Assembly: GCF_000620465.1 (NCBI RefSeq)
Contig: NZ_JIBE01000004.1
Span: 1,426,001 to 1,490,000, forward strand
DNA from: Ralstonia sp. UNC404CL21Col
GTDB lineage: Bacteria; Pseudomonadota; Gammaproteobacteria; Burkholderiales; Burkholderiaceae
Length of the DNA stretch: 64,000 nucleotides
Direction: 5' to 3'
Shown here: piece by piece, positions 1-64,000 of the stretch
Position numbering within the stretch: position 1 is the stretch's first letter
Layout of the letters: every line of letters starts with the position of its first letter
Program-made: the position numbers and the translations under genes
Notes under the pieces: generated by a model
Database searches by the model: none
What the model was told of the DNA's origin: nothing
Seen by the model: only the letters and a program-made list of their open reading frames with translations

Positions 1-1
1 G

Positions 2-856
2 GACATCAACGCCACCAACACGGTGACGTCCATCAACACCCTCACGGACTTCCTGTACAGCAAGAAGATTCCGTTCTCGCTTGCCACCATCCCGCTGTAC
101 AAGGATCCGAACGGCGTCTACAACGGCGGCGTTGCGCAGACGATCCACCTGGTCAATGCAACGGGGCTCAAGTCGGCGCTCAACCATGCGCTGCCACGTG
201 GCGGGAAGATCCTGATGCACGGCTACACGCACCAGTACAGCAACATCCCGAACCTCATCAACGCCGTCAGCGCGAACGACTTCGAGTTCTGGCTCGCCAC
301 GCAGAACCGGCCCGTGAACGAAGATTCAACGCAATGGGCAGCGGGGCGGTTGTCGTCTGGGCTGCTGGAGTTTCAGCTCAACGGCTACGCGCCGTTCGCG
401 TGGGAGGCGCCGCACTATCAATCGTCTCCGCTGGCCATCAAGGCGGTACCGCAGTACTTCAAGAACACGTATCAGCGCGTGGTGTACTACACCTCCGACA
501 ATCCGCAGACGCTGAATGCCTCGACGCCGGGTCATGATTTCTCGGTTGGCCAGTTCTTCCCGTACATCATTCAGAAGGACTACTACAACCAGCGCATCAT
601 TCCGGAAAACCTGGGCAACGTGGAATACAACATCTGCAATATCGATCCGTCGTCGTGCCTGACCTACACCGCACAAGACATCCTGACCAATGCGACGTAT
701 GCGCAGGTGGTGCGAGACGGCTTTGCCTCGTTCTTCTTCCACCCGTTCTGGCTTGAACCGGAGATCGGCACGCCGGGCTATGCGGATTTCCAAACCATCA
801 TCAACGGCATCACCGCGCTCGGCTTTACGTGGGTCGATGCCAGCACGGCGCAGTAG
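2..856 (+). CDS. DUF2334 family protein (polysaccharide-deacetylase-like), 5' end missing
   Basis: The reading frame is open from the first bases of the window, so the gene begins upstream; a GTG at 23 is in frame but is probably internal. About 284 residues are visible. The His-containing motif LMHGYTHQYS (visible residues about 71-80) and a late FFFHPFWLEP segment are typical of DUF2334 proteins, which have a deacetylase-like barrel with metal-binding histidines. The product is probably exported and acts on a polysaccharide, but no substrate can be named. It is followed after 3 bp by a glycosidase-like gene, so the two are likely co-transcribed and may belong to an exopolysaccharide locus lying mostly to the left of the window. 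Confidence 0.8.
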   Translation, partial: DINATNTVTSINTLTDFLYSKKIPFSLATIPLYKDPNGVYNGGVAQTIHLVNATGLKSALNHALPRGGKILMHGYTHQYSNIPNLINAVSANDFEFWLATQNRPVNEDSTQWAAGRLSSGLLEFQLNGYAPFAWEAPHYQSSPLAIKAVPQYFKNTYQRVVYYTSDNPQTLNASTPGHDFSVGQFFPYIIQKDYYNQRIIPENLGNVEYNICNIDPSSCLTYTAQDILTNATYAQVVRDGFASFFFHPFWLEPEIGTPGYADFQTIINGITALGFTWVDASTAQ

Positions 857-859
857 GCC

Positions 860-1741
860 ATGCTGCGGATGCGCTCGGGTCTGGCGGCAGCCATGCTGGT
901 CTTGAGCGCATCCACCCAAGCTGCAGGGCCGGTGGGCGCGATGCCTTCCGGCCCTGCGCCGTTGTATGGCGTGACGATCGATGCTGTCGACAACGTGCCC
1001 GCCGTGGTCGACGCGCTGTCGCACCTGTCGCGCACGCCCACGGTGCGCGTCGTCTTTGATGAGGGCATGGATGCGCCGCATTACGTCGGGCCCGTGGTCG
1101 CCATCCGCGACGTGGCTTACGTGATGGGCGAACTGGCCGATTCATCCACGCTCAAGCAATACACCGCGCCGCAACTGCGCCAGCGCGCCGCCGCATACCT
1201 GCACACGCTCGGCAGCAACGTCGACGTTTGGGAAATCGGCAACGAAATCAACGGGGAGTGGACCGGCACCACACGCGATGTTGTCGACAAGACGATGGCC
1301 GTCTACGAGGTCATCAAAGCGGGCGGCGGCCGCACCGCGCTCACGCTGTACTACAACGAGGGCTGCGCCGAGCAGCCGTCCCGTGCGATGTTCGATTGGG
1401 TGCAGCACAACCTGCCGCCACGCCTGCGCGGTGGGCTGGACTACGTGTTCATCAGCTTCTATGAGGACGACTGCAAGATCGCCCCGCCCGATTGGAACGC
1501 CGTATTCACCCGCCTGGGAGAACTGTTTCCGCATGCCGCGCTGGGCTTTGGCGAAGTCGGGACGCGGCATGCCATGCGCAAGGCCGCGCTCGTGGCGCAC
1601 TACTACGGGCTCACGATCGCGCATCCGCGGTTTGTCGGCGGGTACTTCTGGTGGTACTTCCGGCAGGACATGGTGCCGCGTTCGAGGCCGCTGTGGCGCA
1701 GCCTCGATGCGGCGTTTCTCGGCATGCCGGTTAGCCGCTAG
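860..1741 (+). CDS. Secreted glycoside-hydrolase-like TIM-barrel protein
   Basis: This 293-residue protein starts with a Sec-type signal peptide (cleavage probably near residue 22, after TQAA). Two motifs fit a retaining clan-A glycosidase: WEIGNEINGEW at about 124-134, where Glu129 would be the acid/base, and LGFGEVGT at about 238-245, where Glu242 would be the nucleophile. The second Glu sits before a strand, as in GH5/GH39-like barrels. The exact GH family is not clear. The ATG lies 3 bp after the stop of the DUF2334 gene, which suggests translational coupling and a shared role in polysaccharide modification or turnover. Its 3' end overlaps the convergent MscS gene by 11 bp. Confidence 0.75.
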   Translation: MLRMRSGLAAAMLVLSASTQAAGPVGAMPSGPAPLYGVTIDAVDNVPAVVDALSHLSRTPTVRVVFDEGMDAPHYVGPVVAIRDVAYVMGELADSSTLKQYTAPQLRQRAAAYLHTLGSNVDVWEIGNEINGEWTGTTRDVVDKTMAVYEVIKAGGGRTALTLYYNEGCAEQPSRAMFDWVQHNLPPRLRGGLDYVFISFYEDDCKIAPPDWNAVFTRLGELFPHAALGFGEVGTRHAMRKAALVAHYYGLTIAHPRFVGGYFWWYFRQDMVPRSRPLWRSLDAAFLGMPVSR

Positions 1742-2864
1742 CCCGCGCGCTGACGCGCTGGGCGTTGGCTGTTGACTTGCGGTCTGCTAGCTCTTCGGGT
1801 TGAACGGGTTCGCCGTCACGGCGCACGAGCTGGATCGTGCGCGTGGGCAGGGCGAACGAGGTGCCCAGATTTTCCAGCCCTTCCAGGATCGTCAGGTTGA
1901 TGCGCTGCTGGATATCCATGTACAGATTGAAGTCCGGATCGGTCACGAAATAGACGACCTCGAAGTTCAGCGCGTTCTCGCCAAACTCCTTGAAGTGCGC
2001 ACGATCGAAGCGCGTGTTGCCGGCGGCTTCCACGGCATGGCGAACGATGTCCGGAATCTTCTGCAGCTGCGCGGCGCGCGCATCGTAGGTCACCCCAAAG
2101 GTGAAGACGATGCGTCGTTCCGACATCCGTTTGTAATTGTGAATCGTGCTTTTGAGCAGCGCCGTGTTGGAAGCGATGATCTCTTCGCCCGACAGGCTGC
2201 GGATGCGCGTGGTCTTGAGCCCCACGTTCTGCACTGTGCCGGCAATCGATTCGAAGACGATGAAGTCGCCGATCTCGAATGGCTTGTCCAGCCCGATCGC
2301 CAGCGACGCAAACAGGTCGCTCAGGATGCTTTGCACTGCCAGCGCCACCGCCACGCCGCCCACGCCCAGGCTGGCAACGAAGGCCGTGATGTTTACGCCC
2401 ACGTTGGCCAGGATGGCCAGCAGCAGCATCGACCACAGCGCAAACCGCAGCACCCACGCGGTCATCGACGTGATCACCGGGTTGCGCGTGGCGTGCGTCT
2501 GTGTCGACAGCCGGTCGCGTGCCCACAGCTTCACGCCGCGGTTGAGCCACAGTGCAATCTGAAAGCCGATGATGACGAACCAGATGTGGTCGAGCTTGTT
2601 GGCAATGCGCGTGGGCAGATCGATGAAGTACGACCCGGCAAGCAATGCGGCCAGTGCAATGAAGAGCGGATGCGTATCGCGCAGCACTGCGGTGACGAGA
2701 ATGTCAAAGCGATGGCCGGTACGGCGCGCCCGCGCATCAAGCCGGTTGCAGATGAGGCGCAACACGCTTGACAGCACCGCATACGCGGCGATGACAGTCA
2801 ACGTAGCGGCGGCCCAATCGCGGGCCGGCACGCGCAGGAAGGTGTGGGCGTTGAGCCACTCCAT
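1731..2864 (-). CDS. MscS-family mechanosensitive channel
   Basis: A small-conductance mechanosensitive channel of 377 residues in the inner membrane, opening under membrane tension to release solutes. Several N-terminal hydrophobic segments precede the pore helix region, which reads SLGVGGVAVALAVQS, the Gly/Ala-rich TM3 signature, followed by LSDLFASLAIGLDKPFEIGD, the usual start of the beta domain. A short hydrophilic tail ends the protein. The frame extends 13 codons further upstream, but the ATG at 2864 is preceded by GGAG at suitable distance and is preferred. It follows the GGDEF gene on the same strand with a gap of about 53 bp, so co-transcription is possible. The ion preference and osmotic role are inferred from the family. 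Confidence 0.92.
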   Translation of the reverse strand: MEWLNAHTFLRVPARDWAAATLTVIAAYAVLSSVLRLICNRLDARARRTGHRFDILVTAVLRDTHPLFIALAALLAGSYFIDLPTRIANKLDHIWFVIIGFQIALWLNRGVKLWARDRLSTQTHATRNPVITSMTAWVLRFALWSMLLLAILANVGVNITAFVASLGVGGVAVALAVQSILSDLFASLAIGLDKPFEIGDFIVFESIAGTVQNVGLKTTRIRSLSGEEIIASNTALLKSTIHNYKRMSERRIVFTFGVTYDARAAQLQKIPDIVRHAVEAAGNTRFDRAHFKEFGENALNFEVVYFVTDPDFNLYMDIQQRINLTILEGLENLGTSFALPTRTIQLVRRDGEPVQPEELADRKSTANAQRVSARASG

Positions 2865-2917
2865 GGGTTTCTCCGTGCAGACAACACGGATGCTGCGCCG
2901 CACATAGCGTGCCTGCG

Positions 2918-4018
2918 CTACGGCGGCAGCGTTGCCGCCGGGTCAGCGTCGGTCGATACGCACACGCGATTGCGGCCCTGGCGCTTGGCCTCCATCAGGC
3001 CCAGATCGGCATCGGCCAGCAGGCGCGCAAGGTCTTGCCCGGGGCGCAGCGCCGCCGCGCCCACGCTCACCGTCAGCGGCCCGACGGGCGTTTGCGTGCG
3101 GGCCACGGCAGTCTTGAGCCGTTCGACCACCGCAAGCGCGCCCGTCAGGCCGCAGCCCGGCAGCAGCACGGCAAACTCGTCGCCGCCCAGACGGCCGAAG
3201 AGGTCGGCTGGGCGCAGCACCCCCGCCAGCGCATCGGAGAGCGCAACGAGCGCTTCGTCGCCGGCGGCGTGTCCCCACGTATCGTTGATGGATTTGAAGT
3301 GATCGACGTCGAGGTACAACGCGCACAACGGCTCGGCATGATGCTGCGCGCGCTCGACCGCGAAGCTGCCGAGTTCAAAGAAGCGCTGCCGCGCGAGCAT
3401 GCCGGTCAGGTGGTCCGTGTTGGCGCGATCGGCGAGGCTGCGTTCGGCCGCAAAGTGCCGGGCCATGGCGCGCAGCAGGTAGTGATGAATGACCGCCGCC
3501 GCGGCAATGCAGATCGGCAGGTAAAGCACCAGACCGAGCCAGCCGTGGCGGATTGCCGCGGCCGGTTCCGGCGCGATGAGCAGCGCGACGAGCGGCCCGG
3601 CGGCGCACATCACCATGGCAATGCAGAAATCGCGCCGGGTGAGCCACGCGGGGCTGGTGGCAAGCGGCATCAGATAGAACGCCGGGAGCACCCATTGGAG
3701 CCCGGCCTGATAACCGAACGCGATGATGGCCACCTCTTCGGCAAACAGGTGCGTGAGCGCCAGCAGCGCCCACAGGCCGGTATGCCGATGCCGCTGCGCC
3801 GTCACCACGATCGCCATCAGCAAAAGCAGCAGTCCAAGCAACGGCTCGGGCCGATGCAGCAGCCCGACCGACCAGCCCAGCATGATGGCGAAGCCGTAAC
3901 CCAGCACGCCGCATTTGCTCAGCGCGAGGATCATCGGCACGAAATGGCGCGCCTGATAGTCGAGCGAGGTCGTGCGGGCGTCGGGCAGGTCGGAGGCGGT
4001 AGGCAGGTTCGCGCTCAA
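2918..4018 (-). CDS. Membrane-bound GGDEF diguanylate cyclase
   Basis: A 366-residue protein with about six N-terminal hydrophobic segments (roughly residues 27-185) and a C-terminal GGDEF domain. The active-site motif GGDEF is intact at 278-282, and the allosteric inhibitory I-site RPAD (269-272) lies exactly five residues before it, so the enzyme should make cyclic di-GMP and be feedback inhibited. The metal and substrate motif LYLDVDHFKSINDTWGH is also intact. The membrane part does not look like a named sensor domain such as MASE1 or CHASE; it may sense a membrane or small-molecule cue. It precedes the MscS gene on the same strand. Confidence 0.9.
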   Translation of the reverse strand: MSANLPTASDLPDARTTSLDYQARHFVPMILALSKCGVLGYGFAIMLGWSVGLLHRPEPLLGLLLLLMAIVVTAQRHRHTGLWALLALTHLFAEEVAIIAFGYQAGLQWVLPAFYLMPLATSPAWLTRRDFCIAMVMCAAGPLVALLIAPEPAAAIRHGWLGLVLYLPICIAAAAVIHHYLLRAMARHFAAERSLADRANTDHLTGMLARQRFFELGSFAVERAQHHAEPLCALYLDVDHFKSINDTWGHAAGDEALVALSDALAGVLRPADLFGRLGGDEFAVLLPGCGLTGALAVVERLKTAVARTQTPVGPLTVSVGAAALRPGQDLARLLADADLGLMEAKRQGRNRVCVSTDADPAATLPP

Positions 4019-4160
4019 GGCAGGACAAGAGAGGCCTTCTGGCGCGACGGGATGATGCGGGCGCGGGCGTGGCCGGATTGCGCAACAAAGCGCGCATTCT
4101 AATGGCGGCGGGCAGCCCCGTGCGCGGATTTTTAGTGGGGGGAATCCCGCAATGCGCGTA

Positions 4161-5480
4161 TCAGCCCGTCAGTACCTGCCATACCAGCCATACATTGGCG
4201 ACGCCGATGACGACGAACAGACCCCACGCCAGCCACGACGTGAATCGGGTGTTAACAAAGACGCCCATCAGGGTGCGATCGCCCGTCATGCGGATCAGCG
4301 GAAACATCGCAAACGGCAACTGCAGGCCCAGCACCACCTGGCTGATGACCAGCAGCTTGCCGATGGCGTGGTCGCCCAGCATCGCCACGCCGATGAACGC
4401 GGGAATCAACGCCAGGGCCCGCGTGATCAACCGCCGCTGCCAGCACGGAATGCTCAAATCGAGGAAGCCCTCCATGAGGATCTGCCCCGCGATGGTGCCG
4501 GTAAAGGTCGAGCTTTGCCCCGCCGCCAGCAACGCGATACCGAACAGCAACCCCGCCAGCGCCGTCCCGACGACGGGCTCCAGCAGGTGATAGGCATCCT
4601 GGATGTCCGCCACGTTCTGATGGCCATGCGCGTTGAATGCCGCGGCGGCCAGGATCAGGATCGCGCCGTTCACCAGCAGCGCCAGCCCCAGCGACACGAT
4701 CGTGTCCAGCCGCGACAGGCCGATGGCCTCGCGCTTGGCGGCTTCGGTGTTGGCCGTCATGCGGGTCTGCACGATGGATGAATGCAGGTAGAGGTTGTGC
4801 GGCATCACCGTCGCGCCCAGGATGCCGATCGCCAGGTACAGGGGCTCGCGCTGGCTCACGGCCTGCCACGACGGCACCAGCCCGGCCGCCACCGAAGGCC
4901 AATGCGGCTTGATGAGCACCAGTTCAACGAAATAGCAGAGCCCGATCGTGAGGATGAGCCCCAGCACGATGGCTTCCAGCTGGCGAAAGTTCTTGCCCTT
5001 CAGGCCCAGCACGATCAGCGTGTCGAGCGCGGTGAGCGCCACGCCCCACAGGATCGGCACGCCCAGCAGCAGGTGGAAGGCCAGCGCGCAACCGAGCACC
5101 TCGGCCAGGTCGCAGGCAATGATGGACAGCTCCGCCAGCAGCCACTGCACGCGCAACGCGCCGGGCTGATAGCGGTTGCGCGACGCCCGCGCCAGGTCCA
5201 TGCCGGTGACGATGCCCAGCCGGGCCGACAGGCACTGCAGCACCATCGCCGCCAGGCTGGAGAGCACCACCACAAACAGCAGCGCATAGCCGTAGCGCGA
5301 ACCGGCTTCGATGTCGGTGGCCCAGTTGCCCGGGTCCATATAGCCGACCGATACCAGCAGCCCCGGGCCCGCAAAGCGCAGCAGCTTCTTCCACAGCGGC
5401 AGGCCGGGCGGGACGGCAACGGTGCCGCGCACCTCTGAAGGACAGAAGGGCGCGGTGGCGGTGGTGGGCAGGCGGAACAT
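4161..5480 (-). CDS. mntH: Nramp-family divalent metal (Mn2+/Fe2+) transporter, copy 1
   Basis: An inner-membrane, proton-coupled divalent metal importer of 439 residues. The TM1 metal-binding motif DPGN is present (GYMDPGNWATDIEAG) and the TM6 motif is MPHNLYLHSS, with the Met that gives Nramp proteins their preference for transition metals over Ca2+. Length and about 11 hydrophobic segments match the family. The frame is open for 70 codons further upstream, but those residues do not look like Nramp; the ATG at 5480 starts the conserved region, although no strong ribosome binding site precedes it. The gene is divergent from an OmpR-type regulator. A second Nramp lies near 56 kb. Confidence 0.93.
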   Translation of the reverse strand: MFRLPTTATAPFCPSEVRGTVAVPPGLPLWKKLLRFAGPGLLVSVGYMDPGNWATDIEAGSRYGYALLFVVVLSSLAAMVLQCLSARLGIVTGMDLARASRNRYQPGALRVQWLLAELSIIACDLAEVLGCALAFHLLLGVPILWGVALTALDTLIVLGLKGKNFRQLEAIVLGLILTIGLCYFVELVLIKPHWPSVAAGLVPSWQAVSQREPLYLAIGILGATVMPHNLYLHSSIVQTRMTANTEAAKREAIGLSRLDTIVSLGLALLVNGAILILAAAAFNAHGHQNVADIQDAYHLLEPVVGTALAGLLFGIALLAAGQSSTFTGTIAGQILMEGFLDLSIPCWQRRLITRALALIPAFIGVAMLGDHAIGKLLVISQVVLGLQLPFAMFPLIRMTGDRTLMGVFVNTRFTSWLAWGLFVVIGVANVWLVWQVLTG

Positions 5481-5505
5481 GCGCGGTGGATTAAGGAAAA
5501 TGCAA

Positions 5506-5520
5506 TCGGAATTTCGGAAT
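5506..5520. promoter_or_regulatory. Direct repeat TCGGAAT x2 between the Nramp gene and the response regulator
   Basis: The heptamer TCGGAAT occurs at 5506-5512 and 5514-5520, 26-40 bp upstream of the Nramp ATG, in the 233-bp divergent region 5481-5713. It could be a regulator half-site pair. I see no clear Fur- or MntR-type palindrome and no recognisable manganese riboswitch. Confidence 0.25.
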
Positions 5521-5713
5521 GATAGCCAAATGCCCCGTTGCATGCCCGAACCCGCGCCGGGGATGTGTTCGTGGGGCGACTTCCTCGTCACGTGTCTCCA
5601 CACATTTAAGGCAAAGCTCAGTCCGTTGCGGTAGATTTCGAGCTTCGCCGGCGCCTGTTTTCCAGGTGCCGGTTGTCCGTTTACCGTCATTACCGCCGCC
5701 GAGATTCCCGCGC

Positions 5714-6391
5714 ATGAACGCCATCCTCCTTATCGAAGACGATTTGCCGCTGGGCACTGCGCTGGCCCGCGCGCTGCGTCAGGCCGGCTACAACGCGACC
5801 TGGGTGCGCCGCCTGGTCGACGCGCAGAAATGGATCACCACCAACACCTTCGAAGCCATCGTGCTCGACCTGGGGTTGCCCGATGGTGAGGGCCATACCT
5901 TCCTGGAAGAACTGCGCGCGGCGCACAGCGACGTGCCTGTCATCATCGCCAGCGCGCGCGATGCGCTGTCGGAGCGCCTGAAGGGGCTGGATTCCGGCGC
6001 GGACGATTTTCTGGTCAAGCCGTTTCCCGTGGACGAACTCATCGCCCGCCTGCGCGCCGTGCTGCGTCGCCATGCAGGGCAGAGCACCAATCAGTGGAAC
6101 GTCGGCAACCTGGTGGTGGAGCCCTCGCAGAAGCGCGTGACGCAGGAAGGCCAGATCATCGAACTCACGCCGCGCGAATATCAGCTGCTGCTCGAACTTG
6201 TGCGCCGGGCCCACCGCTGGGTGCCGCGCGAAACGCTGATGGACGCGCTCTATCGTGAGGGCGACAGCGTCAGTGCCAACGCGCTCGAAGTCGTCATCCA
6301 CCACCTGCGCCGCAAGCTCGGCAACGAAACCATCCAGACCATTCGCGGTGTCGGCTACATGATCGGCGGCAACCGCGGGGCCGCCCAATGA
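5714..6391 (+). CDS. OmpR-family two-component response regulator
   Basis: A 225-residue response regulator. The receiver domain (1-115) has the acidic pair Glu8/Asp9/Asp10, phospho-acceptor Asp52 in VLDLGLPDGEG and the conserved Lys in DDFLVKPFP. The C-terminal winged-helix DNA-binding domain (about 125-222) has the usual LTPREYQLLLELVRR and VEVVIHHLRRKLG-like features. The frame extends upstream, but the ATG at 5714 begins the canonical beta-1 strand. It overlaps the sensor kinase gene by 4 bp, so the pair is one operon. Subfamily resembles QseB/TctD/PmrA regulators. The target genes are unknown; the divergent Nramp gene is a candidate. Confidence 0.92.
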   Translation: MNAILLIEDDLPLGTALARALRQAGYNATWVRRLVDAQKWITTNTFEAIVLDLGLPDGEGHTFLEELRAAHSDVPVIIASARDALSERLKGLDSGADDFLVKPFPVDELIARLRAVLRRHAGQSTNQWNVGNLVVEPSQKRVTQEGQIIELTPREYQLLLELVRRAHRWVPRETLMDALYREGDSVSANALEVVIHHLRRKLGNETIQTIRGVGYMIGGNRGAAQ

Positions 6392-7875
6392 AGCTGGCGG
6401 TTCCAGCCATCCTGCGGGTTCGCTCGCTGTCGTTTCGCCTGTACGTGCTGATCCTGTTGGCGCTGGTGTTGATGCTGCTGGTGCAGCTCGTCATCGCGCA
6501 TCTGGAGATCTCGCGCACCAACAGCCGCCAGGTGGTGAGCGATCTGCGCATGTCGGCGCAGGCCTATGCGGACCTCACCACGCTCAACATGGACGATGTG
6601 CCGCGCCGCGAAGAATTCCTGCGCCGGCTCACCGACATCAAGCTGGGCCTGTCGCTGCCCAACATCCTGCCGGGCGAATTCCGCTACGTGCTGTGTGATC
6701 GCGCGGGCCACGTCATCACTGCGTTTCCGGGTGCGCCCACCATGCCGTGCGGCAAGGCGCACGACACCGTCGTCGAGATCATGCTTGAAGGCAAGCCGTG
6801 GCGCAGCTACACGGTCGACAGCGTCGACGGCAAGATTTCCGCCACGGTGGCGCAGCCGCTCACGGCCTATGAACGCGCCATCCGCGATCTGTTCCAGGAA
6901 GTGGCGGTGGCGCTGGCCATCCTGGCGAGCGCGCTGATGGTGATGGTCGGTTGGGCCGCGCACCAGGGCCTCAAGCCGCTGCGCACGCTCACGCGCCAGG
7001 TCGAGGCGCGCGACTCCGCCGACCTCGACCCCGTGCAGAGCGTGGAACATGCCGAGCTGAAGCCGCTGGTCGAAGCCTTGAACGGCTTGTTCGCGCGCGT
7101 GCGTCGCGGCATCGAGGCGGACCGCCGTTTCTTTGCCGATGCCGCGCACGAACTGCGCACGCCGCTCGCCGCCATTCAGGCGCAGGCGTATGTCGTGTCG
7201 CATTCCGACAGCGAAGACGACCGTTCGACCGCGCTGCGCGAATTTGATCGCGGCATTTCGCGCGCAACGCAGTCGCTTGCCAAGCTGCTCGCCATCGCCC
7301 GGCTGGACGCGCGCCGCGTCGAGGCGCAACTCGCGCAGGGCGCGTTGTCCGACCTGGCAGGCTGCGCGCGCAGCGGGGTGATCCAGCAGGCCTCGCGCGC
7401 CGAGCGTCGCAACATCACGCTGTCGTACGACGGCGCCAACCAGGCGTGGGTCTCGGTCTCGCATGAAGACGCCGCGACGCTGGTGGAAAACGTGCTCGAC
7501 AACGCCGTACGCGAAACACCCAACGGTGGCGAGGTGCGCGTGGCCGTCAAGCGCATCGAGCAAGCCGGCGCGCCGATGGTCGAACTGCGCATCGAAGATT
7601 CCGGCCCCGGTATCCCGCCCGACGAGCGCGATCGCGTGTTCGAGCGTTTCTACCGCCCGCGCACCAGCCAGTCGCAGGGCAGCGGCCTGGGCCTGGCGAT
7701 CGTGCGCCGTATCGTTGAATTGGGGAATGGCTCGGTGGCCATCGAAGACGGTCTGGCGCATGCGGAGGGCAGGGGTTGCGCGATCGTGATCCGCCTGCCT
7801 GCGCTGGATTCCGCGCCCGAGCCGATCGAGCCCGACGATGCGCCTCCCGGCATGGCCGATACGCCCAGCCATTGA
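6388..7875 (+). CDS. Sensor histidine kinase (QseC/TctE-like)
   Basis: A 495-residue inner-membrane kinase, partner of the preceding regulator. Two transmembrane segments (about 15-38 and 172-192) enclose a periplasmic domain containing two cysteines (YVLCDR and MPCGKAH) that could form a disulfide. The H-box is DAAHELRTPLAAI with His254 as phospho-site, followed by the N-box LVENVLDNAV, the G1 box EDSGPGIPPDER and the G2 box GSGLGLAIVRR. All catalytic boxes are intact. The signal is unknown. Its last 38 bp overlap the start of the next gene. Confidence 0.92.
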   Translation: MKLAVPAILRVRSLSFRLYVLILLALVLMLLVQLVIAHLEISRTNSRQVVSDLRMSAQAYADLTTLNMDDVPRREEFLRRLTDIKLGLSLPNILPGEFRYVLCDRAGHVITAFPGAPTMPCGKAHDTVVEIMLEGKPWRSYTVDSVDGKISATVAQPLTAYERAIRDLFQEVAVALAILASALMVMVGWAAHQGLKPLRTLTRQVEARDSADLDPVQSVEHAELKPLVEALNGLFARVRRGIEADRRFFADAAHELRTPLAAIQAQAYVVSHSDSEDDRSTALREFDRGISRATQSLAKLLAIARLDARRVEAQLAQGALSDLAGCARSGVIQQASRAERRNITLSYDGANQAWVSVSHEDAATLVENVLDNAVRETPNGGEVRVAVKRIEQAGAPMVELRIEDSGPGIPPDERDRVFERFYRPRTSQSQGSGLGLAIVRRIVELGNGSVAIEDGLAHAEGRGCAIVIRLPALDSAPEPIEPDDAPPGMADTPSH

Positions 7876-8446
7876 TTGGCGTGGCTCGCGTTGGGTTGTC
7901 CTGGCACTGGTGGCGCTGGGGCATCTGATGCTGCTGGCGTGGTGGCGCGATCGGCCGGCGCCGATTCCGCACGATGCATTCCCGGTGCTGCAAGGGCAGT
8001 TGCTCAGCCTCGAGATTCCGCATGCGCCGACGCTGCAGGCCGAGCGCAGCCGGCCGGCGGCAGCGCAGTTGCCTCCAACCCATTCCATGCCGCATTCGAC
8101 CGAGCCAGCGCAGCAGCGTATGCCTGCCGCGCCGGCGGGTGCCGATGCGGTTGAGGCACGCACGCTCGACCTGGGCGCACCACCGATGCCCAGCCCGCAC
8201 GCGCGGTCCCATGCCGAAAACAACATCGCCCAGAGCACTGGGCGCGGTACTGGCCACGCCTTCGGGCCAGACGTCGCCTCGTCGCCACGTGCCGCAAGGC
8301 CGATCGAGGAGTCGCGCGGCGCTGCGGGCCGTTGGCAAGCCCGCGTGGAAGTGGGCGGCAACGCTTACTGCCTGAGCGCGCAAGACCCAAGCCTGCGCCG
8401 CGATCCCTTTGAAAAGGCACTGGCCGTGCCTTCCCTCTGCCGCTGA
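7838..8446 (+). CDS. Hypothetical membrane-anchored Pro-rich protein
   Basis: I do not recognise this 202-residue protein. It has a single N-terminal transmembrane segment (about 18-36, ending AWW), then a long Pro/Ala-rich, low-complexity stretch (about 40-165) and a short C-terminal conserved-looking segment with two cysteines (AYCLSAQ and PSLCR). The layout resembles a TonB-like or secretion-accessory protein that spans the periplasm, but no TonB C-terminal domain is visible. The ATG at 7838 lies inside the kinase gene, so it is probably translated by coupling and may work with that two-component system. Its stop at 8446 directly abuts the convergent stop of the reductase at 8447. Confidence 0.6.
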   Translation: MRLPAWPIRPAIDWRGSRWVVLALVALGHLMLLAWWRDRPAPIPHDAFPVLQGQLLSLEIPHAPTLQAERSRPAAAQLPPTHSMPHSTEPAQQRMPAAPAGADAVEARTLDLGAPPMPSPHARSHAENNIAQSTGRGTGHAFGPDVASSPRAARPIEESRGAAGRWQARVEVGGNAYCLSAQDPSLRRDPFEKALAVPSLCR

Positions 8447-9058
8447 TCAGTAACCGACCGTGAAACGCTGGCGCGGGTGTGCGGGCTTTTCCGTTTCGTC
8501 GAGGAATGCGATGGCGAAGTCCTCCATCGAAATCCAGGGCTTGCCGTTCGCATCCACCAGCAGCGAATCCTTGCCGACGCGGAAGTGCCCCGTACGCTCG
8601 CCCGGCTCGAAAATGGCCGACGGCGAAACGAAGGTCCAGTTCAGCTCGGTTTCCTTGCGCAGCGCATTGAGGAAATCGCGGCCGGCCGAGGCTTCTTCAA
8701 AGTACTCCTTGGGAAACTGCGGCGTGTCGATCAGCGCGACGCCCGGTGCCACTTCCAGGCTGCCGGCGCCACCCACGACCAGCAGGCGCGGCACGGCGGC
8801 ATTCTTCACCGCACCCACGATCTGGTCTGCATTTGCCTGCAGGAAACGCACGGTGCTGTAGACCACATCGTTGCCGGCAAGCGCCGCCACGAGGCCGGCC
8901 TGGTCGGCCTCGTCGACATCCTTGGTCGTCAGGCCGGCACGCGCCGGCAGCTTCGAGGCGGTGCGCGCAATGGCTGTCACCTGATGGCCGCGGCGCAGCG
9001 CTTCGTCGATCAGGCGGGTGCCCACGCGCCCCGTGGCGCCGATGATTGCGATCTTCAT
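8447..9058 (-). CDS. NAD(P)H-binding reductase (atypical SDR, YwnB-like)
   Basis: A 203-residue Rossmann-fold protein beginning MKIAIIGATGRVGTRLI, with the GATGRVG dinucleotide motif typical of the NAD(P)H-binding (NmrA-like/atypical SDR) family. It lacks an obvious Tyr-x3-Lys catalytic motif of classical SDRs. A TTG two codons upstream could also initiate, but the ATG at 9058 has AAGGA 8 bp before it. It lies downstream of an Rrf2-family regulator on the same strand, a pairing also known for Bacillus ywnA-ywnB. A perfect dyad covers its putative -10 region, so repression by the neighbour regulator is likely. Function may be detoxification or quinone/carbonyl reduction; not certain. Confidence 0.85.
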   Translation of the reverse strand: MKIAIIGATGRVGTRLIDEALRRGHQVTAIARTASKLPARAGLTTKDVDEADQAGLVAALAGNDVVYSTVRFLQANADQIVGAVKNAAVPRLLVVGGAGSLEVAPGVALIDTPQFPKEYFEEASAGRDFLNALRKETELNWTFVSPSAIFEPGERTGHFRVGKDSLLVDANGKPWISMEDFAIAFLDETEKPAHPRQRFTVGY

Positions 9059-9096
9059 GGTCAATTCCTTGTGGTTGGTCTGGGTGGTTGAAACGT

Positions 9097-9123
9097 TATA
9101 TGTAATTAATGCAGTTACATATA
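9097..9123. promoter_or_regulatory. Candidate Rrf2 operator upstream of the reductase gene
   Basis: Perfect inverted repeat TATATGTAA-N9-TTACATATA, 9-bp arms, 39 bp upstream of the reductase ATG. On the minus strand a TATAAC -10-like box (9095-9100) overlaps one arm, a position suited to repression. The same spacing and core (TGTAA-N11-TACA) recurs upstream of the Rrf2 gene itself at 9607-9633. Confidence 0.7.
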
Positions 9124-9128
9124 GGGGT

Positions 9129-9152
9129 AAAAAAATAGGCCGACATGTGGCC
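9129..9152 (-). terminator. Weak intrinsic terminator after the Rrf2 gene
   Basis: Reading on the minus strand, a short GGCC/GGCC hairpin directly after the Rrf2 stop is followed by a run of seven T (A-run 9129-9135 on the plus strand). The stem is only about 4 bp, so termination may be partial. Confidence 0.4.
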
Positions 9153-9155
9153 CGG

Positions 9156-9593
9156 CTAGGCCCGACGGCGGCGGCGCTGCGCGTGCCCCACCTCGCTGAG
9201 GATGCCGGCGATGGTCTGCGCAGCCAGCTCGGCCTCCAGCGCGGCCTGCGCGCGCTCCGTCACGCGCTCCAGCACGCCGGTGATCTCGCGGCCGACCTCG
9301 CACGCCGGGTTGGGTGCGTTGGGCGGCAGCGCAATCAGCACCGGAGATTCCACTACACGAAAGACGTCGAGCAGCGTGATGCGATCTGCTGGCCGCGCCA
9401 GCGTGGCGCCGCCTGTTGCGCCCATCTGCGAGGTCACAAAGCCGGCGTCCGCCAACTGCGCCACCAGACGCCGGATCAGCGCCGGGTTCGTGCCCACGCT
9501 GCCAGCAATGAGCGATGACGGCACCGGCCCCTCTGCGCTGGCAAGCAGGGTGAGGATATGCACGGCGACGGCGAAGCGGCTGCTGGTAGACAT
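9156..9593 (-). CDS. Rrf2-family transcriptional regulator
   Basis: A 145-residue winged-helix regulator with the family opening SSRFAVAVHILTLLA, the recognition helix region NPALIRRLVAQLADAGFV and the wing GATGGATLARPADRITLLDV. Only one cysteine (NPACEVG) is present, so it cannot hold the three-cysteine Fe-S cluster of IscR/NsrR-type members; it belongs to the cluster-free YwnA-like group. It probably represses itself and the adjacent reductase through the shared dyad. The C-terminus is Arg-rich. The ligand or signal is unknown; electrophile or redox sensing by the single cysteine is a guess. Confidence 0.88.
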   Translation of the reverse strand: MSTSSRFAVAVHILTLLASAEGPVPSSLIAGSVGTNPALIRRLVAQLADAGFVTSQMGATGGATLARPADRITLLDVFRVVESPVLIALPPNAPNPACEVGREITGVLERVTERAQAALEAELAAQTIAGILSEVGHAQRRRRRA

Positions 9594-9606
9594 GGAGTTA
9601 GGCGCG

Positions 9607-9633
9607 AAAGTGTAACCATGTTAGATACACTTT
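9607..9633. promoter_or_regulatory. Candidate Rrf2 autoregulatory operator
   Basis: Perfect inverted repeat AAAGTGTA-N11-TACACTTT, 8-bp arms, 13 bp upstream of the Rrf2 start. Aligned over 27 bp with the reductase dyad it shares TGTAA at positions 5-9 and TACA at 20-23, so both sites fit one binding protein. Confidence 0.65.
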
Positions 9634-9667
9634 GGCGCGCAGTCAACCCGGTGGCCAGACGTGCATT

Positions 9668-10312
9668 TCAGAAGGCTGCGCCCAATGCCGCCGCCCGCGC
9701 TTTGGCATCGGCCTTGGTCGCCGCCAGCAGATCGGGCGCCGTGAGCGTGGGGGCGGCGCTGATTTCGGTCACGTCTTCGATGCCGAGAAAACGCAGCCAG
9801 CGGCGCAGATAGGGCTTCTGGAAGTCGTCCGGCGATTCGCTGGCACCTTCCGTGTGTGCGGCGTACGCCCCGGCGCTGGCGTAGATGAGCGCCGCCTTCT
9901 TGCCCGAGAGCAGCGCCTGATAACCCGTGGCGGGCGACCAGTTCCAGTTCTGCCCCGGCAGCGTCACCACATCAATGAAGTGCTTGAGCCGATACGGCAC
10001 ACCGAAATTCCACATCGGTACGGAAAAGAGGTAATGGTCGGCCGCATTGAACCGCTGCGCTAGCGCCACGGCGCGCTGCCATTGCGCATGCTGCTCCGGC
10101 GTGGCGGTCTGGGTGCGCAGAACGGCAAACTTGGCGCCGATCATGTCGGCGTCGAATTCGGGCAGGTCGATGTCCCGGCTCCACAAGTCGATCGTGTCCA
10201 TCTCGTGGCCGGGGTGCGCGGTGCGGTACGCGTCGAGAAACTGCTTGGCCACGTCGATGGAGTGGGACAGCGTTTTCATGGGCGAGGCTTCGATATAGAG
10301 CAGGCGAGTCAT
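9668..10312 (-). CDS. azoR: FMN-dependent NADH-azoreductase (AzoR-like)
   Basis: A 214-residue flavodoxin-like quinone/azo reductase. The FMN phosphate-binding segment is EASPMKTLSHSIDVA near the N-terminus, and the flavin ring segment is FSVPMWNFGVPYRLKHFID (about 95-113), the hallmark of AzoR proteins, followed by ALIYASAGAY. The open frame runs far upstream, but the ATG at 10312 has AGGAG 6-10 bp before it and starts the conserved strand MTRLLYIEA. It lies 20 bp after the SMR exporter gene on the same strand, so the two are likely one operon concerned with xenobiotic or quinone stress. Confidence 0.92.
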   Translation of the reverse strand: MTRLLYIEASPMKTLSHSIDVAKQFLDAYRTAHPGHEMDTIDLWSRDIDLPEFDADMIGAKFAVLRTQTATPEQHAQWQRAVALAQRFNAADHYLFSVPMWNFGVPYRLKHFIDVVTLPGQNWNWSPATGYQALLSGKKAALIYASAGAYAAHTEGASESPDDFQKPYLRRWLRFLGIEDVTEISAAPTLTAPDLLAATKADAKARAAALGAAF

Positions 10313-10332
10313 GCTGGGCTCCTGGATACGTT

Positions 10333-10662
10333 TTACGCAGCGTTGAAGAAGTTGAGGCCGACGGTGCCGGCAATCACGAGCCCGATGCAGGCCAGGCGCG
10401 CGGGCTGCATGCTCTCGCCAAAGAGCACGATGCCCAGCACCGTCACGCCCACCGAGCCGATGCCCGTCCAGATGGCGTAGGCCGTGCCGGCGGGCAGGCC
10501 GCGCATGGCATGCGTGAGCAGAAAGACGCTCGCAAGCGCCGTCACGATGCCGAGCACGCTGGGAATGGGGCGCGTCCACCCTTGCGCAAATTTGAGCGAG
10601 ACCGCCATGGCGATCTCCACAGCCCCGGCTGCCAGCAGCCAGAGCCAGGCGGTTTGAAGCAT
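10333..10662 (-). CDS. SMR-family small multidrug/guanidinium exporter (SugE/Gdx-like)
   Basis: A 109-residue inner-membrane protein with four transmembrane helices. The essential proton/substrate Glu is Glu16 (GAVEIAM), and the SugE-type segments LPAGTAYAIWTGIGSVG and GESMQPARLA are present. Relative to the guanidinium exporter Gdx of E. coli, the Gly and Ser positions are kept, but the active-site Trp three residues after the Glu is Met19 here, so guanidinium specificity is doubtful and quaternary ammonium transport is possible. The ATG at 10662 has a GGAGG site. It is the first gene of a pair with the azoreductase. Confidence 0.88.
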   Translation of the reverse strand: MLQTAWLWLLAAGAVEIAMAVSLKFAQGWTRPIPSVLGIVTALASVFLLTHAMRGLPAGTAYAIWTGIGSVGVTVLGIVLFGESMQPARLACIGLVIAGTVGLNFFNAA

Positions 10663-10770
10663 GGGACCTCCGAGATGTCCGCTGCCGGGCCGGCAAGCGG
10701 ATGCGTTGCGATGCACTCAGAGTAAGGACGGTGCGGTGCGGCAACAAGTACGCACCTGGAGGTAACCACC

Positions 10771-10920
10771 ATGGGCGGCGCGGGTATGGGTCTCAGGGCA
10801 TTCGGGCATCCGGGCATCCGGGCGCCCACCAAACGATCTGTGCGCCGCGTTGGCAAAAACGCAATTCGCTGCCGTGTCGCGGCGCCCGATCGGCACCATC
10901 GTCGGCACCGCTGCTCCTAA
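10771..10920 (+). CDS. Possible small Arg-rich ORF or leader peptide
   Basis: A 49-codon open frame begins with ATG 6 bp after GGAGG (TGGAGGTAACC) and ends TAA at 10918-10920. The product would be Gly-rich at the start and Arg/His-rich at the end. The frame crosses the 8-bp tandem repeat. Its strong ribosome binding site is the only positive evidence; amino-acid content looks like that of translated noncoding GC-rich DNA. It could be a leader for the HAD gene or chance. Confidence 0.2.
   Translation: MGGAGMGLRAFGHPGIRAPTKRSVRRVGKNAIRCRVAAPDRHHRRHRCS
10796..10823. repeat. 8-bp tandem repeat, 3.5 copies
   Basis: GGGCATTC followed by two exact GGGCATCC units and a partial GGGC. It is a possible slipped-strand variable site in the divergent intergenic region upstream of the HAD gene. 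Confidence 0.7.
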
Positions 10921-10994
10921 GCTAGACGCCATGCAAGGCGGCTTGCCGCCACCCTTGGATTCATTCTGGCGTTCAACCATTCAGGAGCGTTGTC

Positions 10995-11693
10995 ATGGCC
11001 CTTCGGGATTTCAAAGTGCTGACTTTCGACGTCGTCGGAACGTTGATCGATTTCGAGGGCGGCATGCTCGCCTACCTGCGCCGTGCGGTGCCCGACAGCA
11101 AGGTCACCGACGAGGATTTTCTTGGCGCCTACCGGGCCGCGCGCAAACGCGGCCAGACCGAGTGGTACCCCGACGATCTGGTGCCGTGCTGGCACATCGT
11201 CGCGCAGCAGCTTGGCTTGCCCGATACCGATGCGCTGGCGCGCGGCTTTCGCGATTCGGTGGCCGAATGGCCGGCGTTTCCCGATTCGGTGGAGGCGCTG
11301 CAGCGGTTGGGCAAGCGCTTCAAGCTCGTCACCATGACGAACGCGCAGTCGTGGGCGCTCGATCATTTCCAGCGGACGCTGGGCGCACCGTTCGACCTGC
11401 TGCTCAGCTGCGACGATGCCCTGTGCGAGAAGCCCGATGCGCAGTATTTCGCCTATGCACGCGGCCGCTATGAAGGCGCGTGGGGCTTCAAGCAGGCCGA
11501 CAACCTACACGTGGCGCAGAGCCAGTACCACGACATCGGCATCTCGAAACGCCTCGGCATCACCACCTGCTGGATCGAGCGCCGGTACGGCATGAAAGAT
11601 TCGGGCGGCACCATCGAATCGGAGCACACCGTGCCGGATTACCACTTCCATACGCTCGCCCAGTTGGCCGATGCGGTCGAGGTCGGCAAGTGA
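10995..11693 (+). CDS. Haloacid dehalogenase type II (HAD superfamily), copy 1
   Basis: A 232-residue HAD hydrolase of the L-2-haloacid dehalogenase-like group. Motif I is FDVVGTL with nucleophile Asp12; as in dehalogenases, the second Asp used by phosphatases is absent. Motif II is TMTNAQS and motif III the Lys in CEKPDAQ; acidic residues follow. An ATG at 10995 has AGGAG upstream. It overlaps the M20 amidohydrolase start by 4 bp (GTGA). True dehalogenase activity is not proven; in amine catabolic loci such proteins often hydrolyse unknown intermediates. A related HAD protein lies at 20957. Confidence 0.88.
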   Translation: MALRDFKVLTFDVVGTLIDFEGGMLAYLRRAVPDSKVTDEDFLGAYRAARKRGQTEWYPDDLVPCWHIVAQQLGLPDTDALARGFRDSVAEWPAFPDSVEALQRLGKRFKLVTMTNAQSWALDHFQRTLGAPFDLLLSCDDALCEKPDAQYFAYARGRYEGAWGFKQADNLHVAQSQYHDIGISKRLGITTCWIERRYGMKDSGGTIESEHTVPDYHFHTLAQLADAVEVGK

Positions 11694-12883
11694 AGCGCGA
11701 CGACATTGCCGCCCCCGTCGCCGATCTGCTGCCGGACCTCGTGGCCCTGCGCCGCGACCTGCATGCGAATCCGGAGCTTGCGTACGAAGAACACCGCACG
11801 GCGGGCATCGTCGCGCAGTCGCTGCGGGTGTTGGGTCTGGAGGTGGAAGAAGGCATCGGCGGCACCGGCGTGGTGGGCACGCTTCGCGGCGGCCCGGGCA
11901 CCCGCAGCGTTGCACTGCGCGCCGACATGGATGCCCTGCCGATGGTGGAGCTGGGCCGGTCAGCGCATGCGAGCCGCATGCAGGGCAAGCACCACGGTTG
12001 CGGGCATGACGGCCACACCAGCATGCTGATCGGCGCGGCCCGCCAGCTTGCGCGAACGGGCGTCGACGGCACGGTCCACTTCATCTTCCAGCCGGCCGAA
12101 GAGGGTCAGGCCGGCGCGCGCCGGATGATCGAAGACGGCCTGTTCGAGCGTTTTCCGTGCGACAGCGTCTATGCGCTGCACAACTGGCCCGACCTGCCGC
12201 TCGGTCATGCGCAGACACGGCCCGGCCCGATCATGGCGGCGGCCGACCGCTTCGACATCACCGTCCGGGGGCGTGGCGGGCATGCAGCCCAGCCTCACCA
12301 CACGCCGGATGCCATCCTCGCGGCCAGCCAGCTGGTGGCGCAACTGCACACCATCGTGTCGCGGCGGATCGATCCGAACGAATCGGCGGTGCTGTCCGTC
12401 ACGCGCATGGAAGGAGGGCACAGCCACAACGTGCTGCCCGCCGAGGTGCGCATCACCGGCACCGTACGCAGCTTCGATGCGGTATCGCAGGATCGCATCG
12501 AGGCGGCGCTGCGCGACACGGCCAACGGCATCGCGCTGGGCAGCGGCACGCAGGTGGAAGTGGATTACCGCCGCTATTACCCGGCGACCATCAACACGCG
12601 GGCCGAAGCGCTGCTCGCGTTGGATGCGGCGCAGGCGATCGGCCTGGAGGCTGCAGAGGCGTCACGCGCTGCCTTCACGTCCGAAGACTTTGCCTTCATG
12701 CTGCAGCGCAAGCCCGGCGCGTATCTCTGGCTCGGGCAGGGACGTGCCGATGCCGGCCCCGATGGCGAATACCCGCTGCACCACCCGTGCTACGACTTCA
12801 ACGACGACGCGTTGCCGCTGGGCGTGCGCTGGTTCTGCGAGGTCGCCCGCCGCGCGTTGGCCGCCGTTCCATCTGGTTCTTGA
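11690..12883 (+). CDS. M20-family metallo-amidohydrolase
   Basis: A 397-residue binuclear metal amidohydrolase of the HipO/AbgB/N-acyl-amino-acid hydrolase type. Metal ligands are visible in CGHDGH, FQPAEEG (the EE pair), HNW and a late His in HHPCYDFNDDAL. The dimerisation-domain motif VRGRGGHAAQPHHTPD is intact. A GTG start at 11690 overlaps the HAD stop and begins the conserved N-terminal helix (LVALRRDLHANPEL); upstream in-frame residues are HAD-gene shadow. It should cleave an N-acyl or N-carbamoyl amino acid or a small amide in the cytoplasm. It converges on the FAD oxidoreductase gene with a 38-bp gap. Confidence 0.92.
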   Translation: MKRDDIAAPVADLLPDLVALRRDLHANPELAYEEHRTAGIVAQSLRVLGLEVEEGIGGTGVVGTLRGGPGTRSVALRADMDALPMVELGRSAHASRMQGKHHGCGHDGHTSMLIGAARQLARTGVDGTVHFIFQPAEEGQAGARRMIEDGLFERFPCDSVYALHNWPDLPLGHAQTRPGPIMAAADRFDITVRGRGGHAAQPHHTPDAILAASQLVAQLHTIVSRRIDPNESAVLSVTRMEGGHSHNVLPAEVRITGTVRSFDAVSQDRIEAALRDTANGIALGSGTQVEVDYRRYYPATINTRAEALLALDAAQAIGLEAAEASRAAFTSEDFAFMLQRKPGAYLWLGQGRADAGPDGEYPLHHPCYDFNDDALPLGVRWFCEVARRALAAVPSGS

Positions 12884-12921
12884 ACTGCGGCCATGCGCGT
12901 CGCCCTTCCGATATTGCAGCC

Positions 12922-14247
12922 CTAGAAATCCGCCACCTTGCCCCAGGCCGAGTGCTTGAAGCGCGCCGGGTCGTACGGGGCCGGGTCGAAGATCGGCTTT
13001 TCACCGGTCACCAGATCGGCAATCAGGTGGCCGGCACCGGGGCCAATACCGAAGCCGTGGCCCGAGAAGCCCGCGGCCAAAATGAACCCAGGAATCTCCG
13101 GCACCTCGCCGATACCGGGCACCCCGTCCGGCGTGTTGTCGACGAAACCGGCCCAGGCGTTGGCGATGCCCGCTTGGCCCAGCACCGGCAGCAGTTCGAC
13201 GGCGCGGCTGTAGGTTTGCTTGACCGCTGCCGCATCGGGCCGTGGGTCGAGAATGCGCATGCGCTCCATGGGCGTGGGGGCATCGAGCCGCCACCGCGCG
13301 AGTGTTTCGTGGCCCGCGCGAATGCCTTCCAGCCCACCGGGGAACACATTGCGCCAGCGCTTCGCGAACATCGGCAGAAACTGCGGCGCGAAGCGCAGCA
13401 GCTGTGCCGTCGGGTCCACGCGTCCGCGACCGCTGATGGCCAGGTTGTAGCTGCCATCGCTGCGGCGCGTGATGGATACGCGTGCAGTGTGCAGGGCGTC
13501 AGGCACCGGCTCGGTCACTCCCGTCACACGCACGATGGACTGGCGAACGGTCGCCTGCGGAAAACGGATGCCCAATTGGCGACAGAACGACGAGGCCCAC
13601 GCGCCGCCTGCAAACACCACGGTGCGGGTCTTGATGGTTCCGGCTTCCGTGACGACGCCGCTTACGCGGCCGCCCTCGATTTCAATGCCCCGTGCGGCGC
13701 AATTCTGGTGAACGGTGCCGCCGAGCTTCATGAGCGCAGCCGCCACAGACGGTGCAGCCTTGGCCGGGTCGGCCGTGCCGTCGCTCGGTGAGAACACGCC
13801 GCCTTTCCACGCGCGACCGGTCAGGCGGCCACGCTCGGAGGCTTCAGTGCTGCTCAGCATGTGCGTGGTCACGCCGGCCGTCTTTGCGAAATCGCGCCAC
13901 TTCGTCCAGCGGGCAAGTTCTTCTTCGTCGTTGCTGAGATAGAGCAGGCCGCAGCGGCGGAAACCTGTGTCTTCGCCCGTGTCGGCGGCAAACTGCTCCC
14001 ACAGTTCAAGGCTCTTGGTGGCCATCGGCAGTTCACGCGCATCGCGGTTTTGCTGTCGGCACCAGCCCCAATTGCGGCTCGACTGCTCGGCCCCGATGCG
14101 GCCCTTTTCGACCACGGCCACCGACACGCCGCGCCTGGCCAGGTAGTACGCAGCAAAGACGCCGATGATGCCGCCGCCGATCACGACGACGTCGGCCTGC
14201 GCTGGAAGGGGAGAGGCGCTCTCGATGAGGCGCAACGGTTGAGACAT
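12922..14247 (-). CDS. FAD-dependent amine/amino-acid oxidoreductase (DadA-like), copy 1
   Basis: A 441-residue DAO-family flavoenzyme. The FAD-binding motif VVVIGGGIIGVFAAYYLARRG starts near residue 20, the second glycine-rich stretch follows at the C-terminus (GFSGHGFGIGPGAGHLIADL), and SRNWGWCRQQNR is typical of the family. It likely oxidises a secondary amine, N-methyl or D-amino acid to an imine. The ATG at 14247 has GAGGA upstream; the longer frame invades the cupin gene. It is the last gene of a minus-strand run with cupin, Lrp regulator and aminotransferase, spaced about 20-90 bp apart. Confidence 0.9.
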   Translation of the reverse strand: MSQPLRLIESASPLPAQADVVVIGGGIIGVFAAYYLARRGVSVAVVEKGRIGAEQSSRNWGWCRQQNRDARELPMATKSLELWEQFAADTGEDTGFRRCGLLYLSNDEEELARWTKWRDFAKTAGVTTHMLSSTEASERGRLTGRAWKGGVFSPSDGTADPAKAAPSVAAALMKLGGTVHQNCAARGIEIEGGRVSGVVTEAGTIKTRTVVFAGGAWASSFCRQLGIRFPQATVRQSIVRVTGVTEPVPDALHTARVSITRRSDGSYNLAISGRGRVDPTAQLLRFAPQFLPMFAKRWRNVFPGGLEGIRAGHETLARWRLDAPTPMERMRILDPRPDAAAVKQTYSRAVELLPVLGQAGIANAWAGFVDNTPDGVPGIGEVPEIPGFILAAGFSGHGFGIGPGAGHLIADLVTGEKPIFDPAPYDPARFKHSAWGKVADF

Positions 14248-14267
14248 GACTCGCTTTCCTCGTTCGT

Positions 14268-14987
14268 TCACGCCTGGGCGTTTTGCACCACGTAGAACTT
14301 GGCGACGCGCTCCGTGCTGAGCCATCCGATGGCGGCGCCCTGCGGCACGAAGATGGCATCGCCGGCACTCACGGACAGCACGCTGCCATCCGGGCCAGCG
14401 AACTGCACACCGCCATCAAGCACGTACATGAACTCGTTCACCGGATGCGCGCGGACGATGCGGTGATAGGGCGTCGAGTCCCAGGTGCCGGCGCGGTATT
14501 GCGTTGGCTCGTCGGTGAAGACGTTGTCGCTGCGGCACTGCGGAACCGGCCCGATCAGCACTTCCGGCGCCGGGCCGCCCGAGGGTTTGAAGTCCGCATC
14601 GGCGTGCAGCGGGATGAGCGCCGGCGTGGTCGGTGTGTTGATGACAGCAGCGCAGAACACGAATCGAACGCCCGTAGCAGCCTCGATGCGCACGGCCGTG
14701 CCGGATGCGATGACCGCGCCCGCGCCCGGGCCGATCACGTGCGGTGCAGAGCCCGGCGCCGTGAGCGTCAACTCGCCCTCCACGACGGCGAGCGTCTCGG
14801 TATGGGGAAAGCTCGCGACATCCCGTTCGCCGACAAAGCTCGCCCGGCCGGCGCTCATCGCGTTGGGCCCTTCCCAGGCAATCTCCCGTTGTTGCGCGAA
14901 GGGGTCGTCGGGGCTCAGGGCGGCGGGCCGGAACGCGGTTGAGATTGGGGCGCCATCGGCGCGATGCAGCATCAGGGCGGTTGTCAT
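14268..14987 (-). CDS. Bicupin protein (DUF861/cupin_3-like)
   Basis: A 239-residue protein with two cupin folds. The N-terminal one (about 30-110) contains FPHTETLAVVEGELTLTAPG; the C-terminal one (about 150-235) contains HRIVRAHPVNEFMYVLDGGV and AGDAIFVPQGAAIGW, resembling the DUF861/ureidoglycine-aminohydrolase-like cupins. Metal-ligand His and Glu are partly kept. It probably binds a small metabolite, as an isomerase, a hydrolase or an accessory protein. The ATG at 14987 is chosen because conserved sequence begins there; only a weak GAGG lies upstream. It sits 20 bp before the FAD oxidoreductase gene on the same strand. Confidence 0.82.
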   Translation of the reverse strand: MTTALMLHRADGAPISTAFRPAALSPDDPFAQQREIAWEGPNAMSAGRASFVGERDVASFPHTETLAVVEGELTLTAPGSAPHVIGPGAGAVIASGTAVRIEAATGVRFVFCAAVINTPTTPALIPLHADADFKPSGGPAPEVLIGPVPQCRSDNVFTDEPTQYRAGTWDSTPYHRIVRAHPVNEFMYVLDGGVQFAGPDGSVLSVSAGDAIFVPQGAAIGWLSTERVAKFYVVQNAQA

Positions 14988-15036
14988 GCAGGGTTGGTCC
15001 TCACCGCATCCAGCAGTGGACTCGGCTTCGAGGGCG

Positions 15037-15531
15037 TCAGCGTTGGTTGGGAAAGAGCCGTTCGATCGGACAGTGCGTTTTGATGAACGGCGATTTGATG
15101 ACGATGTAGCTGAAATATTTGGCAATGCCGATGTTGCGCTCCAGCAGCTCTTCAATCACCTCCTGGTAGTGATTGACGCCGCGCGTGATGAAGCGCAGCA
15201 GGTAGTCGTAGCCGCCGGAGAGCAGGTGGCATTCGAGCACCTCGTCCACCTCGCGGATGGCCGCTTCAAAGCGCACGAAGGTTTCGCGGTGGTGGTCCGA
15301 CAGCGTGACTTCCGTGAAGACGGTCAGCGTGTCGCCCAACTTTTCCAGGCGGATGTGCGCGCCGTAGCCGGAGATGTAGCCGGCTTGCTCCAGGCGCTTG
15401 ACGCGGATCAGGCACGGGCTGGGCGACAGGCCCACGGCGTCGGCCAGGTCCACGTTCGTCATGCGCCCGTTCTTCTGCAGTTGGGCGAGGATGCGCAGGT
15501 CCAGACGATCGATCTTGAGAGCTTCGGTCAT
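15037..15531 (-). CDS. Lrp/AsnC-family transcriptional regulator
   Basis: A 164-residue regulator. The N-terminal HTH is ILAQLQKNGRMTNVDLADAVGLSPSPCLIRVKRLEQAGYI, the classic Lrp signature, followed by the RAM ligand-binding domain with GYDYLLR and the dimerising beta-sheet. The ATG at 15531 starts the family-typical LDRLDLRIL-like opening. It sits inside the minus-strand catabolic run between aminotransferase and cupin genes, so it is the likely local regulator, responding to an amino acid or amine-derived ligand. Which promoters it controls is not shown by the sequence. Confidence 0.93.
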   Translation of the reverse strand: MTEALKIDRLDLRILAQLQKNGRMTNVDLADAVGLSPSPCLIRVKRLEQAGYISGYGAHIRLEKLGDTLTVFTEVTLSDHHRETFVRFEAAIREVDEVLECHLLSGGYDYLLRFITRGVNHYQEVIEELLERNIGIAKYFSYIVIKSPFIKTHCPIERLFPNQR

Positions 15532-15622
15532 GGCAGGGGCGAAGGCGTGGAAGATAGATCCGATTCTGCGGCAGCCAGTGTCTTTTGTGTCAGCTTGTTG
15601 GGGCCTGTTGCTACCGGTTGCA

Positions 15623-17023
15623 TCAGGCGAGCGCCGCACGCACGGCCGGCATGGCCAGCACGTCGTCGAGCGTCTTCTTCAGGCGCGCGAAGAGCTGGGC
15701 GAACTCGTCTTCGGTGTAGGTCAGCGCCGGGGCGAAGCCGAGGATGTTGTCGCCAAACGCCCGGAACACGAGGCCATTGCCGTAGGCCGCCGTGGCAATC
15801 AGGTTGGGCAGGCCAAGTGCCGCATCGAAGCCCCGCTTGGTGGCCTTGTTGCTCACGAGTTCGAGTGCGCCCAGCAGGCCGCGGTGGCGCGCGTCGCCCA
15901 CCAGCGGATGCGTGAGCAGCCCGTCGAGCCCCGCTGCAAAACTCGTCGCGCCGCGCTGGCCATTGGCGAGGATGCCGCCTTCTTCGTACAGGCGCAGCAC
16001 TTCGAGCGCCACCGCTGCGCTCACGGGGTGCGCCGAATATGTGGCGCCGTGGCCGATCGGCACACCGGCGGGCGCGCCGTCGGCAATGCCCGCGTAGAGC
16101 TGGTCGGAAATCAGCGTCGCGCCCATCGGCACGTAGCCTGCCGTGAGCCCCTTGGCCATCGTCATGATGTCCGGGTCGACGCCTTCGGCATCGCAGGCAA
16201 ACATCGGGCCGGTGCGGCCAAAACCGGTGATGACTTCATCCACGACGAACAGGATGCCGAGTTCGCGCGTGGCGTCGCGCATGGCTTTGAGCCAGCCCTT
16301 GGGCGGGACGATCACGCCGCCGGAGCCCTGGATCGGCTCGCAGAAGAACGCGGCAACGTTGTCCGCGCCCAACGCCGCCACCTTGGCGCGCAATGCTGCC
16401 ACCGAAGCGTCGATGATGCCTTGCGCGTCCGCCGGGTTGGCCGCGCGGTATGGGTTGGGCGAGGGGATGTAGTGCTGCGTAGGCAGCGGCAGGTCGAAGT
16501 CACGATGGAAGGCCGGCAGCGCCGTCAGCCCCGCGCCCGTGGAAGACGAGCCGTGATACCCGCGCTCCAGCGAAATGAAATGCTTCTTCGTCGGCTTGCC
16601 CACGGCATTGAAGTACTGGACGATGAAGCGCACGGCGGCATCCACCGCCTCAGACCCACCCAGCGTGAGATAGACGTGATTGAGCGAGCGCGGCGTGATC
16701 TGCACGAGCTTGTCGGCCAAGCGGATGGCGGGCTCGCTGCTGAAGTGAAAGTAGCCGGTGGCGTAGGGCAGGCGGCGCATCTGCTCGGCGGCGGCCTGCA
16801 CCACGCTCTCCTGGCCATAGCCGACGTTGACGCACCAGAGGCCCGCGAAAGCGTCGAGCAACTCGTTGCCATGCGCGTCAGTCAGCCACGCACCGCGTCC
16901 GGATGTCAGCACGGTCGGCCCGCGTTGCTCGTGGGTGCGCCAGGCGGCCACCGGGTGGATCAGGTGTGCGCGGTCGATGGCGTCAAGCGAGGCAAGCTGG
17001 GGCAGATCGGTGAGCTGGGTCAT
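15623..17023 (-). CDS. Class III PLP aminotransferase (omega-amino acid/polyamine-pyruvate type)
   Basis: A 466-residue fold-type I aminotransferase. AGLWCVNVGYGQ, the LGGSEAVDAAVRF cofactor-phosphate region, FVVDEVITGFGRTG with the PLP-ring Asp, and MAKGLTAGYVPMGA with the Schiff-base Lys are all intact. The AGLWCV segment resembles SpuC-like putrescine-pyruvate and omega-amino acid transaminases. It should move an amino group from an omega-amino acid or diamine to pyruvate, yielding an aldehyde for the nearby aldehyde dehydrogenases. The ATG at 17023 is the family-like start. It is followed by the Lrp gene after 91 bp. Confidence 0.92.
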   Translation of the reverse strand: MTQLTDLPQLASLDAIDRAHLIHPVAAWRTHEQRGPTVLTSGRGAWLTDAHGNELLDAFAGLWCVNVGYGQESVVQAAAEQMRRLPYATGYFHFSSEPAIRLADKLVQITPRSLNHVYLTLGGSEAVDAAVRFIVQYFNAVGKPTKKHFISLERGYHGSSSTGAGLTALPAFHRDFDLPLPTQHYIPSPNPYRAANPADAQGIIDASVAALRAKVAALGADNVAAFFCEPIQGSGGVIVPPKGWLKAMRDATRELGILFVVDEVITGFGRTGPMFACDAEGVDPDIMTMAKGLTAGYVPMGATLISDQLYAGIADGAPAGVPIGHGATYSAHPVSAAVALEVLRLYEEGGILANGQRGATSFAAGLDGLLTHPLVGDARHRGLLGALELVSNKATKRGFDAALGLPNLIATAAYGNGLVFRAFGDNILGFAPALTYTEDEFAQLFARLKKTLDDVLAMPAVRAALA

Positions 17024-17120
17024 GGCAGAGTCCGTTCGTGCAATGAAGGCAATCAATGGACTCAAGAGTAGGCTGTGCGGCCTGAGGCTTGGTGCTGCTT
17101 TGCGCGGGAAGAACGCAGCG

Positions 17121-17148
17121 TGCTGCTGTTGTTCGGCGCGCAGCAGCA
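17121..17148. promoter_or_regulatory. Hairpin in the leader of the aminotransferase gene
   Basis: Inverted repeat TGCTGCTG-N12-CAGCAGCA, about 100 bp upstream of the aminotransferase ATG and 32 bp beyond the stop of the dehydrogenase gene. It has no T-run in either direction. It may be an mRNA structure or an operator; function is not shown. Confidence 0.3.
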
Positions 17149-17179
17149 GATCGTGCGGCGCGCCGTTTGATGCATCGTT

Positions 17180-18112
17180 TCAGTAGCCGCGCGAGCGGTC
17201 CACCAGCCCGACCATGGGTTCGCCGGCGGTGAAGCGGCGCAGGTTGTCGATGACCACCGCTGCTGCGGAAAGCGGCTGCGTCATGCTGGCAATGTGCGGT
17301 GTGATGTGGACGCGCGGATGGCGCCACAACGCATGGCCGGCGGGCAGCGGCTCCGGGTCGGTCACGTCGAGCATGGCTTCGCTGAGCTGCCCACTGTCGA
17401 GCGCTGCAAGCAGGTCGTCGTTCACCAGCTGCGGGCCGCGGCCAACATGCACCAGCGCGGCGCCTTGCGGCAGTTGGCCGAACAGCGCTGCGTTCAGCAC
17501 ACCGCGCGTGGCATCGGTCAGCGGCATCAGGCAGATCAGGATGTCGGTGCGCGCCAGGAAGGCGGCCAGTTCGTCTTGCCCGGCAAAGCACTGCACGCCG
17601 TCGATGGCATGGCGCGATCGGCTCCAGCCCGCGCAGTCGAAACCGAAACCCTGCAACTGCGCCAGCACGGCCTGCCCGAGCGAGCCGAGCCCCAGCACGC
17701 CAATGCGGCGTTCATTGGCGGGCCGCACCGGCAGCGGGTGCCATTGCTCCGCCTGCTGCTGGCGGCGGTAGGCAGGAATATCGCGGTGCAGGCTCAGCAC
17801 GGCATGCGTGACGTACTCCACCATGCCGCGCACGATGCCGGGCTCGACCATGCGCACCACGGGCAGCGTGGGCGGCAGCGCTGCAAAGTTGAATTGATCG
17901 ACCCCCGCGCCCGAGGAGAACAACACCTCCAGGTGCGGAAACTGGGTCGCGATATCGGCGGGCGGCTCCCAGGCCGCAAGAAAGCGCACCCGCAGCGGAT
18001 CGCCGATGTCGGGCCAGATGCGGAAGTCGATGTCGGGCGCGTGCTGGCGGAACACCTCGGCCCATTGCCGACCGCGGACGGGGTCGGACTTGTAGAGGAA
18101 AGTGGTCGTCAC
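17180..18112 (-). CDS. D-2-hydroxyacid dehydrogenase (GhrA-like glyoxylate/hydroxypyruvate reductase)
   Basis: A 310-residue NAD(P)-dependent dehydrogenase of the GhrA group, whose members reduce glyoxylate, hydroxypyruvate and related 2-oxoacids. The dinucleotide-binding motif is GVLGLGSLGQAV (about 137-148). The catalytic Arg lies in HVGRGPQLV, the Glu in DVTDPEPLP and the His in TPHIASMT. The N-terminal substrate domain carries SSGAGVDQF. It begins 28 bp after the stop of the GNAT gene on the same strand and precedes the aminotransferase gene. It may reduce a 2-oxoacid made in the local pathway. Confidence 0.9.
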   Translation of the reverse strand: MTTTFLYKSDPVRGRQWAEVFRQHAPDIDFRIWPDIGDPLRVRFLAAWEPPADIATQFPHLEVLFSSGAGVDQFNFAALPPTLPVVRMVEPGIVRGMVEYVTHAVLSLHRDIPAYRRQQQAEQWHPLPVRPANERRIGVLGLGSLGQAVLAQLQGFGFDCAGWSRSRHAIDGVQCFAGQDELAAFLARTDILICLMPLTDATRGVLNAALFGQLPQGAALVHVGRGPQLVNDDLLAALDSGQLSEAMLDVTDPEPLPAGHALWRHPRVHITPHIASMTQPLSAAAVVIDNLRRFTAGEPMVGLVDRSRGY

Positions 18113-18140
18113 GATACGGTGTTGGCGCGGTGTTCGAGGT

Positions 18141-19028
18141 TCAACCCATCGCCTGGGTCACGATGGCAAACAGCGTAGGGCCGCCGGGCGGCGTGGTCAG
18201 CGGCGCGCCGCGCACCATGGTGGTGGGGGCGTCCACGCGCAGCAGGCCGATGCTCTCCAGCCACTCCGCCAGGCCGCTGTCGAAATCGATATCGATGCGG
18301 GTGAAGTGGCCGGCGTTGATGCCTGCCAGATGCGCGATCAGCGCCTTGGCGCTCTCGGCATCCGGGGCGACCACGGGGCCGATGGCGTGGCCGCGTCCGA
18401 ATCGGCGCAGCATCGCGAAACCGCGCGCCTCGCCGTCGTCGTCCAGTACGACGCAGGCGTCTGCGCTGGCGAGCAGATCGTCGATCAGTGCATCGCGCGG
18501 CATCCCCCGCGCCTGGGCGTCGAGCCGGCGCAAGTCCGCAGCCTCATTGAGCCCGGCGGGGCGCAGGCGCCAGCCGGCGGGCAGGGCGATCAGCGGCGTG
18601 GGTTGCGCAATGCCCTGGTGCTGGCGCATCTCGCCGGTGCGCACAAAGCCCAGTCGCTCATAGAGGCCGCGTCCTTCTGCGGTGGCATGCAGCAGCACGG
18701 TGTGGTTGTCCAGGCCGTCGAGCAGCGCGCTCATCAGGCGATGGCCGATGCGCCGGCCCTGGCATGCGGGCGTCACGATCACCAGCCCGATGGTGGCGTG
18801 GCGCGGGCCCCAGCGCCAACGTTGCGCGGTGGCGATGAGCTGGCCGTCGCGCTCGGCGACGATGCCCTCGGCGTGCGCAAAACTCTGCGCCCAGTCGGCC
18901 GGGCGGTGCGGCCAGCGCTGCTCTTCCGACAAGGCGTGCGTCTGGGCCAGATCGTCGGCGGTCATGGGGCGCAGCACCACGCCGTCGTCGGCGGGCAGGT
19001 TCTGGGCGGGGACGGACGAGGAAGACAT
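18141..19028 (-). CDS. GNAT-family N-acetyltransferase with second C-terminal acyltransferase-like domain
   Basis: A 295-residue protein. Residues about 15-140 form a GNAT domain with the acetyl-CoA loop CQGRRIGHRLM and YERLGFVRTGEM. Residues about 165-290 form a second, divergent GNAT-like domain (DACVVLDDDGEARGFAMLRRFGR), as in the family with a C-terminal acetyltransf_18-type region. The ATG at 19028 has AAGGA 8-12 bp upstream; the longer frame lacks one. It would acetylate an amine or amino acid, fitting the amine-catabolic setting, although no substrate can be read from the sequence. It is divergent from the aldehyde dehydrogenase gene. Confidence 0.85.
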   Translation of the reverse strand: MSSSSVPAQNLPADDGVVLRPMTADDLAQTHALSEEQRWPHRPADWAQSFAHAEGIVAERDGQLIATAQRWRWGPRHATIGLVIVTPACQGRRIGHRLMSALLDGLDNHTVLLHATAEGRGLYERLGFVRTGEMRQHQGIAQPTPLIALPAGWRLRPAGLNEAADLRRLDAQARGMPRDALIDDLLASADACVVLDDDGEARGFAMLRRFGRGHAIGPVVAPDAESAKALIAHLAGINAGHFTRIDIDFDSGLAEWLESIGLLRVDAPTTMVRGAPLTTPPGGPTLFAIVTQAMG

Positions 19029-19101
19029 GGGAGGTTCCTTCCGGCGAAGGATGAAGGTGGCACCGGCACTTATCTTGGACGACATCGCGGCCCGGAGCCA
19101 G

Positions 19102-19168
19102 ATCGAATTCGGGTTTGCCCGCAATTTGCAAGCATCGTCTGCGCAGGGTGTGGCTTTCGCAATTCGAT
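19102..19168. promoter_or_regulatory. Widely spaced inverted repeat in the divergent promoter region
   Basis: ATCGAATT at 19102-19109 is matched by AATTCGAT at 19161-19168, 51 bp apart, in the 194-bp region between the divergent GNAT and aldehyde dehydrogenase genes. Two half-sites could be bridged by an oligomeric regulator such as the Lrp protein encoded nearby. Chance occurrence is possible. Confidence 0.3.
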
Positions 19169-19222
19169 GCGGTAGCGCCCGCGGTTACGAAACCAAATGC
19201 CGAGCCTTCCTGCATAGGATCA

Positions 19223-20752
19223 ATGACCTCATTTCGATATGGGTGCCGGGCTTCGGCGCCCCCCAATTTCGTGGCCAAATTCGACCCCCAGACCATCCGC
19301 GTGCCCTCCGGTCATTTCATCGGCGGCAGGCTTGTGCCCGACGCGGGCCGCATCACCGTGCGCCGCCCTTCCGACAACGCCGTGCATGCGGAGCTGCCGC
19401 TGGCGGACGCTTCCACCGTCGACGCTGCCGTGCAGGACGCTTGGCAAGCCTGGCGCACGACGGACTGGGCGCGCCGTGCCCCGCGTGACCGGGCACGCGT
19501 GCTGCGCCGCTGGGCCGACCTGATCGACGCCGACGTGGCAAACATGGCGCCGCTCGAGGCCGTGTGCTCCACGCGCCCGCTGCGCGACGCCGCTGCCTGG
19601 GACGTGCCATTCACCGCCGAAGGCCTGCGCTTCTTTGCCGAATACGCCGACAAGCTTGGCGGCGACGTGGCGGCCACGCGGCACGACAACCTCGGCATGG
19701 TGGTGGCCGAGCCGTATGGCGTGGTCGGCGCAATCACACCGTGGAATTTCCCGCTGGTGATGGTCTCGTGGAAGGTCGGCGCGGCGCTGGCCGCCGGCAA
19801 CGCAGTCGTGCTCAAGCCTTCGGAATTGACGCCGTATTCCGCCATCCGGTTGGCTGAACTCGCCATCGAAGCGGGCGTGCCGCCGGGCCTTTTCAACGTG
19901 GTGCAGGGCGACGGCCGGACCACGGGCGACGCGCTGACGCGGCATCCGCTGATTTCCAAGATGACCTTCACCGGCTCGACACGCACCGGCGCCGCCATCA
20001 TGGCGACCTGCGCCTCGCATGGTCCGAAGCCCGTCACGCTGGAGCTGGGCGGCAAGAGTCCGCAGCTCGTCTTTGCCGACGCGCCGGACATCGACCGGCT
20101 GGCAGGCATTGTCGCGGGCGCCATCACCGGCAACGCGGGGCAGGTGTGCGTGGCCGGCTCGCGTCTGATCGTGCAGCGGCAGATTGCCCAGGCATTGATC
20201 GAGCGCATCACCGCACGCTTTGCCGCGCTGCGGCCCGGCGCCACCTGGGACGACACCGCCACGCTGCCGCCGATCATTTCGGCCGCGCAGGCTGCGCGCA
20301 TTCTCGACATCGTGGAGCGGTCGCGCGATGCCGGCGCGCAGGTGCGCTGCGGCGGCGGCCTGTTTGGCGACGGCCCGGGCGGGGCGTACTTCCAGCCCAC
20401 GCTGCTCGAAGGCGTGCGCGCAGACAACCCCGCCGTGCAGGAAGAAATCTTCGGCCCCGTGCTGACGGTGCAGACCTTCGATGACGAAGAGGAAGGCCTG
20501 GCACTCGCTGCGCACGAACACTACGGCCTGGCCGCCGGCGTGCACACCGCAGACATCGGGCGCGCGCTGCGCGCCATGCGCGGCATCGCAGCGGGCACGG
20601 TGTGGATCAACCGTTATGGGCGCAGCGCCGATTTCGTCATTCCCACCGGCGGCTATCACCAATCGGGTATCGGCAAGGATCTGGGCCGGCAAGCCGTGGA
20701 GGCCAACCTGCGCTTCAAAAGTGTGCTGATCGATTTTGCTGCGACGCATTAA
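19223..20752 (+). CDS. NAD(P)-dependent aldehyde dehydrogenase, copy 1
   Basis: A 509-residue ALDH-superfamily enzyme. GAITPWNFPLVMVSWKVG, the FTGSTRTGAAI cofactor loop, the general-base Glu in LELGGKSPQ and the nucleophile Cys in NAGQVCVAGSR are present, with the C-terminal EEIFGPVLTV. It resembles PuuC-like and aminoaldehyde dehydrogenases. The ATG at 19223 is preceded by AGGA; a GTG at 19271 without a site would give the usual length of about 493, and the extra residues are unusual, so the start is uncertain. It likely oxidises the aldehyde formed by the aminotransferase or the FAD oxidase. Confidence 0.88.
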   Translation: MTSFRYGCRASAPPNFVAKFDPQTIRVPSGHFIGGRLVPDAGRITVRRPSDNAVHAELPLADASTVDAAVQDAWQAWRTTDWARRAPRDRARVLRRWADLIDADVANMAPLEAVCSTRPLRDAAAWDVPFTAEGLRFFAEYADKLGGDVAATRHDNLGMVVAEPYGVVGAITPWNFPLVMVSWKVGAALAAGNAVVLKPSELTPYSAIRLAELAIEAGVPPGLFNVVQGDGRTTGDALTRHPLISKMTFTGSTRTGAAIMATCASHGPKPVTLELGGKSPQLVFADAPDIDRLAGIVAGAITGNAGQVCVAGSRLIVQRQIAQALIERITARFAALRPGATWDDTATLPPIISAAQAARILDIVERSRDAGAQVRCGGGLFGDGPGGAYFQPTLLEGVRADNPAVQEEIFGPVLTVQTFDDEEEGLALAAHEHYGLAAGVHTADIGRALRAMRGIAAGTVWINRYGRSADFVIPTGGYHQSGIGKDLGRQAVEANLRFKSVLIDFAATH

Positions 20753-20956
20753 CGTGCCTTGGCGGTGCGCGGGGCACGCCAGCGGTGCAGACCGCATGGC
20801 ATGCCGCGAGTGCCATTCGAAACAGCAGCTTTCTCACGTGAGACCGCGCATTTCCCTACAACCGTTGCGAGTCTGCGTGCTTCAATGATTTCGTCATAAC
20901 CGTGCTGCAAAGACGGCATAACGGCAGCCACCTTCAGGACCTGAGGACCTCAAACC

Positions 20957-21622
20957 ATGACCTTCCGCCCCAAGTACATCACCTTTGACTGCTATGGCAC
21001 GCTCACGCGCTTTCGCATGGGCGAGATGACGCGCGAGTTGTTTGCGGACCGTATCCCGGCCGAGCAGATGGAGCAGTTCATTGCCGACTTCACTGCCTAC
21101 CGCTTCGACGAGGTGCTGGGCGACTGGAAACCGTACGAGGTGGTCCTGAAGAACGCCGTGCGCCGCCTGTGCAAGAAATGGAAGATCCAGTACTTCGACA
21201 CCGACGGCCAGGCCTACTACGACGCCGTGCCGACGTGGGACCCGCATGCCGACGTGCCAGCAGGTCTGGCCAAGGTGGCCAAGGAAATCCCGCTGGTGAT
21301 CCTGTCCAACGCCGACGACGCGCAGATCCAGAAGAACGTGGCGATGCTCGGTGCGCCGTTCCACCGCGTGTACACCGCACAGCAGGCCCAGGCCTACAAG
21401 CCGCGCCTGAAGGCGTTCGAATACATGTTCGATTCGCTCGGCTGCAACCCGGAAGACGTGCTGCACGTGTCATCCAGCCTGCGCTACGACCTGATGTCGG
21501 CCGACGACCTCGGCATCGTCAACAAGGTGTTCGTCAACCGCGGCCACGGCCCGGGCAATCCGGCGTACCGTTACACCGAGATCCAGGACATCGGCGGCCT
21601 GCCCGGTGTTGTTGGCCTCTAA
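20957..21622 (+). CDS. Haloacid dehalogenase type II (HAD superfamily), copy 2
   Basis: A 221-residue HAD hydrolase with motif I FDCYGTL (nucleophile Asp10), motif II ILSNADD and a Lys in QAYKPRLKAFEYMF, the type-II 2-haloacid dehalogenase pattern. It has more Tyr/Trp-rich sequence than copy 1 (10995) and is clearly a different paralogue rather than a recent duplicate. A GAGG lies upstream of the ATG. It is the first gene of a plus-strand run with the FAD oxidoreductase and ABC importer genes. A role on a halogenated substrate is possible but unproven. Confidence 0.88.
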   Translation: MTFRPKYITFDCYGTLTRFRMGEMTRELFADRIPAEQMEQFIADFTAYRFDEVLGDWKPYEVVLKNAVRRLCKKWKIQYFDTDGQAYYDAVPTWDPHADVPAGLAKVAKEIPLVILSNADDAQIQKNVAMLGAPFHRVYTAQQAQAYKPRLKAFEYMFDSLGCNPEDVLHVSSSLRYDLMSADDLGIVNKVFVNRGHGPGNPAYRYTEIQDIGGLPGVVGL

Positions 21623-21646
21623 GCCGCGTCTCCATCGTCGCCCCAC

Positions 21647-22945
21647 ATGACCTCCATGAAACTCGACTCCTACTGGAACGACTCGGTGCCCGCGCTGGCG
21701 CTGGACGCGCACGATCTGCCGGCGCAGGCAGACGTGGTGATCGTCGGTGGCGGTTTCACGGGGTTGTCGGCGGCGCTGGCGCTGGCCCGGCGCGGCGCCA
21801 GCGTGGTCGTGCTGGAAGCGGGCGAGAGGGTGGCGCCCGAGGCGTCGGGGCGCAATGGCGGTCATGTGAACAACGGCCTGGCCGTCGACTACGCCGACCT
21901 GGCCGCCAAGGTTGGCGTGGACCGCGCCCGCGCCTGGTATCACGCCTACGACGCCGCCGTGGATACGGTGGAGCGCATCGTGTGCGACGAGGGCATCGCC
22001 TGCGACTTCCAGCGCAACGGCAAGCTCAAGCTCGCCACCAGGCTGTATCAGATGGACGCCCTGCAACGCAGCGCGGACCGGCTGATTGCGGATGGTGTGG
22101 ATCGGGATGTCGAGATACTCGATGCTGCCCGCGTGCGCGCGGAGGTGCAGAGCGAACGCTTCCAAGGCGGCTTGCTCTACAAGCGCAGCGGCCAGATGCA
22201 CATGGGCCGTTTCGCGCAAGGCTTGGCCATGGCAGCGCAACGCCAGGGTGCACAGATTCATACGGGCACTTGCGTGCAACGCGTCGAGCGTGTGCAGGGG
22301 CAGGTGCATCGCATCCACACCGCGCGCGGCACGGTGCTGGCCAAGCAGGTGCTGCTTGCGACCGGCGCGTCGCGTCATGGCGGTTACGGCACGTTCGGCT
22401 GGTTGCGTCGGCGCATCGTCCCCATTGGCAGCTTCATCGTGACTACCGAACCGCTTGGTGCAGAGCGCGCGCACGCGTTGCTGGCAGCGCGCCGCACGTA
22501 TGTGACGGTGGCGAATATTCACCACTACTTCCGGCTCACGCCAGACCACCGGCTGGTCTTCGGCGGCCGCGCGCGCTTTGCGGTGTCGAGCCCGCAGCAG
22601 GATGCGATGAGCGGCGAGGTGCTCCGCGCAGGCCTGACGGAAACCTTCCCGCAGTTGTGCGACGTGCGCCTCGATTACTGCTGGGGCGGGCTCGTCGACA
22701 TGACGCAAGACCGCCTGCCGCATGCGGGTGAGCGTGACGGCTTGTTCTATTCCATGGGGTACAGCGGGCATGGCACGCAGATGTCCGTGCATATGGGCGA
22801 GCGCATGGCCGAAGTCATGGCCGGCGACGCTGCAGCCAACCCGTGGCGCGATCGCGCGTGGAGCGCCATCCCCGGTCACTTTGGCCCGCCGTGGTTTTTG
22901 CCCGCGGTCGGCATGTACTACCAGCTCAAGGACCGATTTGCCTGA
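21647..22945 (+). CDS. FAD-dependent amine oxidoreductase (PuuB/gamma-glutamylputrescine-oxidase-like), copy 2
   Basis: A 432-residue DAO-family flavoenzyme. The FAD motif VVIVGGGFTGLSAALALARRG starts near residue 28, followed by EASGRNGGHVNNGL, the motif of PuuB/OrdL-type amine oxidases, and the C-terminal YSGHGTQMSVHMGERMAEVM. It should oxidise an amine or a gamma-glutamyl-amine to an aldehyde. It starts 24 bp after the HAD gene and is followed by the ABC importer, which suggests that the imported compound is its substrate or precursor. An ATG at 21656 is a possible alternative start. Confidence 0.92.
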   Translation: MTSMKLDSYWNDSVPALALDAHDLPAQADVVIVGGGFTGLSAALALARRGASVVVLEAGERVAPEASGRNGGHVNNGLAVDYADLAAKVGVDRARAWYHAYDAAVDTVERIVCDEGIACDFQRNGKLKLATRLYQMDALQRSADRLIADGVDRDVEILDAARVRAEVQSERFQGGLLYKRSGQMHMGRFAQGLAMAAQRQGAQIHTGTCVQRVERVQGQVHRIHTARGTVLAKQVLLATGASRHGGYGTFGWLRRRIVPIGSFIVTTEPLGAERAHALLAARRTYVTVANIHHYFRLTPDHRLVFGGRARFAVSSPQQDAMSGEVLRAGLTETFPQLCDVRLDYCWGGLVDMTQDRLPHAGERDGLFYSMGYSGHGTQMSVHMGERMAEVMAGDAAANPWRDRAWSAIPGHFGPPWFLPAVGMYYQLKDRFA

Positions 22946-23029
22946 GCGGCGCCGCAAACGCAGTCTTCCTCCGTATCCAACGATCGCAACGCATTCCATT
23001 CAGACCAGATCCACCAGGAGCCCCCCACC

Positions 23030-24649
23030 ATGAGCGACAGCCATAACGAGTTCGAGAACCTTGTCGGTCCCGCCGAAAGCCAGCGCGTGATGGCGTCGCT
23101 CAAGCGCGGTGCCTCGCGACGCGACGTGTTGAAGATGCTGATGGCCGGCGGCATGCAGGCCACCTTGGCTGGCAGCTTGGCGGGCACAGCCGCCAGCGTG
23201 TATGCACAGACGCCGCGCCGTGGCGGGCGCATCCGCGTGGCGGCCGCCACGGCAGCAGCGACCGACACGCTCGACCCGGCCAAGCAGTCGAACCAGAACG
23301 ACTACGTGCGCTGCAACATGGTCTACAACGGCCTGTTTGTGCTGGACGGCAGCCTGACGCCGCGCCCTGCGTTGGCGGAGTCGTACCACACGGCAGATGC
23401 CAAGACCTGGGTGCTGACACTGCGCAAAGGTGTGACGTTCCACGACGGCAAGGCCCTGTCCCCGGCGGATGTGGTGTATTCCGTCATGCGCCACAAGGAT
23501 CCGACCACGGCGTCAAAGGCCAAGGTGCTGGCCGACCAGATCGAGAGCGTCAAGGCGACCGGGCCGAACGAAGTGACGGTGGTGCTGACCGCGCCGAATG
23601 CTGACTTGCCGGTGATCCTGGGCACCTTCCACTTCCATATCGTCAAGGACGGCACGACCGATTTCAACGCCGGCATCGGTACCGGCCCGTACAAGCTCAA
23701 GGAGTTCAAGCCTGGCGTGCGTACCGTCGTCGTGCGTAACGACGGCTACTGGAAACCGGGCAAGCCGTATCTGGACGAGATCGAGTTCGTCGGCATCGGC
23801 GACGAAAGTGCGCGCGTCAATGCGCTGCTGTCGGGCGGGATGGACCTGGTGGCCTCGGTCAACCCGCGTGCTGTGGCACGCGTCAAGAGCACGCCCGGCT
23901 ACGCGATCTTCGCGACGCAATCGGGACAGTACTCCGACCTGATCATGCGCAAGGATACGGGCCCGGGTGCGAACCCCGATTTCGTGATGGCGATGAAGTC
24001 CCTGTTCGACCGCGAACAGATGAAGAAGACCATCGCGCTGGACTACGCGGTGCTGGGCAACGACCAGCCGATCGACCCGACCAACCGCTTCTATTTCAAG
24101 GAGCTGCCGCAGCGCGCGTTCGATATCGAGAAGGCGAAATTCCACCTGCAGAAGTCGGGCGTGACGGGCAAGATTCCCGTGGTGGCATCGCCGGCGGCAC
24201 AGTATTCGGTCGAAATTGCCCTGGTCCTGCAGCAGGCCGGTCAGCGCATCGGTCTGGACCTCGACATCAAGCGCATGCCGGCGGACGGTTACTGGTCCAA
24301 CCATTGGCTCAACAGCCCGGTCGGGTTCGGCAACGTCAACCCGCGCCCGAGTGCTGACACCATCCTCACGCAGTTCTTCAAGTCCGATGCGGCCTGGAAT
24401 GAATCGCGCTGGAAGAGCCCGAAGTTCGATCAGCTGCTCACCGCTGCGCGCGCCGAAACCGACGTCGCCAAGCGCAAGCAGATGTATGCCGACATGCAGA
24501 CGATGATCCATGGAGAGGCGGGCATCGGCATTCCGCTGTTCCTGGCCAGCATCGACGGGCACACAACCAAGCTCAAGGGCCTGGCGCCGATCCCGCTGGG
24601 CGGCCTGATGGGCTATTCGTTTGCCGAAAACGTCTGGCTTGATGCCTGA
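23030..24649 (+). CDS. ABC transporter substrate-binding protein (SBP_bac_5, peptide-type), Tat-exported
   Basis: A 539-residue periplasmic binding protein of the dipeptide/nickel/opine family. The N-terminus is unusually long, with a twin-arginine motif SRRDVLKML at about residues 27-35 and a hydrophobic segment ending SVYAQ, so export folded by Tat is likely. Family landmarks include TLDPAKQSNQNDY, LRKGVTFHDGKALSPADVVYS and YWKPGKPYLDEI. AGGAG lies upstream. It heads a complete importer (two permeases, fused ATPase). Ligand could be a short peptide, opine or polyamine conjugate. Confidence 0.93.
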   Translation: MSDSHNEFENLVGPAESQRVMASLKRGASRRDVLKMLMAGGMQATLAGSLAGTAASVYAQTPRRGGRIRVAAATAAATDTLDPAKQSNQNDYVRCNMVYNGLFVLDGSLTPRPALAESYHTADAKTWVLTLRKGVTFHDGKALSPADVVYSVMRHKDPTTASKAKVLADQIESVKATGPNEVTVVLTAPNADLPVILGTFHFHIVKDGTTDFNAGIGTGPYKLKEFKPGVRTVVVRNDGYWKPGKPYLDEIEFVGIGDESARVNALLSGGMDLVASVNPRAVARVKSTPGYAIFATQSGQYSDLIMRKDTGPGANPDFVMAMKSLFDREQMKKTIALDYAVLGNDQPIDPTNRFYFKELPQRAFDIEKAKFHLQKSGVTGKIPVVASPAAQYSVEIALVLQQAGQRIGLDLDIKRMPADGYWSNHWLNSPVGFGNVNPRPSADTILTQFFKSDAAWNESRWKSPKFDQLLTAARAETDVAKRKQMYADMQTMIHGEAGIGIPLFLASIDGHTTKLKGLAPIPLGGLMGYSFAENVWLDA

Positions 24650-24694
24650 CGGCGCGGTGGTAGCGTTCTTGCGGAAGGTGATGAAGGGGCTGTC

Positions 24695-25651
24695 ATGAAT
24701 CGAGTCATCCTTAAGCTGCTGATGCGGCGCGTGGCGCTGGCGCTGCTGTCGTTGCTGGCGGTGTCGGTCATCGTGTTCTCCATCACCGCTGTACTGCCCG
24801 GCGACGCCGCGCAAGAGCAGTTGGGGCAGGACGCCACGCCCGAAGCCCTGGCCGCCCTGCGCGCACAGATGGGCCTGAACGTGCCGGCGCCGCAACGCTA
24901 TGCGCACTGGCTCGCCGGCATTGCGCGCGGTGACCTCGGGCAGTCGACCACCACGCAGATGCCGGTGGCCGAACTCGTGGCAAGCCGCTTGCCGAACTCG
25001 CTCCTGCTGGCGGCGGTGACGGCGCTGTTCTCGGTGCCGATTGCGCTCAGCCTTGGCGTTGCCTCTGCTGTCTGGCGCGGCTCATGGTTCGACCGGGTGG
25101 CCTCAACCGCCTCCGTGGCTGTGGTGTCGGTGCCGGAGTTTCTGGTGGCAACGCTGGCGGTGCTGGTGTTTGCGGTCAAGCTGCGCTGGCTGCCGGCGCT
25201 GTCGTACGTCAACGACATCGAATCGCTCGGCCAAATGCTGCAGGCCTTTGCCATGCCGGTGCTGAGCCTGTGCTGCGTGATCGTCGCGCAGATGATGCGG
25301 ATGAGCCGCGCTGCCGTCATCGACCAGCTCGAAGCGCCTTACATCGAAATGGTGCGTCTGAAAGGTGCCTCGCCGATGCGCGTCGTGCTTGCGCATGCCT
25401 TGCCCAATGCCGTGGGACCGATCGCCAATGCGGTGGCGCTGTCGCTGTCGTACCTGCTGGGCGGCGTGATCATCATCGAGACGATCTTCAACTACCCCGG
25501 GATTGCCAAGCTGATGGTGGATGGCGTATCGCAGCGTGACATGCCGCTCGTGCAGGCCTGCGCCATGATCTTCTGCGCGGGCTACCTGCTGCTCGTGACC
25601 GCGGCCGATGTGCTGGGTATCGTCGCCAACCCGCGTCTGCGCCACCGTTGA
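24695..25651 (+). CDS. ABC importer permease 1 (DppB-like)
   Basis: A 318-residue inner-membrane permease with about six hydrophobic segments. The N-terminal RVALALLSLLAVSVIVFSIT and the EAA cytoplasmic loop around YIEMVRLKGASPMRVVLAHALPN, the ATPase contact, identify the BPD_transp_1 family of peptide-type importers. GAAGGGG precedes the start. It follows the binding-protein gene by 45 bp and precedes the second permease. Confidence 0.93.
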   Translation: MNRVILKLLMRRVALALLSLLAVSVIVFSITAVLPGDAAQEQLGQDATPEALAALRAQMGLNVPAPQRYAHWLAGIARGDLGQSTTTQMPVAELVASRLPNSLLLAAVTALFSVPIALSLGVASAVWRGSWFDRVASTASVAVVSVPEFLVATLAVLVFAVKLRWLPALSYVNDIESLGQMLQAFAMPVLSLCCVIVAQMMRMSRAAVIDQLEAPYIEMVRLKGASPMRVVLAHALPNAVGPIANAVALSLSYLLGGVIIIETIFNYPGIAKLMVDGVSQRDMPLVQACAMIFCAGYLLLVTAADVLGIVANPRLRHR

Positions 25652-25661
25652 TGCTGATCCT

Positions 25662-26594
25662 ATGAACAAGAGCCTGACGATGGAAACCACGCCAACTTCC
25701 CCTACGTTGCCGGCCGGCACACCACCGGCGCCGCCCGCACCGCGCCACCCGATACGGCGCCTGCTGAGCGGCTTCGGTGTCACGGGCCTCATCGGCCTGG
25801 CCGTGCTGGTGTTCTGGCTGCTTGCGGCAACGGTTGGGCCCGCGCTGCTGCCCGCGCACCTGATCACCAGCGGCGACGGCAACGGCGATGTCTTCGGGCC
25901 CATGAGCGCGGCCCACTGGTTCGGCACCGATTACCTCGGCCGCGACATGTTCGTCCGCGTGGTGGAAGGTGCGCGCTACACCGTGGGCGTGGCGCTGGTT
26001 GCCACCGTGATGGCGAGCGGCACGGGCACGGTACTGGCACTGTTTGCCGCCGCCATGGGCGGGCTCGTCGACGCCACGCTGAGCCGTGTGCTCGATACGC
26101 TCACCGCCATCCCGAGCAAGATGTTCGCGCTGCTGATGGTGGCCGGCTTCGGTTCTTCGGTGACGATGCTGGTGGTGACCGCCGCGATCATCTACGTGCC
26201 GGGGGCGTATCGCATTGCACGCTCGCTGGCGGTCAACATCAACGCGCTGGACTACGTGACCGTGGCGCGCACGCGCGGCGAGGGCACGCTTTACATCATG
26301 CTGCGCGAGATCCTGCCGAACATCCTCGGGCCCATGCTGGCCGATCTGGGATTGCGCTTTGTGTACGTCGTGCTGCTGCTGGCGAGCCTGAGCTTTCTGG
26401 GCCTCGGCATTCAGCCACCGTCGGCCGATTGGGGTTCGCTGGTGCGCGAGAACATCGGCGCGTTGCCGGATGCGGGTGCCTCCGTCATCGTGCCGGCGCT
26501 GGCCATTGCGAGCCTGACGATCGCCGTCAACATCGTCATCGACAACCTGCCGGGCCGGGGTCGTTCCGGTGCCCGCGAACGCGGAGGGCGTTGA
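25662..26594 (+). CDS. ABC importer permease 2 (DppC-like)
   Basis: A 310-residue inner-membrane permease. The N-terminus is Pro/Thr-rich, then a first hydrophobic segment (GVTGLIGLAVLVFWLLAATV), the substrate-side region with HWFGTDYLGRDMFVRVVEGAR, typical of DppC/OppC, and an EAA loop near VARTRGEGTLYIMLREILPN. It starts 10 bp after the first permease stop. A second ATG at 25680 is a possible start. It ends 2 bp before the ATPase ATG. The subunit pairs with permease 1 to form the membrane channel. Confidence 0.92.
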   Translation: MNKSLTMETTPTSPTLPAGTPPAPPAPRHPIRRLLSGFGVTGLIGLAVLVFWLLAATVGPALLPAHLITSGDGNGDVFGPMSAAHWFGTDYLGRDMFVRVVEGARYTVGVALVATVMASGTGTVLALFAAAMGGLVDATLSRVLDTLTAIPSKMFALLMVAGFGSSVTMLVVTAAIIYVPGAYRIARSLAVNINALDYVTVARTRGEGTLYIMLREILPNILGPMLADLGLRFVYVVLLLASLSFLGLGIQPPSADWGSLVRENIGALPDAGASVIVPALAIASLTIAVNIVIDNLPGRGRSGARERGGR

Positions 26595-26596
26595 AC

Positions 26597-28234
26597 ATGG
26601 GTGCGTCCGTCGTCGTAGAAGGCCTGCGCATTACCGCAGGCGAACAGACCCTCGTAGACAACCTGAGCTTTGCCATTCAACCCGGCGAAGTGCTGGCGCT
26701 GATCGGCGAGTCGGGTTCCGGCAAGACCACCACTGCGCTGGCACTGATGGGCTATGCGCGGCGCGGCTGCGAGATCGCATCGGGCAGCGTCCGCATTGGC
26801 GAAATCGATGTGCTGCACCTGCCGCCCGCAGAGCAACGCGCGTTGCGCGGGCGCACCGTGGCTTACATCGCGCAGAGTGCAGCAGCGTCGTTCAACCCGT
26901 CACGCACGATCCTGGATCAGGTGGTGGAGCCTGCGCGCATTCACGGCACGATGTCGCGCGCGCAAGCCGAGGCCAAGGCCGTGGAGCTGTTCCGCGAACT
27001 GGCGCTGCCCAATCCCGAAACCATTGGCGAGCGGTATCCGCATCAGGTGTCGGGCGGGCAGTTGCAGCGGCTCATGGCCGCCATGGCGCTCATCATCGAT
27101 CCGGATCTGGTGATCCTGGATGAGCCGACCACCGCGCTGGACGTGACCACCCAGATCGAAGTGCTGCGTGCGTTCCGCCGTGTGGTGCGCGAGCGCCGCG
27201 CCACCGCCGTCTACGTGAGCCATGACCTGGCCGTGGTGGCGCAGATGGCCGATCACATCCTGGTGCTGCGCGGTGGGCAAATGCAGGAGATCAACCCGAC
27301 CGCGCACATTCTCGCCACGCCCGATCACGACTACACCAAGAGCCTGCTGGCCGCGGCACGGCCAAAGGCGCGCCCGGCAGAGCACTGCCTGGGCGAGGGC
27401 GAATTGCTCCTCGATGTGCAGGGCTTGGGCGCCGGTTACGGGGCGGTGGATGCCAAGGGCCAGCCCGCCACGCGCATCCTCGACGACATCAACTTCAAGC
27501 TCTATCGCGGGCAGGCCATCGGCGTGATCGGTGAGTCGGGCTCGGGCAAGACCACGCTGGCGCGCGCCATTGCCGGGCTGATTGCGCCGTGCGAGGGCAG
27601 CATGACGTTCCGCGGGAAGGCGCTCGAGCCCTTGCTGGCAAAGCGCTCTCACGACGCGTTGCGCCGCATCCAGATCGTCTTCCAGATGGCCGACACGGCG
27701 CTCAACCCGTCGCACACCATCGAGCGCATTCTGGCGCGGCCGCTGCAGTTCTATAAGGGGCTGAAGGGCGAAGCGTTGCAGCGCCGGATTCGGGAGTTGC
27801 TGGATCTCGTGCGCTTGCCGCACAGCGTGGCCCAACGGCTGCCGGGCGGTCTCTCGGGCGGCCAGAAGCAGCGCGTGAACCTGGCGCGTGCCCTGGCGGC
27901 CGAGCCCGATCTGATCCTGTGCGACGAAGTGACTTCCGCGCTTGACACGGTGGTGGGCGCCGCAGTGCTCAACCTCATGGCAGACTTGCGGCGCGATCTG
28001 GGCGTGTCGTACCTCTTCATCAGCCACGATCTGCACACGGTGCGCGCGGTGTGCGACGAGATCGTCGTCATGCAGCACGGCCGCAAGCTCACGCAGGTGG
28101 CGCGTGCCGATTTCGATCGCGGCCCGCACCATCCATACTACGAACAACTTGCCAACTCGGTGCCCGAACTGCGCCAGGGCTGGCTTGACGAGCGGGACCG
28201 TACGGTGACCCATTCCGCGGCGGTCTCCATCTAA
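26597..28234 (+). CDS. ABC importer ATPase with two fused nucleotide-binding domains (DppDF-like)
   Basis: A 545-residue fusion of the two ATPase subunits of a peptide-type importer. Domain 1 has Walker A GESGSGKTTTAL, signature VSGGQLQRL and Walker B LVILDEPTTALD. Domain 2, from about residue 270, has Walker A GESGSGKTTLAR, signature LSGGQKQRV and LILCDEVTSALD. Both H-loops are present (SHDLAVV, SHDLHTV). GGAGG precedes the ATG at 26597; the longer upstream frame is shadow of the permease. The fused form is common in this family. Confidence 0.94.
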   Translation: MGASVVVEGLRITAGEQTLVDNLSFAIQPGEVLALIGESGSGKTTTALALMGYARRGCEIASGSVRIGEIDVLHLPPAEQRALRGRTVAYIAQSAAASFNPSRTILDQVVEPARIHGTMSRAQAEAKAVELFRELALPNPETIGERYPHQVSGGQLQRLMAAMALIIDPDLVILDEPTTALDVTTQIEVLRAFRRVVRERRATAVYVSHDLAVVAQMADHILVLRGGQMQEINPTAHILATPDHDYTKSLLAAARPKARPAEHCLGEGELLLDVQGLGAGYGAVDAKGQPATRILDDINFKLYRGQAIGVIGESGSGKTTLARAIAGLIAPCEGSMTFRGKALEPLLAKRSHDALRRIQIVFQMADTALNPSHTIERILARPLQFYKGLKGEALQRRIRELLDLVRLPHSVAQRLPGGLSGGQKQRVNLARALAAEPDLILCDEVTSALDTVVGAAVLNLMADLRRDLGVSYLFISHDLHTVRAVCDEIVVMQHGRKLTQVARADFDRGPHHPYYEQLANSVPELRQGWLDERDRTVTHSAAVSI

Positions 28235-28254
28235 CAGAGAAAAAAAGGAACGAC

Positions 28255-29343
28255 ATGATTCCCGCATTCCGCATCGCGATCATTCCAGGAGACGGCATCG
28301 GCAAGGAGGTCATGCCAGAAGGCCTGCGCGTCATCCAGGCGGCGGCCGAGCGCTTTGGCTTCGAGCTTGAGTGCCACACCATCGATTGGGCCAGCTGCGA
28401 CTACTACCAGCAGCACGGCCAGATGATGCCCGACGACTGGAAGGCCCAGCTCAAGGGCATGGATGCGATTTTCTTTGGCGCGGTCGGCTGGCCCGCCACG
28501 GTGCCCGATCACGTTTCGCTGTGGGGTTCGCTGCTCAAGTTCCGCCGCGAATTCGACCAATACATCAACCTGCGCCCCGTGCGATTGTTTGAGGGCGTGC
28601 CGTGCCCGCTCGCCAACCGCAAGCCCGGCGACATTGATTACTACGTCGTGCGCGAGAACACCGAAGGCGAATACACATCGCTCGGCGGCGTCATGTACGA
28701 AGGCACGGATCGCGAAATCGTCATCCAGGAATCGGTCTACTCGCGCAAGGGTGCAGAGCGGCTGCTCAAGTTCGCCTTCGACCTTGCACAAAGCCGCCCG
28801 CGCAAGCACGTGACGCTTGCCACCAAGAGCAACGGCATCGCCATCAGCATGCCGTGGTGGGACAAGCGCGCCGAGGAAGTCGCGCAACACTATCCCGACG
28901 TCACGCTCGACAAGCAGCACATCGACATCCTGACCGCGCGCTTCGTGCTGCAGCCGGGCCGCTTCGACGTGGTGGCCGCCACCAACCTGTTCGGCGACAT
29001 CCTGTCCGATCTCGGCCCCGCGACGACCGGAACGATCGGCCTGGCGCCTTCGGCCAACCTGAACCCGGATCGCACGTTCCCGTCGCTGTTTGAACCGGTG
29101 CACGGCTCGGCGCCGGACATCTACGGCAAGAACATCGCCAACCCGATTGCGATGATTTGGTCAGGCGCGTTGATGCTGGATTTCCTGACGCAAGGGCAGG
29201 GCGCGGGGCGTGCGGCGCACGACGCCATCGTCGCGGCCATCGAAGCCGTGTTGAAGGACGGCCCGCGCACGCCGGACCTGGGCGGCACCGCCAACACCAC
29301 GCAGGTGGGCGAGGCGATTGCCGCGCACGTTGCGGGTGCCTGA
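28255..29343 (+). CDS. ttuC: Tartrate dehydrogenase/decarboxylase (isopropylmalate-dehydrogenase family)
   Basis: A 362-residue NAD-dependent beta-decarboxylating dehydrogenase of the TtuC/DmlA group, using tartrate, D-malate or a related 2-hydroxyacid. IAIIPGDGIGKEV, RENTEGEYTSLGG, the metal-binding NLFGDILSDLGPATTGTIG and the cofactor region FEPVHGSAPDIYGKNIANP are all diagnostic. AAGGA lies before the ATG. It follows the importer ATPase by 20 bp and precedes a succinate-semialdehyde-type dehydrogenase, so it is probably in the same operon. The specific substrate here is unknown. Confidence 0.93.
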   Translation: MIPAFRIAIIPGDGIGKEVMPEGLRVIQAAAERFGFELECHTIDWASCDYYQQHGQMMPDDWKAQLKGMDAIFFGAVGWPATVPDHVSLWGSLLKFRREFDQYINLRPVRLFEGVPCPLANRKPGDIDYYVVRENTEGEYTSLGGVMYEGTDREIVIQESVYSRKGAERLLKFAFDLAQSRPRKHVTLATKSNGIAISMPWWDKRAEEVAQHYPDVTLDKQHIDILTARFVLQPGRFDVVAATNLFGDILSDLGPATTGTIGLAPSANLNPDRTFPSLFEPVHGSAPDIYGKNIANPIAMIWSGALMLDFLTQGQGAGRAAHDAIVAAIEAVLKDGPRTPDLGGTANTTQVGEAIAAHVAGA

Positions 29344-29370
29344 TTTTCATTTGCTGTGGACCAGAACACC

Positions 29371-30840
29371 ATGTCTCTCTCGCTCGATCGCGCGGACCTG
29401 ATCCGCAGCGGCAACTACATTTCCGGCGAATGGCTGAGCGCAACCGGCCCGCTGCTGGACGTGACAGACCCCGCCACCGGCAACCTCATCACACGCGTGC
29501 CGGATTCCGGCGCGGACGAGGCACGCGCCGCGCTGGGGGCCGCGCATGCCGCCTTCCCGGCGTGGCGCAAGGTGCCCGCCAAGCAGCGCGCGCAGATCAT
29601 CAAACGCTGGAACGATCTCGTGCTGGCGCATCAGGAGGATCTCGGCAAGCTGATCTCGCTGGAGCAGGGCAAGCCGCTTGCCGAAGGCAAGGGCGAGGTG
29701 GCCTACGCTGCGAGCTACATCGAATGGTTTGGCGAAGAAGCCACGCGCATGAACGGCGAGGTCATTCCCGCGCCCGTGCCGGGCCGGCGCATGTTTGCGC
29801 TCAAGGAGCCGGTGGGCGTGGTGGCAGCCATCACGCCGTGGAATTTCCCGGCGGCGATGATCGCGCGCAAGATCGCCCCGGCGCTCGCGGTCGGCTGCAC
29901 CGTCGTCTGCAAGCCCGCCGAAGACACGCCGCTGACATCGCTCGCCCTCGTGCGCCTGGCGCAGGAAGCCGGCGTGCCGCCGGGCGTGCTGAATATCGTG
30001 ACCGCCTCGCGCGAGCGGACGCCTGAAGTAGTGGACGTTTGGCTGGACGATGCGCGCGTGCGCAAGATCACGTTCACGGGCTCCACGCCGGTCGGCAAGC
30101 ATCTGGCGCGCCGCAGCGCCGACACGCTGAAGAAGCTGTCGCTCGAACTTGGCGGCAATGCGCCCTTTATCGTGTTCGAAGATGCCGACGTCGATGCCGC
30201 CGTGGATGGTTTCATGGCGGCCAAGTTCCGCAACGGCGGGCAGACCTGCGTGTGCCCGAACCGCGTGTTCGTGCACGACGCAGTGCACGATGCGTTTGCC
30301 GCCAAGTTGGCCGCACGCGTGGCCGCGCTCAAGGTCGGGCCGGCCGCCGACCCCGCTTCGCAAATCGGCCCGATGATCAACGCGCGTGCGGTCGAGAAGA
30401 TCGACCGGCATGTGCAGGACGCTATCGCGAAGGGCGCCAAGGTGTTGACCGGCGGTGCGCGCCTGACCCAGCTCGGCGCCAACTACTACGCACCCACGGT
30501 GCTGATCGACGCCGATGCCACCATGGCTTGCGCCTGCGAGGAAACCTTCGGCCCCGTCGCACCGCTCACGCGCTTCACCACCGAAGACGAGGTGATTGCC
30601 GCTGCCAACGACACGCCGTTTGGGCTGGCCGCCTACTTCTACAGCCAGAACGTGCGTCGCATCTGGCGCGTGGCCGAAGCGCTGGAGACCGGCATTGTCG
30701 GCATCAATGAAGGCGCGTTGGCCGCCGAGGCCGCGCCGTTTGGCGGCGTGAAGGAATCCGGCTACGGCCGGGAAGGCTCCGTCCACGGGCTGGACGACTA
30801 CCTCCACACCAAGTACGTCTGCCAGGGCCAGCTCGACTGA
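29371..30840 (+). CDS. gabD: NAD(P)-dependent succinate-semialdehyde dehydrogenase family (GabD-like), copy 2 of ALDH
   Basis: An ALDH of 489 residues. The features GAITPWNFPAAMIARKIAPA (an A replaces the first G), the LELGGNAPFIVFEDAD Glu region, the Cys in GGQTCVCPNRVF and the FGPVAPLTRF segment match GabD-type succinate-semialdehyde dehydrogenases. A GTG at 29356 is an alternative start; no strong ribosome site was seen for either. As the end of the run it could convert succinate semialdehyde, for instance from GABA, to succinate, which enters the TCA cycle. Confidence 0.9.
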   Translation: MSLSLDRADLIRSGNYISGEWLSATGPLLDVTDPATGNLITRVPDSGADEARAALGAAHAAFPAWRKVPAKQRAQIIKRWNDLVLAHQEDLGKLISLEQGKPLAEGKGEVAYAASYIEWFGEEATRMNGEVIPAPVPGRRMFALKEPVGVVAAITPWNFPAAMIARKIAPALAVGCTVVCKPAEDTPLTSLALVRLAQEAGVPPGVLNIVTASRERTPEVVDVWLDDARVRKITFTGSTPVGKHLARRSADTLKKLSLELGGNAPFIVFEDADVDAAVDGFMAAKFRNGGQTCVCPNRVFVHDAVHDAFAAKLAARVAALKVGPAADPASQIGPMINARAVEKIDRHVQDAIAKGAKVLTGGARLTQLGANYYAPTVLIDADATMACACEETFGPVAPLTRFTTEDEVIAAANDTPFGLAAYFYSQNVRRIWRVAEALETGIVGINEGALAAEAAPFGGVKESGYGREGSVHGLDDYLHTKYVCQGQLD

Positions 30841-30910
30841 CGGGCCACGTTGCAGGGTGGCACGATTGGCGGTACGGTCACGCGTATCCCAATCGTGTTC
30901 CGGAGGCCCC

Positions 30911-31312
30911 ATGGCCGACAACCTGGCTCCGTCCTCTTCGTCTACGCCGGAAAGTCCCGCTGAAGGCACCGTGGACGCCTGCCCGTCCACGCGCGCGCTT
31001 GAACTGGTCGCCGGCAAATGGGCGCTGCGCATCTTCCCCGCTCTGGAAAATGGCCCCGTGCGCAACAACGAACTCCTGCGCCGCGTGGGCGACGGCATCT
31101 CGCAAAAAATGCTCACGCAGACGCTGCGCGAGCTGGAAGCCAACGGCCTCATCCTGCGCACCATCTACGACAGCGTCCCGCCGCACGTCGAATATCGTCT
31201 CAGCCCGCTCGGTGAATCGCTCAACCGCACGCTCGTCGGCCTGGACGACTGGGTGCGCGCGCATTGGCCCGAAATGGAACGGATTCGCAAAAGTCAGGTC
31301 GATTCCGATTGA
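30911..31312 (+). CDS. HxlR-family transcriptional regulator
   Basis: A 133-residue winged-helix regulator with the HxlR signature: an N-terminal CPSTRALELVAGKWALRIF around the single cysteine, then NNELLRRVGDGISQKMLTQTLRELEANGLI and the wing region PHVEYRLSPLGESL. GGAGG lies directly upstream of the ATG at 30911. It lies 70 bp downstream of the GabD-like gene and upstream of the metal-efflux operon, and it could regulate either. HxlR proteins typically sense electrophiles or redox changes. Confidence 0.92.
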   Translation: MADNLAPSSSSTPESPAEGTVDACPSTRALELVAGKWALRIFPALENGPVRNNELLRRVGDGISQKMLTQTLRELEANGLILRTIYDSVPPHVEYRLSPLGESLNRTLVGLDDWVRAHWPEMERIRKSQVDSD

Positions 31313-31356
31313 CATCCGGCCGATCTGCCCGACGTTGTGTGCAGATGCAGCATTTT

Positions 31357-31372
31357 TCCGATAGTATTCGGA
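31357..31372. promoter_or_regulatory. Short inverted repeat at the ribosome-binding region of the efflux operon
   Basis: TCCGA-N6-TCGGA lies just before the lead gene of the efflux operon and overlaps its GGAG site, so a bound repressor or a hairpin here would block translation. The arms are only 5 bp, so it may be chance. Confidence 0.3.
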
Positions 31373-31376
31373 GCCC

Positions 31377-31904
31377 ATGTTTGTGACGAATCTTTCCTCC
31401 GCCTTGCCGACGTTGTCTCGCGCCACCGCGCGGGGCGTGCTGTCGCGTGCGCGCGGCGTGCGGTGGATCGTCACGATCTGGTGCCTGTTGTTCACGGTTT
31501 CGGTGTTCTCGGCCACCCATTTTCCCGATGGCCAGGCTGCGGACGACGCGCTGGAAGCCATCGAAGCCGTGGTCGACGACATGCCCGGCGATGCCCCGCC
31601 GGTTGCCAAGCCGAGCAAGGGTTTCGAGCGCGCCATCAAGGTCGCGCTCGGCAAGGCGGTCAAGCAGCCCGGCCAGTGCTTCAGCGTCGAACACTGGGTT
31701 GCGCACGCTCCCGATGCGCCTGATGCGCCCACCACCAGCGCCGCCGCCCCCGATCACCCCAGCGACGCGCCGGAACTCTGGCTGCCGCCGCCGCCCATGG
31801 TGTTGACGCCCGGCCTGCGTGTCGCGCGCGTCCGTGTTTCGCTTCCTCCGTTCCAGGCTGGCCCCACGCCGGCCCCCATGCTGCGCCCGCCCGCACGCGC
31901 CTGA
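31377..31904 (+). CDS. Hypothetical lead protein of the metal-efflux operon (CzcI-position protein)
   Basis: I do not recognise this 175-residue protein. Near residues 30-46 there is a hydrophobic segment (IVTIWCLLFTVSVFSA), a signal peptide or anchor. It is followed by an acidic stretch (DDALEAIEAVVDDMPGD), a middle segment with GQCFSVEHW, and a Pro-rich C-terminus. The likely location is periplasmic or membrane-anchored. Its place upstream of the CzcCBA-type genes is like that of czcI in Cupriavidus, but sequence similarity is not visible, so it is left unnamed. GGAG precedes the ATG. A periplasmic metal-binding or sensing role is a guess. Confidence 0.65.
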   Translation: MFVTNLSSALPTLSRATARGVLSRARGVRWIVTIWCLLFTVSVFSATHFPDGQAADDALEAIEAVVDDMPGDAPPVAKPSKGFERAIKVALGKAVKQPGQCFSVEHWVAHAPDAPDAPTTSAAAPDHPSDAPELWLPPPPMVLTPGLRVARVRVSLPPFQAGPTPAPMLRPPARA

Positions 31905-32017
31905 TCTCCGGCATTCGCCGGAAACCATCCCCTTGAGTTGCTAGTGCTGCGCCAACCGGCCCGTTGAGCGGCTGGGCGTTCGCGCTTGCCTGTTCTTCTT
32001 TTTCAGGATGATTTCGG

Positions 32018-33364
32018 ATGTTGTCCAATCAGGATGCGGCCAACCCGCGCCCCGCAGCAGGCGCGCGCGCGTCGCGGCGTGCTGTTCTTTCCGCTGTGCT
32101 GGCCGCGATGGCTGTCCATGCCAATGCAGCGCCCCCGACACCGTCGCCACGTGGTGCCCAGACCGCCACCGCCCGTGCCGACGAGGCGCTCCCGCAGCCG
32201 CGCTACACCTTGCAGCAGTTGCTGGAACTGGCACGCGCCAACCACCCGGCGCTCGCCGCTTCACAGGCGCAGGTGCAGGCTGCGCAGGCGGGCATCGCCA
32301 CCGCACGCGCCTGGCCCAACCCCGAGGTGGAAGCCATGGCCGGCCGCCAGCGTGCTCGCATGCCGGGTGCGGCGGAAGGCCGCACCAATAGCGTGTCGAT
32401 CACGCAAAAGCTCGATTTGCCGTGGCAGCGCGCCGCCCGTACGCAAGCCGCCGACGCCGCGTACGAAGCGTCGCAAGCCACCGCCCGATCGCAGGCACGC
32501 GACGTGGAAGCCGATCTCAAGCTGCGCTTTTACGACGTGGTGCGCCGCGAGGCCGAGCAGCGCAACGCGCGCGAAGACGTGACGCTGGTCGAGCAGATCC
32601 GCCGTGGCGTGGCCGTGCGTGTGGAAACCGGCGAAGCCCCGCGCTACGAACTCATCCGCGGCGACGCGGAGTTGCTCAACGCGCAGCGCAACGAGCAGGC
32701 CGCCGCACTGCGTGTGCAGCAGGCGCTGGCTGAACTGCGCCGCGCCGTGGGCGCCGATCTGCCGCAGACGTTCGATGTCGATGCCGGGGCGGAGACGCCG
32801 TCGGTCGCGCATCTGCCGCCGCTGGCGGATCTCGTCAGCACGGTGCTCGCCACGCATCCGGAGCTGGAAGCCGACCGCGCCGCCGTGCGCGAGGCCGAAG
32901 CGCGTCTTGCGCACGAGCGCAGCCAGCGTTGGCCGTCGCTGGCGCTGCGCGGGTCGGTCGACCGCCAGCCCGATCTGCAGGACAGCCGCGTGGGCTTGGT
33001 GATGTCGATTCCGCTGTTCGACCGCCGCGATGGTCCCGTCGGTGAAGCCGTGGCCGCCCGCGAACGCGCCCGCGCCCTGTTGCGCGACCGGGAGTTGCGC
33101 ACGCGCCAGGCAGTGGAATCGGCCTATCGCCAATACGAGATTGCGGAGTCGCAAGTCAGCGCACTGGAATCCGGCGTCATCAAGCAGGCCGAATCGGCGC
33201 TGCGCGTGGCCGAAGCCGCATACCGCCACGGCGAGCGCGGGATTCTCGACTACCTCGATGCCCAGCGCGTCTTCCGCCAGGCACGCAATGACCTGATTGC
33301 CGCACGCGCAGACCTGCGCGCCGCCGCCGTTGAACTCGACCGCCTGCGCCCGGAGGCCCCATGA
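32018..33364 (+). CDS. czcC: Outer-membrane efflux protein (CzcC/TolC-like)
   Basis: A 448-residue TolC-family protein, outer channel of the tripartite efflux system. An N-terminal signal (RASRRAVLSAVLAAMAVHANA) is followed by the two OEP repeats, the first ending with LSITQ-like strand SVSITQKLDLPW and long coiled-coil helices (AAQAGIATARAWPNPEVEA, VSALESGVIKQAESALRVAEA). The stop overlaps the adaptor start by 4 bp (ATGA). Length is standard. The gene letter follows operon position and family, not proven metal specificity. Confidence 0.9.
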   Translation: MLSNQDAANPRPAAGARASRRAVLSAVLAAMAVHANAAPPTPSPRGAQTATARADEALPQPRYTLQQLLELARANHPALAASQAQVQAAQAGIATARAWPNPEVEAMAGRQRARMPGAAEGRTNSVSITQKLDLPWQRAARTQAADAAYEASQATARSQARDVEADLKLRFYDVVRREAEQRNAREDVTLVEQIRRGVAVRVETGEAPRYELIRGDAELLNAQRNEQAAALRVQQALAELRRAVGADLPQTFDVDAGAETPSVAHLPPLADLVSTVLATHPELEADRAAVREAEARLAHERSQRWPSLALRGSVDRQPDLQDSRVGLVMSIPLFDRRDGPVGEAVAARERARALLRDRELRTRQAVESAYRQYEIAESQVSALESGVIKQAESALRVAEAAYRHGERGILDYLDAQRVFRQARNDLIAARADLRAAAVELDRLRPEAP

Positions 33365-34581
33365 AACGCCCCAGCCATCGCGTTGCCTCCCGAACTCACG
33401 AATCCAGCCAGACCATGACCGTACCTTCTTCTTTCTCTTCTTCGATCCGGCTGGCCGGCGTTGCCCTGGCGGCGATGCTGCTGCTGGGCGCTTGCGGCAA
33501 AGATGCCGCCAACGATGCCAAGGCCGCGCAACAGGCCGTCGACCCGAACCTCGTGGTTGCCCAGCCCACGCTGGTGCAGCGCCTGAAAGTAGCGCCGGTG
33601 GGCAAGCAGCCGATTGCCGAGCGCCTGCGCGTGCCGGGACAGATTGCGTTTGACGAACAGCGCGTGGCCCGCATCGGCGCCACCGTCACGGGGCGTGTGA
33701 CCGAGCTGGTCGCCACGCCTGGGCAGAGCGTGAAGGCAGGCGACATCCTCGCGCAACTGCACAGCACCGAGCTTGGCGCCGCGCAGCTCGCCTACCAGAA
33801 GGCCGCCGCGCAGCGCGACCTGCAGGCGCGCGCGCTGGAACGCGCCAAGCTGCTGCTGGCCGCCGACGTGATCGGCTCGGCCGAACTCCAGAAGCGTCAG
33901 AGCGAACTGGCGATGGCCGATGCCGAAGTGCGCGCGGCCGTCGACCAATTGCGCGTGATGGGCGTGTCGCCCGGCACGCTGGCGAAGATGCGAACGGGCG
34001 GCATGTCGTCGATCTCGCCCGTGGTGGCGAGCATCAGCGGCACGGTGGTGGAGCGCAAGGTGACGCGCGGCCAAGTCGTGCAGCCGGCCGACGAGCTGTT
34101 CACCGTGGCGGATCTGTCGCGCGTGTGGGTGGTGGGTGAAGTGCCCGAAAACGCCGCTGCCGGCGTGCGCGCAGGCCAGGCCGTGGAGATCGACACTGGC
34201 GCGGGCGATCGCATTGTCGGCAAGCTGATCTGGGTATCGGACATTGTCGACCCGCAAACGCGGACGGTCACGGTGCGCACCGAAGTGGACAACGCAGAGC
34301 GCACGCTCAAGCCGTCGATGCTGGCCACGCTGCTCATCCAGTCGCGGCCGGAAGAACGCGTGGTGGTGCCGACGTCCGCCGTGGTGCGCGAAGACAACCG
34401 CGACTACGTGTTCGTGCGCGCCAGCGAGACGAACTACCAGCTCACGCCGGTCAAGCTGGGCGATGAATCGAACGGGGTGCGCCCGGTCATCTCGGGCGTG
34501 CAGGCCGGGCAGCCGATCGTCGTTGAAGGCGGCTTCCATCTGAACAACGAGCGCAAGCGCGCCGAGATGGAGGGCGCATGA
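33361..34581 (+). CDS. czcB: Periplasmic adaptor (membrane-fusion) lipoprotein of the RND pump
   Basis: A 406-residue HlyD/RND adaptor. The start overlaps the outer-membrane gene stop. A lipobox LLLGAC (Cys45, or 27 if translated from the ATG at 33415) anchors it in the membrane. Then come the beta-barrel and lipoyl halves (ARIGATVTGRVTELVATPGQSV; ISGTVVERKVTRGQVVQPAD), the alpha-hairpin and a C-terminal membrane-proximal domain. The adaptor links pump and outer channel. It overlaps the pump gene by 4 bp. A His-rich metal-binding N-terminus as in some CzcB proteins is not seen. Confidence 0.92.
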   Translation: MKRPSHRVASRTHESSQTMTVPSSFSSSIRLAGVALAAMLLLGACGKDAANDAKAAQQAVDPNLVVAQPTLVQRLKVAPVGKQPIAERLRVPGQIAFDEQRVARIGATVTGRVTELVATPGQSVKAGDILAQLHSTELGAAQLAYQKAAAQRDLQARALERAKLLLAADVIGSAELQKRQSELAMADAEVRAAVDQLRVMGVSPGTLAKMRTGGMSSISPVVASISGTVVERKVTRGQVVQPADELFTVADLSRVWVVGEVPENAAAGVRAGQAVEIDTGAGDRIVGKLIWVSDIVDPQTRTVTVRTEVDNAERTLKPSMLATLLIQSRPEERVVVPTSAVVREDNRDYVFVRASETNYQLTPVKLGDESNGVRPVISGVQAGQPIVVEGGFHLNNERKRAEMEGA

Positions 34582-37500
34582 TCGACGCATTGATTCGCGG
34601 CGCGCTCAAGCAACGGCTCGTGGTGGCAGTGATTGCCGCCGTGCTGCTGTTCTTCGGGTTGGATGCCGCACGCAAGTTGTCGCTTGACGCGTTTCCGGAC
34701 GTGACCAACGTGCAGGTGCAGATCGCCACAGAGGCGCCGGGCCGCTCGCCGGAAGAGGTCGAGCGCTTTGTGACCGTGCCGGTGGAAATGGCGATGACCG
34801 GCCTGCCGGCGCTGACCGAGATGCGCTCGCTCAACAAGCCGGGCCTGTCGCTCATCACGCTCGTCTTTACCGACGAGACCGATGTGTACTTCGCGCGCCA
34901 GCTTGTGATGGAGCGGCTGATCGAGGTGCAGTCGCGCATGCCGACGGGCGTGACGCCGGTGCTCGGCCCCGTATCGACGGGCCTGGGCGAGGTGTATCAG
35001 TACACGCTCGACAAACCGGATGACGGCGACAAGGAGCTTTCAGTGGAGGAACTCACCCAGCGCCGCATTGCGCAGGACTGGGTGGTGCGGCCGCTGCTGC
35101 GCTCCATTCCGGGCGTGGCCGAGATCAACTCGCAGGGCGGTTACGAGAAGCAGTACCAGGTGCTCGTCAATCCGGAGCGTCTGCGCCACCACAACGTGAC
35201 CGTCAAGCAGGTGTTCGAGGCGCTGGCCGCCAACAACGCCAACTCGGGCGGCGGGGTGCTGCCGCACTTCGCGGAGCAGTACCTGATCCGCGGTGTGGGT
35301 CTGGTGCGCGACACCAACGACATTGGCGCCATCGTGCTCAAGGAAGTCAATGGCACACCACTCACGATTCGCGACGTGGCCGATGTGAAGATCGGCACGG
35401 CGGTGCGCGCGGGGGCGGTGGTCAAGAACGGCGTGACGGAATCCGTCGGCGGTGTGGTGATGATGATGCGCGGCGGCAACGCGAAGGAAGTCGTCGCCCG
35501 CATCCAGGATCGCGTGAAGGCCATCAACAACGACGGCATGCTGCCCGACGGCCTGAAGATCGTGCCGTACTACGAGCGTTCGGAGCTGGTGGATTCGGCC
35601 TTGCAGACCGTCATCAAGGTGCTGGCCGAAGGCGTGGTGCTGGTGGTGATCGTGCTGCTGCTGTTCCTGGGCGACATACGTTCGTCGCTCATCGTGGTCG
35701 GCACGCTGATCCTCACGCCGCTGCTGACCTTCATGGCGATGAACAAGCTCGGCATCTCGGCCAATCTGATGTCATTGGGCGGGTTGGCCATCGCCATCGG
35801 CTTGATGGTCGATGGCTCGGTGGTCGTGGTGGAGAACGCCTTTGCGCACCTCGCCAAGCCGCGTGATCCGAACGAGAGCCGCGCGCGCGTGATCCTGCAT
35901 GCCGTGACGGAAGTGGCCACGCCCGTGATCTTTGGCGTGGGCATCATCATCCTGGTGTTCCTGCCGCTGATGACGCTGGAGGGCATGGAAGGCAAGATGT
36001 TTGCGCCGCTGGCCTTCACGATTGCGATTGCGCTGTTCTTCTCGCTGGTGCTGTCGCTCACGTTGACGCCGGTGTTGTCGTCGTATCTGCTCAAGCCCAA
36101 GGTGCACAAGCACGTGGAAGGCGAGCACAGCGACGACCCCCACGCCGAGCACGACGCGCATGACACGTGGCTGATCCGCAAGATGAAGAAGCCGTATCTG
36201 CGCTTGCTGGAGTTGAGCCTGAACAACGGCCGCAAGACCGTCATCGTGGCCGTGGCCGTGTTTCTTGCCACGGGCGCGCTGATGCCGTTCCTGGGCACGG
36301 CGTTCATTCCGGAGATGAAGGAGGGCTCGGTGGTGCCAGGCATCAACCGCGCGCCGAACATCTCGCTGGAAGAGTCGATCCGCATGGAGATGGAAGCCAT
36401 GCGCCTGGTGATGCAGGTGCCGGGCGTGAAGTCGGCGGTCTCCGGCGTGGGCCGCGGGGAGTCCCCGGCTGACCCGCAGGGCCAGAACGAATCGACGCCG
36501 ATCGTCTCACTCAAGCCGCGCGATGCATGGCCCAAGGGCTGGAACCAGGACGACATTGCCGAGGCGATGCGCAAGGCGCTGCAGGTGCTACCCGGCGTGC
36601 AGATCGTCATGGCACAGCCGATTTCCGATCGCGTGGACGAGATGGTGACCGGCGTGCGTTCCGACGTGGCCATCAAGGTGTTCGGCGACGACCTGAACAC
36701 GCTGCGCGAGAAGGCCGAGGCGATTGCCAAGGTGGCGCAGGGCATCCAGGGTGCGCAGGACATGCGCGTGGAGCGGATCACCGGTCAGCAGTATCTGCAG
36801 ATCGCGATCGACCGCCAGGCCATTGCACGCCACGGCCTGAATGCGGCTGACGTGCACAACGTGATCGAGACCGCCATCGGCGGCAAGGAAGCCACGGAAA
36901 TCTTCGAAGGCGAGCGCCGCTTCAGCGCGGTGGTGCGCCTGCCGGACGCATATCGCGGCAGCGTGGAGGCCATCCGCAACCTGATCGTGGCCGCCCCCAA
37001 TGGCGCACAGGTGCCGATGGAAAGCATCGCCCGCATCGATGTGACCGACGGCCCCGCGCAGATCAGCCGTGAGCTGGGCAAGCGACGCGTGGTGGTGGGC
37101 GTGAACGTGCGCGACCGCGACTTGGGCGGCTTCGTGGCCGAGTTGCAGGCGGCCGTCGCGCAGAAGGTCAAGCTGCCCGAGGGCTACTACCTGGAGTGGG
37201 GCGGCCAGTTCCAGAACATGGAACGCGCCATGGGCCACCTGAAGGTGATCGTGCCGATCACGGTGGCGGCCATCTTCTTCCTGCTCTTCCTGCTGTTCAA
37301 CTCCGTGCGCTACGCCACGCTGATCATTCTGGTGCTGCCGTTTGCCTCGGTGGGCGGGATCATCGGCCTGTTCGTCACGGGTGAGTACCTCTCCGTGCCG
37401 GCATCGGTCGGCTTTGTGGCGCTATGGGGCATCGCCGTGCTCAACGGCGTGGTGCTGGTCAGCACGATCCGCAGTCTGCGCGAGCAGGGCATGTCGGTGG

Positions 37501-37727
37501 AGGAATCCGTGCGGCTGGGTTCACGCATGCGCTTCCGCCCCGTGATGATGACGGCCACCGTGGCCATGCTGGGCCTGATCCCGTTCCTGTTCGCCACAGG
37601 GCCGGGCTCGGAAGTGCAACGGCCGCTGGCCATCGTGGTGATCGGCGGTCTGCTGACCTGCACGCTGCTCACGCTGGTGATGCTGCCCACGCTGTACAAA
37701 TGGTTTGATGAGGAGTCGAAGGCATGA
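34578..37727 (+). CDS. czcA: Heavy-metal RND efflux pump (CzcA/HME family)
   Basis: A 1049-residue 12-TM proton antiporter that exports metal from the periplasm or cytoplasm through the adaptor and outer channel. TM1 (VVAVIAAVLLFFGLDAARKL), the porter domains and the TM4 motif are present. TM4 reads GGLAIAIGLMVDGSVVVVEN: it has MVDG but lacks the first Asp of the CzcA signature (DFG..VDG), so it is closer to other HME groups, and metal range (Zn/Cd/Co, Ni or Cu/Ag) cannot be assigned. A His/Asp-rich loop with EHSDDPHAEHDAHDTW follows TM6 (about residues 512-533). It overlaps both neighbours by 4 bp. Confidence 0.93.
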   Translation: MIDALIRGALKQRLVVAVIAAVLLFFGLDAARKLSLDAFPDVTNVQVQIATEAPGRSPEEVERFVTVPVEMAMTGLPALTEMRSLNKPGLSLITLVFTDETDVYFARQLVMERLIEVQSRMPTGVTPVLGPVSTGLGEVYQYTLDKPDDGDKELSVEELTQRRIAQDWVVRPLLRSIPGVAEINSQGGYEKQYQVLVNPERLRHHNVTVKQVFEALAANNANSGGGVLPHFAEQYLIRGVGLVRDTNDIGAIVLKEVNGTPLTIRDVADVKIGTAVRAGAVVKNGVTESVGGVVMMMRGGNAKEVVARIQDRVKAINNDGMLPDGLKIVPYYERSELVDSALQTVIKVLAEGVVLVVIVLLLFLGDIRSSLIVVGTLILTPLLTFMAMNKLGISANLMSLGGLAIAIGLMVDGSVVVVENAFAHLAKPRDPNESRARVILHAVTEVATPVIFGVGIIILVFLPLMTLEGMEGKMFAPLAFTIAIALFFSLVLSLTLTPVLSSYLLKPKVHKHVEGEHSDDPHAEHDAHDTWLIRKMKKPYLRLLELSLNNGRKTVIVAVAVFLATGALMPFLGTAFIPEMKEGSVVPGINRAPNISLEESIRMEMEAMRLVMQVPGVKSAVSGVGRGESPADPQGQNESTPIVSLKPRDAWPKGWNQDDIAEAMRKALQVLPGVQIVMAQPISDRVDEMVTGVRSDVAIKVFGDDLNTLREKAEAIAKVAQGIQGAQDMRVERITGQQYLQIAIDRQAIARHGLNAADVHNVIETAIGGKEATEIFEGERRFSAVVRLPDAYRGSVEAIRNLIVAAPNGAQVPMESIARIDVTDGPAQISRELGKRRVVVGVNVRDRDLGGFVAELQAAVAQKVKLPEGYYLEWGGQFQNMERAMGHLKVIVPITVAAIFFLLFLLFNSVRYATLIILVLPFASVGGIIGLFVTGEYLSVPASVGFVALWGIAVLNGVVLVSTIRSLREQGMSVEESVRLGSRMRFRPVMMTATVAMLGLIPFLFATGPGSEVQRPLAIVVIGGLLTCTLLTLVMLPTLYKWFDEESKA

Positions 37728-38047
37728 AGGAAATCCGCATCGTAGTGCGCCCGCAACTGCTGGAACGCATGCATGAGGCGCTGCGCAGTTGCCCAGGTTT
37801 TCCGGGCATGACGGTGGGTGAGGTGAATGCCTATCCGCCAGCGGCTTCACAGGGCGGCGCGCATTCCATCAAGGAAGACCTGACGGAGTTTGTGCCGCGC
37901 GTGCGCATCGAGATCATCGCTTCCGATGCGCTGGCCAGCGTGCTGTTCGAAAGCGCCGTCAAGGTGCTGGAGCACGGCCAGACCGGCGAGAGCGCCATCT
38001 GGATGACCGACGTGATTCAGGCCACCTTCCTGCATCGCACGGGTTGA
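37724..38047 (+). CDS. PII-like protein linked to metal efflux (PII-NG type)
   Basis: A 107-residue PII-fold protein. The opening KEIRIVVRPQLLERMHEAL and the ending TGESAIWMTDVIQATFLHRTG are PII-like, with the T-loop region reading GAHSIKEDLTEFVP. The T-loop lacks the Tyr51-containing uridylylation motif of GlnB. Members of this group sit at the end of heavy-metal RND operons, and this one overlaps the pump gene by 4 bp. It may sense a nucleotide or metal and control the pump, but the ligand is unknown. Confidence 0.85.
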   Translation: MKEIRIVVRPQLLERMHEALRSCPGFPGMTVGEVNAYPPAASQGGAHSIKEDLTEFVPRVRIEIIASDALASVLFESAVKVLEHGQTGESAIWMTDVIQATFLHRTG

Positions 38048-38073
38048 TGGTCGTGTGACGCGCGCATGAAAAA

Positions 38074-38092
38074 CGGCGGACCATGTCCGCCG
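38074..38092 (-). terminator. Terminator of the aminopeptidase gene
   Basis: Perfect 8-bp stem CGGCGGAC with a CAT loop. Read on the minus strand it is followed by TTTTT, so it stops transcription leaving the aminopeptidase gene. On the plus strand it is flanked by an A-run and would be a weak terminator for the metal-efflux operon that ends at 38047. Confidence 0.75.
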
Positions 38093-38114
38093 AAAATCAG
38101 GAGCCACCCTTGCA

Positions 38115-38142
38115 GCGGGCCGCATCGTCAGACGCGGCCCGC
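38115..38142. terminator. Second hairpin between efflux operon and aminopeptidase gene
   Basis: 9-bp perfect stem GCGGGCCGC/GCGGCCCGC with a 10-base loop, 13 bp from the aminopeptidase stop. No T-run follows, so it may act as an mRNA 3'-end stabiliser or as part of a paired barrier with the neighbouring terminator. Confidence 0.5.
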
Positions 38143-38154
38143 TTGCATTGGCGC

Positions 38155-40395
38155 TTACCGCTTGATGTCGGTCAGATGCTTCATGAGACCTTCGTAGCGG
38201 AACTTGTGGATCGGGCGATCCATCGACTGCATTTCCTGCAACTGCACCGCTTGCGGACGCAGCGAGCCGGTCGGCTTCACAGACTGGGCGGCCAGGGTTG
38301 CCACCGCAGGCTGGAAGTTCTTGATGCCGACGATCTGGTCGTACTGCGCCTTAGTGATGAGCTGCGCGTTATACAGCTGCGTGGCATCGCCTGCGATGTT
38401 GGTCTTGGCCGCATCGCTGCTGATGGACCCGGCCTGTGCCAGCAGGTTGCTCCACAGCGTCGGGCTGTAGTTGGTCACGTAGTAGTCCAGGCCCGACGGG
38501 TTGGCCAGCACGGCCGAGCACGTCGGCAGCGTGACCTGCGCGGTCTGCTGGTCGAGCACGATGGTCTGCGATTGACCAAAGTTGTCGCCATAAGCCAGCG
38601 TGAGCGGCACGTTCCACTGGTAGCCCGAATAGACGTTCTTGTTCGGGAAGGCCTTCTGCGTGATGGTCAGCACGTTCTGGTTGGTGGCCGGATTGCACTG
38701 CGCATCGATCGTGACGAGCGGCAGGCCGGTCTGGCGCACGAAGCTGTCGCCCACCTTGCCCACCGGCTTGCCGCTGGCCGCTTCCAGTTCTGCCCACAGG
38801 CGCGGTGGCGTGCCGTTGCCGAACTTGTATTTGTTCAGGTAGCTCTGCAGGCCCTTGCGCATGGCGTCCTTGCCGACGTAGTTCTCGAGCATCTGCAGGA
38901 CATGGCCGCCCTTGTTGTAGGCAAAGCTGTCGAGGAAGTCCATCGAGCCGGCGTCGCTCAGGTTGTGCTGCACCGGCACGGCTGTCGGCTGCAGATCCAG
39001 CGTGATCACGCGTTGCTTGACCGCCGCGTAGTTGGCCCACGTGTTGCCCTGGAACTCGGGGTGCAGCGTGATCTTCGTGACGTTCTCGAACCAGTTGGCG
39101 AAGGACTCGTTCAGCCAGATGTCGTCCCACCAGTCCAGCGTGACCAGGTCACCAAACCATTGGTGGGCCAGTTCATGCGACACCACGACGAACGAGCGTG
39201 CCTTACCCATCGAGTGGACCGTCGTCGGTGCGCCATCGGGCGGCACCAGCACCTGGTCGGCAAACTCGAAGATGGCGCCCCAGTTCTCCATGCCGCCAAA
39301 GCCGGCATTCTTGTTGTCGTAGCTGTCGTTGGCGACGATGGTGTCCATCTTGTCGAACGGCAGCGGGATCTGGAAGTAGTTGTAGTAGTGGTTCAGCGCT
39401 TCCTTCGTGAACTGCATGCCGGCCACTGCCGAGTGCGCCTCGCCAGGCGGCACCCACCAGCGCAGGCGCATGCTGCTGCCATCGAGCGGGTTGGTGAACT
39501 GGTCTTCCAGGATGTCGAACTTGCCGCCGCCGAAGAACAGCAGGTACGCCGGCATCGACGGTGTCTTGGCAAACGACACCTGCTGATAGCCATCCGGCAG
39601 CTTGGTGGCGCCCGTCTGCCTGCCGTTGGCCACGGCCTTCCAGTCGCCCGGAATTTCCGCCGTCACTTCGAAGGTATTGCGGAAGGCCGGCTCATCCCAG
39701 CTCGGGAACCATTCACGCGCGAAGTTCGATTCGCCCTGCGTGACGATAGCGTCCGAACTCTCGCCGGTTGCCGCCTGCAGGCCCAGCTTGAAGATGCCCT
39801 CGGCCTTGGTGAAGTTGATCGTGCCCGTCCATTCCATGTGCAGCACGTAGTTGCCGGGCTTGATGTCTCCGGTCGGGTCGCGCAGGTCATAGAAGGCGCC
39901 TTGCGATTGCGGAATCGGCACGAGCACGCGCGACGCGCCATTGCCCGAAGTGGGCGTGAGCGTCAGGCGCGAGGCGTCGAGCTTCAGGTCGCGCACGGCC
40001 AGCGTCACGGCGCCGGTCTGCTTGGTGACCTTGATCTCCACATCGGCGCGGCCCGAGAAGCTGTTCAGGTCTGCGCTCGGGCGGAACCACAGCTTGTAGT
40101 TGACCGGCCTGATGTAGTCCGGGAGTTCCACCGGCGGCACCGTCGCGTCGACGGCAGGTGCCTGCGCATTGGTGTTGCCGGTATTGGTATTGCCCTGCTG
40201 CTGCGAGCCGTTTGCGTCCAGCTTGCCGCCGGCCGGCGTGAGCGCGTCATCTCCGCCGCCGCCGCAGGCGGCCAGAATCAGCGCGGCCGCAGCCTGAGCC
40301 ACGAGTGCCAGCTTGAATGAACGACGTGTCCGGGCGTTGTACGCGCGCCCGGTGTCTGTCGTGGCCGTACGACGGTGCGTTGTCGAATCCCGCAT
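38155..40395 (-). CDS. Secreted M1-family metallo-aminopeptidase, lipoprotein
   Basis: A 746-residue zinc aminopeptidase. The zinc site is HELAHQW (407-411) with the second Glu in LNESFANW, and the exopeptidase motif GGMENWGA is present. The N-terminus has a lipobox ILAAC followed by Gly/Asp then an Asn/Gln/Gly-rich linker (about 50-80), so it is an outer-membrane or surface-anchored lipoprotein rather than a cytosolic PepN. The ATG at 40395 has AGGAGA. It trims N-terminal residues from peptides outside the cytoplasm and may feed the peptide-type importer, though they are not adjacent. It ends beside two hairpins. Confidence 0.9.
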   Translation of the reverse strand: MRDSTTHRRTATTDTGRAYNARTRRSFKLALVAQAAAALILAACGGGGDDALTPAGGKLDANGSQQQGNTNTGNTNAQAPAVDATVPPVELPDYIRPVNYKLWFRPSADLNSFSGRADVEIKVTKQTGAVTLAVRDLKLDASRLTLTPTSGNGASRVLVPIPQSQGAFYDLRDPTGDIKPGNYVLHMEWTGTINFTKAEGIFKLGLQAATGESSDAIVTQGESNFAREWFPSWDEPAFRNTFEVTAEIPGDWKAVANGRQTGATKLPDGYQQVSFAKTPSMPAYLLFFGGGKFDILEDQFTNPLDGSSMRLRWWVPPGEAHSAVAGMQFTKEALNHYYNYFQIPLPFDKMDTIVANDSYDNKNAGFGGMENWGAIFEFADQVLVPPDGAPTTVHSMGKARSFVVVSHELAHQWFGDLVTLDWWDDIWLNESFANWFENVTKITLHPEFQGNTWANYAAVKQRVITLDLQPTAVPVQHNLSDAGSMDFLDSFAYNKGGHVLQMLENYVGKDAMRKGLQSYLNKYKFGNGTPPRLWAELEAASGKPVGKVGDSFVRQTGLPLVTIDAQCNPATNQNVLTITQKAFPNKNVYSGYQWNVPLTLAYGDNFGQSQTIVLDQQTAQVTLPTCSAVLANPSGLDYYVTNYSPTLWSNLLAQAGSISSDAAKTNIAGDATQLYNAQLITKAQYDQIVGIKNFQPAVATLAAQSVKPTGSLRPQAVQLQEMQSMDRPIHKFRYEGLMKHLTDIKR

Positions 40396-40959
40396 TGCAT
40401 TTCTCCTGAGGTGGAAACGAATCGGCGGCCCAGGGCTCAAAAGAAATTGGGGGGCAGGCCGCAGAATCGGGACAAGGAATTACCCGCTTCTTGCGCGGTG
40501 CAAATCACAGCCCGCGCACGGGATGCACGGATTCTGGAGGAAACGGCCTGCGAATCGAGACGAAGTTTTTTAAATCACGTGCGAGAGAATCTGCTGCGGA
40601 ATTTGCAGTTTTTGGTATGCGCATCCACGAAGCGGCGGGCGCCTTTCCGGGCGTTGGGTGACTTCTGCAAAGTGCGTTGAAAAAACGAAATGCGTCTCCC
40701 GCTTCATGAAAATATCTTAAAAATCGAAGCGGCGATTTTTACAACGCCAGATAAAGCAAAACTAAATACGGCGCAGCGCCGGAAAATCCCGCTGGGGAAC
40801 TTTCCCGGCCTTCGACGAGGTATTGCGCTGCAGCAGCTGACCGCGCATCGGCTGCATGGGGGTAATCCTTCCGGATGAGCGAGGCGCTGTGCGCGGCTTT
40901 ACACAAAACCGGTACGCTCGCAACGTTTGCGAAGTGTTTCCGTTTCCGTAGAGCGATTC
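40396..40959. other. 564-bp AT-richer intergenic region between divergent genes
   Basis: The longest gene-free stretch. It holds the promoters for the minus-strand aminopeptidase and the plus-strand diguanylate cyclase. The middle part (about 40560-40770) is clearly AT-richer than the surroundings. Open frames here are short and lack good coding signs. An inverted repeat at 40719-40740 is listed separately. I see no tRNA or recognised small RNA. Confidence 0.5.
40719..40740. other. AT-rich perfect inverted repeat in the intergenic region
   Basis: AAAAATCG-N6-CGATTTTT, 8-bp arms, followed on both strands by A/T runs, so it could act as a bidirectional terminator, perhaps of an unrecognised small RNA, or as a protein-binding site about 220 bp before the diguanylate cyclase start. 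Confidence 0.4.
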
Positions 40960-42432
40960 ATGCAATCCGCGTCCGATAGCGTCAGCAGCCCGGCGGCTGT
41001 GGGTGTCAACCTGATCGACTTCTTCGATGTCACGCCCACGTCATTGTGGCTGGAGGACTACAGCGATCTGCACCGCCTCTTTGCCCAATGGCGGGCGGCC
41101 GGCGTGACCGACCTGCAGCGCTTTCTGGAAGAGGACACCTCCCGCGTGGCCGCCTGTTCGGCCTGTATCAAGGTGCTGCGCGTGAACCGGCGCACGTTGT
41201 CCATGTACGCCGCCCCGGATGCCGAAACGCTCACCGCGCGGCTGGCCGACGTCCTGCGCGACGACATGCTCGAGGCCCACGTGGGCGAACTCGTGCAGCT
41301 CTGGTCTGGCGAGCCGTCGTTCGAGAGCCGCAGCGTCAATTACACGCTCGACGGCCGCCGTCTCGACATCCTGCTCAAGGGCGTGGTCCTGCCCGATCAC
41401 GATCAGCCGTGGGACCGCGTGCTGGTGGCGGTGGACGACATCACCGAACTCGAAGACGCCCGCCGCCGTGCCGCCGCCAGCCAACTTTATGCGCGCGGCG
41501 TGTTCGAGCATGCGCCGGTGTCGCTGTGGGTGGAAAATTTCAGCACCATCAAGATGCTGCTGGACGAAGTGCGCATGCAGGGCATCACCGATTTCCGCAC
41601 CTTTACCGACGTGCATCCGGAGTTTGTCGAACGGTGCATGCAGGAAATCCAGGTGCTTGACGTCAACGGCTTCACGCTGGAGATGTTCAAGGCGCGCCAC
41701 CGCAACGACTTGCTTGGCCGCTTGCCGGAAATCTTTCGCGACGACATGCGCCCGCATTTTCGCGAGCAGTTGATCGACCTGTGGGAGGGCAAGCTCTTCC
41801 AGCAGCGCGAGGTCGTCAATTACGGGCTGGATGGCAACCCGCTGAACATCCACCTGCAGTTCTCGGTGTTCCCGGGCCGCGAGCAGGATTGGGACATGGT
41901 GCTCCTGGCGCTGACCGACATCACCGCGCGCAAGAAGGCCGAGTCGTATTTGGAATATCTCGGCAAGCACGACGTACTGACCAAGCTGAAGAACCGCTCG
42001 TTCTACGTGGACGAGATCAACCGGCTGGAGCGCAAGGGCCCGTTCCCGGTTACGGTCATCATGATCGACCTGAACGACTTGAAGCGCGTGAACGACCAGC
42101 TCGGCCACGCCGCGGGTGACGCGCTGCTGCGGCGCGCCGGCGAGGTGCTCGGCAAGGCCATCGACAAACCGGCACACGCCGCGCGCATTGGCGGGGACGA
42201 GTTTGCCGTGCTGCTGCCGGGCGCCGACGCGCAGGCCGGCACGGCGCTGGTGGAAAGCCTGCGCAAGCTGGTGGAACTCAACAATCAGTTCTATCCGGGT
42301 GCGGAGCTTGGGTTTTCCATGGGCTGCGCCACCTGCCACGGGGGCGGGCGTCTCGAAGAAACGCTGCGCGAGGCCGACGTCGCGATGTACGAAGACAAGC
42401 GGATGCAGCACGAAGGCAAACGCTCGACATAA
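40960..42432 (+). CDS. Diguanylate cyclase with duplicated PAS-like sensor domains
   Basis: A 490-residue cytosolic protein. Residues about 20-155 and 168-320 are two homologous PAS-like modules; shared points are SLW-E, the RDDM segment, the VNY-LDG strand and DIT near each end. A C-terminal GGDEF domain follows, with GGDEF at 411-415 (ARIGGDEFAVLL). The I-site five residues upstream is KPAH instead of RxxD, so product inhibition is probably lost, unlike the GGDEF protein at 2918. The ATG at 40960 is chosen from conservation; only a weak GAG precedes it. No transmembrane segment is seen. Confidence 0.9.
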   Translation: MQSASDSVSSPAAVGVNLIDFFDVTPTSLWLEDYSDLHRLFAQWRAAGVTDLQRFLEEDTSRVAACSACIKVLRVNRRTLSMYAAPDAETLTARLADVLRDDMLEAHVGELVQLWSGEPSFESRSVNYTLDGRRLDILLKGVVLPDHDQPWDRVLVAVDDITELEDARRRAAASQLYARGVFEHAPVSLWVENFSTIKMLLDEVRMQGITDFRTFTDVHPEFVERCMQEIQVLDVNGFTLEMFKARHRNDLLGRLPEIFRDDMRPHFREQLIDLWEGKLFQQREVVNYGLDGNPLNIHLQFSVFPGREQDWDMVLLALTDITARKKAESYLEYLGKHDVLTKLKNRSFYVDEINRLERKGPFPVTVIMIDLNDLKRVNDQLGHAAGDALLRRAGEVLGKAIDKPAHAARIGGDEFAVLLPGADAQAGTALVESLRKLVELNNQFYPGAELGFSMGCATCHGGGRLEETLREADVAMYEDKRMQHEGKRST

Positions 42433-42540
42433 CAGCGGCGATTTGTGCGTGCGATGCACAGATCCTGTGCCACGGGCCGTCTGGTCGCGGCGCCGATGCG
42501 CTGAGAGACTGCGCTCCTGACAACTTTTTCAGGAGCCAGC

Positions 42541-43143
42541 ATGTCCGGCCAAACACTGCGCAGCATTCTCGGCGCGACCACGCCCACGGCGCTACCCGCA
42601 CGCGGCACCGCGTTGCTCGTCATCGATTTCCAGGACGAATACTTCACCGGCGCACTGCCGATTCCTCATGGTGCGCACGCGCTGCACAACGCCAATACCC
42701 TGATTGATTTTGCGGACCAGCAGGGCTGGCCTGTCGTACACATTCAGCACGTGGCGCCAGCCGAAGCACCGATCTTCGCCAAGCACGTCGCAATTCATGC
42801 GGATGTACGTCAGAAGCCCAACCACCGCTGTGTACAGAAGACGTCGGTCAGCGTGTTTGCGAGCACCGATCTGGCGAGCGAGCTGAAGCGCGACGGCATT
42901 ACGCATCTGGTCGTGTGCGGGCTCATGACGCATGCCTGCGTGGCTGGCGCCGCGCGCGATGCGGTGCCAGCCGGGTTTGAGGTGATTGTGGTGGACGACG
43001 CTAGCGCCACGCGTGACATCGTGGTCAACGAATCGCTGCGTGTGTCGCACGACGTGCTGCATCGCGCTGCACTGGCGGAGATTTCCGACACATTCGGCGC
43101 GGTGCTGCGCACGCAAGAGGTGTTGTCGCTGAAGGCGGCCTAG
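42541..43143 (+). CDS. Isochorismatase-like cysteine hydrolase
   Basis: A 200-residue member of the isochorismatase/nicotinamidase family. The catalytic triad is visible: Asp29 in LLVIDFQDEYF, Lys in CVQKTSVSVF and Cys in LMTHACVAGAARDA. Such enzymes hydrolyse amides or vinyl ethers of small metabolites. The exact substrate is open. It is followed after 63 bp by a LysR-type regulator on the same strand, which may control it. Confidence 0.9.
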   Translation: MSGQTLRSILGATTPTALPARGTALLVIDFQDEYFTGALPIPHGAHALHNANTLIDFADQQGWPVVHIQHVAPAEAPIFAKHVAIHADVRQKPNHRCVQKTSVSVFASTDLASELKRDGITHLVVCGLMTHACVAGAARDAVPAGFEVIVVDDASATRDIVVNESLRVSHDVLHRAALAEISDTFGAVLRTQEVLSLKAA

Positions 43144-43206
43144 CCCGGTTTGGCGCAGGGCAGCGTGATAGCATCCGACGCCTTGGCAACACGGGCACAT
43201 TCGACC

Positions 43207-44100
43207 ATGGATCAGTTGCTTGCAATGCGCGTGTTCTGCGCCATCGTCGAGGCGCAAGGGTTTTCCGCTGCGGCGGAGCGCCTCGACAGCACGCATTCCT
43301 CCGTGTCACGACAGTTGAAGCGGCTCGAAGCCGAGCTTGGTGTGCAACTGCTCAACCGGACGACGCGCCGCTTTGCATTGACGGCCGCTGGCCAGCGTTA
43401 CTACGAGGCCTGCGTCGATATTCTCCAGCGGGTGGAGTCTGCATCGCAGGCCATGGCAAACGAGCATCAGCGTGTTGCCGGTACGTTGCGCGTCAGCGTG
43501 CCGCTGGTGATCGGCACGCTGGAGCTTCGCGACTGGCTGCCGGCATTCCAGCAGCGCTATCCGGACATCCGCCTTGATCTGTCGTGCAGCGACGAGATGA
43601 TCGATCTCGTTGCACACGGATTTGACGTTGTCCTCCGGATCAGTCAGCCCCTGGGCGACAGCAGCCTCGTCGCCCGCAGGCTGGCCGAATCCGACATCGT
43701 GCTGGTAGCGTCGCCTGCCTATCTCGCCCGCCGCCGGCCGCCTGGCGCACCGGATGATCTGGTCGAGCACGAGCTGATCGCGTTTTCGGGCTCGCAAACC
43801 GCAACGGAATGGGCGATTACGCCGCCGCAGGGCGAGCCCGTCCAGGTGTCGCTGCATGGGCGGCTGACCACAGATGCCATTACGGCGGCGTATTCGGCGG
43901 CACTGGCTGGCGTCGGTATTGCGGCGTTCACTTGGCATACCGTGCGAGCGGCCCTGGCGTGCGGGGACCTCGTGCAGGTGCTGCCGGGCTGTACGCTCGG
44001 CAAGCGCATTTACTACGCGCTGTATCCGCACACGCGGCATGTCGCTCCGAAGGTGCGCGCGTTTGTCGACTTCATGAGCGAGCACTATCGCGCGCGCTAG
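43207..44100 (+). CDS. LysR-type transcriptional regulator
   Basis: A 297-residue regulator. The N-terminal HTH reads MRVFCAIVEAQGFSAAAERLDSTHSSVSRQLKRLEAELG, followed by LNRTTRRFALTAAGQRYYE, the usual LTTR linker, and a periplasmic-binding-protein-like effector domain (GTLRVSVPLVIG, VAHGFDVVLRIS). It belongs to the group near DmlR/CrgA-type regulators. The ATG at 43207 is preferred. It probably controls its upstream neighbour, the hydrolase gene, though LysR genes more often are divergent from their targets. Confidence 0.92.
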   Translation: MDQLLAMRVFCAIVEAQGFSAAAERLDSTHSSVSRQLKRLEAELGVQLLNRTTRRFALTAAGQRYYEACVDILQRVESASQAMANEHQRVAGTLRVSVPLVIGTLELRDWLPAFQQRYPDIRLDLSCSDEMIDLVAHGFDVVLRISQPLGDSSLVARRLAESDIVLVASPAYLARRRPPGAPDDLVEHELIAFSGSQTATEWAITPPQGEPVQVSLHGRLTTDAITAAYSAALAGVGIAAFTWHTVRAALACGDLVQVLPGCTLGKRIYYALYPHTRHVAPKVRAFVDFMSEHYRAR

Positions 44101-44157
44101 CCCGCAGTGCCCCGCACCCCGGGCGTTATGGAGCGTGCGGCGAGCCCGGCAAGTGCA

Positions 44158-44994
44158 TCAAGCCGGCGCAAAAAACCGTTCGTGCAGTTCCTCCAGCCCC
44201 AGCGTGCTGATCACCTCGTTCAGCCGCTCGGTTGGGCGGCGGCGCGGCAGGTCTTTGTACTGCGCGATGATCAGCTCGTTCTTCATCGAGTGTTCCCATC
44301 CCACGAGTTCCGTCACGCTGACCTGATAGCCGTGCGCTTCAAGCTGCAGGCAGCGCAGCACGTTGGTGACCTGGCTGCCGAATTCGCGTGTGTGCAGCGG
44401 GTGGCGCCAGATTTCCGTCAGCGCATTGCCGAGCGACTTACCCTTGTTCTTGCGCAGCACGCCGGCCACCTCCGCCTGGCAGCACGGCACGAGCACGATG
44501 TACTGCGCCTTCTTCTCCAGCGCGAAGCGGATCGCATCGTCCGTGGCGGTATTGCACGCATGCAGCGCGGTCACGATGTCGATCGTCGCGGGCAGTCCGT
44601 CAGAGGTAATCGACTCCGCCACCGACAGGTTCAGGAACGACATCCCCTTGAAGCCGAGCCGGGCGGCCAGTTCGGTCGATTTGGTGACCAGTTCTTCGCG
44701 CGTTTCGATGCCGTAAATGTGCGAGGTGCCATCGCCCGGCTGCTCCTTGCAGAACAGGTCGTACAGGATGAAGCCGAGGTACGACTTGCCTGCGCCGTGG
44801 TCGACCAGCGTGACATGCCCCTTGGTTTGCTGCACGTCGGCCATCAGCGGTTCGATGAACTGGAACAGGTGATAGACCTGCTTGAGCTTGCGGCGGCTGT
44901 CCTGGTTCATCTTGCCGTCGCGCGTCAGGATGTGCAGTTCCTTGAGCAGTTCGATCGACTGGTTGGGGCGGATTTCGTGGGTCTTGTTGGACAT
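44158..44994 (-). CDS. Class I SAM-dependent methyltransferase (Methyltransf_32-like)
   Basis: A 278-residue Rossmann methyltransferase. Motif I is LVDHGAGKSYLGFILYDL, followed by YGIETREELV and the unusual VPCCQAEVAGVLRK, the Cys-Cys signature of the Methyltransf_32 group related to eukaryotic METTL25/GSTCD. Bacterial functions in this group are unsettled; RNA or small-molecule methylation is possible. The ATG at 44994 is in the family position. It converges on the LysR gene with a 57-bp gap and is divergent from the flavoprotein gene. Confidence 0.82.
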   Translation of the reverse strand: MSNKTHEIRPNQSIELLKELHILTRDGKMNQDSRRKLKQVYHLFQFIEPLMADVQQTKGHVTLVDHGAGKSYLGFILYDLFCKEQPGDGTSHIYGIETREELVTKSTELAARLGFKGMSFLNLSVAESITSDGLPATIDIVTALHACNTATDDAIRFALEKKAQYIVLVPCCQAEVAGVLRKNKGKSLGNALTEIWRHPLHTREFGSQVTNVLRCLQLEAHGYQVSVTELVGWEHSMKNELIIAQYKDLPRRRPTERLNEVISTLGLEELHERFFAPA

Positions 44995-45213
44995 CGTCAG
45001 GACAGCCTGGGCGACATGTCGCACGGAATGGGACCGGTGCGGCGGCGCGGAGAAAAACGGAAAGAGGGCGCCAGTTTACCGAAAAGCGGGGTGGGCGACG
45101 GCAAGCGCACCCCAGGCGGCGTCATGCGCGACCTCGTTTGCCCGCGCCCTGTGGGGATGTGACAATAGCGCCCCGCTTGTCTGCCCCGCGCGATTCGATC
45201 CGTTCCTCCCCGC

Positions 45214-46476
45214 ATGTCCGAAACATCCAACGCCCCTCTCGTTGCCGTCATCGGCGCCGGCCCCGCCGGGCTCATGGCCGCTGAAGTCCTGTCGCGCAAC
45301 GGCGTGCGTGTGGAGGTGTTCGACGCCATGCCTTCGGCCGGGCGCAAGTTCCTGCTGGCGGGCATCGGCGGGATGAACATCACGCATTCGGAGCCGATCG
45401 ACGCATTTCTCGGCCGCTATCGCACGCGGCGCGAGGCGCTGGCGCCGTTCATTGGCCGCTTCGGCCCCGACGACCTGCGTGCGTGGATCCATGTGCTGGG
45501 CATCGATACGTTTGTCGGCAGTTCGGGACGTGTCTTTCCGACCGAGATGAAGGCCGCGCCCTTGCTGCGCGCATGGCTGCACCGGCTGCGCGAGGCGGGC
45601 GTGCAGCTGCACATGCGGCATCGCTGGGTGGGCTGGGCAGAACCGTCAGACCACGCGCAGGTGCTGCGCTTTGAAACCGCCGATGTTGAACGGCTGGTGC
45701 AAGCCGATGCGGTGGTGCTGGCCATGGGCGGCGGCAGTTGGCCGCGCCTGGGCTCCGACGGCGCCTGGGTGCCGTTGCTTGAGGCGCGCGGCGTGCAGGT
45801 GCAGCCATTGCAGCCCGCCAACTGCGGGTTCGATGCCGATTGGAGCGCGTATTTCCAGGAGCGTTTTGCTGGGCAGCCCGTGAAGTCGGTCGCCATCGGT
45901 TTGCCGTCGGGCGATGGCGGTGCGCTGCAATTCCGCCAGGGCGAGTTCGTCGTCACGCAGACCGGCATTGAAGGCAGCCTGGTCTATGCGTTGTCGGCGC
46001 CCATTCGCGACGCGCTCGCCACAGAGGGCAGTGCGACGATCTGGCTCGACCTTGCGCCAGGCTGGAGTGCGCAACGCGTGACGGATGAACTGATGCGCCC
46101 GCGCGGCGCGCGTTCGATGTCGAGCCATCTGCAAAGCAAGCTGAATATCACGGGCGTGAAGCTCGGCTTGCTGCGCGAGTGCCTGAGCAAGGAAGCGTTT
46201 GCCGATCTGGCTCAACTCGCGAAGGCCATCAAGGCGTTGCCGTTGCGGCTCATACGCACGCGGCCCATCGACGAGGCGATCAGCACCGCGGGCGGTGTGG
46301 TGTTTGAAGCGCTGGATGCAAAGCTGATGATCGAGCGTCTGCCGGGCGTGTTCTGCGCCGGCGAGATGCTCGACTGGGAAGCGCCCACAGGCGGCTATCT
46401 GCTGACGGCGTGTTTTGCGAGCGGCGCCGCTGCGGGGCAGGGCGCACTCGACTACCTGGCGGCGATGGCCTGCTGA
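45214..46476 (+). CDS. NAD(P)/FAD-dependent flavoprotein (HI0933-like, TIGR03862 type)
   Basis: A 420-residue flavoprotein. The FAD motif VAVIGAGPAGLMAAEVLSRNG is near the N-terminus, then GRKFLLAGIGGMNITHSEP, diagnostic for the HI0933/YhiN family, and the C-terminal TAGGVVFEALDAKLMIERLPGVFCAGEMLDWEAPTGGY-type region, with shorter parts matching the TIGR03862 subgroup. Its physiological reaction is unknown; members are thought to act on tRNA or redox metabolites. It converges on the next methyltransferase gene with a gap of about 9 bp. Confidence 0.88.
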   Translation: MSETSNAPLVAVIGAGPAGLMAAEVLSRNGVRVEVFDAMPSAGRKFLLAGIGGMNITHSEPIDAFLGRYRTRREALAPFIGRFGPDDLRAWIHVLGIDTFVGSSGRVFPTEMKAAPLLRAWLHRLREAGVQLHMRHRWVGWAEPSDHAQVLRFETADVERLVQADAVVLAMGGGSWPRLGSDGAWVPLLEARGVQVQPLQPANCGFDADWSAYFQERFAGQPVKSVAIGLPSGDGGALQFRQGEFVVTQTGIEGSLVYALSAPIRDALATEGSATIWLDLAPGWSAQRVTDELMRPRGARSMSSHLQSKLNITGVKLGLLRECLSKEAFADLAQLAKAIKALPLRLIRTRPIDEAISTAGGVVFEALDAKLMIERLPGVFCAGEMLDWEAPTGGYLLTACFASGAAAGQGALDYLAAMAC

Positions 46477-46485
46477 TTCAACGGT

Positions 46486-47640
46486 TTACTGGCGCGCCTT
46501 CAGGCGCCACAGCGACGTGACCTCGGCAACCCGCGCGCGATAGAGCGGGTCGTTTTCATCGGACGCCTTCGGGTGCTTCGGCTTGATGTCTTGCCGGGCC
46601 ACCACCTGCAGGCCGGCAGCGTCGATCATCGCCAGCAGGGCATCGCGCGTGCGCAGGCCAAGATGCTCGGCAAAGTCCGACAGGATCAACCAGCCCTCGC
46701 CATTCGGCTCCAGATGGGCGGCCAAGCCATCCAGGAAGCCGCGCAGCATGCGACTGTCCGGGTCGTAGACGGCGCGCTCGATGGGCGAGCTGGGTCGCGC
46801 CGGCAGCCACGGCGGGTTGCACACGATCAGCGGCGCACGGCCTTCGGGAAACAGATCTGCATCGACAACGTCCACCCGCGCTTGCAGACCGAGACGCGCC
46901 AGATTGTCGCGCGCACAGGCCAGCGCGCGCGGGTCCTGATCGGTGCCGATGACGTGCTTCACGCCGCGTTTGGCCAGCACCGCTGCCAGCACGCCCGTGC
47001 CCGTGCCGATATCGAATGCCAGGGTTTTCGAAGGCAACGGCGCATTCGCCACGAGATCGATGTATTCGCCGCGCACCGGGGAGAACACGCCGTAGTGCGG
47101 GTGAATGCGCTCACCACCGAGCGCCGGAATCTCGACCCCCTTCTTGCGCCACTCATGCGCGCCGATCAAACCAAGCAGCTCGCGCAGCGAGACGACGGAA
47201 GCAGCGTGGCTCGTGCCGTAGGCCTCGGTGCAGGCCTCGCGCATGTCGGGTGCGCGGCGCAGCGGGATCGTGTAATCCGCATCCAGCGGAATCAGCAGCA
47301 TGCCCAGCGTGCGGGCGCGCTGCGATTGCGCCTGTCGATGCAGGTTGAACGCATCGATGGGCGAGGCGGGTTCCTTGCGCGCCCTGGCGGGTTTGCGATC
47401 CGTGCGGCGAGACATGGCCTGCAGCAGTTGGCGCGCGTTCTGGAAGTCGCCTTGCCAGAGCAACGCAGTGCCTTCGCAGGCGAGGCGGTAGGCGGTATCG
47501 GCGGGGGTCCGGTCATCTGCGATGACCACGCGCTTGGGCGGCGGGTTGCCGGCTTCGGACCGCCAGAGGGCGGTATGGACGGCGTCGCTGCTGGCTTCAG
47601 GGCGGTCGTCGGTCCAGGTGAGGGTGGGGTGTTCGGTCAC
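46486..47640 (-). CDS. Class I SAM-dependent methyltransferase (PrmC/RlmG-like, NPPW motif)
   Basis: A 384-residue protein. An N-terminal region of about 190 residues precedes a Rossmann methyltransferase domain with motif I AFDIGTGTGVLAAVLAKRG and motif IV VCNPPWLPA, the NPPW/NPPY signature of enzymes that methylate an amide or exocyclic amino group, such as glutamine in release factors or guanine/adenine in rRNA. The target is not known. The start is uncertain: GTG at 47640 begins the conserved part, while an ATG at 47712 would add 24 poorly conserved residues; no strong ribosome site precedes either. Confidence 0.82.
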   Translation of the reverse strand: MTEHPTLTWTDDRPEASSDAVHTALWRSEAGNPPPKRVVIADDRTPADTAYRLACEGTALLWQGDFQNARQLLQAMSRRTDRKPARARKEPASPIDAFNLHRQAQSQRARTLGMLLIPLDADYTIPLRRAPDMREACTEAYGTSHAASVVSLRELLGLIGAHEWRKKGVEIPALGGERIHPHYGVFSPVRGEYIDLVANAPLPSKTLAFDIGTGTGVLAAVLAKRGVKHVIGTDQDPRALACARDNLARLGLQARVDVVDADLFPEGRAPLIVCNPPWLPARPSSPIERAVYDPDSRMLRGFLDGLAAHLEPNGEGWLILSDFAEHLGLRTRDALLAMIDAAGLQVVARQDIKPKHPKASDENDPLYRARVAEVTSLWRLKARQ

Positions 47641-47938
47641 GGGGGAAATGGGCGGGAAAGCGGGGAGGGTGCGGTAGTGGGCGACACGATACCGCTGTCG
47701 GCCTGATCGCACAAATGCTGGCGGGCAACCGAGCGGCGCGGCACTGACGCCGTTTCGGTGGGCCCCGTGTCAGAAAAGGCCCAATGCCACGCTATGAGCC
47801 GAAGGACGTCGCCCCGTATTGCCCGCGAGCCGATTGACCGCTGCGATTCTTCTGGCGAAGTGATTCTTCTGCCACCCAAAGACGCCAGTCCGACCCGGCA
47901 GGCAGTGTAAACTCCAGCCTTTTTTCGGCACTCGTAGC
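47641..47938. promoter_or_regulatory. Upstream region of the DUF3348-DUF802-OmpA-DUF2894 operon
   Basis: A 298-bp gene-free stretch holding the operon promoter and the start region of the divergent methyltransferase gene. A 10-bp direct repeat lies at 47845-47871. TGTAAACT at about 47906-47913 could be a -10-like element near the ATG at 47939, but no clear -35 partner is seen. No obvious sigma-54 or sigma-28 promoter. Confidence 0.4.
47845..47871. repeat. Direct repeat upstream of the motor-like operon
   Basis: GATTCTTCTG occurs exactly at 47845-47854 and 47862-47871, a period of 17 bp, about 70-95 bp before the DUF3348 start. It may be a regulator half-site pair. Confidence 0.5.
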
Positions 47939-48673
47939 ATGGCGCACGCCCAGCAACGCAGGGCGCTCAGCGGCCCCGCGCTGATCCGCATTCTTGCTCG
48001 CCTGACGGACGTCGACGTTTCCGCATCTGCGCAGCCCCTTTCTGACCGGTTAAGCCAATGGCTCAGCTGGACGGATGCCATCACGCTTTCGTCGGCATTG
48101 AGCGCGGCCCCGCCCGCCGGTGCCTCCAGCACGCGGCCCGTCGGGCCGGACGCCGAGACCATCGGCGGCCGTGTCCGTGCGGCGTTGACGAAATCCATCG
48201 CGTCCAGCTGCGCGCCAGAGACGAGGCCCGGGCCACGCGCACCGATCCAGAACCCGGCGGTGCCGGTGGTGGTCGACTATGCCGATTTCCGGCAGCGCTA
48301 CGTGCTGATGCAGCAGACGATGGAACTGGAGATCGGCGACCTGCGTGGCCGCCTGCGGCGCCTATTGGCTGCCAGGACGCCCGACCTCGCGCGGCTAGCA
48401 GTGCTGGATGCCAGCATGGAGCAGGCGCTCGCCGGCCGCGAACGTTCGTTGCTCGGAGCCATTCCGTCGATGCTGGGGCCGTACTTCGAGCGCCTGCGCG
48501 CGGCCGAGCAGCAGCGGCAGGCCGAGCTGCCCGCGGAAGGCCAGGCCACCCCCTCCACATCCCGCGCCTGGCTGGACGCGTTCCGCAAGGATATGCAGAG
48601 CGTGCTCCTGGCCGAGCTTGATGTTCGTTTTCAACCGATCGACGGGTTGCTCGCAGCCCTTCGCCCCCGCTAA
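47939..48673 (+). CDS. DUF3348 family protein, first gene of motor-like operon
   Basis: A 244-residue protein of a Burkholderiales-type family of unknown function. It is cytoplasmic: no signal peptide or membrane segment. The N-terminal part (1-60) has ALIRILARLTDVDV and LSQWLSWTDAITLSSAL; a Pro/Ala-rich linker (about 60-110) leads to a helical domain with YADFRQRYVLMQQTMELEIGDLRGRLRRLL and a C-terminal WLDAFRKDMQSVLLAELDVRFQP. It is 18 bp before the DUF802 gene and surely co-transcribed. It may be a cytosolic partner of the DUF802 tail, which is inference from context only. Confidence 0.85.
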   Translation: MAHAQQRRALSGPALIRILARLTDVDVSASAQPLSDRLSQWLSWTDAITLSSALSAAPPAGASSTRPVGPDAETIGGRVRAALTKSIASSCAPETRPGPRAPIQNPAVPVVVDYADFRQRYVLMQQTMELEIGDLRGRLRRLLAARTPDLARLAVLDASMEQALAGRERSLLGAIPSMLGPYFERLRAAEQQRQAELPAEGQATPSTSRAWLDAFRKDMQSVLLAELDVRFQPIDGLLAALRPR

Positions 48674-48691
48674 GCGGGACAGACACCATTC

Positions 48692-50998
48692 ATGTCCAGA
48701 CATCACCTGAATCTCATCGTTTTTTCTGTCGGGCTGGCGGCCTTGGGATGGATTGCCGTCGGCTACCTCGTCGGCGGAAACCTGCTGGCGCTGGCTGTCA
48801 CGCTCGTAATCGGTGCCGCCTATGTGGCAGGCGCGCTCGAGCTGCGCCGCTATCGTCAGGCGACGGGCAGCGTCACGCAGGCCGTGGCGGGGCTGACCGA
48901 GCCACCGCCCAATCTGGCGGCGTGGCTGGAGCCACTGCACCCGAGCGTGCGCAATGCCGTGCGCCTGCGTGTGGAAGGCGAGCGCGCTGCGCTGCCGGCG
49001 CCCGCGCTGACGCCGTATCTGGTGGGCCTGCTGGTGCTGCTTGGCATGCTCGGCACGCTGCTCGGCATGGTGGTGACGCTCAAGGGCACGGGCGCAGCCC
49101 TGGAAAGCGCGACGGATCTGCAGGCGATCCGCGCTTCGCTGGCCGCCCCGATCAAGGGTCTGGGATTCTCGTTCGGAACCTCGATTGCGGGTGTGGCAAC
49201 GTCGGCCATGCTGGGGCTGCTGTCGGCGCTGTGCCGGCGCGAGCGGCTGCAGGCAGTCCAGGCGCTCGACGCGAACATCGCCACCACGCTACGCATGTAT
49301 TCGCATGCGCATCAGCGTGAAGAGACGTTCAAGCTTCTGCAGCGGCAAGCCGATGTGATGCCCGCATTGGTGGACCGCCTGCAGGCGATGATGGTGTCGC
49401 TGGAGCAGCAGGGCGCAGCCAGCAGCGAGCGGCAGATCGCCGCGCAGCAAGCGTTTCTCGACAAGACGGAAGTGGCCTACAGCCAGCTCGCGTCTTCGGT
49501 TGGCCAGTCGTTGAAGGACAGCGCAGCCGAAAGCGCGCGGGTTGCCAGCGCGGCGCTGCAGCCTGTGGTGGAAACGACGATGGCGGGCCTCGCGCGTGAA
49601 TCGGCCGCGCTGCAGGAGACGGTCACGCACGCGGTGCAGCGTCAGCTGGAGGGCCTGTCGTCACGCTTTGAGGCTACGGCGGAGGCGGTCTCCGGCATCT
49701 GGAACAACGCCCTGTCGGCGCATCAACGCTCGAGTGAGGCGCTGGTCGGTCAGGTCGGCACGTCGCTGGACCGGTTTGCCGAGACATTCGAGCAACGCTC
49801 GGCGCGGTTGCTCGATGGCGTTGCCGAGCGACTGGACGCCACCGCAGGCGGCCTGTCCACCGCCTGGCGCGATGCGCTGGCCCGCCAGGAACACGCCCAA
49901 GCCGAGTTGGCCACCCAGAATCAGCGCGCGCTGGAAGCGGCTGCCGCCACGTTCGAGCAGCACGCCGTGTCGTTGCAAGACGCGTCGCGCCAGTCGCATA
50001 CGGCACTGCAAGCCGCACTGGAAGCACGAGACGCGCAACGTCTGGCGGCCTGGACCGGGGCGCTCAGCGCAACGGGCGAAAAACTGAGCCAGGCGTGGGA
50101 GAAGGCCGGCGCCGATACGGCGAGCCGTCAACAAGACATCTGCGATGCGTTGGCGCAGACCGCGCGCGATATCGCCGCGCAGCAGGACGCATCGCGTCAG
50201 TCGCAAGCCGCGTTGCAAGCTGCGCTGGAAGCCCGAGACGCACAACGTCTGGCCGCCTGGGCCGATGCCCTCGGCGCCATGGGCGAGAAACTGACCCAGG
50301 CATGGGAAAAGGCCGGCGCCGATACGGCGAACCGCCAGCAGCAGATTTGCGACGCACTGGCGCAGACGGCACGCGACATCTCCGCGCAAACGCAGGCGCA
50401 CGCCAACGACACGATCGGCGAGATTTCGCGCCTGGTCCAAGCCGCGTCGGAGGCGCCCAAGGCCGCGGCCGAAGTGGTGGCCGAGCTGCGCCAGAAATTG
50501 TCCGACAGCATGGTGCGCGATACCGCGATGCTGGACGAGCGTGCGCGCCTGCTGGGCACGCTGGAAACGCTGCTCGACGCCGTCAACCATGCGTCGACCG
50601 AGCAGCGCACGGCGGTGGATGCGCTCGTGGCGACGTCGGCGGATCTGCTTGAGCGCGTTGGCGTGCGGTTCACCGATCGGGTGGAAGCCGAGACCGGCAA
50701 GCTTGGCGCGGTGGCTGCCCAGGTGACCGGCAGTGCGGTGGAGGTGGCGAGCCTGGGCGAGGCGTTTGGCGCGGCCGTGCAGCTGTTTGGCGAGTCGAAC
50801 GACAAGCTTGCAGCCCAGTTGCAGCGCATCGAAGCTGCACTCGACAAGTCGCTCACCCGCAGCGACGAACAGCTTGCCTACTACGTGGCCCAGGCGCGTG
50901 AGGTGATCGACCTGAGCATGCTGTCTCAAAAGCAGATCCTCGAAGACCTGCAGCGCCTGGGTGACCAGCGCGCACTGGCCGGGGCCGAAGCGGCATGA
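48692..50998 (+). CDS. DUF802 membrane protein with MotA/ZorA-like membrane part and long coiled-coil tail
   Basis: A 768-residue inner-membrane protein. Two close transmembrane segments (about 6-26 and 30-50) are followed by a short soluble part (51-104), then two more (about 106-131 and 155-180) containing GMLGTLLGMVVTL and GTSIAGVATSAM, with polar Thr122, Thr163 and Thr170, the pattern of MotA/TolQ/ExbB proton-channel subunits. The rest (181-768) is a long Ala/Gln/Glu-rich helical tail, including an exact-period 69-residue tandem repeat. The order and size match ZorA-type motor stators rather than TolQ. It overlaps the OmpA gene by 4 bp. Family function is not known. Confidence 0.85.
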   Translation: MSRHHLNLIVFSVGLAALGWIAVGYLVGGNLLALAVTLVIGAAYVAGALELRRYRQATGSVTQAVAGLTEPPPNLAAWLEPLHPSVRNAVRLRVEGERAALPAPALTPYLVGLLVLLGMLGTLLGMVVTLKGTGAALESATDLQAIRASLAAPIKGLGFSFGTSIAGVATSAMLGLLSALCRRERLQAVQALDANIATTLRMYSHAHQREETFKLLQRQADVMPALVDRLQAMMVSLEQQGAASSERQIAAQQAFLDKTEVAYSQLASSVGQSLKDSAAESARVASAALQPVVETTMAGLARESAALQETVTHAVQRQLEGLSSRFEATAEAVSGIWNNALSAHQRSSEALVGQVGTSLDRFAETFEQRSARLLDGVAERLDATAGGLSTAWRDALARQEHAQAELATQNQRALEAAAATFEQHAVSLQDASRQSHTALQAALEARDAQRLAAWTGALSATGEKLSQAWEKAGADTASRQQDICDALAQTARDIAAQQDASRQSQAALQAALEARDAQRLAAWADALGAMGEKLTQAWEKAGADTANRQQQICDALAQTARDISAQTQAHANDTIGEISRLVQAASEAPKAAAEVVAELRQKLSDSMVRDTAMLDERARLLGTLETLLDAVNHASTEQRTAVDALVATSADLLERVGVRFTDRVEAETGKLGAVAAQVTGSAVEVASLGEAFGAAVQLFGESNDKLAAQLQRIEAALDKSLTRSDEQLAYYVAQAREVIDLSMLSQKQILEDLQRLGDQRALAGAEAA
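49976..50389 (+). repeat. 207-bp in-frame tandem duplication inside the DUF802 tail
   Basis: Copy 1 is 49976-50182 (residues 429-497), copy 2 is 50183-50389 (498-566). The period is exactly 69 codons and 59 of 69 residues agree. Both start QDASRQS and contain LQAALEARDAQRLAAW and GEKL-QAWEKAGADTA. The copies differ at many third bases, so the duplication is not brand new. It may change the tail length in steps. Confidence 0.9.
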
Positions 50999-51648
50999 AC
51001 GACGAGTTCGACGGTGGCATCGAGGCCACGGCGCCCGTGTGGGCCGCGTTTGGCGACCTGATGTCGGTGCTGCTGGGCGCGTTTGTGCTGATTCTGGTGG
51101 GTGTGATCGGCGTGCAGCTGGAGCTGTCCTCCAAGCTGGAAAACGAGGTCAAGCAGCGCGAGGCCGAAGCCCAGCGCCGCAAGACGCTGGAGCAGGCGCT
51201 GGCCGGCCCGCTGGCGGCCGGGCGCGTGACACTCGTCAACGGGCGCATCGGCATCAATGGCAATGTGCTCTTTGCGATCAACTCCGATCAGTTGCAGCCG
51301 GAAGGTCGCGCGCTGCTGAAGAGCCTGGCGGGGCCGCTGGGTGCTTATCTCACCTCGCGTGAAGAGATCTTGATGGTGAGCGGCTTTTCCGACGACCAGC
51401 AGGTGCGTGCTGGTAACCGGCTGTTTGCCGATAACTGGGAGCTGTCCGCCAAACGTGCCTTGACGGTGACGCGTGCGTTGATCGACGAGGGCATTCCTGC
51501 GTCGAGCGTGTTTGCGGCGGCGTTCGGATCGCAGCAGCCCGTGAGTTCCAATGCAGACGACGTCGGCCGCGCCAAGAACCGGCGTGTGGAAATCGCGCCT
51601 GTCCCGAGGCAGGCCGCTTCCAACGGTGGACGTCGTGAGCCGCATTGA
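50995..51648 (+). CDS. OmpA-family MotB/ZorB-like stator protein
   Basis: A 217-residue protein with one N-terminal transmembrane segment (about 19-40) reading AAFGDLMSVLLGAFVLIL. Asp21 falls where the proton-carrying Asp of MotB lies (Asp-Phe-Met-Thr in E. coli). A helical linker (41-75) leads to an OmpA-type peptidoglycan-binding domain (about 80-205) with FAINSDQLQPEGRALL, SGFSDDQQV and NWELSAKRALTVTRALI, which holds the Asp and Arg that bind diaminopimelate. It overlaps the DUF802 gene by ATGA and the DUF2894 gene by 14 bp. Together with DUF802 it should form an ion-driven complex anchored in the cell wall. Confidence 0.88.
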   Translation: MNDEFDGGIEATAPVWAAFGDLMSVLLGAFVLILVGVIGVQLELSSKLENEVKQREAEAQRRKTLEQALAGPLAAGRVTLVNGRIGINGNVLFAINSDQLQPEGRALLKSLAGPLGAYLTSREEILMVSGFSDDQQVRAGNRLFADNWELSAKRALTVTRALIDEGIPASSVFAAAFGSQQPVSSNADDVGRAKNRRVEIAPVPRQAASNGGRREPH

Positions 51649-52267
51649 GGCCTCGACGCAGGCCATGCTCGACAGCTGGCGCGCCAGCGGCGCGGACCGG
51701 CTGGACCGCGTGCGCTTTGGCTTCATCGAGGCATTGCATCGGCGTGCGGCCGGACAAACCGGCGAGGCGCGGCGCATTCTCGATGCGCGGCTCGACGAGC
51801 TGATCGCGGCCTACGCGGCAGACCTCGATCGCCCGACGGCAACGTCCGACGCGAGCGACGCAAAAGCGCCTGCCGACAGCGCGTTGGCCAAACTGCTGCG
51901 TGACATTGCCAGCCGGCAACGCACGGATGTCGGCGAGGCTTCGGATGGCGGATCTGGGCCTCATCCGCGTGCATTGCCGGAGCTGAAGATTCTCGAGGAC
52001 GTGCGCGACACGTGGTCCCGCGTCAGCGCCGAGAAACAGTTGCGCGACGCGCTGGACAAGGTGCCGGTCAATGCCGGTCCGCTGAATTCGAGCAGTCTTG
52101 TGCATCGTTCATTGCTATTGATGCGCGAGGTCTCACCCGATTATCTGCGGCAGTTTTTGTCGTATGTGGATGCGCTTTCGTGGCTGGAACGCATGAGCGG
52201 GGACGGCGCCGTCGGTGGTCAGGATGCGGCACGCGGCGGCGGAAAGGGGGCTCGCAAGGCGCGCTAG
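51635..52267 (+). CDS. DUF2894 family protein, last gene of motor-like operon
   Basis: A 210-residue protein of unknown function, predicted cytoplasmic. The GTG at 51635, preceded by GGTGGA, is preferred; the frame is open further upstream inside the OmpA gene. The N-terminal helix SRIEASTQAMLDSWRASGADRLDRVRFGFIEAL is followed by a variable linker and a C-terminal helical domain (LKILEDVRDTWSRVSAEKQLRDALDK, LLLMREVSPDYLRQFLSYVDALSWLERM). It ends Lys/Arg/Gly-rich. It lies immediately before a strong terminator, which closes the operon. It may act with DUF3348 as a cytosolic partner of the motor-like pair. Confidence 0.8.
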   Translation: MSRIEASTQAMLDSWRASGADRLDRVRFGFIEALHRRAAGQTGEARRILDARLDELIAAYAADLDRPTATSDASDAKAPADSALAKLLRDIASRQRTDVGEASDGGSGPHPRALPELKILEDVRDTWSRVSAEKQLRDALDKVPVNAGPLNSSSLVHRSLLLMREVSPDYLRQFLSYVDALSWLERMSGDGAVGGQDAARGGGKGARKAR

Positions 52268-52338
52268 GCATCACAGCACAGCGCCTTCGGCCATGCCGAT
52301 TGGTCCGCGCCTGCTGCGTCTTCCGACCGGCAAGCACG

Positions 52339-52366
52339 AAAAAAAGGGAGCCGAGGCTCCCTTTTT
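52339..52366. terminator. Bidirectional intrinsic terminator
   Basis: Perfect 7-bp stem GGGAGCC/GGCTCCC with a GA loop (52346-52361), flanked by seven A on the left and five T on the right, so it works on both strands. It separates the DUF2894 gene (plus) from the convergent HU-like gene (minus). Confidence 0.92.
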
Positions 52367-52380
52367 CTTTGCGCTGGCGA

Positions 52381-52806
52381 TCAGCCGTTGAGGGCTGCGT
52401 CCTTGACCTTTTTCAGGGCGCGGACCTTGACGCGCACGGTTGCCGGTTTGGCTTCGAACCACTGCTCCAGACCGGTGAAGGGGTTCTTGCCGAAGCGGCG
52501 CTTCGTTGCCGGCACCTTGACCGACGTCACCTTGAAGAGGCCGGGCAGCGTGAATTCGCCGACGCCCTTCTTGTGCAGCGAAGCCACGATGGTGTTCTCC
52601 AGATGGAGCAGCACCGCCTTCACCGCCTTGGCGTCGACGGCAGCCTGTTCAGCCAGATGGCTCACCAGGCTCGCCTTGGTGAACGTGTCCTTCAAGGGCT
52701 TGAGAGTCGGCGTCGTTGCAGCAGGCTTCTTTGCTGGCGCGGCCTTCTTTGCCGGCGAGGCCTTCTTTGCGGCGGTCTTGGCAGCGGTCTTGGTTTTGGT
52801 GGCCAT
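52381..52806 (-). CDS. HU-like DNA-binding protein with Lys/Ala-rich N-terminal tail
   Basis: A 141-residue nucleoid protein. Residues 1-50 are a histone-H1-like tail rich in Lys, Ala, Pro and Thr (repeated AKK and AAK units). Residues about 52-141 resemble the HU/IHF fold: TFTKASLVSHLAEQ, VGEFTLPGLFKV and GKNPFTGLEQWFEAK, close to the R-N-P DNA-arm region. An HU of this kind with a basic tail is known in Burkholderia and Ralstonia. The ATG at 52806 starts the tail. It compacts DNA or regulates many genes. It is divergent from the DUF2252 gene. Confidence 0.9.
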   Translation of the reverse strand: MATKTKTAAKTAAKKASPAKKAAPAKKPAATTPTLKPLKDTFTKASLVSHLAEQAAVDAKAVKAVLLHLENTIVASLHKKGVGEFTLPGLFKVTSVKVPATKRRFGKNPFTGLEQWFEAKPATVRVKVRALKKVKDAALNG

Positions 52807-52999
52807 AGTGAAAATAGATGGTTGGGTAAAGTTGACCATTCAATGGAAGCGACGCCTGTGCAGCGCGCTTCGAGCAAGCATAGCAAAGGTTGAGCGCCGT
52901 GGAAGCGTTATCTAGGCTGTTTTGAGGCTGCGGAACGCTTATTGCAAGGGATTTCGGGCGTGTATCACCCAGCTGAAGCATCCCGGGTTCAGCACAGAC

Positions 53000-54202
53000 A
53001 TGCCCCAACGTAAATCGTCGCAGAGCGTGGTGAGCCCCAAAAACCGCGCCCCCATACTCGCCCAGCTGCGCCAATCGAAGATGACGCGCTCCACCCATGC
53101 GTACGTTCGCGGCAGCACCGTAAAGTTCTACGAGTGGCTGAGCGAGGTGCAGTCGCACACGTTTCCCGAGGGGCCCACCATCTGGATTTGCGGCGATTGC
53201 CATGTCGGCAACCTCGGCCCGATCGGCGATGCTTCCGGCGCCACGCGCATACAGATCCGCGATCTGGACCAGACGGTGCTCGGCAATCCCGCGCACGACC
53301 TGATCCGGCTTGGCGTTTCGCTGGCGACGGCCGCGCGCGGGTCCGACCTGCCAGGCATCGTGACGGCAAGAATGGTCGAGGCGCTGATGGCCGGCTACCT
53401 GAACGGCATCGACCCGGATGCGGCGGTGCATCTGCCGCCGCGCCCCGCATCCGTGCGCACCGCCATGAAGGCCGCGACCGCGCGTACGTGGAAACAGCTG
53501 GCCAGGGAGCGGCTTGATGACACGTCTCCAACCATTCCGCTCGGGCGCCATTTCTGGCCGCTCTCCCGCGAAGAGCGGCGCGAACTGAAGCACCTGGTGA
53601 GCCAGCATGAAGTGCTTGCCCTCGTGGCGCGTCTTTACGAGATGCCCGGCGAGGCGTTGGTCAGCATCGTCGACGCGGCGTACTGGGTCAAAGGGTGCAG
53701 CTCGCTCGGGCGGCGGCGCTATGCCGTCTTGTTGGCCGTCGATCAGGACCGCGGGCCGCGATATCGGCTGATTGATATCAAGGAGGCGGCCAAGGCTGCA
53801 GCGCCCAGCGCGTCTACCGCCGAAATGCCACGGTTGAATGGCGAACGCGTGGTGACGGGCGCGCGCCGTCTTTCTCCCGATCTGGGCGATCGAATGGCTT
53901 GGGGAAGCATGCTGGGCAGCAGTTTTTTCATGCGCGAGCTGCAGCCGCAAGACCTGAAGCTGTCGGTCGACAAGCTGGAGCACAAGGACGCCACCGTCCT
54001 GGCCGCGTATCTGGGCAACGTCGTCGGCCTGGCGCATGGCAGCCAGATGCCGCGGGATGTTGCGAAGGCATGGCACCGTGAACTGCGGGCACGCCATGGG
54101 CGCTCCATCAACGCGCCGTTCTGGCTCTGGTCTTCGATTGTCGATCTGCTTGGACTGCACGAGCGGCAGTACCTCGAGCACTGTCGCGCCTGGGCAGGCT
54201 GA
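53000..54202 (+). CDS. DUF2252 family protein (kinase-like fold)
   Basis: A 400-residue protein of a widely spread, poorly characterised family. GDCHVGNLGPIG (about 72-83) and IRDLDQTVLGNPAHDLIRL (about 93-111) resemble the catalytic loop and metal-binding Asp of aminoglycoside/choline-kinase-like folds. The middle has KGCSSLGRRRYAVLLAV and the C-terminus FFMRELQPQDLKL. Phosphotransferase activity is suggested by the fold but not established. The ATG at 53000 begins the typical MPQRKSSQ. It has no operon partner. Confidence 0.85.
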   Translation: MPQRKSSQSVVSPKNRAPILAQLRQSKMTRSTHAYVRGSTVKFYEWLSEVQSHTFPEGPTIWICGDCHVGNLGPIGDASGATRIQIRDLDQTVLGNPAHDLIRLGVSLATAARGSDLPGIVTARMVEALMAGYLNGIDPDAAVHLPPRPASVRTAMKAATARTWKQLARERLDDTSPTIPLGRHFWPLSREERRELKHLVSQHEVLALVARLYEMPGEALVSIVDAAYWVKGCSSLGRRRYAVLLAVDQDRGPRYRLIDIKEAAKAAAPSASTAEMPRLNGERVVTGARRLSPDLGDRMAWGSMLGSSFFMRELQPQDLKLSVDKLEHKDATVLAAYLGNVVGLAHGSQMPRDVAKAWHRELRARHGRSINAPFWLWSSIVDLLGLHERQYLEHCRAWAG

Positions 54203-54336
54203 TCGGCTCTGCTGCGTCCCTTCACTGGCATAAACGCTGCTATCGAACTTTCGGGGCCATCGCGAGCCGACGATGGCCGATTGCGCTCGGCGCTCGGCTG
54301 CCGAAGTGCGCAAGTAGACAGCGACAAGGAGGCGCG

Positions 54337-55209
54337 ATGTACGTAGTGATGGGTGCAACCGGACATGTGGGAGCCGCGGTGGCGGAAACACTGCTGGCCA
54401 GTGGCGAAGACGTGACGATCCTGACCAGACGGCCGGAGCGTGCAGGTCGCTGGCGGGACAAAGGTGCATCGGTCGCGACGGCCGACGTGGAGGACGTCGC
54501 CTCGTTGAGGGCGGCATTCCGACGCGGGCGGCGCGCCTTCCTGCTCAATCCGCCCGCCGATATTGCCGGCGACACCGACGCTACAGAGCGCCGCACGATC
54601 GCCAACATCCTCGCCGCGCTGGAAAACTCCGGACTGGAGAAAGTGGTGGCCGCTTCAACTTTTGGCGCGCGCCCGGGGCAGGGCATCGGCGACCTCACCA
54701 CGCTGTGGGAGTTGGAGGAGGGCCTGCGTCGCCAGTCCATTCCGGCGGCCATCAATCGCGGCGCTTACTACATGAGCAACTGGGCCAGCATGCTCGAAAC
54801 CGTGGCGCAGACCGGCACGCTGCCGAGCATGTTCCCCGCCGACATGCGCATACCGATGGTCGCGCCCGCAGATCTTGGTGAGGCAGCCGCGGCGCGGCTT
54901 CTGACGCCGCCCGACGACGTGGGTGTGCGCTACGTCGAGGGCCCGCAGCGCTACACACCGCAGGACGTTGCGCAGGCCATGTCGCGCACGCTCGGCCGCG
55001 ACGTGGTGCTCGAAGTGGTGCCGCGCGACCGTTGGGAAGCCGTCTACAAAGGGCTCGGTTTCTCTGACGAGGCGGCTCGCGCCTACGCGAAGATGACGGC
55101 CGTGACGCTGGACGAGGGGTTCGACCAACCGGCGGCGGACGACGTGCTGGGCCATGTTTCGCTGGCTGACTTCATTGCAGCAGCGTGGGTACGCGCGGCC
55201 CACGCCTGA
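54337..55209 (+). CDS. NmrA-family NAD(P)H-binding protein
   Basis: A 290-residue atypical SDR starting MYVVMGATGHVGAAVAETLL, with the GATGHVG dinucleotide motif; the classical catalytic Tyr-x3-Lys is absent. It resembles NmrA-like quinone/azo reductase-type proteins. The strong AAGGAGG 5-11 bp upstream of the ATG suggests high expression. It may sense NADP(H) or reduce quinones. It converges on the second Nramp gene with a 33-bp gap that has no clear terminator. Confidence 0.88.
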   Translation: MYVVMGATGHVGAAVAETLLASGEDVTILTRRPERAGRWRDKGASVATADVEDVASLRAAFRRGRRAFLLNPPADIAGDTDATERRTIANILAALENSGLEKVVAASTFGARPGQGIGDLTTLWELEEGLRRQSIPAAINRGAYYMSNWASMLETVAQTGTLPSMFPADMRIPMVAPADLGEAAAARLLTPPDDVGVRYVEGPQRYTPQDVAQAMSRTLGRDVVLEVVPRDRWEAVYKGLGFSDEAARAYAKMTAVTLDEGFDQPAADDVLGHVSLADFIAAAWVRAAHA

Positions 55210-55242
55210 CCAGACCCGCTGCGCCGCCGCTGTCCCGCATCG

Positions 55243-56538
55243 CTAGGCGATGAGATGGACGAGCAGCGCGCCGTTCAACCCCGCCACCAGCACGGCCCCC
55301 ACCGTCGCCAGTCGCACCAGGCCGCGAGTGGCGGCATGCTGGCCCATCAGGTCTGGCCGGCGTGCCAGCCAGATCAGCGCCGCCATCGGAAACGGCACCA
55401 CCATGCTCAGCACCACCTGGCTGAGTACGAGCGCCCGTGTGACATCCATGCCCGCGCCGATGACGATGAACGCCGGCACCATGGTGATCAGTCGGCGCAT
55501 CCATACTGGCAGGCGCACACGCAGGAAGCCTTGCAACACCATCTGGCCCGCCATCGTGCCGACCACGGAGCTTGAGAGCCCCGATGCGATCAGCCCAACC
55601 AGAAACACCAGCCCGGCCGATGCTCCAAACAACGGCGCCAGGGTGATATAGGCATCCTCAATGCCGGCCACCTCCGCATGTGCGCCGTGAAATGCGCCTG
55701 CTGATACCACCACCATGGCGAGGTTGATGCAGCCCGCGGCGGCCAGCGCTGCCACCACCTCGCGGTTGGAATAGCGAAGCAGTTGCGACGTCTCTGACGC
55801 ACTCCGTGGGCGCACGCGCGTATTGACCAGTCCCGAATGGAGAAAGAGCGCGTGAGGCATCACCGTGGCCCCGACAATGCCGGCCGCCAACATGAACGCG
55901 TCGGGCGGCAGTGCTGTGGGAACGAAGGTTTGCCGCAGCGCCGCCGCCCACGAAACAGGCAAGATCCACACTTGGATGATGTAAGAGATACCGATGACGG
56001 CCACCAGCGCGCCAATCATCAGTTCAACGGAGCGGAAGCCCCGCCCCTGCAGCATCAGCAAAAGATAAGTCAGCACACCGGCGATGACCATGGCGTGCAG
56101 CAGAGGCATCCCGGTCAGGAGCGCGATGCCCACAGCGGCACCGACGAACTCGGCAAGGTCGGTCGCCATGGCGGCAAGCTCGCTGACGAACCACATGCCA
56201 AGACCGGCTGGCGCAGGCAGGTGCGTGCGGCAGAGCTGCGCCAGATTTTGGCCCGTCACGATGCCCACGCGTGCAGAGAGCATCTGGAACAGCATCGCCA
56301 CCAGGCTCGATGCCAGCACGACCCATAGCAGCTGATATCCGTAGCGGGCGCCGGCCTCGATGCCCGTGGCGATGTTGCCGGGGTCGGTATAGGCGACTGA
56401 CACCACCACGGCTGGACCAACGAACGGCGTGAACGTGCGCCAGCCCCGTCGGCGGCCTTCCAGCGCTGCGCGCGCCTGAGCGACGACGCTTCTCGATGCA
56501 GAAGAACTGTCGCGTTCAAGCGCGAGGGCGTCGTCCAT
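55243..56538 (-). CDS. mntH: Nramp-family divalent metal (Mn2+) transporter, copy 2
   Basis: A 431-residue proton-coupled metal importer. TM1 carries DPGN (VAYTDPGNIATGIEAG) and TM6 MPHALFLHSG with the metal-selecting Met. The ATG at 56538 has GGAG upstream; the longer frame runs into the catalase leader. It is divergent from the manganese catalase gene 144 bp away, a sign that it supplies Mn for that enzyme. It differs widely from the Nramp at 4161, so the two are old paralogues. The spacer contains paired repeats that could couple both promoters. Confidence 0.93.
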   Translation of the reverse strand: MDDALALERDSSSASRSVVAQARAALEGRRRGWRTFTPFVGPAVVVSVAYTDPGNIATGIEAGARYGYQLLWVVLASSLVAMLFQMLSARVGIVTGQNLAQLCRTHLPAPAGLGMWFVSELAAMATDLAEFVGAAVGIALLTGMPLLHAMVIAGVLTYLLLMLQGRGFRSVELMIGALVAVIGISYIIQVWILPVSWAAALRQTFVPTALPPDAFMLAAGIVGATVMPHALFLHSGLVNTRVRPRSASETSQLLRYSNREVVAALAAAGCINLAMVVVSAGAFHGAHAEVAGIEDAYITLAPLFGASAGLVFLVGLIASGLSSSVVGTMAGQMVLQGFLRVRLPVWMRRLITMVPAFIVIGAGMDVTRALVLSQVVLSMVVPFPMAALIWLARRPDLMGQHAATRGLVRLATVGAVLVAGLNGALLVHLIA

Positions 56539-56573
56539 GGGTGCTCCGGGAGATAGGCGGCGCAAGGCCCTTC

Positions 56574-56618
56574 GCAACGCGCGTACCCGACGGCGCAACG
56601 CGAGGCGTGCGGTACGCG
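56574..56618. promoter_or_regulatory. Interleaved repeats between the Nramp gene and Mn catalase gene
   Basis: GCAACGCG is repeated at 56574-56581 and 56595-56602 (21-bp period, two helical turns), and CGCGTACC (56580-56587) is matched inversely by GGTACGCG (56611-56618). They lie in the middle of the divergent 144-bp spacer, so one regulator could control both genes. No known OxyR, Fur or MntR box is recognised. Confidence 0.45.
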
Positions 56619-56682
56619 ATGGAACGGGTGTTGCGGAAAGGGTTGCGCCATGAAGGCATCCACCCATTCCCGGAGAACATCC

Positions 56683-57552
56683 ATGTTCATGCACAACAAG
56701 CGATTGCAATACACCGTTCGGGTCAGCGAATCCGATCCCGGACTGGCCAATCTGCTGCTGGAGCAGTTCGGTGGCCCGCAAGGCGAGCTTGCCGCAGCGA
56801 TGCGCTACTTCACGCAAGCCGTTGCAGAAGAGGATGCAGGCCGCAAGGACATGCTGTACGACATCGCGACGGAAGAGCTCAGTCACCTCGAGATCATCGG
56901 CTCCATCGTCGCCATGTTGAATCGCGGTGCCAAAGGCGAACTGGCCGAAGCGGTGGATGAGCAGGCGGAGTTGTATCGCAAGCTCAATGGCGCTGGTAAC
57001 GACAGCCATGTGACGCAGGTGCTCTATGGCGGGGGCCCATCGCTGACGAACTCCGGAGGCGTTCCATGGACGGCCGCCTACATCGATTCGATCGGCGAGC
57101 CGACGGCGGACCTGCGCTCGAACATTGCAGCCGAAGCGCGCGCCAAGATCATCTACGAACGATTAATCAACGTCACCGATGACCCGGGTGTGCGCGAAGC
57201 ACTTGGCTTTCTCATGACGCGCGAGGTGGCGCACCAGAAGTCGTTCGAGAAGGCGCTCTACGCCATCAACGGCAACTTCCCGCCGGGCAAGCTGCCGCCG
57301 GTGCCGGAGTTCAGCGATGCGTATTTCAAGATGTCGCGCGGTGGCCCCATCGTGCAAGCGCCGTGGAATAGCGGCACGGGTCTTGAGCTGGTCGCAGACC
57401 CGCCGGTGCCTGCGGACGGCGGAGACGGCAACGCATCGGTCAACCTCACCGATGCCGAACTCGAAACGCTGGAGGCCATGAAGACGCGTCTGGCTTCAGA
57501 CCCGGCGGTCGATCCGACCACCGGCGCGGAGCTTGGTGAGGGGAAGGCGTAA
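56683..57552 (+). CDS. Manganese catalase (non-haem)
   Basis: A 289-residue di-manganese catalase that splits hydrogen peroxide. The ferritin-like four-helix bundle carries the metal ligands in GELAAAMRYFTQAVAEEDAG, TEELSHLEIIG, ARAKIIYERL and TREVAHQKSFEKAL. The C-terminal extension is Gly/Asp-rich. The ATG at 56683 (MFMHNKRLQY) with GGAG is preferred over 56650. It is divergent from a Mn-type Nramp and followed by a strong hairpin. Such catalases in Proteobacteria often belong to general-stress or desiccation gene sets. Confidence 0.93.
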   Translation: MFMHNKRLQYTVRVSESDPGLANLLLEQFGGPQGELAAAMRYFTQAVAEEDAGRKDMLYDIATEELSHLEIIGSIVAMLNRGAKGELAEAVDEQAELYRKLNGAGNDSHVTQVLYGGGPSLTNSGGVPWTAAYIDSIGEPTADLRSNIAAEARAKIIYERLINVTDDPGVREALGFLMTREVAHQKSFEKALYAINGNFPPGKLPPVPEFSDAYFKMSRGGPIVQAPWNSGTGLELVADPPVPADGGDGNASVNLTDAELETLEAMKTRLASDPAVDPTTGAELGEGKA

Positions 57553-57561
57553 CGACCGCCT

Positions 57562-57593
57562 CCAGGCCCGGGCAAAGCGCCGCCCGGGCCTGG
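57562..57593. terminator. Strong 12-bp hairpin after Mn catalase
   Basis: Perfect stem CCAGGCCCGGGC/GCCCGGGCCTGG with an 8-base loop, 9 bp after the catalase stop. No T-run follows on either strand, so it may be a factor-dependent terminator or an mRNA-stabilising 3' structure. Confidence 0.7.
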
Positions 57594-57651
57594 ACGTTGC
57601 GTCTACGCCAGGAACAGCCCGTTTCAAGCACGAACAGACATGGAGACGCTC

Positions 57652-57822
57652 ATGCATATGCAAGAACTCCTTGCGATCGCGGCGCTCACTCTTGCCGTGA
57701 TTGCCATGTATTCGCTCGCCCGCGGCTTGCCTGCCGGCGTGTTCGGGGCCGGTGTGCAATCCGTCGCGCCGGTGTATTCGGGTGTTCAGCCCCCGCACCC
57801 ATTCCTGAACGGAAAGCGATGA
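57652..57822 (+). CDS. Small membrane protein, unknown
   Basis: A predicted 56-residue protein starting MHMQELLAIAALTLAVIAMYSLA; one hydrophobic segment then a Pro/Gly-rich end (SVAPVYSGVQPPHPF). The ATG at 57652 has GGAG 9 bp upstream; an ATG at 57640 would add four residues. It overlaps the next gene by 4 bp (ATGA), so both are translated together. It follows the catalase hairpin. Probably a stress-related inner-membrane small protein; not recognised. Confidence 0.6.
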   Translation: MHMQELLAIAALTLAVIAMYSLARGLPAGVFGAGVQSVAPVYSGVQPPHPFLNGKR

Positions 57823-58064
57823 TGCAGAACGAGACGACGCACGAAGGCGAAGCGCGCTTCGAGTGTGCGGGCCAGACCGTGACGGTGACTGCGGAGCAGG
57901 ACGCGCAGGGCGTGTGGGTGCCCCGCATCTCAGTCGCAAACGGGGCGCGGCAGTTCGAAATCCGAGAAATATCCCAGACATGGCGAGGCTGGCACACCGA
58001 AGGCGAGGCCGTTCGAGACGGCATGGAGCAAGCCCGGCTGCTGCTCACGCATGGGCGGTCCTGA
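57819..58064 (+). CDS. Small hypothetical protein
   Basis: An 81-residue soluble protein starting MMQNETTHEGEARFECAGQT. Predicted beta-rich N-terminal half (VTVTAEQDAQGVWVPRISVA) and a helical end (GEAVRDGMEQARLLL). It overlaps the preceding membrane protein and is followed by an alcohol dehydrogenase after 89 bp. I do not recognise it beyond a possible small conserved Burkholderiales family. The much longer upstream frame is a shadow. Confidence 0.6.
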   Translation: MMQNETTHEGEARFECAGQTVTVTAEQDAQGVWVPRISVANGARQFEIREISQTWRGWHTEGEAVRDGMEQARLLLTHGRS

Positions 58065-58153
58065 GTTTTGAACCACGCAACTGAACCGCGCAACTGCGCG
58101 CCACGGCTTCGGCATGACGCCGTCGCCCCGACAGAATCGACAAGGAGTTTGTG

Positions 58154-59323
58154 ATGAAGGCACTCTGCTGGCACGGCAAACATGACATCCGCTGCGACAC
58201 CGTTCCGGACCCGACGATCCAACACGGCCGCGACGCCATCATCAAGGTCACGGCGTGCGCCATCTGCGGGTCGGACTTGCACCTCTTCGACGGTGTCATG
58301 CCCGGCATGGAAAGCGGCGATGTGGTCGGCCACGAAACGATGGGCGAAGTCGTGGAAGTGGGGCCCGAGAACACCAAGCTGAAGGTCGGCGACCGCGTTG
58401 TGGTGCCGTTCACCATTTCCTGCGGCGAGTGCTTTTTCTGCAAACGCGGGTTCTATTCCGGATGCGAGCGAACCAACCCTGACCACGCCAAGGCCGCCAA
58501 GCTGTGGGGTCATTCACCGGCAGGTTTGTTCGGCTACTCGCACCTGCTGGGCGGATATGCCGGCGGCCAGGCGGAATATCTGCGTGTGCCGTACGCAGAC
58601 GTGGGGCCCATTCGCGTGCCGGAGGGCGTGGACGACGAGACCTTGTTGTTCCTGTCGGACATCTTCCCCACCGGCTACATGGCCGCCGAGAATTGCAATA
58701 TCCAGCCCGGCGACACCATCGCCGTGTGGGGTTGCGGCCCCGTTGGGCAGTTCGCGATCCGCAGCGCGTTCCTGCTGGGCGCGGAACGCGTGATCGCCAT
58801 CGATACAGTGCCCGAGCGCTTGGCCATGGCCCGCGCGGCCGGCGCACAGACGCTCGATTTCAAAGCCAGCGATGTGCAGGAGGCGCTCAACGAAATGACG
58901 CAGGGCCGCGGCCCCGATGCCTGTATCGATGCAGTGGGCACGGAGCCCGAGACGACCGCCAGCTTCGACTCCGTGGTCGACCGCATCAAGGTCGCCACCG
59001 CGCTCGGTACGGATCGGCCCCACGTGCTGCGGCAGGCCATTCAGTGCTGCCGCAACTTCGGTACGGTCTCGATCGTCGGCGTGTATGGCGGGTTGCTCGA
59101 CAAGGTGCCGTTTGGCTCGGCCATCAATCGCGGGCTGACGTTCCGGATGGCGCAAACACCGGTTCAGCGGTATCTGCCGTTGTTGCTCGAACGCATTGAG
59201 CGGGGCGAGATCGACCCGTCGTTCGTGGTGACGCATCGCGGCACGCTGGCGGATGGCCCAGACCTGTACAAAACCTTCCGCGACAAGCAGGACGGATGCG
59301 TGAAGGTGGTGCTCAAGCCCTGA
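58154..59323 (+). CDS. Zinc-dependent alcohol/formaldehyde dehydrogenase
   Basis: A 389-residue medium-chain dehydrogenase. Catalytic zinc ligands are Cys38 in CAICGSDLH and the His/Glu of GHETMGEV; the structural zinc is held by [15 protein letters not shown]. The Rossmann motif is [12 protein letters not shown]. It resembles glutathione-independent formaldehyde dehydrogenases and the stress-linked Zn-ADH of Burkholderiales. AAGGAG lies upstream of the ATG. It is in line with the catalase and small proteins, so it may be part of a stress operon. It converges on the repair cassette with a 33-bp gap. Confidence 0.92.
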
Positions 59324-59356
59324 TGCCAGCGGCGCATTTGCGTGGAAGGAAGCGCC

Positions 59357-60016
59357 CTAGCTGCGTAGCGGCCAGACGCAGTCGTCGGCGACGGCAAAAA
59401 GCGCTTCTCCGGGCGTGGCCGGCGCGGTCCACAAGCCGGTGAACTCGCCGAATGCGGGGAGCAGGGCGCCGGTCGCTCCAAACCGGAAACACGGCAGCCG
59501 GAGGCGGTCCCGAGCCGGTCCACTGATGACGACGCCCGGGTGCACATGGCCGGCGATGACGTAGCGACCGGGCACCGCCTGCGGCTCATGGCAGAGCGCG
59601 AAGGGGCCGATCCCCCACGGCTCTTCGACCACGTTGAAGCGCAGGTCCGCAGGTGGGTCGCCCGCATGGCGGTCGTGGTTGCCGCGGACCAGCGTGCATG
59701 CGACCTCGGCGTGGCGCGCGCGCCAGGCGGCGAGTGCATCGATGGCGGCGTGCGCCTCGCGCGCGTGGAGAAGGTCGCCCAGCCACGCGATATGCGCCAC
59801 CGGCAATCGGGCGAGCATGGCGTCTAGGCGGGCGACCGCCTGGCTGGTGCTGCCGGCCGGCACCGGCACCCCGCGCGCGCGAAAGGTCGCCGCCTTGCCG
59901 AAATGCGCATCGGCCACCATCAGCATGCGTTGCGCAGGCCACCAGAGCGCACGCTCGGGCAGCAGCCATACCGTCTCGCCTGCGCACTGCATGGCGACGT
60001 CATTGGGGGCAGTCAT
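59357..60016 (-). CDS. pdeM: Ligase-associated DNA-damage endonuclease/phosphoesterase
   Basis: A 219-residue calcineurin-like phosphoesterase. Metal motifs are VADAHFGK (D-x-H), WLGDLLHAR (GD), VRGNHDRH (GNHD) and GHVHPGV. It belongs to the ligase-associated group encoded with a helicase and an ATP-dependent ligase. It overlaps the helicase gene by 4 bp, so it is the last gene of the operon. It probably processes DNA ends. Confidence 0.93.
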
Positions 60017-62628
60017 AGCAGTGGCAGCGGCTTCGATGTCTTGCGTGGCCGGCGCGCGGGGCGGGTGGATTTGCCCGCAGTGTCGGGCGATTCAGTCAGG
60101 CGCAGGGCGGCCTGGACCTCCGTCTCGATCTCCGGCCGTGTCGCGGCATCCGGATCGGTAGGTTCTGGGCCAGCGGCGCGCTCGGCTTCGGCGAGCATGC
60201 GTGCGATCCGATCAGCGAGTTTCTCCGTCGAAAGCTGCTCGCGAAACCGCTCCACCATCAACGGAAAACCGAACGGCGAAGGCCGCTTCAATGCGCAGAG
60301 CTGGAGCTGCAAGCCGCGCATGCGGATCAGAGCGGCTTCGATGCGGTCGAGGTCCAGCTCCTGGCGCAGCACTTCGGTTTCTGCCTGCGAGAGAAGCAGG
60401 TTGCCGGGGTCGTGGCGCCGGAAGACTTCATAGAACAGGCCGGACGATGCCTGCAACTGCCGCGCGCTCTTGTGCGCGCCGGGGTAACCCTGAAACACCA
60501 GCCCCGACACGCGGGCGATCTCGCGAAAGCGGCGCTGAGCCAGTTCTCCGGCGTTGAGGCTGGCCAGCACATCCTGCATCAGCGTGTGAGTGGCAAAGAG
60601 TTCGCCGCTGGCCAGCAGCGCCGGCCAGTCGATGGGCGTGGCCGACAGCAGTTCGAGGCCGTAGTCGTTGAACGCCAGTGAGAACGTCGCCGGCGTGCGA
60701 TTGGCTGCGCGCCAGCCAAGCAGGCTCGCGAGCCCCAGGTGCGCATGCCGCCCGGCAAACGGGTACAGAAACAGATGCCAGCCCTCGCGCGACTGCAGCG
60801 TCTCGGCCACCAGCGTGGCCGTGGTGGGCAGCGCAGACCAGCGCGCCTGCAACTCCAGCAAGGGGCGCGCGGCCTGCATTTCGGGGCTGTCGAAGCGGGC
60901 GTGTGCTGCCGCATCAAGCTGCGCCACCACCGCGTGCGCCAGCTCGGTGGAAAGCGGCATGCGACCGCCGTTCCAGCGCGGCACGGCGGCGCGTTTGCCG
61001 GTGGCTCGCCGCACATAGGCGGTCATGTCCTGCACGCGCACCAGCTCCAGCAGGCGGCCTGCAAACAGGAAATTGTCACCGGGGTGCAGCCGCGCAATGA
61101 AACCTTCTTCAATCGACCCCAGCGCGCCGCCGCCGGATGCGTGCCACCAGCGCACGGTCATCGTTGCATCGCTGACGATGGTGCCGATGCTCATGCGGTG
61201 TCGCCGCGCAAGACGCGCGTCTGGCACGCGCCAGACGCCGTGTTCGTCGGGCACCACGCGATGGTAGTCGGGATACGCCGTGAGCGAGTGGCCGCCCTGC
61301 CGTACGAAGTCCAGCGCCCATTGCCATTCGTCGTCGCGCAAGTCGCGGTAGGCCCAGGCGCGGCGCACTTCCTCCAACAGCGCGTTGGGCACGAAACCAC
61401 CGCCCAGCGCCACCGTCACCAGATGCTGCACCAGCACGTCCAGCGGCTTGTGCGGCGAGGTGCGGGCCTCCACCTGGCCCGACATGGCTGCTGCGCGGGC
61501 GGCCGCGCCTTCCACGAGTTCAAGGCTGTGCGTCGGCACCACCGTTACGCGAGACGGGCGGCCGGGCGCGTGGCCAGATCGCCCAGCGCGCTGCAACAGC
61601 CGCGCCACGCCCTTGGGCGAGCCGATCTGCAGTACGCGTTCCACCGGCAGAAAGTCGACACCGAGATCGAGGCTGGACGTGCAGAACACGGCCTTGAGCA
61701 GGCCCTGCTTGAGGCCGGTCTCGACCCAGTCGCGCGTTGCGCGATCCAGCGAGCCGTGATGCAACGCAATCAGCCCCGCCCATTCCGGCCGCGCGTTGAT
61801 GACGGCCTGATACCACAGCTCCGCTTGCGACCGCGTGTTGAGAAACACCAGCGCGGTGCGGGCGCTTTCCAGCTCTTCCAGCACATGCGGCAGCATCGCC
61901 ATGCCCAGATGCCCGGCCCACGGAAACCGGCCTACGCCGTCGGGGAGCAGCGTATCGATCTCCATGCGCTTGGGCAGGTGGCCCTGCACCAGCGTGCCGG
62001 GGGCGGGCGTTCCTGCATCGCCCAGCGCGTCCATGGCTTCCGCCAGGTTGCCCAGCGTGGCGGACAACCCCCACACGATCAGGTCCGGCGACCACGTGCG
62101 CAGCCGGGCCAGCGCCAACTGCACCTGCACGCCACGCTTGTTGCCGACGAGTTCATGCCATTCATCCACGACCACCACGTGCACCGAGCCCAGGGCCTCG
62201 CGTGCATCGGCGCGTGCAAGCAGCAACGACAGGCTTTCGGGTGTGGTCACCAGGGCGGTGGGCAAGCGGCGTGATTGCGCGGCGCGTTCGGCGCTGCCGG
62301 TGTCGCCGGTGCGCAAGCCGAGCGTCCAGTGCGGCGCCAGTGCCTGTGCCGCTTCGGTCAATGCGCGCGTGGTGTCGGCCGCCAGCGCGCGCATGGGCGT
62401 GAGCCACAGCACCGACAACGGCGGTGCGTTGCCACGCCCGCGCACCTGCGCCAACCGCTGCAACGCCCCGAGCCAGACTGCATAGGTTTTCCCCGCGCCT
62501 GTGGTGGCATGCAGCAGGCCCGATTCGCCGCGCGCCATGGCCGACCACACGGTGCGCTGGAACGGCATGGGAGTCCAGCCACGCGCAGCAAACCAAGCAT
62601 CAAGATCGGGCAGTACAGGTTCGTTCAT
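60013..62628 (-). CDS. Ligase-associated DEXH-box DNA helicase (Lhr-like)
   Basis: An 871-residue superfamily-2 helicase. Walker A is [10 protein letters not shown], motif [10 protein letters not shown] (DEWH instead of DEVH), GLSATLGN motif III and [11 protein letters not shown] motif VI. The large C-terminal part is Lhr-specific. It overlaps its neighbours by 4 bp on both sides. Ligase-associated Lhr proteins unwind DNA during repair. The 30 last residues are Lys/Arg/Pro-rich. Confidence 0.93.
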
Positions 62629-64000
62629 GACGGCGGTAGCAGGCCTTCCAGCGTCTGCAGCGTATCGGCCTCTGCGACTGGCTTGTCGTGTCGCCAGCGC
62701 AGCATACGCGGAAACCGCACCGCGATGCCGCTCTTGTGCCGAGGGCTGCGCGCAATGCCTTCAAAGCCCAGTTCGAACACCAGCGTCGGCGCCACGCTGC
62801 GCACGGGGCCGAAGCTCTCCACCGTCGTCTTGCGGATGAGCGCGTCGACCTGGCGGATCTCTGCGTCGCTCAGGCCGGAGTACGCTTTGGCAAACGGCAC
62901 CAGCTTGCGCTCGGGTACATCCGGCGGCGCATCCCACACGGCAAAGGTGTAGTCGGTATACAGGCTCGCGCGCCGGCCGTGGCCGCGCTGTGCATAGATG
63001 AGGACGGCGTCCACAGAGAACGGATCGATCTTCCACTTCCACCACACGCCCACGTCCTTGGTGCGGCCCACGCCGTAGCGCGCGTCGCGCCGCTTGAGCA
63101 TCAGCCCCTCCACGCCAAGCTCGCGGGACGCCTCACGCTGCTGGGCAAGATGCTGCCAGTCGTCGCCTTCCAGCAGCGGAGACAGCTCCAGCGCCGGATG
63201 GATGCAATCGGCAATCACGCGTTCGAGTTGCGCGCGCCGTTCGCTCTGCGGGTGCTCGCGCAGATCCTGCCCCTGCCATTCCAGCAGGTCATACGCCAGC
63301 AGCACGGCCGGCGCCTCGCGCAGCACGCGCGCGTTCAGCGTCTTGCGGCCGATGCGTTGCTGAAGCAGGGCAAACGGCTGCACGCGGCCCGCCTGCCAGA
63401 CTACGATCTCGCCGTCGAGCACGGTGCCTGGCGGCAGTACCTCCGCCATGGCGGACAGTTCGGGAAAGCGATCGGTGATGAGTTCCTCGCCGCGCGACCA
63501 CAGCCATGCGCTGTCGGCGCGACGCACGAGCTGCGCGCGGATGCCATCCCACTTCCATTCGATTTGCCATTCAGCGGGCGTGCCGAGCAGGGTGTCGAAG
63601 GCTTCCACGTCAGCCTGCAGCGGGTGCGCGAGAAAGAACGGATACGGGTGTCCGGTATCGAGCGCGTGGCCATCGACGCTGGCATCGGCCAGCAGCGCGC
63701 GATAGCGCTCGGCGGTGGGCGCCTGTCCGATGTCGGTATAGCCCATCAGCCGTTGCGCCACGTGCTTGGGGTCGGTGCCGCCCATCTCCGCCAGCGCGCG
63801 CGTGACCAGCAGTTTTGACACCCCCACGCGAAACGCCCCCGTGATCAGCTTCATCAACACCAGCCGCGCATGCAGCGGGAGCCCACGGCACAGCTCCGCC
63901 AGGCGCGGCAGCACCGCTTCGGGCGGCTGCCCGCGCAACGGCAGCAAGCGGGCTTCCATCCATTCGGCCAGGCTGGCGTCGTCTGCGTGATCTGCATCGG
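62625..64000 (-). CDS. ATP-dependent DNA ligase, ligase-associated repair operon (start beyond window)
   Basis: At least 458 residues are visible; the frame is still open at the window end. The nucleotidyl-acceptor Lys is in [12 protein letters not shown], followed by the adenylation motifs [18 protein letters not shown] and [16 protein letters not shown], and a C-terminal OB fold ([22 protein letters not shown]). The N-terminal DNA-binding domain ([19 protein letters not shown]) is partly cut. It seals nicks with ATP, unlike the essential NAD ligase. It overlaps the helicase start by 4 bp. The family's exonuclease gene would be expected just upstream, outside the window. Confidence 0.93.

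Follow-up and report, generated by a model that had tools for sequence, protein, structure and literature searches.

The question raised by this locus is what purpose is served by a pair of genes that resembles ion-driven motors and lies between two genes for DUF3348 and DUF2894 proteins (Table 1; the window is the whole stretch of 64,000 nucleotides of Ralstonia DNA that was analysed). We report that the four genes almost certainly constitute a Zorya type III operon: the type III profiles of PADLOC-DB match all four proteins with E≤2e-77 each, and the locus is beyond chance because four curated profiles match at E<1e-17 in one colinear stretch. It is thus a known kind of system. The initial annotation was right in recognising a ZorAB-like motor and wrong in giving it an unknown purpose, since this is a named type III system with a homologue that is active against phage (PADLOC-DB; PMC8565338). 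The candidate reading "no known function" was rejected on the PADLOC-DB matches and PMC8565338.

Table 1. Features of the Zorya type III locus, in positions of the window.
Feature	Position	Strand	Remarks
DUF3348 protein	47939-48673	+	244 aa; PF11828 E 1.2e-85; PDLC00656 ZorG3 E 3.8e-91
ZorA3 (DUF802)	48692-50998	+	768 aa; DUF802 E 3.2e-29 (two stretches); PADLOC ZorA3 E 0
Tandem repeat in zorA	49975-50388	+	207 bp, 2.0 copies; two 69-residue tail modules
Conserved ZorA tail tip	50417-50995	+	residues ~576-768
ZorB3 (OmpA)	50995-51648	+	217 aa; OmpA E 6.7e-18; PADLOC ZorB3 E 7.4e-117
DUF2894 ORF	51551-52267	+	238 aa; PF11445 E 1.8e-60; PDLC00652 ZorF3 E 1.7e-77
DUF2894 protein	51635-52267	+	start uncertain (GTG 51626 or 51635); basic C-terminal end

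The four open reading frames and the coupling of the motor pair, in which ATGA at 50995-50998 is common to the ZorA stop and the ZorB start, were confirmed in the sequence. For DUF2894, one of the two GTG codons is the likely start, over the ATG at 51551, since alignments with homologues set in only at about residue 38 of the ORF; the gene overlaps the end of ZorB. DUF3348 has a single match within its own genome. A promoter scan of the locus found none, and its three terminator-like sites do not exceed the number in shuffled sequence (mean 4.1).

A hydropathy scan gave four hydrophobic segments in ZorA (cores 9-27, 31-49, 110-128 and 163-181, i.e. a 2+2 order), one in ZorB (core 22-40, directly after Asp21) and none in DUF3348 and DUF2894; the 2+2 four-TM ZorA, the one-TM OmpA protein and Asp21 therefore stand as initially annotated. 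GTLLGMVV and GTSIAGVATS are present in ZorA, and its pore (residues ~1-215) is followed by a cytosolic tail of about 553-585 residues. Poor conservation of Asp21 and of the Thr residues of TM3/TM4 had been named beforehand as evidence against a motor; with the window included, Asp21 is invariant in 58/58 ZorB, as are W16, F19, L22 and M23, and T122, T129, T163, S164 and S171 are invariant in 59/59 ZorA. The OmpA-like motif residues N147, L150, S151 and R154, which presumably have a role in wall binding, are found in 58/58 ZorB.

When the PDB was searched with the ZorA 1-225 profile, one entry was found at E≤0.1, 8vvn_C (696 aa, E 4.7e-5), annotated as "MotA/TolQ/ExbB proton channel domain-containing protein", and the match spans ZorA residues 109-190, which hold TM3 and TM4. 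8vvn_C is probably the type I ZorA from Shewanella described in PMC11890865, the methods of which name residues 237-696. NCBIfam ZorA_2 (E 4e-6) and ZorA_1 (E 5e-4) also match the pore region, both below their cut-offs. The hits of the ZorB profile include MotB, PomB and further OmpA-like domains. The 8vvn_C match, the link from ZorB to MotB and PomB, and the invariant residues support a motor of the MotAB/ZorAB type, and most likely ZorA and ZorB form an ion-driven, MotAB-like inner-membrane complex in which ZorB reaches the peptidoglycan.

That the OmpA protein would instead reside in the outer membrane, and that the pair is no motor, is very improbable. Its OmpA domain matches outer-membrane lipoproteins of the YiaD/YfiB kind too, but a short acidic stretch and a single TM helix open the ZorB sequence (no lipobox cysteine was seen by eye), Asp21 is invariant, and all complete loci scanned have the protein coupled to ZorA; an outer-membrane location was rejected on these grounds. 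The flagellar stators MotAB/PomAB are alike in the pore helices TM3-TM4, the Asp and the OmpA-like domain, whereas ZorA scores 14.4 bits with MotA_ExbB (cut-off 22.9) and has its long tail of about 553 residues. With MotA_ExbB below the cut-off and no flagellar families among the scanned neighbours, a flagellar stator was rejected; MotA_ExbB is over the cut-off at four other places in the same genome.

In Zorya types I and II the two proteins form a 5:2 complex, and defence requires Asp24 of ZorB, peptidoglycan binding and the tail (PMC11890865). The window locus is like these types in having a MotA-like ZorA with a long tail and a ZorB with a TM Asp and a peptidoglycan-binding domain, and differs in that it has neither ZorC/ZorD nor ZorE beside ZorAB; none of the ZorC/D/E families was found at E≤1e-10 among 24 chosen ORFs of the window and one more. 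Type II has the nickase ZorE and type I the predicted helicase ZorD beside the motor (PMC11890865), so the question of what the motor itself transmits is most simply asked in type III, which has the same motor without nickase or helicase. The initial annotation had argued that a locus with no nuclease or helicase next to it may not be a defence system, which is not supported, as type III is defined by its DUF pair (PMC8565338).

Zorya type III was defined in 2021 on 6,401 gene pairs that lie between DUF3348 and DUF2894 genes; the defining sentence prints the pair as zorBC, while elsewhere the system is given as ZorA, ZorB, ZorF and ZorG, with the two DUF proteins standing in place of ZorCDE (PMC8565338). 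The four families are identical to those of the window, where the ZorAB pair likewise lies between the DUF3348 and DUF2894 genes, ZorA combines a MotA/TolQ-like pore of four TM segments, in which Thr/Ser are conserved, with a long cytosolic tail, and ZorB has a single TM, an Asp and an OmpA-like peptidoglycan-binding domain. In E. coli BL21-AI, the type III system of Stenotrophomonas nitritireducens reduced plaque formation by at least one phage, and liquid cultures with it were protected from PVP-SE1 at MOI below 0.1, the published activity being that of inducible plasmid expression in E. coli (PMC8565338). In gene content the window locus does not differ from this tested system, to which it is likened by profiles and gene content across genera. 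Compared with the nearest class-level relatives fetched (family f60, L119-L121), the ZorA pore of the window is 62-68% identical, ZorB 72-77% and the DUF proteins 35-43%. The names of the two DUF proteins are in conflict: PADLOC-DB 2.0.0 has DUF2894 as ZorF and DUF3348 as ZorG, and the 2021 and 2025 papers have the reverse (PMC8565338, PMC11890865). What makes this system interesting is that its effector is missing, that it is near-fixed and that its tail is modular. What we add to the type III literature, as far as its accessible text goes, is the near-fixation together with a tree conflict, a repeat-built tail close to whole turns, and a conserved tip, with a weak co-divergence of DUF2894 with the tip and with DUF3348.

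The four genes occur together. All of them are present on one strand and in the same order in 57/61 stretches, window included (one of the 57, L068, has a broken ZorA frame), and the remaining four are two contig ends (L067, L108), a copy without the ZorA core (L101) and a false hit (L125). A search with ZorB only gave at least 512 relatives; among the best 80 of these, 75 loci have all four genes, always in the same order, and at the other five the contig ends just upstream. Five records, with identical ZorB, are common to the two sets. In a 300-genome sample of the order, DUF2894 and DUF3348 (the latter at E≤1.3e-27) occur in an identical set of 19 genomes, a count made without three weak DUF3348 hits (G307, G429 and G571; E 5.4e-6 to 4.0e-4), and ZorAB is absent beside the one of the three that was fetched (L125). 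Among 14 control genomes, that of C. glutamicum gave a DUF2894 match above the cut-off. All four genes are under purifying selection in Ralstonia: over eight of the 15 Ralstonia loci the median dN/dS is 0.024 for ZorB, 0.093 for ZorA, 0.129 for DUF3348 and 0.257 for DUF2894. For the same loci, dS of the operon (0.24-0.39) lies within the range of its neighbours (0.16-0.50), as does its dN/dS.

The distribution was studied in 299 genomes of the window's family, all at least 90% complete, with HsdR as a patchy defence control. DUF3348 was found in 210 of these, HsdR in 111 (108 over the cut-off) and RecA in 293. Among genomes of at least 4 Mb, DUF3348 is present in 205/222 vs 93/222 for HsdR, and in the 77 smaller genomes the numbers are 5 vs 18. 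DUF3348 occurs in 15/15 genomes of g1 (Ralstonia; HsdR 4), or in 15/16 when one added 88%-complete genome without it is counted, in 41/41 of g12 (HsdR 16), 30/31 of g11 (10), 36/41 of g3, which includes Cupriavidus metallidurans (22), 35/40 of g21 (17), 33/41 of g10 (Caballeronia; 16) and 10/11 of g25 (6), and in 0/41 of g13, with genomes near 2 Mb (9). That most sampled large-genome relatives carry the operon is an unusual feature, and near-fixation is not stated in the accessible text of the type III literature found (PMC8565338 and PMC11890865 included). The operon is rare outside the family, being seen in 13 genomes of other families in the order sample and in six genomes beyond the order in a 370-genome class sample. 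A pattern search confirmed no relatives in viral contigs. Matches were also seen in 11 phage records, but with identities below 60% and in no case over 80% of the length of ZorB. The plasmid matches are 27 records, all 366 kb or longer.

Fourteen further Ralstonia loci were fetched, one being a 3.3-kb contig and 13 having flanks. Twelve of these 13 retain the methyltransferase and HI0933-like genes upstream (the exception is L074), and eight retain the HU-like and DUF2252 genes downstream. The operon is on another contig than gyrB in 11 of the 12 near-complete genomes (two to seven contigs), and likewise in the window's own genome. Operon and gyrB trees were compared for 29 of 30 genomes (G004, which has no whole gyrB, was left out). 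Patristic distances correlate with r 0.59 for the 29 genomes and 0.47 for the 25 of the family, and 0/2000 permutations were as high in each case; the two trees have 7/26 splits in common (at most 2 with shuffled names). The operon rejects Ralstonia and g3 as one clade (p-AU 6.8e-5), but is compatible with a single clade for g12 (p 0.115) or for g3 (p 0.086). With few common splits and this clade rejected, simple vertical inheritance is not supported. Since the operon is widespread in the family and its tree conflicts with that of gyrB, it seems to have been kept in most of these genomes and to have moved between genera.

The tail of ZorA is built in part from repeats. The tandem repeat in zorA (Tandem Repeats Finder score 562, 81% matches), overlooked in the initial annotation, agrees with a best lag of 69 residues in the window's tail. 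Over 56 ZorA the hydrophobic period of the tail is 3.66 residues (power 3.55 vs 0.09 at 3.5), as in a coiled coil of the hendecad type. The pore and the last ~190 residues are conserved in these sequences and the middle is variable; in the tip the mean share of the commonest residue is 0.70-0.90 per 30-residue block, and the median dN/dS of the tip is 0.051 (eight Ralstonia loci). The best PDB match of the tip is weak, a designed helical repeat with E 0.0092.

A larger set of 129 ZorA sequences (124 distinct; L067, L068, L108 and ZorA under 550 residues left out) was used to follow the repeats. Seventy-eight of these have tandem repeats with a score of at least 200, compared with 34-54 for 12 shuffled tails. 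The repeats have 16 distinct periods, from 33 to 153 residues, each within 0.17 of whole turns at 3.64 residues per turn, a fit equalled by 0/5000 random sets; the regularity is in part to be expected, as register-keeping duplications of a coiled coil score better too. ZorA varies between 555 and 1229 residues (36/129 at 696-702) and its tail between about 340 and 1014 residues among species, through tandem repeats in mid-tail. Among the Ralstonia loci, nine (window included) have a ZorA of 768 residues and two a ZorA of 699, while 780 and 837 occur once each, i.e. steps of 69 with 780 excepted. No variation within species was seen in seven records of three species: ZorA has 812 residues in three Paraburkholderia caribensis and in two P. 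largidicola, and 1031 in two Cupriavidus metallidurans. As one straight helix (0.15 nm per residue), the tail would reach up to ~51-152 nm, and 83 nm in the window. This natural length series is a ready-made experiment on the function of the tail.

Neither DUF protein gives a direct clue to an effector: family profile searches matched no enzyme family, and no solved relatives were found in the PDB at E≤0.01 (best E 0.22 for DUF2894 and 0.018 for DUF3348). The last 30 residues of DUF2894 have a net charge of at least +4 in 107/138 homologues. Co-divergence was measured as partial r over 109 loci with a bootstrap over loci, uncorrected for phylogeny and linkage, after a tip-motif filter (128/132 pass) that removes ZorA with broken ends; the unfiltered version showed nothing for the tip. 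DUF2894 divergence tracks that of DUF3348 (0.40, 95% 0.28-0.55) and, weakly and uncorrected for phylogeny, that of the ZorA tip (0.30, 0.09-0.46), with 0.00 for the ZorA pore. DUF3348 tracks the pore (0.39, 0.21-0.53), with -0.16 (-0.31 to 0.07) for the tip. As a first guess, DUF2894 may sit at the tail tip and act on DNA or membrane through its basic end.

Taken together, it is highly probable that the locus is best explained as a Zorya III operon with an ion-driven motor, the tip of which would relay to the DUF pair. Phage entry would disturb the wall, ZorB would grip it, ions would pass Asp21 and the Thr/Ser residues of ZorA, and the ring of ZorA would turn together with its coiled-coil tail in the cytosol; we consider this part rather likely. 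The conserved tip, on its spacer of repeated helical modules, may then pass the motion to DUF2894 and DUF3348 acting as a pair, which we put forward tentatively. For type III we infer the rotation, the tip docking and the action of the DUF pair. Near-fixation and the kept place in Ralstonia, unlike a patchy defence system, count against this explanation, as do a DUF pair with neither enzyme match nor solved relative and a type III activity shown from a plasmid. Against tip docking stands that the co-variation is weak and phylogeny-uncorrected, with DUF3348 giving the negative value for the tip.

The same features bear on two other readings. Zorya III could be an ion-leak device for abortive infection, in which the DUF pair does no more than gate ZorAB and the open channel itself stops the cell. 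DUF3348 and DUF2894 were proposed as regulators of ZorAB, the only type III mechanism offered in the accessible text, where the proton-channel idea is cited (PMC8565338), and the missing enzyme matches agree with this; however, a leak does not explain why the tail should be long, conserved at base and tip, and fitted with a spacer that keeps register, and we regard it as somewhat unlikely. The reported protection at MOI below 0.1 does not decide it (PMC8565338). Alternatively, the operon could encode a resident physiological motor of the family's large-genome members, for wall sensing, envelope stress or surface growth, with the phage block as a by-product or an effect of overexpression. The excess over HsdR in large genomes, the upstream neighbours kept in Ralstonia, a dN/dS like that of neighbours, and the lack of confirmed viral-contig relatives together with plasmid matches on large replicons only speak for it. 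Yet the operon is rare outside the family, and its tree rejects the clade of Ralstonia and g3 seen for gyrB, as would be the case for defence genes that had been transferred; anti-phage activity is published (PMC8565338), and the distribution of the three Zorya types is called typical of anti-phage systems (PMC11890865). We hold the physiological motor to be unlikely, and near-fixation in one family supplies native hosts for testing defence vs physiology. It is equally doubtful that Zorya III is a resident, near-fixed motor of large-genome Burkholderiaceae, as opposed to an occasional set of defence-island genes, whose coiled-coil tail is an evolvable drive shaft, set in length by whole turns through mid-tail duplication so that a tip complex of DUF2894 and DUF3348 would reach a species-specific depth, e.g. 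the nucleoid edge.

Finally, neighbours of the Zorya III operon were scanned as 24 ORFs chosen in 24.7-64 kb of the window plus an opposite-strand M1 peptidase; some are probably not real genes, e.g. 38083-40320 (+). No clear defence island was seen in this one window, and in other genera the operon was seen without the upstream methyltransferase next to it. Two of the scanned proteins have PADLOC matches at E≤1e-10, which we regard as generic domain matches. The divergent methyltransferase just upstream (46486-47712) matches residues 285-430 of the mad2 profile (492 positions; E 1.3e-19), and an Lhr-like helicase (60013-62628) matches the BrxHI, DpdJ, SngC and HamB profiles; the helicase adjoins an ATP-dependent DNA ligase, and the two look like a repair pair.

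The gene upstream of the Zorya type III operon and divergent from it encodes a methyltransferase that matches part of a PADLOC-DB defence-gene profile and is retained next to the operon in 12 of the 13 Ralstonia loci; among the fetched loci compared, it was not found adjoining the operon in other genera. Downstream, an Lhr-like DEAD helicase matches four such profiles, and together with the adjoining ATP-dependent DNA ligase it probably constitutes a repair pair. For the two accessory genes of the operon we list the PADLOC-DB 2.0.0 labels, which are reversed in PMC8565338 and PMC11890865.

Features in and around the operon, with profile matches and labels
Feature	Position	Strand	PADLOC match or label
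Methyltransferase	46486-47712	-	mad2 (partial), E 1.3e-19
DUF3348	47939-48673	+	ZorG3
DUF2894	51635-52267	+	ZorF3
Lhr-like DEAD helicase and ATP-dependent DNA ligase	60013-63959	-	BrxHI, DpdJ, SngC, HamB (helicase)

The operon and gyrB are on separate contigs in 11 of 12 near-complete multi-contig Burkholderiaceae genomes. One Ralstonia copy of the operon (locus L074, genome G009), with a ZorA of 699 residues, is sited elsewhere than in other Ralstonia genomes and branches outside the remaining Ralstonia copies in the operon tree. Another copy (locus L101, genome G236) lacks the ZorA pore and matches ZorB only in part, but has both DUF3348 and DUF2894; it is apparently a broken operon. Finally, one control genome, that of Corynebacterium glutamicum, gave a DUF2894 match above the cut-off.
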